Positions 1 to 30,506 of a stretch of 30,506 nt of DNA are shown one piece after another (the first letter of the stretch is position 1; each line of letters begins with the position of its first letter). Source of the stretch: Spirogloea muscicola (taxonomy: Eukaryota > Streptophyta > Zygnematophyceae > Spirogloeales > Spirogloeaceae); NCBI GenBank assembly GCA_009602725.1, contig WELB01000022.1, forward strand, positions 913,971 to 944,476, given 5' to 3'. Position numbers and translations under genes: made by a program. The notes beneath the pieces were generated by a model. It was not told where the DNA came from. It worked only from the letters and a program-made list of their open reading frames with translations, and did no database searches.

Positions 1-95
1 TCCCTTCCCAGTCTGGCCCCCTGCTCCTGCTTTCCCCTCTCCTTAATATGGCCCGCTCCTCACTTGTTCATACTCCCATTCCACCCCCCCTGCAG

Positions 96-3090
96 CTGCG
101 CCATCAGCCTGAATGCGAGCGTGAAGATTCGCGACAAGCTGGAGTGGAGCATCAGCAAGCACCTCGAAGCATGCTCGCTTGAGGACCTCCTCATTCCCAC
201 TGCATTCCCCGAGGTACGCCCCACAAAGCGCCGCCGGTCGTCTCTGCAGCGTGGCTGCTGCCTCGTCAAGCCCTGCTGGCTCAGGACGCTGCTGATGCCA
301 CGCTGAATTTTTGTCTTCTTGACAGCCGGGGCAGTGCTCGTACGACATCGAGACAGTGCAGCGACTGCTGAGCCTGTACACCCTCTGGCAGACGCAGTCG
401 GCCATCGACTCGCCCACCAGCGAATCCTCGATCGGCACGGCCAGCGCCGCTGCCGCCGCGGCAGCAGGCACCGACCCCGCTGCCGCCAGTTCCACGATGC
501 CCGCAGTCATGGAGTTGCTGGACAGCTACCTCGTCGAGGTCGCGGCCGACCCCTCCCTCTCGCCGGCGCAGTTCCAGATGCTGGCCGAGAGCCTCCCGGC
601 AGTCGGGCGCGCCTCCCATGATCGCCTGTACCAGGCCATCGACATCTATCTCCGGGTACAGCACCGCAACATAACCTTTAATTACAGAGGTGTCTGCTTG
701 ATTTACAATTCCATGTGGATATGACATAGATCCAGAGTGGAGTAAGTCACAACATTCAGTTTAACCCAGCAATCACAAAATACATATGGAACAAGTGCAA
801 GTGCTCCTAAGCACTTGGTAAAGCGCGGTCTATCCCTCCCTCCTTTCGGATCTTCTATTGGTGTTAGTAATGATTCCTTATTCATATGATTATACTTACG
901 CGCCCCAGTACCTCCATGTTTCCTTTGCCGGAGCTGATCGTCGGCGACTAGCGGCTATGGCAGGCGCACCCGAGCGAAGCGGAGGAGGAGGTGGACAGCC
1001 TGTGCGAGATCCTGGACTGCCGGCGCTTCACGATTGCCGCCTGCTCGCTTGCGGCGCAGAACGAGCTCCTCCCCCACTCACTCGTCGTCGAGGCCCTCTT
1101 CAACGAGCAGCTCCAGCTGCAGCTCGCAGCCGACAGCAGAGGGACCGATGCAACAACCACAGCGCTGCCGGCGCTGCGCCCCATAGACCCCCTGGCGCTG
1201 GAGGCGGAGTACATCGAGAAACGCGCATACAACAAGAGCCTCACTGAGGGCGAGCTCAAGCTTGAGCTTGCACTGATTAAGATGCGCGCTGCCGAGCAGC
1301 AAGAGAAGGTCAGTCTGCGACACACAGCCGGCGTCAAGTAATCGGCTGCGATGATCTAAGCTTATGAAAGCCTGACAGGGACCCGCGCGGCGACTGATCT
1401 GGTGGTTGTCGATTCTGTCGGCTCTTACATGCAGGCGCTGCGGCAGGAGGAGCAGGACAGGGTGCTGAGCGCCGCCATAAGAAAATCCAGCAGCGGCAGC
1501 AAGAAGTGGATCGACAAGCTCTTCCGCTCGAGCTCCGAGGAGGTGTCCGCGCCCAAGCCTGCTGCGAGGACTGCGCCAGCGCAGCCGACGAGAGCTCCAG
1601 ATCACCGCCCCGGCAATGGCCGGCTCGTCAGCAGGCCGTCCTCAGCGCCAGCCGCGGCGGCGATTCAGTACGCTGCATACGAAGACCGGCACGCATCGTG
1701 GAGCGGCTCAGAGGACGAGAGCGGGCTGAGCCAGCTGGACTCGGCGGGCGGCCATGACTACAACCACTCCCACGGCCACGCGCAGCGCTACGGCGAGCCC
1801 CGCTCAGCCGGCGCGGCCTTCTTCCAGCAGCATGCCTTGGCTGGCAGCCACCACGCCGCCGGTAGAGCCCAGATCGCCAGCAGCAACCACAGCAGCAAGG
1901 AGGCAGCGGCGGCGGCAATGGCAGCGAGTCCCCCCCACAACACGCCGCAGGGTCGCAGCCACCGCCGGAACCGGTCCGGCGAGTGGGTCCGCAGCCGCGG
2001 CAGCGATGCGACGGCTGCGGCGCCGCTGCCAGCGCACCCCCGGCGGCTCGCCGGCGACCGGAGCCCCTGGGCAGACGCCATGCCCAAGTCGATGGGCCTC
2101 TCGCCGCTGCGCCAGCGGCCTGGCCAGTACAACTACGCGGCGGCGGAGTTTGACGAGGACAGGCTGCAGCCGCCGCCGCCCATCCGAGGCCGGCACCCGG
2201 CTCACGAGTGGCGATCGGAAGACCTGCCACTGGTGCAGCACAGCCAGAGCCCAGAAGGAGCGGGGGGCCGCAGCACGCAGCACAGCGGCCAGCTGCTGGC
2301 CAGCAATTCGCCCACGTCCTCGCCGCTGCGGCGCCGCCGGGAGCAGCAATTGATGACGCCTGGCGGCGGCGGCGGCGGCGGCGGCCAGTCGGCAGTGCAG
2401 GCCTGGGAGCGGCTCCGCAGCGGCCGCCGGGCAGGCGACGGCGGCGGCGAGTCACCGCCGGAAGCTGGGCCGCCGCCGGCGCCGCACTCGTTGTTGAGCG
2501 GCGAGCTGCTGCCGCGGCCACCGCTCAGCCGCTCCTCCTCCAACATGTCAGTGGAGTCCAGCTCCAGCCGCAAGTCGTCGTCCGGCGGCGTGGCGCGCGC
2601 CGAGCGCCCCATGTCGGTCCGCAGCCACAGCCGGTCCAAGTCGCCGCTCCGCCACTCCAGCGTGCCATCCAGCGGCGATGGCCGCAGCGTGACGCCGTTG
2701 TATTCTGCCAGCCTCCGCAGCATGGGCATGGGCATGGGCATGGTCGTCACGACGCCGCCGTCGCCGCCGTCAGAGGAGTACATCGGCAAGGACGACCAGC
2801 CAGCAAGTGACAGTGCCAAGATGCCGCCGCTGGTGCAGCGGAGCGGCAGCAGCAGCCAACTGGACTTCCTCAACATGCCACAGTCGCCGATGCACTACGC
2901 CGCAGCCGAGTCGGGCCGGCGGACGCCCCGCTTCCAGGCCTCACCACGGCGGGGCCAGCTGCAGCCGCCGCCATGGGCGGCCAAGGAGGCCCGCAACGGC
3001 GGCCACAACCTTGGCGACCACAACGAGGTGGCAATGCCAGACGCAGCCGAGTTCATGCGGATGGACAGCTTCAACCACTGGTCCAAGTGA
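96..3090 (+). CDS. NPH3-domain protein (NPH3/RPT2-like family), 5' end outside window
   Basis: Four exons are visible: 96-213, 326-655, 964-1308 and 1435-3090 (TGA). All junctions are GT-AG and in phase, giving about 815 codons. The NPH3 signature is clear across the second and third exons: SHDRLYQAIDIYLR, then AHPSEAEEEVDSLCEILDCR, AAQNELLPHSLVVEALFNEQ. Earlier residues (SLEDLLIPTAF, YDIETVQRLL) match the start of the NPH3 domain. A BTB domain, usual in this family, would lie upstream of the window and is not seen. After a short charged helix (ELKLELALIKMRAAEQQEK) and KKWIDKLF, the last exon encodes about 500 residues of Ser/Pro/Gly/Arg-rich low-complexity sequence with poly-Gly, a Met-Gly repeat and many RxxS sites, much longer than typical NPH3 tails. 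In land plants these proteins act at the plasma membrane as phototropin-signalling or CUL3 adaptors; that role here is inference. The family call is firm. Confidence 0.88.
2361..2384 (+). repeat. GGC triplet run encoding poly-Gly
   Basis: A run of GGC codons inside the last NPH3-family exon encodes a poly-Gly stretch. A nearby hexamer repeat (GGCATG, about 2724-2744) encodes Gly-Met repeats. Both look like slippage-prone coding microsatellites. Confidence 0.8.
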
Positions 3091-3634
3091 GGAAGGGCAG
3101 CTTCAAGCTCGGCCTGCCCTCAGTCTGCGCTTGCATACATGCGGCCGACGATAAGCGATGGCCAGAGTTGTAGTCATAGAGGTCAAGCTCCGGCCTCCAC
3201 TATTGTAAAGTAACCAAGGTTGGCTGGATGCAGTGCGCCAGGTCATTAGTTTCCCTGCATCCAATCACAACCCTGTACCATAGCTACGACGGAGGACGGG
3301 CGCTCAGTGCAAGTCCTCACATCCTCCGAAGGTGGTTCCGTATTTGGATGATAATGCTGAGCTGAAGCTCAATGTCGTCTCTGTGAAGCCCTGCTGTCCA
3401 TCCCACTGCACGCGGGAGGATATCAGCTGCCACATCCGCACTTAGCTCGTCACAGCCACAGTCTAGTATTTAAATATACACCTGCCGCTCCTCCTCCTGC
3501 TCTGCTGATTGCAGCAGTATCTCCTGCAGCATCATGGACAGAGAATGACAGGAAAAATTTACTCAAAGTCCGTGAATGGGCTCTGGATTAAGCACAACTT
3601 CTGCCGAATAGTACTACCATGGAAGCTGCAACAG
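3091..3634. other. Tail-to-tail intergenic region (3' UTRs of the NPH3 gene and threonine aldolase)
   Basis: No credible coding sequence. It lies between the stop of the plus-strand NPH3-family gene and the stop of the minus-strand aldolase. TGTAA at 3204-3208, 114 bases after the NPH3 stop, could be a green-algal poly(A) signal. The rest is mixed sequence with an AT-rich patch near 3468-3480. Confidence 0.5.
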
Positions 3635-6365
3635 TCATCTATGTGCTGGGGATGGCCTAGCAGGGGTGACGACTGTCACCTGGAACACAGCAAGCGCCTG
3701 CCGGACGTCCTCCTCGGAGATGTGATGATGCGTGACCAAACGTATCCTGCAACCGGTGTGCCGCGAGCAAGCAGGGAGTGAAGGTGGCTTTGTAAGTGAC
3801 TCTGCACCAGTCCAACAACTTCTGGAGGTACTAGTGCAACTGTCTGAAATCGAGCGCGTACAGTGTGTTCCTTAATGAGCTAGGTGGAGAGGGCTTCTCC
3901 AGTAAGTATGTATAACAACAACTAAGTCCTCTTTCTATACCTGGTTGTATTGTGCACAAATGTATGGGTGCACTACGGAAATGAGAAACCAAATAGCCAG
4001 CAATAAGAGCACTGCTGACTGAAGGACAATCAGTCTCCCGTGTGTGGCATCTGCTGCGCCAGCAATACCTAGAGCGTCCCACGGCGCACACAAGAATGCC
4101 TGCTTGCTTCACTGCCTCGCACAGCTCGTTCACGCCCATAGGGCACTCTGCCGTCACGTCTACGTGAACCTGCGGCATGCCACGACATGCGAGGTAAGCT
4201 ATCCCGCTAACGTCCAATTGTAATGTACAGCCATGTGTAGAAGGACAAAGATTAGATTGAGGCTCAGGATGGAAGACTTGCAATGTTGGTCTCAATGATG
4301 GCGAGGTCCACCCACAGGCCGTCCATGGCGTTCAGACCCTCTTAAGATACCCACAGGGACGGCACAGCGAGCACATCAAGGATCAGGAAAGTGATGGCCA
4401 AGGAGCTGGGAGAAGAGAGCGCATGCCAGGCCACCAAGTGATTGCTGCCACTTCTTGATGTTCATGCAAGACAATTTCCTTCATAAGATCGTGTAAAGCA
4501 AGAAGCTGCTTGACTCGTAGCAGCCAGCTCCAAGTCCTGAGCACTATATTCACCGGCAAGTTTCTGAGCATTTCTGTGATCGGTGCCCAGTCTTCCCACC
4601 ATGTCGTTGATGGAGATCAGCCCCGCCGCGGCCACAACTCCCACTTGCCGCATGCCGCCACCCAGTGCCTTCCTCAGCCTCTTTGCCTGAGGCGTAAGTA
4701 CACAAGTATTACACTTTGATAATTATCTTTTGGGCCGAGGTGGTCCTCGGACGGAGGGGCAAAATGGAGAGGGACACAGGAGGATCGAGAGCCGCTGTCA
4801 TACCTCGGCTACAAAAGCAGCCGTCCCAACAACGACGCTGCCAAGGGGCGCTCCCAAACCTTTTGAAAGGCAGACCTGTGGACAAGTTGGACGCTAGCCT
4901 CACAGCCGCAACTGCAACTAGTTGCATGGCTATGTTGGTACTGTTGTTTCAGAAGGCCGAACACAAAGGTAAAGCTGCCTGGCGGGCCAAGTTAAGGACT
5001 GAGCTTGCGCAGCTAACCGAGATGCTGTCTGCGGCCTTCACTAGCCTTTCTGGAGCCACACTCAAGGCCTGCACAAAGACGACGCCCAGCACGTATCACT
5101 GAGGCAGTCAATGCTCTTTACCACAGACCAGGAGCTGAGGAACCAGAGCAAATTAGACGCCCAACTGAGCTCAGGCAAAGCGCTCAAAGGCCAATTCTTA
5201 GTGAAGGAATGAGTACAGTGTGACCACAAAATTAGAGCATCGGCGGCTCACGGTGGCCGCGTTGAACAGCCGAGCACCGTCCACGTGCAGCTTGAGGCCG
5301 TAGTACTTGGCCAGCTCGCCGAGTCGGTTGGTGTACTCGGCGGATATGGCACGGCCGCCGCAGCGGTTGTGTGTGTTCTCGATGCAGATGACGCGGGTGA
5401 TGGGGAAGTGCTCATCGCCTGGCGGCCGGATGGCGGCCTCCACCTTCTTCAGGTCCATGGTGCCGTCAGCCTTATTGGGCACAGTGCGCGAGTGCACGCC
5501 ACCGAGCGTCGCGATGCCGCCCTGCTCGTACCAGTGGATATGCGACTCGGACCCCAGGATTGCCTCACTGCCCCGCAGCTGCGCACAGTACCAAGATCCA
5601 TGTCTTGTGTGAGCTTAGCACTGTGAGGCAACAGAGCTGACTATTGGCTGGGTGCATCACTTCCGCAGCTCTTGTTAAGTAGCCCGATGCCGCAGCTTAC
5701 CATGTCGATGCGATAAAAAGGACATATGAAGGCTACGAAGGCCTATATCTGGCACCCTGGTGGTGTTACATTGAGCCCAGGCTGTAGTATTGGCTGACTA
5801 ACTTTCCAGTTTGTTGACATACCTCCTATCCATTTCAGTTTATATTATCTTGTGTTGCTTTCGAGGCTATTTGAGCCTTATCCAGCTAAAGATAGTGGGG
5901 TCGAAAGTTGTGGGGTTTGAGATCCGCCTGGGCACCTGGCAGTGGACGAGGACGCAGATGAGGTTGCCCATGGTGCCGCTGGGCACGAAGAGGCCCGCCT
6001 CCTTGCCCAAGACCTCGGCGACCCGCCTCTGCAGGCGGTCGGTGGTGGGGTCTGCTCCCAGCACATCGTCGTCCACCTCGGCGCCGGCCATGGCCTCCCT
6101 CATCGCCACTGCAGCGAGGCACCGGCTGAGCTGACCTCAGACCCTCCGCTCTCAGCTGCAAGATCACATTGATGGCAGCTGCTGAGAAGCTCAGTGGGTG
6201 GGCGTAATGGTGACCTGTTGGCTTGGTAACGGTGTCAGAGCGCAGGTCCACGATGCGGTCCGCGGGCAGCGGTGGACGCCCGGGCGGCCGGCGGTGGCCA
6301 CTGGACCTACTGCGGGCCTTGTGTGCGGCACCGTTCTCAGCGGCTGCCACGTAGTCGAGCTCCAT
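3635..6365 (-). CDS. Threonine aldolase (PLP-dependent, low-specificity L-threonine/allo-threonine type)
   Basis: Nine exons: complement(3635-3746, 4069-4169, 4282-4340, 4554-4686, 4804-4875, 5018-5068, 5252-5578, 5936-6108, 6215-6365), 392 aa, every junction in phase. The enzyme cleaves threonine to glycine and acetaldehyde in the fold-type I PLP family. Visible hallmarks in order: [13 protein letters not shown] near the N-terminus; [15 protein letters not shown] and [30 protein letters not shown], with the PLP-pyridine Asp; and [10 protein letters not shown], with the PLP-binding Lys, split after the upstream exon ADSIS. The C-terminal part has [17 protein letters not shown] and [14 protein letters not shown]. 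The start is the ATG at 6365, about 30 residues before DLRSD; there is no clear targeting peptide. The intron between 4282 and 4169 begins GC (ATT then GCAAGT) and is required for the frame ETNI-VHVDV. The last 14 residues after AVFQ could instead be altered by a further intron. Confidence 0.92.
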
Positions 6366-6792
6366 GGTTGCGCTCGCAGCAGTGAAGAAGACGAGACTGA
6401 TGCAAAGCCCAAGACAGTAGATCTGAGCTTCAAGCCCTGGTCTCCACTAAGCTGAGCGCCATCGTTGCTGCGTCCATGGCTGTAGCTTCTCCTGTTGAGA
6501 GGCAGCGCCGCTCTCAGGGCTCCTTGCTCGCAGCTTTCGCCTTCGTCCAGACACCCGCCGCCTGCGGCAAACGGCTGGCTTTCCACAGAGGGATGCGGCC
6601 GCTGCAGTGAGGAAGCAGAAGTGGCGGCACAGCGAGCTGCTGTGGCAGCGCCCACTTGCAGCTGCCCAAGGAACTGTGGGAGGAGCTGGCCACCAGAAAT
6701 AAGTGAGAGGCCGGCCCACAGAGAACTACGAGGTCTGCGCAGAAAGCAGGAAATCAGTCTCCAAGACGTCAGCAAATCGACGCATAATAATC
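6366..6792. other. Upstream flank of threonine aldolase, no gene seen
   Basis: This stretch should hold the aldolase promoter. No credible coding exon. A partial copy of the dispersed repeat (gtgagaggccggccca) is at about 6694-6710. The mobile-element-like inverted repeat starts directly after this stretch. Confidence 0.4.
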
Positions 6793-6972
6793 TCTAATGA
6801 CGCACATCACCCTCTGCATATTGACCCGCTCAGTAACCACGGGTCAATACATAATCGATGCATCGATACATAATCGTTGCTAATCGATGCCGAAGGGGGC
6901 GGGGGTTGGTGAATAGAAAGGAAAAAACGAATGCGGCTGCTGATATTAAAAGCAGCTCTCCAAGTTGACAGC

Positions 6973-7030
6973 AGTGGCTGTGTGAGAGGCCAGCCCAAAA
7001 GGAATGAACAAGGTCCAAACGAAGGGCCAA
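6973..7030 (-). repeat. Dispersed repeat copy (GGGCTGGCCTCTCACAGCC family)
   Basis: Contains GGCTGTGTGAGAGGCCAGCC followed by AAAAGGAATGAACAAGGTCC. It is the reverse complement of the plus-oriented copies at 7612-7672 and 12494-12575. Confidence 0.6.
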
Positions 7031-7079
7031 AAGGCGCCAATGCCACACAGCTATGCAAGAGACTACAGGAAGTGGGAGC

Positions 7080-7253
7080 TCAGTAATCCCAAGTCAGCAG
7101 GCGCATGTCGGAGTAAGCTGCAGCTGGAAAAGAGGCACCCCGACAAGACCCAGAAGCAACAGCCACGGCACAGCCTGCCCGCAAGTGCACTACTTGAGCC
7201 TGGGACCATTGGAAGGATATGGATAGCCGCATGCGGATCACCTGGGCAAGCGA
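7080..7253 (-). pseudogene. Left inverted copy of a decayed coding segment in the element
   Basis: Read on the minus strand, this segment encodes a stretch ending ...HLRAGCAVAVASG...SFPAAAYSDMRLLTWDY-stop. The plus-strand segment 7352-7527 encodes the parallel sequence ...HLRAGRALAAASG...SFPAASLSDLRLLTRDY-stop. The two DNA copies are roughly two-thirds identical, with many differences at third codon positions, so the ancestor was probably translated. I do not recognise the family. Confidence 0.5.
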
Positions 7254-7351
7254 CAGGGCAACTATAGCCGGGCAGCTCACCTTGCTGGCCAGGCTTGCGC
7301 GGCGCGCTGTGTCCCGCAGGCGTGGTGAGCCGGCTGACTTCAACGCCGCTG

Positions 7352-7527
7352 GCTCGTGGGCTCAGGTATATCGTATGCGATTGTCGGTCTCCCTTCAGCA
7401 GTCCATGGCCCACGCCTTGCATCTGCGTGCTGGCCGTGCTCTCGCTGCAGCCTCCGGCTTTCGTCAGGGGGATAGTTTTCCGGCAGCTAGTCTGTCGGAT
7501 TTGAGGCTCCTCACTCGTGACTACTGA
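7352..7527 (+). pseudogene. Right inverted copy of the same decayed coding segment
   Basis: This is the mirror copy of 7080-7253, oriented outward on the plus strand and ending at TGA 7525-7527 with LRLLTRDY. A continuous frame runs from about 7219. Neither copy has a convincing start or enough length to be a complete gene. They look like fragments of an older protein-coding element captured between the terminal repeats. Confidence 0.45.
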
Positions 7528-7611
7528 GTGGTCCATCCTCCCCCGTTCTGACATAGCATCTTGAGGCCCCTTCGTAGCTGCTTAGCGCTTTAGGCCCATC
7601 CGTCATTCGGC

Positions 7612-7672
7612 TCCTTTCGAACCTTTGTCAATTCATTTCGGGCTGGCTTTTCACAGCCCTTGCCCCCATTGG
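7612..7672 (+). repeat. Dispersed repeat copy
   Basis: Contains TTGTCAATTCATTTCGGGCT then GGCTTTTCACAGCCCTTGCC. It matches the copy in a ribophorin intron (12494-12575) and is inverted relative to 6973-7030. Confidence 0.6.
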
Positions 7673-7802
7673 GAGAGCCACTTCTTCTTATCGGAAGGGG
7701 ACGGGGGACGATGGACCAAAAGCTGTTCGCAGCGTGCTCAGGCTCTGGCCAGGGGACCCGCTTCCAGGAGCCCAGCTTCTCTGACCCGAGGCTGCTTAGC
7801 AG

Positions 7803-7862
7803 CAAGCGCGGCCAGATTAACTGGTGGCTGGGAGAGGCCAGCCCAAAAGAATGGACAGGGGT
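7803..7862 (-). repeat. Dispersed repeat copy
   Basis: Contains GCGCGGCCAGATTAACTGGT then GGCTGGGAGAGGCCAGCCCA and AAAGAATGGACAGG. It carries both halves of the family consensus and links the fragment at 9990-10016 to it. Confidence 0.6.
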
Positions 7863-8512
7863 TACTGAGTGCAGGGGTTACTAAGTGCTTTGTAGCTGCT
7901 TAATTTCTTGCTGTGCTTGTTTCCCTTAGCGCTTCCCCTGGCCCCCTTCTCTTATTGTCGTTCTTTTTTTTGGGGCTCGCTTTTCCAGCCCCTATCCTCA
8001 ATGGGCGAGCCCTTCTTCTTCAGGCTAATGCTTTGCACCAGACAGCTGGGCGAGCTCTAGTTGATGGAAGCGCTGTTGTTTGTTAGTTGGTGGCAGAAGG
8101 GCTTCGAATCTGCCATCTGGTTTTCAGGCATCGATTAGCGACCTTTATGTATTGACCCGTGGTTACTGAGCAGGTCAATCTGCCGCTGAGCAGATCAATC
8201 TGCTCAGTGATCACCCTCGTGCACTGCCGACGTACATCACCCTCGTGCACTGAGCAGATCAATCTGCCGCGGTGATGTACGTCGTTAGAAGTGCTTGCCT
8301 TTGTACGTAGGCCTTTGACCTTGGTTAGATTAAATACACGAAAATTTCCTCAAAGGAGGACCACAAAGAGTGCTAGGTGGGCCATCGCCTGGCTGCATCG
8401 GCTGCAGCAGCGCGCCGTGGTGGCGGCATCACGAGACGCGCCGCCCTGCCCGTGGCGGCGACCCCGTGGCGCATGAAGGCGGCGGCTGCAATCGACAGCT
8501 GGGGTGGGCGAC

Positions 8513-9013
8513 ATGGTCATCCGTTGCCCCACGCCGTGTCTGCGCCCTCGCTCTGGCAAAGACTTCCACAGCGGCCTGGCTGACTTCCACGCTGCTGGCA
8601 TTGACGACACCATCTGACACGAGGCTTGCTGCTTGCGGGCTGGTCGCGACGGAGAAGACGCGGAGGGCTTCGAGGCGCCCAGCTTGCGCACATTGGACGC
8701 GCAACCGCTTCCATCTGAGGACGCGAGACCAGCTCCCCTTCCCAAGTACGAGGGCGGCGGGGAGCAGCTTGCAGGTCTCGGCGCCGGGAAGTCAAAGAGC
8801 CGGAAGCAGCGGCTTGAGGGGAGGCCGGAAGCAGCGCTCAACAAAGGGCGGGGCCGGGAGGACACGATTGGCATGCTGCGCGAGCTCATGGGCGTCGACG
8901 ACGTCGCCGACGAGGGCAAGCAGCAGCAGGCGCCGCTGGGCGGCGAGTGGCTCGACCCCCACTGCAACGAGTCGCATTTTGAGCGGCCGTTGCCACGCGG
9001 CGGAGAACAATGA
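8513..9013 (+). CDS. Unidentified protein, frame open except one internal TGA; C-terminal WLDPHCNESHFE motif
   Basis: One frame reads from ATG 8513 (MVIRCPTPCLRPRSGKDF...) to a TGA at 8615-8617. It then continues open (HEACCLRAGRDGEDAEGF...) to TGA 9011-9013. The downstream part is protein-like: charged and hydrophilic, with KSKSRKQRLEG, a predicted helix EDTIGMLRELMGVDDVADEG and a C-terminus GGEWLDPHCNESHFERPLPR. I do not recognise the family. The internal TGA may be removed by an intron I cannot place, may mark a pseudogene, or (least likely) may be recoded. The true start is uncertain. A long opposite-strand frame here is judged a shadow because its composition is less protein-like. Confidence 0.45.
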
Positions 9014-10200
9014 CAGTGTTGTGCAGGCGGCAAGTTCTTCGCATGCTGACAGAATGCAGCAAGTGACTTCCCTTGCGAATGGTGCAAGGCGACTGCCGCC
9101 ATGCATGGTGCCAAGGGCTACCAGCAGTCAAGTGTACCTGCAGACTCCAAGATGTAGCGCTGACCCTTGCTGTGGACGGCCATTGTAGGCTACAAGAAGC
9201 GGCATGTACGTACTCCGACTTCAAGACCACCAATACCAATTCCCCAGCTCTCCCGCTCCTGCCCGATCAAACACACATAAGAGGGCTAGTCTACAAAATT
9301 ATGGTAGTGGGGGTACAATTGCAAGCTCAATAGAGGAGTAGAGGGAAGGGAGATGGTGTTTGAAGGAGGAGAGGGCTAGGAGAGTGGCTCCACCGGGGTG
9401 GCAAAGGCAGTGAATGGCCACCAACGTCGGGCGGTAAGGCACCACAAGGTCCAAGGGGCTGAAGGTTGGAAAGAAGGCCAACAATCGGTGCGAGCAGCTT
9501 CGCTGTGCTTGTGCTTGTAGACCACTGTAAGACAGCCAGAGAGCAAACAGCCTGGAGGAGTGCGTGAAGAAGGAGCCGCCATGGTGTGTGCACGTTGCTG
9601 CAGCTAGGCGACGGGCCCGTTCGGAGTGCCAAGGGGTTGGCTTGGGGCTGCCAGAGGAAGGCCAGGCACGCTGGCTACCACCATACTGTGCCTATGCGAA
9701 GTGAAGCATCGCTTCGTGTTGTCAAAGTAGTACACAGGCCGGCGGAAAGAAGAGAGCTCTCTTGAAGATTTCTTAAAGATGGGCAATGGCTATCAAAGCC
9801 CAGCCCAAACATGAATGGACAAAGCTCAAAGGAGCTTGAAAGCACAATCCTTTACATCTCCTAGTTTCTGGCTAGAATAAATGGCCTGGAAAGGCCTGGA
9901 AAGGCTTGGCAGGGATGGTCACGTGTGCAAACTGCTTGCCCAATGCCTAGAGTTTGACATGATATGGCCAGATCGCCTGAGCCCTACAACCCACCAGTTA
10001 ATCTGGCCGCGCTTGCGTGTACCACCCGATGCATCCACAGTCGCCGTGCGGGCCGGCTAACGGGGCTGCCGTAATGAGATTGTATGCCGTTAGCGCCGAC
10101 AGGTGCAGAGCGTGACGGTGCCATGACTGCCGTCCGATGACGGCCGTGACGGGGCCGTTGCGCGGGCTTGACACACTGTTATGGAGCTCGGTTAGGACCT
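9014..10200. other. Gene-poor region with dispersed-repeat fragments
   Basis: No convincing coding exon. Repeat-family fragments occur at about 9792-9830 (CCCAGCCCAAACATGAATGG) and 9990-10016 (CACCAGTTAATCTGGCCGCG). The stretch 9320-9480 is purine-biased. The last 200 bases presumably include the ribophorin promoter, and a (CCG)n run follows at about 10228-10254. Confidence 0.45.
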
Positions 10201-10429
10201 AACATATCCGGCCCCCCTGGCCAGTGCTGCCGCCGCCGCCGCCGCCGCCGCCGCATCGAAGCGCTTCAGCCTCGTCGAAGCAAGGCCCGGCCAAGGGCCC
10301 CCGCAATGGCGCCCGCGGCCCCTCGACGTGCGTGCGGCAGCTCAGCCCCACCGCAGCCAACGCCGGCAGAGCCTCCGGCTGCTTTCCTTCCTCGAAAGGC
10401 CTGCGCGTCGTCAGCGAGGCTCGCGCGCC

Positions 10430-13400
10430 ATGGCGGTCGAGCTCAGGCCGCGGCTGCCTGCCCTCGCTGCGCGCAGGCTGGCGGGCCGCCTGCCTCCTGG
10501 CGCTGGCCGCGCTCCTCAGCCTCGCCGCCGCCGGCTGCGGCGAGCAGCTCCTCCTAGGTGACGCAGACGTCAAGCGGGAGCTGAAGAAGCTGTACACCGT
10601 CAAGAAGAACGGCTCTTATGGCAGGTGAACGGTCATGTGCTCGCATTCTCAGCTGCCCCAGCTTGACGCACAACTCCAGATCACAATGGTCAATGGATGT
10701 AAGGTGCGGAGCGTCGTATCGACGGCAAGGTAATAATGGCAATGTGAGCGTCCTCTGGCTCTGTCCTTGAGCTCGTTCACCTGACCGGGGCCTCGCTCCT
10801 CTCACTTCCGCAGCTTGAAGGCAACGTACCAGGCTGTGCAAGCAATTGCCATTCTCGGCTCGGGCCCCTCGAACCCGGACACGTGCTCCTTCGCTGAAGG
10901 GGCGGACACTCCTGATGCAGCTTCGGCGTACTTTGCCTTGGGAACAGCAGCCATCCTGCGCTGCAGCGGTGCTAAGGATGTTGCTGAGGTACGCAGTCTG
11001 TCAAGCATTCACAGCGTCCAGGGCCACACAGGGAGCTGCTGCCTGTGATCTCACTTCAGGAGAACGAGCGCTTCAATAGGGAACCTACTTCACGACTGAA
11101 TGCCTCAATGGCAACCTCGAACCAGTCCAAGCCCGAATCTGTCATCAGTACATTCACGACTGAATGCCTCCATGGCAACCTCAAACCAGGCCAAGCCCGA
11201 GTCTACTCAAGTACACTGGTCATAGCTATTTGTGCCGTGTGCCAAGGAGGGGATGCATTCTATTCCCCATCATCTGTGGCCAGATGCTGTGGCAGGTTGC
11301 CGCATGAGGGCATGCTGGGTAGGTCCAACTGACTTACTTGCAGTCTGGCTTCTACAGAAAGTTTTGCCCATTTTCCTCGACATAATCAAGTCCTCTGACG
11401 ATCTTATACCTTTGATGCACTCACTAAATGGGTTGTGTATGATGAAGGTAAGCCCATCAGAGCAACCTGGAGCATATCTGAGTAGATTTTACTGCCTTTT
11501 CAAGAGGGGAGAGGGGTTACTGGTTTTGTGGGAAGGGGCTATCGGTCAGAGAGATCTAAATCCAGCAAGTTTTGTAGTTGTTACCTGGGTCGCCGCATTG
11601 CTGGACATCAAGGGAAGGGATATGGGATGTTGTTGCTGGCCCTGTGATGAAGCAATCTATATACGCTAATCGGAGCTGACCACAGCACTGAAGACCTCAG
11701 TCAATGCTTTGTCCTGAGGGCCAGTAGCAAAGTGTATGCTGCGATGCTGCAGTTCTTTTGGTTTGTGCTACATTGAGGTTGATCTTTTGCCACATGGCCA
11801 TGAGTTTATCGAAGAGTGCCATTGACTAGCATGCACCGTGTGCAGGACTTCATGCTGAGGAAAGTAGAAGTTGATGAAGCTCTTATCAAGTCAGTTCCCA
11901 AGAAATTGAAGGTAATTCTGACAAGAGTAGGTTCTTGTCGAACACGGTGGCCGTGTATGTCTTGATCTAGAGGCCAGTGGAAGATGAGCAAGAGCAAAAG
12001 CTCTTCAAAATCTAGAGGAGAAGATAGTAACCTGAATCAGGTGCAGGATTTGGCAGGCTCTTGCTGCAAATGGCGGCACTTGGAAGATGTCTGCATCTGA
12101 CTCAACGCCAACTCTGCTTAAAGCAGGTTCGCTGACTTCCCAAGAGCTCCGTCCTGTGAGATTTGAGTGGTAGTAAATGGCATTCTTCATGAGACCTTGA
12201 GACTAGGCTTTCTTCCTGCAAAATAAGCTCTGTGGCTTCAACGCTATCGGTTCTGCTTGCAGGATGGGCTCTCCAAGCTTTCACCTCATGTGGTCGCCTG
12301 GGCACTTTCAATGTCCCTGAGGTGACTGCGGCAACAAAATTGCACGGCATTGGTGTATCAGTTTGCCGCCACCACTCAAACAGGAGGCTTAATGCATAAC
12401 TTTGGCCGCGAATGCTTGCAGTTGGAATTCTTTAAAGAGGCCATCACCACGGCATTTGCTTCAACATCATCAAGTGGTGTGCTCAAGCCTCCATTCGGCT
12501 CCTTCAGACCTTGTCCATTCCTTTGGGCTGGCCTCTCACAGCCACCAGTCAATCTGGCAGCGCCTTCTCCCATCATTGCTCTGACTCATCAGCAGTGCTT
12601 TAGACCCTCAGAATAGGGGTCAGGGTTGCGCTTGGCTCAAGAGCTCAAATCTGGAGTCAAGTGCGTATGATTGATCTCCTATCTAAACGAAAGCGTGTCT
12701 TGCTCTCAACTGATAGAGGATGGGGAGGTTTACTTTGATGACCCGGATGGTGAGATGTTTGCGACGTCGGTTGTCCTCATGTCTTACATACAATTGGCTA
12801 CATACTACTCTCATGTTCCGAAGGTGCGCCGTGGGCTAGGGCTGCATGTCTTGTACCTGGAATGCTGCATGCATACTTCCTCTGCTTCTCTAGATGTCTT
12901 TCCTCTGTGTGCTGCAGGTAGTTTTTGCTTGCCTTACCAACTCTCACTCACTTTGTAAGTAAAGAGCCTGTAAGTGCCGCTCTGTTTGTCACCCAGCTCT
13001 CAATGTCTCCACTGGCATCTCACAAGACATTGCTTACGATTGACAGGTAGAACCGAAGAAGATTCTCGGAATAGCAAAGTACTTTCACAGCTTGGGCTTC
13101 CCTACGGGAGCCAAGGAATGTCTGTACATGATTGAAGCATTACAAACTCTCAGCGAGAACAGGCACGGCTGCACCTCATTGGCAGTCCGTGGTAGCTTGA
13201 GGCTGGTGTCCTCCTCATGGCTGTTGTCGCACTCAGTGCTTGCATGCCTTCATGTCAGTCAACCAGGTCCTGATTGGCTTTGAGTGCTCATCAGAACAAC
13301 CTCGAAAGCTGAAGCTGCTCCTGTGGTCTGCTTGGTCTTTGCAGCATAATCGTACCTGTGCTTTTAACAGTGCCACCCAGTGTGTCAATCACTACCGGTA

Positions 13401-16051
13401 AACTCAAGGTGAGCTTTTGTTTCTTGTGTAGACAAACACAGTTCACCACGATGTCATTTGTATTGAGAACTGTATGTCGAGCCACGATGGTCCTTAAGCT
13501 CGGCTGCTCATCTCCTCACTGATCGCCCTCCACAGGTATCGGTCACTAACGCGCTTGGTTTGAAAGTTCCTCTGCACAATGTCAAGTTGTTTGGGATAAA
13601 GCCGCTCTTGAGTGGAAAGACGGCGTCAGTCAGCGAGGTATTGGCAGAATGAATGCTTTTTATGATCTTGGTGCTAAGTATGTCTTTGACATCATGCTCT
13701 CCCTGATTACACACAGAAGGGATGGTCATCAACATCTTCTGCATGCTTTGTCAACTCGCAGGACTTTGTCCCTGGCTTACAAGAACCGACTGTCTTTCTT
13801 GGGGAATTTCCCAAGAAGGGGACAATACTTGGAAAGTACTTGCTCAAATTTGAGGTGCGTCACAAGCTTTTAGACATAGAGAATCTGCTTCAGCCGCTCC
13901 TGAGAGCGTGTTGAGGATGGGAATGTATAGCACTTCCTGGAACTTTGGTGGAAAAGCTACTTGAAGAGTACTTCTGTGTAGACATACACAACCACAAGCG
14001 AACATGCAATTGCAGGTAATGCCAGCTAGCAATGAGCACAGCAAGTTCTATGCTGGCACGATATCGGAGACTGTGATGGTGACGGGGGCCGTGGCTGCAT
14101 CCGATGCCAAGCTGATTCTGCTGGACAGTGATGGGTCTGTCAACATGGAGAATGTGTAAGCTCACTGTGTCACCTGCAAGCTGGACTGGACTGTACACTG
14201 CCCTGTAGATAGTATTGGATATTGCAGTAAGGTCATGATTGTACACTCTTGAGCAGAATGATTTTTTAATGGCGAAATGGAGGAAAATGAGTGCTCGTTT
14301 GTCCACTGTCACCTGACACGCTTGACTAGCCTTGCCTCACCGTTTACTCTTCTTATATGTCACTGGTAGACTGGAGTATGGCAAGTCCACACCAGTGAGC
14401 ATCTCTGCCACACACCTACAGAAGTTGCACTTCTCCGTGAAGCTCACTGGGCCAGACGAGCAGCCCTTCATCCCTCAGCAGGTCTTGTCTCTTACAACTA
14501 GAGGAACAATCCTCTAGTTGTACCTCGTCATGCACATACATTTGTGTGCATGTCCATACTCTTGCTTGCTCCTTGACAGTGTAGCTTTTGTGAAAGCCCA
14601 GATCTTGCAAAGTTTCCAAGCATATCTGTTGGTCGAATGCAGGCCTTCATTAAGCTGGAGCACACAAGTGGGACATCCCATCTATATCTACTCGGCTTCA
14701 ATCAAGAGCAGGGCACATTTGGCTTCCAACTGGTGCGTTTGAATACCTGCAGCCCCCTCGTACAGGCTTGCTTCGTGCACAAATGATGCATGTGTTACTG
14801 ACGATGTGAATAGCAAGAAAAGAGCTGTGGTACATCTGTGGTAAGCCTTTTGCTCGCATGCTGTGTAGGACTTCTTGGAACTCATGAAAAGCCTGTACCA
14901 TCTCTCTGGTGACTACACGCTTGAGCTACATGTTGGCGACAATGCAATGGCAAGATCTGCTGCTGAGTCCTTCAGCTGATCTGTGGACTGTCAGCGAGGG
15001 AGTGGGAATGGCACTCTCTTATGCACTGATTCCTCCAATTGGCAATACTCATACTCACACGTTGCCCATGGAGACTCTTGTCATCAACTGAAATCTCAGA
15101 CCTAAGCTTGTCTTCAGGATGGCCAACATCACTTCCACGTAAGACGTACTAAGCTCTGGTCCTCACTGCCTTGCAGGACAATCCATTTACGTGGCCCCTT
15201 GCGGTCCTCTCGCTGGAACTACCAGCTCCTCCAGATGGTTCCGCAAAGCCTCCTGCTCTTGTGACAGATCTGAAGCAGCGCTACGGGCCCAAGGCAGAAA
15301 TTAGCCACATCTTTCGAGTGCCTGAAAAGAGGCCTCCACGCATTGTTTCTTACGTCTTTATGATACTCACTCTTGTCCCACTCGTGGGCTTGCTTGGCGG
15401 GGTAAGTAGTATCTTACCAGCTTTAGTCTTGCCAGCAGGTGTTACTCAACAGACCCACTGCCTTTTTGTTGAATTTCGCAATGGAGCATGCAGAGTCATG
15501 AAGATACCATGAAGTACATGGTGCCACTGCATTTGTGACACTTGGGCACTTCTTTCTTTTCTTCCAGCTGCGGGCTTTAGGCAGTAACGTGGCTTTGTTC
15601 CCGAATGAGGGAGGACCCTCTGTGGGTGCGGTGCTCTTTCATGCCGGCATTGCAGCAATATTGCTTCTCTATATTGCTTTCTGGATCAAGGTAAGAACAC
15701 CCTGAACCCGCGGCAGAAGAGTCCATCACATCTAAGGTTGCACTGCTCCGCATTATTGTCTGCCTTCCTTCACACTAAGCTGAAGTTGTGAATATGGCTT
15801 ATGCAGTCTTTTTCTGTATGGGTGAACAGCACTGCTTGTCAAACACGAACACTCATTCACCAGTGTGCAGGACTACAACCATAAGCACCTCAGTATGTGG
15901 AGAGCAATCTTTATGCTGACAGCTGTTGGTGCAGGTGGGGCTGTTTACGACCTTGAAGCTGCTCCTCCCACTGGGTCTATTCACTTCTGCAGCAGGTTTC
16001 CGCATCCTCTCACATCTTGCTGACTCTTCCGTGAAGCTCAAGGGCACATAG
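10430..16051 (+). CDS. RPN2: Ribophorin II, oligosaccharyltransferase subunit (RPN2/Swp1 family)
   Basis: A non-catalytic ER-membrane subunit of the oligosaccharyltransferase complex for N-glycosylation. Exons: start unresolved-10624, 10814-10988, 11358-11447, 11846-11911, possible micro-exon 11971-11987, 12047-12126, 12263-12321, 12719-12823, 13047-13162, 13345-13408, 13536-13637, 13762-13854, 14016-14155, 14370-14481, 14643-14732, 14869-14949, 15177-15401, 15568-15690, 15935-16051 (TAG). All are in phase, about 680 aa, the family's usual size. Support: a signal-peptide-like LLALAALLSLAAAG; LKATYQAVQAIAILG; VSVTNALGLKVPLHNVKLF; the C-terminal block HIFRVPEKRPPRIVSY followed by TM segments VFMILTLVPLVGLLGG, AVLFHAGIAAILLLYIAFW and TLKLLLPLGLFTSAAGF. 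Introns at 13163 and 14950 begin GC. Exons between 11846 and 12321 are less certain. The signal-peptide frame has no ATG; the nearby ATG 10430 is in another frame. Confidence 0.88.
11091..11218. repeat. Tandem duplication, 2 x 64 bp, in a ribophorin II intron
   Basis: CACGACTGAATGCCTC begins both units (11091 and 11155). The copies differ by several substitutions and lie within the intron 10989-11357. Confidence 0.85.
12494..12575 (+). repeat. Dispersed repeat copy inside a ribophorin II intron
   Basis: Contains CCTTGTCCATTCCTTTGGGC, then TGGCCTCTCACAGCCACCAG and TCAATCTGGCAGCGCC. This is the fullest plus-oriented copy of the repeat also found at 6973, 7612, 7803, 9792, 9990 and 19630. Confidence 0.65.
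14493..14522. repeat. Perfect 12-bp-arm hairpin just inside a ribophorin intron
   Basis: TACAACTAGAGG (14493-14504) and CCTCTAGTTGTA (14511-14522) are perfect inverted repeats with a 6-base spacer. They start 12 bases after the donor at 14482. Confidence 0.85.
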
Positions 16052-16345
16052 ACTAATTGATTGTGAAAATTTCCACGTTACACCTAGATTGTCTACAATT
16101 GCACTACTTCCTCATAAGCCCCTTATGCCTCTAAAGAGTGGACGGGCTTTACGCCCATCGGTAGGCCTACAGCAGCTCATCGAGAGCCAAAGAGCCTGTG
16201 CTCATGCGAGCCTCTAGAGAGCCAGGTTCAAAATCTATTTTTGCTAAGCAAGCACTGGCACTGAAGTTTCAAAGGCTACCGACCTTGCTGAGGCAAGTGG
16301 CTGTATCTTCCCAATGGCACTTGTTAGAGAGGCAGTCAGTCACAG
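16052..16345. other. Tail-to-tail intergenic region between RPN2 and PDS
   Basis: No coding sequence. TTACA at 16078-16082 is TGTAA on the minus strand, a candidate poly(A) signal for phytoene desaturase, about 265 bases past its stop. Confidence 0.45.
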
Positions 16346-19835
<3,490 letters not shown>

Positions 19836-20337
19836 TGTCACTCTTGAACATATAGCGTTGACCGGTAGCACTGCCACGGCATTCTGGCAGCGACGTTCTA
19901 GGACACCAGTCAGGGGCTAAACACCCTTCAAAGAAGGGCACTTGGCCACCCTCACCAGTTCAAGAGAGGATCTTTGGCCTTCCGCAAGGCGGGCCATGGG
20001 CCGAACCGCTCACCCTCCTGGAGGGAGGGTAGCACGGGGAAGCACAAAGAGCCTTGGGGCTGAGGCTCGACAGGATTTCGAACCGGGGATGCCCAGGAGC
20101 AGCCTTGCTGCTGCTCGCCGCCGCAACCGCCGCTGCACTCTGCTGCGGGGCCTGCTGCGCCAGCCTGCGCCCAGGAGGTGGAGTCACCGCCGGACGGCGG
20201 CGCCACAAGGCCCGTCTTCCGCTGCGCCGATGCGCTAGTGCTTTGCCTGTGTAGTGGGTTGATCCTTAAGACCCATACAGCCGAACTCAACAAGGACTGC
20301 TCACCCTAATTGCGTGTGTAGGGCGAGATTCCTTACA
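19836..20337 (+). mobile_element. Putative 5' LTR of a retrotransposon
   Basis: The right boundary is supported by TTACA, one base, then a tRNA primer-binding site at 20339. The left boundary at TGTCACTC (19836) is a guess from the TG...CA rule and from TGTCA/TTACA being imperfect inverted ends. No second LTR is in the window to confirm it. Confidence 0.4.
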
Positions 20338-20338
20338 G

Positions 20339-20350
20339 TGGTATCAGAGG
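20339..20350 (+). other. Primer-binding site for initiator tRNA-Met
   Basis: TGGTATCAGAGG matches 11 of 12 bases of the usual plant LTR-retrotransposon PBS complementary to the 3' end of initiator tRNA-Met. It lies one base after the putative LTR end and upstream of a gag-like frame on the same strand. Confidence 0.75.
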
Positions 20351-20791
20351 AGGTCTTGCATCCATCGCGCTTGTGACGTATTGTGCTCGATGATGCAAGA
20401 ATCACCCTGATGTGCTTGCCTGACCTTTTCTGTAGAAAATGAAGTGCTTGCCAAACGTTGGTCCGTGAGGCGGCTCAATGGAAGCGCCGGGTGCAGAGTC
20501 ATCTTTGCGCAGTAAGCCAGCAACGACCAACGCCACTTAGACCGACTTATCCTTGAAGATCACTTGCTGCGTTCGCTTCTCTTGAGGTGTGGCTTGAGCT
20601 TGTGTGGCTGCAGCCTTTGTGTAGTAAGGTCAGTCGTGTGGCCAGCATTGACAGTGTGCATCGGTCTTGGTCACATCTGTGGGTGTCTGCCTGCCTGCTT
20701 TTGGAGGTGTAAGGTTGCGCGCTGCCCTGCTTGCTCGCTCGCTGCTGCAGTAGTCTTGCGATGTCCTTTATTGCTGTATAGATAGTGTAAT
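20351..20791. other. Untranslated leader between PBS and gag
   Basis: No coding sequence seen. Position and strand fit the leader of an LTR retrotransposon. Confidence 0.4.
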
Positions 20792-21418
20792 ATGCTGCCT
20801 GTTGAACCTGACTTGATCTCTCAGTGTTCCTCAGGCAGCATGGAGTCGCACACATCTAGTGGGCCTCCTAGCCCTCCTCGGGAGGTAGAGCGGTCGGCTG
20901 CTGAGGTAGCCGCTGCTGCGGAGCCAGCTGCTGCGGCAGAGCTGCTGCGGGGCAAGCCCTTGAGGGGCACGCCGAGCTGGGAGCCGAAGGCCACAAGGGC
21001 TTGTCGGCTGGGGAGGTGCAGCGCATGGCCCTCCTCACGCAGGATTTGTCAGCAGCCCAGACTACCGCGGACTCAGCTCACCACTGGCCTCTTTGCGAGG
21101 ATCTGCGCGGAGCAACGCGCCCTACTCGTCCGGCAGCGCCTCGAAGAGCGGCATATGCAAGAGGTGGATGCCTCGTTGCACTTGATGAGCAAGAGCAGTG
21201 GCCACCCTGAGCATGAACTTGCCAGGGCCCATGCACCCAAACAATTCTCCGGTCAGGATGATTGGGGAGGGTTGCAGTCATGGCTCGACGAGATGGTCGA
21301 ATGGTTTGTGTGTTCGAACACGGACGCGGGGACACGCGTGCGCCTCGCTGCGACCTACGTCGCAGGGGAGCCACGGGAGTGGTGGAATACCCTGAAGCAG
21401 GGCAAGCTGCCCGACGAG
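20792..21418 (+). CDS. Retrotransposon Gag-like protein, 3' end cut at an assembly N
   Basis: The frame opens at ATG 20792, with an alternative ATG at 20840 before MESHTSSGPPSPPREVE. It has an Ala/Pro-rich N-terminal part and a helix (RQRLEERHMQEVDASLHLM). A typical Ty3-type Gag retrotransposon domain follows: PKQFSGQDDWGGLQSWLDEM, VEWFVCSNTDAGTRVRLAAT and YVAGEPREWWNTL. It packages element RNA. No zinc knuckle, protease, reverse transcriptase or integrase follows, because the sequence passes a single N at 21419 and becomes an ABC1K exon. The frame happens to stay open across the N, so automatic predictors will make a chimeric protein; that fusion is not credible. Confidence 0.75.
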
Positions 21419-21419
21419 N
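21419..21419. other. Single N, probable collapsed assembly gap
   Basis: One undetermined base separates the gag sequence from GC-rich coding sequence of an unrelated ABC1K gene. Loss of the rest of the retrotransposon and of the kinase 5' end at the same point suggests the N hides a larger gap or misjoin. Confidence 0.7.
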
Positions 21420-24400
21420 CGGGCCTGGCCCCGCTCGGCAAGGCCGCGCCGGCGGCGGGGGCCCCGGCCAAGGCCACAATCGCGCGGCAGCTGGCGCAGG
21501 CGCAGGGCGGCGGCGCCATGGAGGAACTCGAGCTCGCGCGCGGCGTCTGCAACCCCTTCCGCAAGTACAGCCCTGGCGCGGTGCGCGCGCGCGTGATGCA
21601 GCTCCCCGGCGCGGCGCTGTCGGTGGCCGGGCGCGGCGCCGAGATCCTGGCGTCGCTCGGGTGGTACTGGGCGGGCCTCTCGTGCGACTACCTCCTCGGC
21701 CGCTCCGAGGCCATGCTCTGCGTGCGCGCCGCGCAGCTCCGCTCCCTCCTCTGCCGCCTCGGCCCCTCTTTCATCAAGGCCGGCCAGGTGGGCGCCCACC
21801 TGCCCTGCTGATGGAGCAACCCATCAAGACTAACGATGAATTGAATCTGCCTCGCAGCCAATCATGCATTGCATGTATGATTGCTAATGGGCCTCCTAAG
21901 TCTTGGAGCAAACCATATTCTGCTCGAGAGCTTGTGTTCGGGCGGTCTGAGTAGCCACAGCGGCGGCGCGTCCGCAGGTCCTGGCGAACCGGCCGGACAT
22001 CGTCCGCGAGGACTTCATGAACGAGCTCTGCGTGCTCCAGGACGACGTCCCCGCCTTCTCCAGCAAGGCGAGCTGCAACCCCCCAGAGCTTTCTCCCGTT
22101 GCCGCCTCCTGCGCTGCAGTGTCGCAGGGCCGGCGGTGCTGACGGCGCTTGCCTCCGCTCTGTGCTGCCGCCGGCAGGTGGCCTTTGAGATCATCGAGGC
22201 GGAGATCGGGCGGCCTCTGGAGACGGTGTTCAGCCGCATCTCCGTGGAGCCGGTGGCTGCCGCCAGCCTCGGGCAGGTGTACCGCGCGACGCTCCGGGGC
22301 TCCGGCGAGGAGGTGGCCATCAAGGTCCAGCGGCCGGGCATCGAGCCGATCATCTACCGGGACCTCCTCCTCTTCCGCCTCCTCGCCTCGTTCCTCAACG
22401 GCGTCTCGCTGCGCAAGCTCGGCTGCAATGCCGAGCTCATCGTTGACGAGTTTGGCGAGAAGCTGCTCGAGGAGCTGGACTACACGCTGGTGCGCTCCTC
22501 CTTTCTCCCACGCCTCTCCCTGACCCATCTCTACCATCCTATTTCTCCTGCTATATCCTGACGCTCGCTTTGCAGACGCGGTCACGTCACCGTCGTGTTT
22601 TACCACCCACGACCCCCTCGCCGTCTTTGCTGGCTACAGAGCTGTCATAGTCTACATAGAATTGTCATTTTAGAAATTTGTTAGTCGTTTGAGCTCGACT
22701 GACTCGAGATTGAGTGTGAGCTCGACTGACTCGAGATTGAGGTGCATGACATAACACAAGGGCATGGACTGACTCCTACTTGGCTTACTCCAGGAGGCGC
22801 GCAATATTGAGGACTTCTATGAGAACTTCCGCAATGACCCGACCGTCAAGATCCCCCTCGTCTACAAGGGCCTCAGCGGGCCCACTGTGCTCGTCATGGA
22901 ATGGATTGACGGCATCCGCTGCACAGAGCCCCAGGTACGGTCATGGGAGTCCCCACTTCTCTTCCTTGGGCACTGTGATGCTGTTGAGCTAGGCGTAGTC
23001 CGTAATGCATGTGATCAAGCAGCAGCTCTTACAATCAAACTGTGCTACCCCTCTTATGTAATCTGCGCCGACAGTCTCCGGCAGCATCGCAGCAATCATT
23101 TTATCATCTTATTCTTGGTCTTAATTGTCTTTGGCAAATCTGGGCACAGGCTATAAAAGACGCGGGCCTTGACGTGAAGGCATTCATCACCGTGGGCGTG
23201 AGTGCCGCGCTGCGGCAGCTCCTTGAGTTTGGGCTCTTCCATGGCGACCCCCACCCCGGCAACATCTTCGCCATGCGCGACGGTCGCATCGCATATGTTG
23301 ACTTTGGCAACGTCGCCGAGCTCAGTCAGGTCAGTGCCAGGGCCCAAGACGCCTTACTTGGCTGGCTTCCTGCACCAGTTCCTTTTTGATTTGTGTTGCA
23401 TGAGTATGTATGACATGAGGTCAGGTGAGTTGTGTTGCATGACTATGGTGACATGAGGTCAGGTGAGTGGCCAGTGCCATTTAAGGCTCAGGCTGATATT
23501 GGCGCCCCGCTTGATTGGGGTTTGAGCTGCAAACGTAGGGGTTGTAATCTAATTGGGTGTAGGAGGCCGAGTCCTTGAGGTACTGGATCTCCTGTAATCT
23601 GCATGTGATTGACCCCTCCTTGACCTGCTCGGCGCGGGCACTGTGCATGCAGTACAACAAGCAGATCTTGATCGACGCCATCGTGCACGCGGTCAACGAG
23701 GACTACAGCGAGATGGCGGGCGACTTCACGCGGCTTGGATTCCTGGCCCCTGGCACAGACGTCACGCCCATTGTCCCTGCCCTGGAGGCCATCTGGCAAA
23801 ACTCAACCGACAAGGGCCTCGCTGACTTCAACTTTCGCTCGGTCACAGGCATGTCCTCGCACACCTCACATTGGCCATTCCCTACAGTCTCACGCCAAAA
23901 TTCAACATGAGCGGTGGTCGGCATCTTCGTCAACGAGTTCTTGCCTTGTTGATTGATATAGTATACATAGATATATGTGTTGTGATTGCACCTTGAGTAC
24001 ACGTTAATCTCCTCAAAATGCCCACGATTTTCCAGGCAAGTTCAATCAGCTTGTGTACCAGTACCCCATCCGCATTCCAGAGCGCTTTTCGCTGGTCATC
24101 CGGTCGCTGCTGACGCAGGAGGGCATCTGCCTCACGCTTCAGCCTGACTTCAAGTTTCTCGAGGTTAGACTTTCAATTCCTCACAGCCTGCAGGCAGTCA
24201 GCACATGGGATCCTCTAGGAGCGAGGAAAACCACCTTCATGTTGACAGCTCCTCAGCTACTTGTCTTGTGCAGGTTGCATATCCGTATGTGGCGAAGAGG
24301 CTCTTGACTGACCCTGACCCAGCCCTGCGGGAGCGCCTCTTGCAGGTATTTGACATTTTATCGGCAGATTCATAGCAATTTGTGAACAATTCTCAAATAG

Positions 24401-25526
24401 GACCAGAGTGAATTGGTGGTGCGTTGGCTGGCTAATTGGGAGCTCATTGGTGCTCTCTGTGTTTTGTATAGGTCTTGTTCAAGGAGAACTGCTTCCAGTG
24501 GAAGAGGCTGGAGAATCTTATTCAGCTTGCCAAGGAGCAGGTTCAGATTGTCAACAAGTCCATGCAGCCGCAGCGCCCCCTTATCGAGGAGGCCACAAGG
24601 TTTGTATTTCTGGTGCAGCGGACCGGAAAAACTGCCAGTTGTTTTCTTGAATTTCATTCGCCGCTTTTGGTGCATCTCAAGCTGTCAAGTGTAAGAGGCT
24701 GGAAGAGGTGCACAAAGTCCTGGTTACCTGGATCATCTGCAGGGGCCGGGCGGGTGGCAAGAAGCCGGGCTTGAAGCTGGACCTCAGCGACACTATCAAG
24801 GACGGTGCACGTGTGATGGTCACGGATGCTGGACTTCGGCGCCGCCTCCTCATGGCCTTCACGGAGGATTCGCGCCTGCACTTCAGAGAGGTACTTCACA
24901 GTGCCAAGTGGTCTTGAACAGCATGCTGACTTCCTGTGTACTGAACATATGCTGGTCCTTTGGTCTCTGTTTTTAGAGGCAAGGACGGCACTAAGATGTT
25001 GCCAGTGGTCGTTGTAATCAGTGCGATCATAGGCCGGCTAGCAAGTTCAGCATAGCAAGGTTGTTGCCTGCAGTCGGGCTAGTCCGCGAGAAGGACCACT
25101 CGAAGGAAGAGTGGCCCAAGCTGAAAAGAGAAAATCAAGTCTTGCGTCTAAGATGTTGCTTCAGTTCAGTGTACACGCAAGCGCATTTCTAAGCCGTAGG
25201 CCGAGGAGTATCGATTTATAAGCTCAGCCCGCAATTAGGGCAGGTTTTATAGCAGATTGCTCATTTGGCCCTACCATGCAGCTTGCCGGTGTCTACAACC
25301 TAGTACAGGACGACATCAAGCCCGCCAGCCTCGTGACGGACCTTGTGCAAGGTGTGTATGTCTCATTGCTGGCCAGCTCTCAAGAGATATCCGCATGATC
25401 CCAATTGGAGCTGATCTTTCTGCTGTTGGAAGATAATGTGCTTCGCATCTTTTGACAGGTCTGCCGGCTCTAGGCCGCGACATCCTCCTGTCGTGGAGTG
25501 AGAAGGTCCTCACGGAGAGGCCATGA
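21420..25526 (+). CDS. ABC1K/ADCK atypical kinase, probably plastid-type; 5' end missing
   Basis: Exons: 21420-21787, 21978-22067, 22178-22489, 22794-22934, 23150-23329, 23653-23848, 24036-24163, 24274-24345, 24472-24599, 24743-24890, 25282-25351, 25459-25526 (TGA), about 633 codons, all in phase. ABC1 kinases regulate prenyl-lipid/quinone metabolism; in plants many sit in plastoglobules. Motifs: LGPSFIKAGQVLANRPDI (KxGQ); the Ala-rich loop VAAASLGQVYRATL; VAIKVQRPGIEP, with the ATP-site Lys; VLVMEWIDGIRC; catalytic LFHGDPHPGNIF; metal-binding VDFGNVAEL. The C-terminal extension (RIPERFSLVIRSLLTQEGI, VAYPYVAKRLLTDPDP) is typical of chloroplast/cyanobacterial members. Introns at 22068 (AAG then GCGAGC) and 23849 (ACAG then GCATGT) begin GC. 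ATG 21520 (MEELELARGVCNPF) is a possible internal start, but a transit peptide is probably lost in the N gap. Confidence 0.92.
22690..22741. repeat. Tandem duplication, 2 x about 27 bp, in an ABC1K intron
   Basis: TGAGCTCGACTGACTCGAGA occurs at about 22690 and 22717. It lies in the intron 22490-22793. Confidence 0.85.
23392..23468. repeat. Tandem duplication, 2 x about 39 bp, in an ABC1K intron
   Basis: Units starting TGTGTTGCATGA (23392 and 23431) both end in GACATGAGGTCAGGTGAGT. Each carries an AGGTGAGT donor-like site, downstream of the real donor at 23330. Confidence 0.8.
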
Positions 25527-25939
25527 GATCGACTTGCAGTACCTCCTCAGCTTGCTTTACCTAGCAGGTCCTTGAGCACTGCATCATTCGCAGTGTAATC
25601 ACTGTGCCACGTCAACCATGACCGTGGTCGTACACATAGCACAGCTGAGAATTTTGTGACTCAATTAGGGAGGTACATGAGTGTTGATTGAGCATCAGCT
25701 CCAAAACCAATCTGCATGCGAAATTGTCAACACAAAAATCCTCTTCCATAAGAGACCCATCTGTGCTGCTTGCTGGGAGATGAGCACCCTAGCATGCTCG
25801 CAACCAGAGGGATAGCAGACTTAGGACGAGTACAATCAGTACTCAATAGGTGGCAAAGTGTCGATCGGCTTGTGGCTAGCCCAAACCCGTGAGTGCCACC
25901 ACCAATCATCAACCCATAGAAGATAAAGTGGAGGCTATA
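25527..25939. other. Tail-to-tail intergenic region (ABC1K / TM protein)
   Basis: No gene seen. TGTAA at 25594-25598, 68 bases after the ABC1K stop, is a candidate poly(A) signal. Confidence 0.45.
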
Positions 25940-26339
25940 CTATGACTTCTTGCCAAAGCCTCTTGGGGAGCTTCGGTCCACCTTGTCTACTGGACTTCCA
26001 TCTGATCCCCTTGCTGGGGTGGCCTCCTTCTCCACGAACTTCTTTGCCTCTTGCTTCTCCTGCCAGTCTTTGTATGACAAGTACGCAACCTGGATATGTA
26101 CAGCAACCTTATTAGGATTGCAAGGCACGGGCAGTAGTAAATGGCAGCAAAGTGCAGAGCTTGCAGTCTGATTTGAATTTGATAGCATGACACATTGCAT
26201 GTTGGACCCGGATGCTTACGCCACCAGTGAGAACGATGAGTCCGACGAATGCTGACAGGAGGCCTATTTGGATCAGGACGCCTGTGGCATCCACAGTGGC
26301 AGCGGTGCCTGGTGGTACGATTTCGCCGGTGCCACCGGC
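25940..26339 (-). CDS. Small single-TM protein with charged C-terminal tail, probably plastid; C-terminal exons
   Basis: Two exons: complement(25940-26089, 26220-26339), joined in phase by a GT-AG intron. The product has a short stretch GGTGEIVPPGTAATVDATG and one TM helix (VLIQIGLLSAFVGLIVLTGG). A soluble helix (VAYLSYKDWQEKQEAKKFV) and a Ser/Lys-rich tail ending RGFGKKS follow. The layout, one TM helix preceded by a short polar segment and followed by a charged amphipathic helix, resembles small thylakoid proteins, but I cannot name the family. The upstream boundary at 26339 assumes an acceptor at CCCCAG; the frame also runs on to about 26408. The N-terminus is presumably the transit-peptide-like exon near 27225. 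Confidence 0.65.
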
Positions 26340-26960
26340 CTGGGGCGCCCAGAAATGGTGCACAACAGGCAGAAGAAGCACATACAGGTTCACGAATTGT
26401 ACAAACAAGCAACTAATAGGTACATTTGGTCGCTATCTGTTGGATGAGATTGACACAAGCATAGCAGCACTTGAGTCCTCCCTTGAGGAACTTTATGGAG
26501 CTCAATGGCACTCTGTCAAGAAGGAAGGCCTTGGCAACCGGGTGAGCACCTGAGCGTCCATGGCTGAGAAGAAGACCAGCAGACCGACTGGCGCCGCAAG
26601 AGCTGTGCACCTCATCAATGACAGCACCGGCGTCGACCGGGCCTCCTTGAGCTCTGCCCCTGCGACACCTCAACATCGGACTTCTTACACCTTAGCTCTG
26701 TGAGACTCGACCATCGAGGCCTGAGTCGGTGACCACCAGAAGACTGACCAGCAATTACGTGTGGCCTCGACCTCAAGAACGGCCATGCTGGTCAGACTCC
26801 AGGTTCTGGCAGGCACTAAGATGAGGAGGATCCACCTCGAGAGGAGGAGCTCGCAGAGGCGCAGGCCTCGGGCGCCACGCCGCCCTCCCTGGCCAGTCTG
26901 GCAGCGACTGCGGCCGGCGCAACCTGGAGCCGCCCAACATCGCCGCCTTCAGCTGGGCAG
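26340..26960. other. Probable intron/unknown exons between TM-protein exons and a transit-peptide-like frame
   Basis: No recognisable exon. A GC-rich segment at about 26820-26955 is open in several frames (minus strand after an acceptor-like TGCCCAG). I could not connect it in phase with either neighbour. Confidence 0.3.
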
Positions 26961-26994
26961 CAGAGCCCAACACGCACCGAATGTCGTGATCTAA

Positions 26995-27225
26995 TTAACG
27001 TATCGAAGGGCAGAGTGGCAGTGGGAGCACCGCAGTCTCGGCAGAGCGGCGCGGCGATCTCGGGGCCGGCGGCAATGCCGGTCGACAGCGGCCACGGCGC
27101 CGGGCCTGGCTGCCGGGCCCGGGCAACGGCAGCCGCAGAGCCGTGGCCGCTCCAGTGGGCGTCCGGCGAGCCCACGCCGCCGCCGGCGCCGCCGCGGCGG
27201 CTGGCGGCGCAGCCATGGCCGCCAT
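26995..27225 (-). CDS. Candidate first exon with transit-peptide-like sequence
   Basis: The minus strand from ATG 27225 reads MAAMAAPPAAAAAPAAAWAR, then RRTPTGAATALRLPLPGPGS, with many Arg, Ala, Ser and Pro and almost no acidic residues. That is the composition of a chloroplast or mitochondrial targeting peptide. It is upstream of, and on the same strand as, the TM-protein exons (25940-26339), so it may be their first exon. A possible donor is after ...SAETA (about 27031). The link is an inference and the exact end is unknown. Confidence 0.4.
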   Translation of the reverse strand: MAAMAAPPAAAAAPAAAWARRTPTGAATALRLPLPGPGSQARRRGRCRPALPPAPRSPRRSAETAVLPLPLCPSIR

Positions 27226-27406
27226 GGCTTGAGGAAGAGAAATGCGGCTGCTAATAATAAAGAATTGGCTGTAAACTGCCAGCCAGATGCATACAGGTGT
27301 TCATGACGGAGCCACAGGCTAGGCACAGGGCGCCCTCAGTAACCCCCGTGTCAGCAATAGGAAGTCAGATGAGCTGAGGGGAGAAAGAGCAACCCCGCTG
27401 CGCCAA

Positions 27407-27407
27407 N
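27407..27407. other. Single N, probable collapsed assembly gap
   Basis: Undetermined base immediately before a GC-rich coding-like exon (27409-27519), as at 21419. Confidence 0.6.
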
Positions 27408-27408
27408 G

Positions 27409-28672
27409 GACGTGCTCCTCGGGCGGCGCGCCAGGCGGCAGGCCCTCGCCGGCGCCGCCTTCGCCACCCTCGACGGCAACGGCGGCGGCGGCAACGACGG
27501 CGGCGCCGCCGGCGAGCAGGTGATGCCTCGCCCACGTGCGCTCTCCCGGCTCTCGCGGCTCATAGATGCGCCACCTTAAACCTGCGCGCTTAAACCCTGG
27601 AGGTTTAGACCCTCTGGGGTCAGATGTTGAAGCAAGCACTTGGCCCGTCAGCCGCTCGTCGACCATCATCGGGCTGCATGATCAGTGGAGCGACGAGATC
27701 CTTTTGAACCCCACAGAACCTGCAAAAGACCAAGTTTTGCTATTTAGGGTTCAGGTGAAGTTTCAGGGTTAGGATGTAGGTTAGGATTTAGAGATTAGGC
27801 TGAACCCCTGAGAATCTGTTATTGTAATGATTGTACTCCTCGACGCTGAGCTTTGGCAGTCCCTGGTCGTGCGGCTACGCTGCTCTGCTGCCACGGTTGA
27901 GTGAAGGTGTACGCTGCTCTGGCGGGCGCGCTGTTGGAGGCCGCGAAGCTGGACCTGCACCCCGCGGAGTTCCAGACCGCCCTCGCCGTAGACTATGGCG
28001 TCAGGTGCCTTGGTTGTCCCCTGCTCGGCTTGACCAACACCTCAACCGGAGCACTGGAGCCTAACCTCAACAATGCCCAATTTTTAGTAGACCCTCAAGC
28101 CATGTCCTGGTCGAGGCCACAGAAGCATACGTGACGTCGGCTTAGACATTATTTGCACGCCTCTCTCCATGAGCTTGCTCGAAGTGCTGTTCTCATCGTC
28201 AAGCCAGCGACCGCGGCAGTGAGAGCAGGTTGCAACCCCTGGCTGCGGTCTACGGCGAAAATCGTGGTGCGCTGCGACGACTCCTCCAGGAGCTTACCAA
28301 GGAGGAGAGTCCCCTGCCGCAGCTCACAGGTCGGCGCTCTGCCTCCGCTCTACTACGCAAGGTCACAAGCTTTCAACTCTGTTGTTTGTATCCCAGGCTG
28401 TCCAACACAGCCACAAGCTATGTCCAGGCGCGTCGTGTGAGCTGGAGCACCGGCTGTCAGAAGCGGGCGTCAAGGAGGACGTGTATCGCGTGATTCTGTG
28501 GCTGCGACGGTCCGCGGGCGCAGCGTCCACCACTGCAGCAGCCGAGGAGGACATCAAGCTGGCTTGCAGCGAAGCCCAGCTCCAGGACCTCCTTGCGGCT
28601 GTGCGGGACGCGTGCCAGTCCTTAGAACGGGCTGTGTCAAAATCCGTAAGTTTCGGTTCCGATGTCTCCTGA
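27409..28672 (+). CDS. COMMD3-like protein (COMM domain), 5' end lost at an N
   Basis: Exons: tentative 27409-27519, then about 27907-28004, 28229-28329 and 28428-28672. COMMD proteins form the Commander complex acting in endosomal recycling. The C-terminal COMM domain is diagnostic for COMMD3: DIKLACSEAQLQDLLAAVRD then ACQSLERAV matches the end of animal COMMD3 closely. The preceding PLPQLTGASCELEHRLSEAG fits its LP-WRLEY block. The N-terminal HN-type helix is VYAALAGALLEAAKLDL, followed by LAAVYGENRGALRRLLQEL. The junctions at 28004/28229 and 28329/28428 are in phase. The conserved Trp of the WRLE block is Cys here. The frame ends at TGA 28670-28672, but a perfect donor (GTAAGT) at 28646 could add another exon. 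The 27409 exon (DVLLGRRARRQALAGAAFAT) is assigned only by position and weak similarity. Confidence 0.75.
27743..27800 (+). repeat. Degenerate telomere-like repeats (TTTAGGG type)
   Basis: Contains TTTAGGGTTCAGG, TTTCAGGGTTAGG, GTAGGTTAGG and ATTTAGAGATTAGG in series. This resembles a decayed plant-type telomeric array within an intron or 5' region of the COMMD3-like gene. The complementary motif AAACCCT occurs at 27592-27598. Confidence 0.5.
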
Positions 28673-29352
28673 CCCTTTGCCCCAGAAGCTCGGCATCGAG
28701 ATGGTCCCTGCTCGCAGTGCCGTATTTCCATGACACAGCAGCTGCCTTCCTGTCCTCCCAAGAAGTAGCTTTGGACTGGGCTTCGGCGCTGCTGCACTGT
28801 GGTGATCTCTCATGACACTGAAGAGCAGCCAGGAGCAGGCAGGAAGACAGCTCGTCAGGTGAGCTTCATGCTCCTCAGAGCATGCTCTTACAGACATTCA
28901 ATCGAACAGAAGCTCAGAGCTTGACAGTCTTGCCTTGCAAGGGTTCCAGCTTTGACCTTTCAGCCATTGCAGAAGATAGACAGGACATGATCGTCAGTGC
29001 TTCTCGATAGTGTGTATCTGTCCCGTACAATCTCGATCAGAGATTATTGTATACTACAAGCAATTATTCAATGGCGTATTCTGTCAGGGGCTTCCATGCC
29101 TCTGTCATGGGACACCCTTCTGCCTCTGCGTGTCACTCACTCATTGCTGGCCAGCAATACACTGGCAATGCTGGGGTATGAACGACATCAGGGTGACTAT
29201 GCTGCAGATTGCTGTCCTCACACCTTTAATAGCTGGCTACCAGTTTACCATTGCTCTTCACTACAACAACAGCCAAAAAATGGTGCGAAGAGTTAGCTAG
29301 CTTTGCAAATTTACCAGTCGACATCGCGGGTTGCAGATGCACAGCATGGCTG
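28673..29352. other. Tail-to-tail intergenic region (COMMD3-like / PLAC8)
   Basis: No recognisable gene; the frames here are short and without family features. It should hold the two 3' UTRs. Confidence 0.4.
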
Positions 29353-30180
29353 TCAAGCCATGCGCTGTTGCTGGGGCGGGTAGGTGACGGTGTGGGTGCC
29401 ACCATCAAAGGCGGCGTGCCAGGGATCATGGCCACGGTACTTCAGCTCGCGGTACTCCTGGCACAGTGCGCACGGCATGCAGAGCCAGTGCACGCAGGCG
29501 TCGCCACACGGCTGCTCCGGCAGCCCGAACTTATGGCGCAGCCGCGTGCGGTAGGTGCACGAGTAGATGCACGCGCACTGCGTGAGCGCCCCCAGCAGGT
29601 ACCACAGCGCGGCGGCCGTGGGCCACGTCGTGCGGCCGCCGTCGATGGCGTCCGCCGCGAGGCCGAACGTGATGCAGGGCGCCCAGTAGGTCAGGCAGCA
29701 CACCGGGACGTCGTCGCAGCACGCGAGCAGGCCCGTCGTCCACTCGCCGCGCCGACTCACTCCTGCGGCTCCAACAACGAACGTCAGCGGCGGAGGCCCG
29801 GGCCCTCTGGCCCTGAAGCTGAGCTGACTTTCCAGGCGCTGCCGCGACGGCAACGACGCATGTCACTGGCTGCAGGGCGGTCGCTCGGCCGCCATGAAAG
29901 CCTCACCTTGGCGCCACTGCGGCGGCGGCGGCGGCTGCCCGTGCTGGTACGACCCATACGCCTCCTCCACCTTCCGAGGCACGTAGAAGTGGCTGGCCAG
30001 TCAGTGCCCGGCACAGCGACGGAGGCCTGGCGTTGGGGCTCCAGGCCCGCGCCACTGGCGACGGAGGCGCGAGGGAAGGCGGAGGAGGGGACGCACCGGC
30101 GGCGGGAAAGTGGGGTGATGGGCGGGGGCGCCGCCCGCCAGCAGCGGCTGCCGGTCGTCGGCAGGAGCGCCGGCGCCCAT
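29353..30180 (-). CDS. PLAC8-family cysteine-rich membrane protein (cell number regulator/PCR type)
   Basis: Exons: complement(29353-29762, 29907-29992) plus a probable first exon from ATG 30180 to about 30095. The family occurs in plants as PLANT CADMIUM RESISTANCE and cell-number-regulator proteins, which are plasma-membrane proteins linked to metal transport or organ size. Seen: a proline-rich lead (HGQPPPPPPQWR), the domain start GEWTTGLLACCDD, the hallmark VCCLTYWAPCITFGLAADAI, a hydrophobic stretch LWYLLGALTQCACIY, then LRHKFGLPEQPCGDACVHWL and CMPCALCQEYRELKYRG. All conserved Cys and the CQE-REL motif are present. The tentative first exon reads MGAGAPADDRQPLLAGGAP. A GT donor at 30096 leaves the wrong phase, whereas a GC donor two bases further on (30094) gives a consistent 193-aa protein. 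I regard that junction as unproven. Confidence 0.85.
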
Positions 30181-30428
30181 GGGAGAGCGCGCAGCAGCGC
30201 AGGCGGCGGCGGCGTGGCCCTCGAGCGCGGCCTGCCTGCCGCAGGGGCTCGGCGTCGAGGCCGCAGCGGGGGCGCAGGAGCAAGCGCGCAGGGTGGGGGC
30301 GAGGGCTCGGAGCTCACTGGCTATGGGCGGCCCTCTGGTGGGCGCCCACGTCCGCGCCTTAAACCCTGGCCTGAGCCTCGGACCCCTGGAGCACCCCCCC
30401 CAGCACGCCTCGGAGGCCGCCGCCAGCC
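30181..30428. promoter_or_regulatory. Short divergent promoter region between PLAC8 and the 30429 gene
   Basis: Only 248 bases separate the two proposed start codons on opposite strands. The region is very GC-rich and holds a telo-box-like AAACCCT at 30361-30367 within GCGCCTTAAACCCTGG; a similar GCGCTTAAACCCTGG is at 27586-27600. Confidence 0.4.
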
Positions 30429-30506
30429 ATGGCCGCGGCGGCGGCGCCGGCGCCGCCGCTGCCGGAGGCGGTGGAGGAGCGGCTGCTGGCGGCGCTGGCG
30501 GCGGGC
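30429..30506 (+). CDS. Start of an unidentified gene, cut by the window end
   Basis: ATG 30429-30431 in a good context (CCAGCCATGGCC) opens 26 codons reading MAAAAAPAPPLPEAVEERLL then AALAAG, to the window edge. It is an Ala-rich N-terminus with an amphipathic helix. There is too little sequence to assign a family. It resembles in style the expected N-terminus of a COMMD protein (SESVQ-type helix), but this is not evidence enough. Confidence 0.45.
   Translation, partial: MAAAAAPAPPLPEAVEERLLAALAAG

Follow-up and report, generated by a model that had tools for sequence, protein, structure and literature searches.

Sequence evidence for a raised share of GC-AG introns in the moderate-G+C alga Spirogloea muscicola

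In published surveys, introns with a GC donor and an AG acceptor make up under 1% of introns (PMC2490688), an average of 1.2% in plants (PMC6310983) or an overall average of 1.3% (PMC3033335). The last of these also gives algal genomes with far higher values, namely Chlorella sp. (7.7%), Micromonas pusilla (22.2%) and Aureococcus (39.6%), with a genomic G+C content of 65.9% in M. pusilla and 69.5% in Aureococcus and that of Chlorella in between. A different group of unusual introns, with GA-AG ends, has been reported together with a suggested variant U1 in Eurytemora affinis (PMC7072748).

The window examined here is a 30,506 bp stretch of the Spirogloea muscicola genome. A sequence-only reading of it had claimed six introns that can be spliced in frame only from a GC donor, a share of about 12% against a usual 1%. 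That comparison overlooks the algae with 7.7–39.6% (PMC3033335). Like those algae, S. muscicola appears to lie several-fold above the 1.3% average; however, its G+C content is only 55.5% (321 kb of genome) and the share is estimated from homology, not transcripts. A raised algal share is already in print (PMC3033335), and what is new here is modest: the occurrence at approximately 55% G+C, and two of 11 sites that differ between GC and GT among gene copies.

GC-AG introns in the window

Four to six GC introns were found among 41 modelled introns in four genes of the window (10–15%), and the coordinates and letters previously given for the sites were correct (Table 1). Comparison with homologous proteins and with two diverged copies of the region (copies B and C) confirmed four of the six as predicted GC-donor introns, one each in the phytoene desaturase (PDS) and RPN2 (14950) genes and two in ABC1K. 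Rice PDS aligned without gaps over the joined junction at 18236, both ABC1K junctions were recovered with a cyanobacterial ABC1K profile and join gap-free, and the RPN2 junction GDNAM/DNPFTW aligned with human GDATL-KNPILW.

Table 1. Introns and candidate GC donors in the window (a slash marks the cut)
Feature	Coordinates	Strand	Donor	Donor in genome copies
Threonine aldolase (THA) intron, GC-AG, well supported	4170..4281	-	ATT/GCAAGT at 4281	GC in 3/3
RPN2, earlier tentative GC donor	11988..12046	+	mini-exon precedes donor	
RPN2 intron, probable GC-AG	13163..13344	+	CAG/GCACGG	GC in 3/3
RPN2 intron, GC-AG in window copy	14950..15176	+	ATG/GCAAGA	GC in window, GT in copies B and C
PDS intron, GC-AG	18014..18236	-	CAG/GCACTG at 18236	GC in 3/3
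ABC1K intron, GC-AG	22068..22177	+	AAG/GCGAGC	GC in 3/3
ABC1K intron, GC-AG	23849..24035	+	CAG/GCATGT	GC in 3/3
PLAC8, earlier tentative GC donor (30094)	30090..30100	-	plain GT donor CCG/GTGCGT adjacent	

The THA intron at 4281 also appears well supported as a GC-AG intron, and the joined sequence ETNI/VHVDV is similar by eye to DTNMLFVRV of Escherichia coli LtaE. The C-terminal part of THA is so divergent that the external-protein test of this site is weak. PDB matches ended before the junction, one spliced alignment missed the site and a later one recovered it only at a flank threshold of 1.0 per residue on both sides, and in spliced alignment to LtaE GC was not favoured, with control dinucleotides scoring equally. 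RPN2 13163 is a probable GC-AG intron rather than one restricted to a GC donor, as an alternative with a GT donor at 13192 and an acceptor ending at 13370 is also in frame. Pfam scores for the GC splice and the GT alternative were tied (29.0 versus 29.3 bits), and the GC intron was not recovered with the human reference protein in two spliced-alignment runs. An S–I change in the three copies is not decisive for the GC splice, as both candidate exon stretches contain similar numbers of changes.

Two additional donors had been proposed tentatively. For RPN2 11988, Pfam slightly prefers the mini-exon residues to be kept (57.4 bits with, 56.0 without), but in copies B and C this mini-exon is not flanked by consistent splice sites. 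The PLAC8 donor at 30094 was not established; a GT donor lies two bases away in the window and in copy C, and the region had no match in copy B.

The GC-AG share outside the window

Spliced alignment that admitted every donor produced many spurious introns in divergent regions. The flanks were therefore filtered, acceptors were restricted to YAG, and 14 dinucleotides were run as controls. Without the acceptor rule, 11 GC introns were recovered versus seven for the top control, AG (window included). Outside the window, a small sample of 30 loci, weighted towards chaperone, FtsH, elongation-factor and tRNA-synthetase genes, yielded 153 confident introns, eight with GC and 145 with GT (5.2%, 95% CI 2.3–10.0). 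The 14 control dinucleotides in the same independent sample averaged 0.86, with a maximum of two. The eight include one doubtful site that was judged to be noise (L120 6183), and exclude an HSP70 site (L016 3975) that fails the gap filter. Six poorly matching loci with few or no confident introns (L019, L020, L117, L122, L142 and L144) were retained in the count, and a TCP1-domain protein, presumably FAB1-like (L031), was left out. GC candidates below the threshold of 2.0 (L027 3999, L117 1846, L122 6962 and RPN2 index 188 in the window) were judged to be noise. Under the same external-protein filter, the window itself gave 10 GT and three GC introns at a threshold of 2.0 (control mean 0.43), and 17 GT and six GC, one of them the noise site, at 1.0 (control mean 0.86).

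These homology-based counts support a GC-AG share in the S. muscicola genome raised above approximately 1.2%. The genome-wide value is probably nearer 5% (range 2–10%) than 12%, and the figure obtained from the window is probably a local high. That the window is merely a chance cluster, in a genome with the 1–2% found in most plants, seems improbable. The share in the window is indeed above that outside, though not significantly (5/41 versus 7/152, Fisher p = 0.14; 6/41 versus 8/153, p = 0.08), genes such as CCT4, CCT1, CCT7 and one Cpn60 contain no GC donor, and the lower confidence bound outside is 1.9–2.3%. However, the eight of 153 outside the window are far above the controls, and the probability of at least seven GC donors in 152 at a rate of 1.2% is 0.003.

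The G+C content, 55.5% overall with the window included, is 49.7% in introns. Very high genomic G+C, which is associated with GC-AG-rich genomes without strictly defining them, is absent here. Published genomes rich in GC-AG introns have a higher G+C content than this one, so the share cannot be attributed to high G+C alone, which suggests that a raised share does not require it. A literature search for GC-AG introns together with Trebouxiophyceae, the class to which we take the published Chlorella to belong, found no match among the mostly non-subscription papers covered.

Donor sequences and the U1, U6 and U1C components

Outside position +2, the GC donors are nearer to the U1 consensus than the GT donors. 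Over seven positions, 14 GC donors, including THA 4281, RPN2 13163 and the HSP70 site, averaged 4.79 U1 matches compared with a mean of 3.80 in 219 GT donors (p = 0.0002 by permutation). The difference was also seen when the doubtful site was added (15 GC sites, p = 0.0007) and with only the eight GC sites that pass the filters (p = 0.015). Ordinary U2-type GC-AG introns in plant and mammalian genes likewise have donor positions outside +2 that are nearer to the consensus, and they switch between GT and GC within one intron (PMC2490688 and PMC6310983). The difference lies in their share, under 1% (PMC2490688) or on average 1.2% in plants (PMC6310983) versus about 5% here. Three donors had been described as weak (GCACGG, GCACTG and GCGAGC), but all are preceded by CAG or AAG at the cut. 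The G at +5 is missing from some GC donors, including that of PDS.

We consider it probable that these are ordinary U2-type GC-AG introns, used by a spliceosome with canonical U1 and U6 and several-fold commoner (about 5%, range 2–10%) than in most plants and animals. A single T-to-C change at +2 would create the GC site, and the remaining donor positions would pair with U1 well enough for the mismatch to be tolerated. Most GC donors, once arisen, would then persist, and their share would be set by mutation and tolerated compensation, not by a special function. Splicing at the GC sites in vivo, T-to-C as the direction of change and unaltered recognition by U1 are all expected under this explanation.

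The alternative, in which GC donors accumulate because C at +2 is tolerated by an altered U1 or spliceosomal protein, seems improbable. A share exceeding the plant average at moderate G+C, and a PDS donor lacking the +5 G, are in its favour. However, both complete U1 genes found (41 of 2433 U1 candidates were scored) contain ATACTTACCTGG, the U6 copy read has the canonical ACAGAGA box, and the U1C finger is canonical (YYCDYCDTYLTHDS). A search with the PF09785 profile had no match in this genome, nor in the controls, and is uninformative on this point. As in E. affinis (PMC7072748), a raised share of non-GT donors prompted a look at U1. Unlike in that species, the donor is GC, and no altered pairing stretch was found among three U1 matches from the 41 scored candidates, a subset in which a variant could be missed. 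Relaxed recognition would also not require compensation, yet the GC donors are compensated, and no comparable rise was seen in other non-GT donors. The relaxed U1 recognition or modified splice code put forward in the sequence-only reading is not supported by these sequences.

Genome copies and donor turnover

Many genes are present in the assembly in about three copies, which differ by roughly 12%. Among 11 sites compared between homeologous copies, THA 4281 and RPN2 13163 included, GC was found in every copy examined at nine, and GC and GT were mixed at RPN2 14950 and the HSP70 site (L016). Two LepA-like paralogues have an intron at the identical place (FSYE/VSRS), one with a GT donor and the other with GC. 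Sequencing error was rejected as the source of the GC donors, as the nine sites agree on two or three separate contigs. This agreement, and the homologous proteins underlying four window sites, make it very unlikely that wrong gene models or sequencing errors imitate GC donors in general, even though RPN2 11988 and PLAC8 30094 were not established, RPN2 13163 is ambiguous by Pfam and THA 4281 is not decided by external proteins.

It is conceivable, though still unlikely, that this moderate-G+C algal lineage shifted the balance of GT and GC several-fold via another spliceosome component, for example U1-70K, Prp8, a Luc7-like protein or a minor U1 isoform, with the three copies showing ongoing turnover.

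Gene finders restricted to GT donors would break roughly one in 20 introns in this genome. With about three copies of many genes, the assembly offers orthologous donors within a single genome, on which the turnover between GT and GC and its dependence on U1 pairing would be directly measurable.

GC donors in the window genes

The window (G000:C22:913971-944476, within the 153 Mb assembly G000) encodes a threonine aldolase (THA), ribophorin II (RPN2), phytoene desaturase (PDS) and an ABC1-type kinase (ABC1K). The RPN2 assignment is backed in Pfam by four ribophorin II domains, and the others by the Beta_elim_lyase, Amino_oxidase and ABC1 families. The sole PDB match of PDS was a rice protein, and the top matches of ABC1K among bacterial genomes were cyanobacterial. 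Our model of these genes contained 41 introns (THA 8, RPN2 17, PDS 5, ABC1K 11), 35 with GT and 6 with GC donors. The RPN2 11988 mini-exon is not part of this count, nor is a non-consensus intron at 10493. The model used draft proteins from the window itself and is thus circular for the window copy; independent support comes from alignment to external proteins with a purpose-written spliced aligner and from two other diverged copies of the region, B (contig C102) and C (contig C96).

The observation of GC-donor introns made in the sequence-only reading holds in the main, with four of its six junctions recovered using external proteins (see table). In RPN2 14950 the exon ends were identical across the copies and the GC/GT difference was a point difference at +2. 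The remaining two, THA 4281 and RPN2 13163, were GC in all copies, but external proteins did not settle either. THA 4281 lies in a divergent region; it was missed in the first external-protein alignment, recovered in another with flanks scoring 1.0 per residue, and in a further alignment GC was no better than the control dinucleotides. It is well supported as a GC-AG intron. RPN2 13163, a probable GC-AG intron, was recovered in neither external-protein alignment and the Pfam scores of its GC and GT forms tie. By eye, human RPN2 fits the GC form somewhat better (VPV is common to both).

Donor sites and other features, with positions in the window unless a contig is given
Feature	Position	Donor in copies	Observation
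PDS intron	18236	GC 3/3	recovered with external proteins
ABC1K intron	22068	GC 3/3	recovered with external proteins
ABC1K intron	23849	GC 3/3	recovered with external proteins
RPN2 intron	14950	window GC; B and C GT	recovered with external proteins
THA intron	4281	GC 3/3	joined ETNIVHVDV, by eye like LtaE DTNMLFVRV
RPN2 intron	13163	GC 3/3	possible in-frame GT splice 29 bases downstream, other acceptor
CCT2 intron		GC 2/2	
CCT6 intron		GC 3/3	
FtsH intron		GC 2/2	
ValS intron		GC 3/3	
HSP70 intron		two GC, one GT	
High-identity piece of copy C	6077-12494		97.7% identity to G000:C96
Insertion in RPN2 intron	12495-12569		about 75 bases, missing from both other copies
TGGTATCAGAGG stretch	~20330-21420		gag-like frame, runs straight into first ABC1K exon
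Single N	21419		in stretch adjoining first ABC1K exon
Partial U1-like copy	L003 1501-1634 (G000:C55:60697-60830)		lacks first bases and 3' part; CTGGCYTYTCACAGCC directly after
Cpn60-type match	G000:C20:955790-958468		open frame 1053 aa
Cpn60-type match	G000:C97:46373-46552		open frame 2658 aa; weak, E = 6.4e-4

GC-AG share and donor state outside the window

Thirty loci (six CCT subunits, two Cpn60, eight HSP70-like, five FtsH, four tRNA synthetases and five EF-G/LepA-like) were aligned to PDB or E. coli proteins, permitting GT and one further dinucleotide per run, with the 14 dinucleotides besides GT and GC serving as controls. Introns were retained if both flanks averaged at least 2.0 BLOSUM62 per residue, the junction was gap-free nearby, the acceptor was YAG and the length 60–1000. 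This yielded 145 GT and 8 GC introns against a control mean of 0.86 (maximum 2). At other thresholds the GC count and control mean were 11 and 3.21 (1.0), 10 and 2.07 (1.5), and 6 and 0.43 (2.5, stricter). The share is about 5% (8/153, 95% CI 2.3–10.0; 7/152 without one doubtful site), not significantly different from that in the window or from 7.7% (probability of 7/152 or fewer, 0.09). A raised GC-AG share is supported, but the earlier figure of about 12% was somewhat overestimated.

Homeologous copies were read at five outside GC sites, leaving out both CCT3 sites and the LepA site. Together with the six in the window, 9 of 11 were GC in all copies examined and two were mixed. None of the 41 window introns was GT in the window but GC in B or C (ABC1K 21788 and RPN2 11912 were unclean in copy C). 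At an intron position common to two LepA-like paralogues, one had GT and the other GC.

Genome copies and neighbouring elements

Many of the genes searched (HSP70, CCT, FtsH, tRNA synthetases, RPN2) were found as two to four diverged copies on different contigs, and some were single; the assembly looks as if about three genomes had been put together in it, whether it is triploid, hybrid or phased. In the main aligned pieces, copy B was 82–91% identical to the window and copy C 85–95%, save for window 6077–12494, where copy C reached 97.7%. This mosaic suggests that the genome copies have undergone gene conversion or recombination with one another. The insertion in the RPN2 intron is probably a short mobile repeat, as it is absent from both other copies and its motif, CTGGCYTYTCACAGCC, has 10 other matches in the assembly DNA read. 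The stretch with the TGGTATCAGAGG motif is retroelement-like and its frame gag-like; the assembly or gene start at the first ABC1K exon may be disturbed. Both Cpn60-type open frames are unusually long, given that this genome is intron-rich.

Donor recognition and comparison with other algae

The sequence-only reading had suggested relaxed U1 recognition or a modified splice code, a mechanism that is not supported. At the seven donor positions besides +1 and +2, GC donors matched the U1-complementary consensus better than GT donors (mean 4.79, n=14, versus 3.80, n=219; p = 0.0002; p = 0.0007 with the doubtful site added and p = 0.015 with only the 8 automatic-filter sites). Most of the gain was at +3 to +6 (2.64 versus 1.80), with little on the exon side (2.14 versus 2.00). 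Among the 41 of 2433 U1 candidates scored, two genes were canonical at the 5' end (ATACTTACCTGG). One more match, under the family cut-off, kept CTTACCTGG but lacked the first bases and 3' part. ACAGAGA was present in the one U6 copy read, of seven matches, and the first half of the U1C zinc finger was normal, the remainder lying in further exons. Compensated donors with canonical U1, U6 and U1C half-finger speak against a relaxed code and fit ordinary U1 recognition. With 41 of 2433 U1 candidates scored, an altered minor U1 may nevertheless exist. A variant U1 is suggested for GA-AG introns in PMC7072748.

G+C was 55.5% across the 321 kb read, window included, and 49.7% in introns. Iwata and Gotoh (PMC3033335) put the GC-AG share at 1.3% overall, as against 7.7% for Chlorella sp., 22.2% for Micromonas pusilla and 39.6% for Aureococcus. 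They link high GC-AG to high genomic G+C, the correlation being weak otherwise. Other sources give a plant mean of 1.2% (PMC6310983) and already describe donor compensation and GT/GC switching (PMC2490688). S. muscicola is likewise GC-AG-rich, but its G+C is lower than in the GC-AG-rich algae of PMC3033335. The finding is real and modest in interest: this is one more GC-AG-rich alga, at lower G+C.
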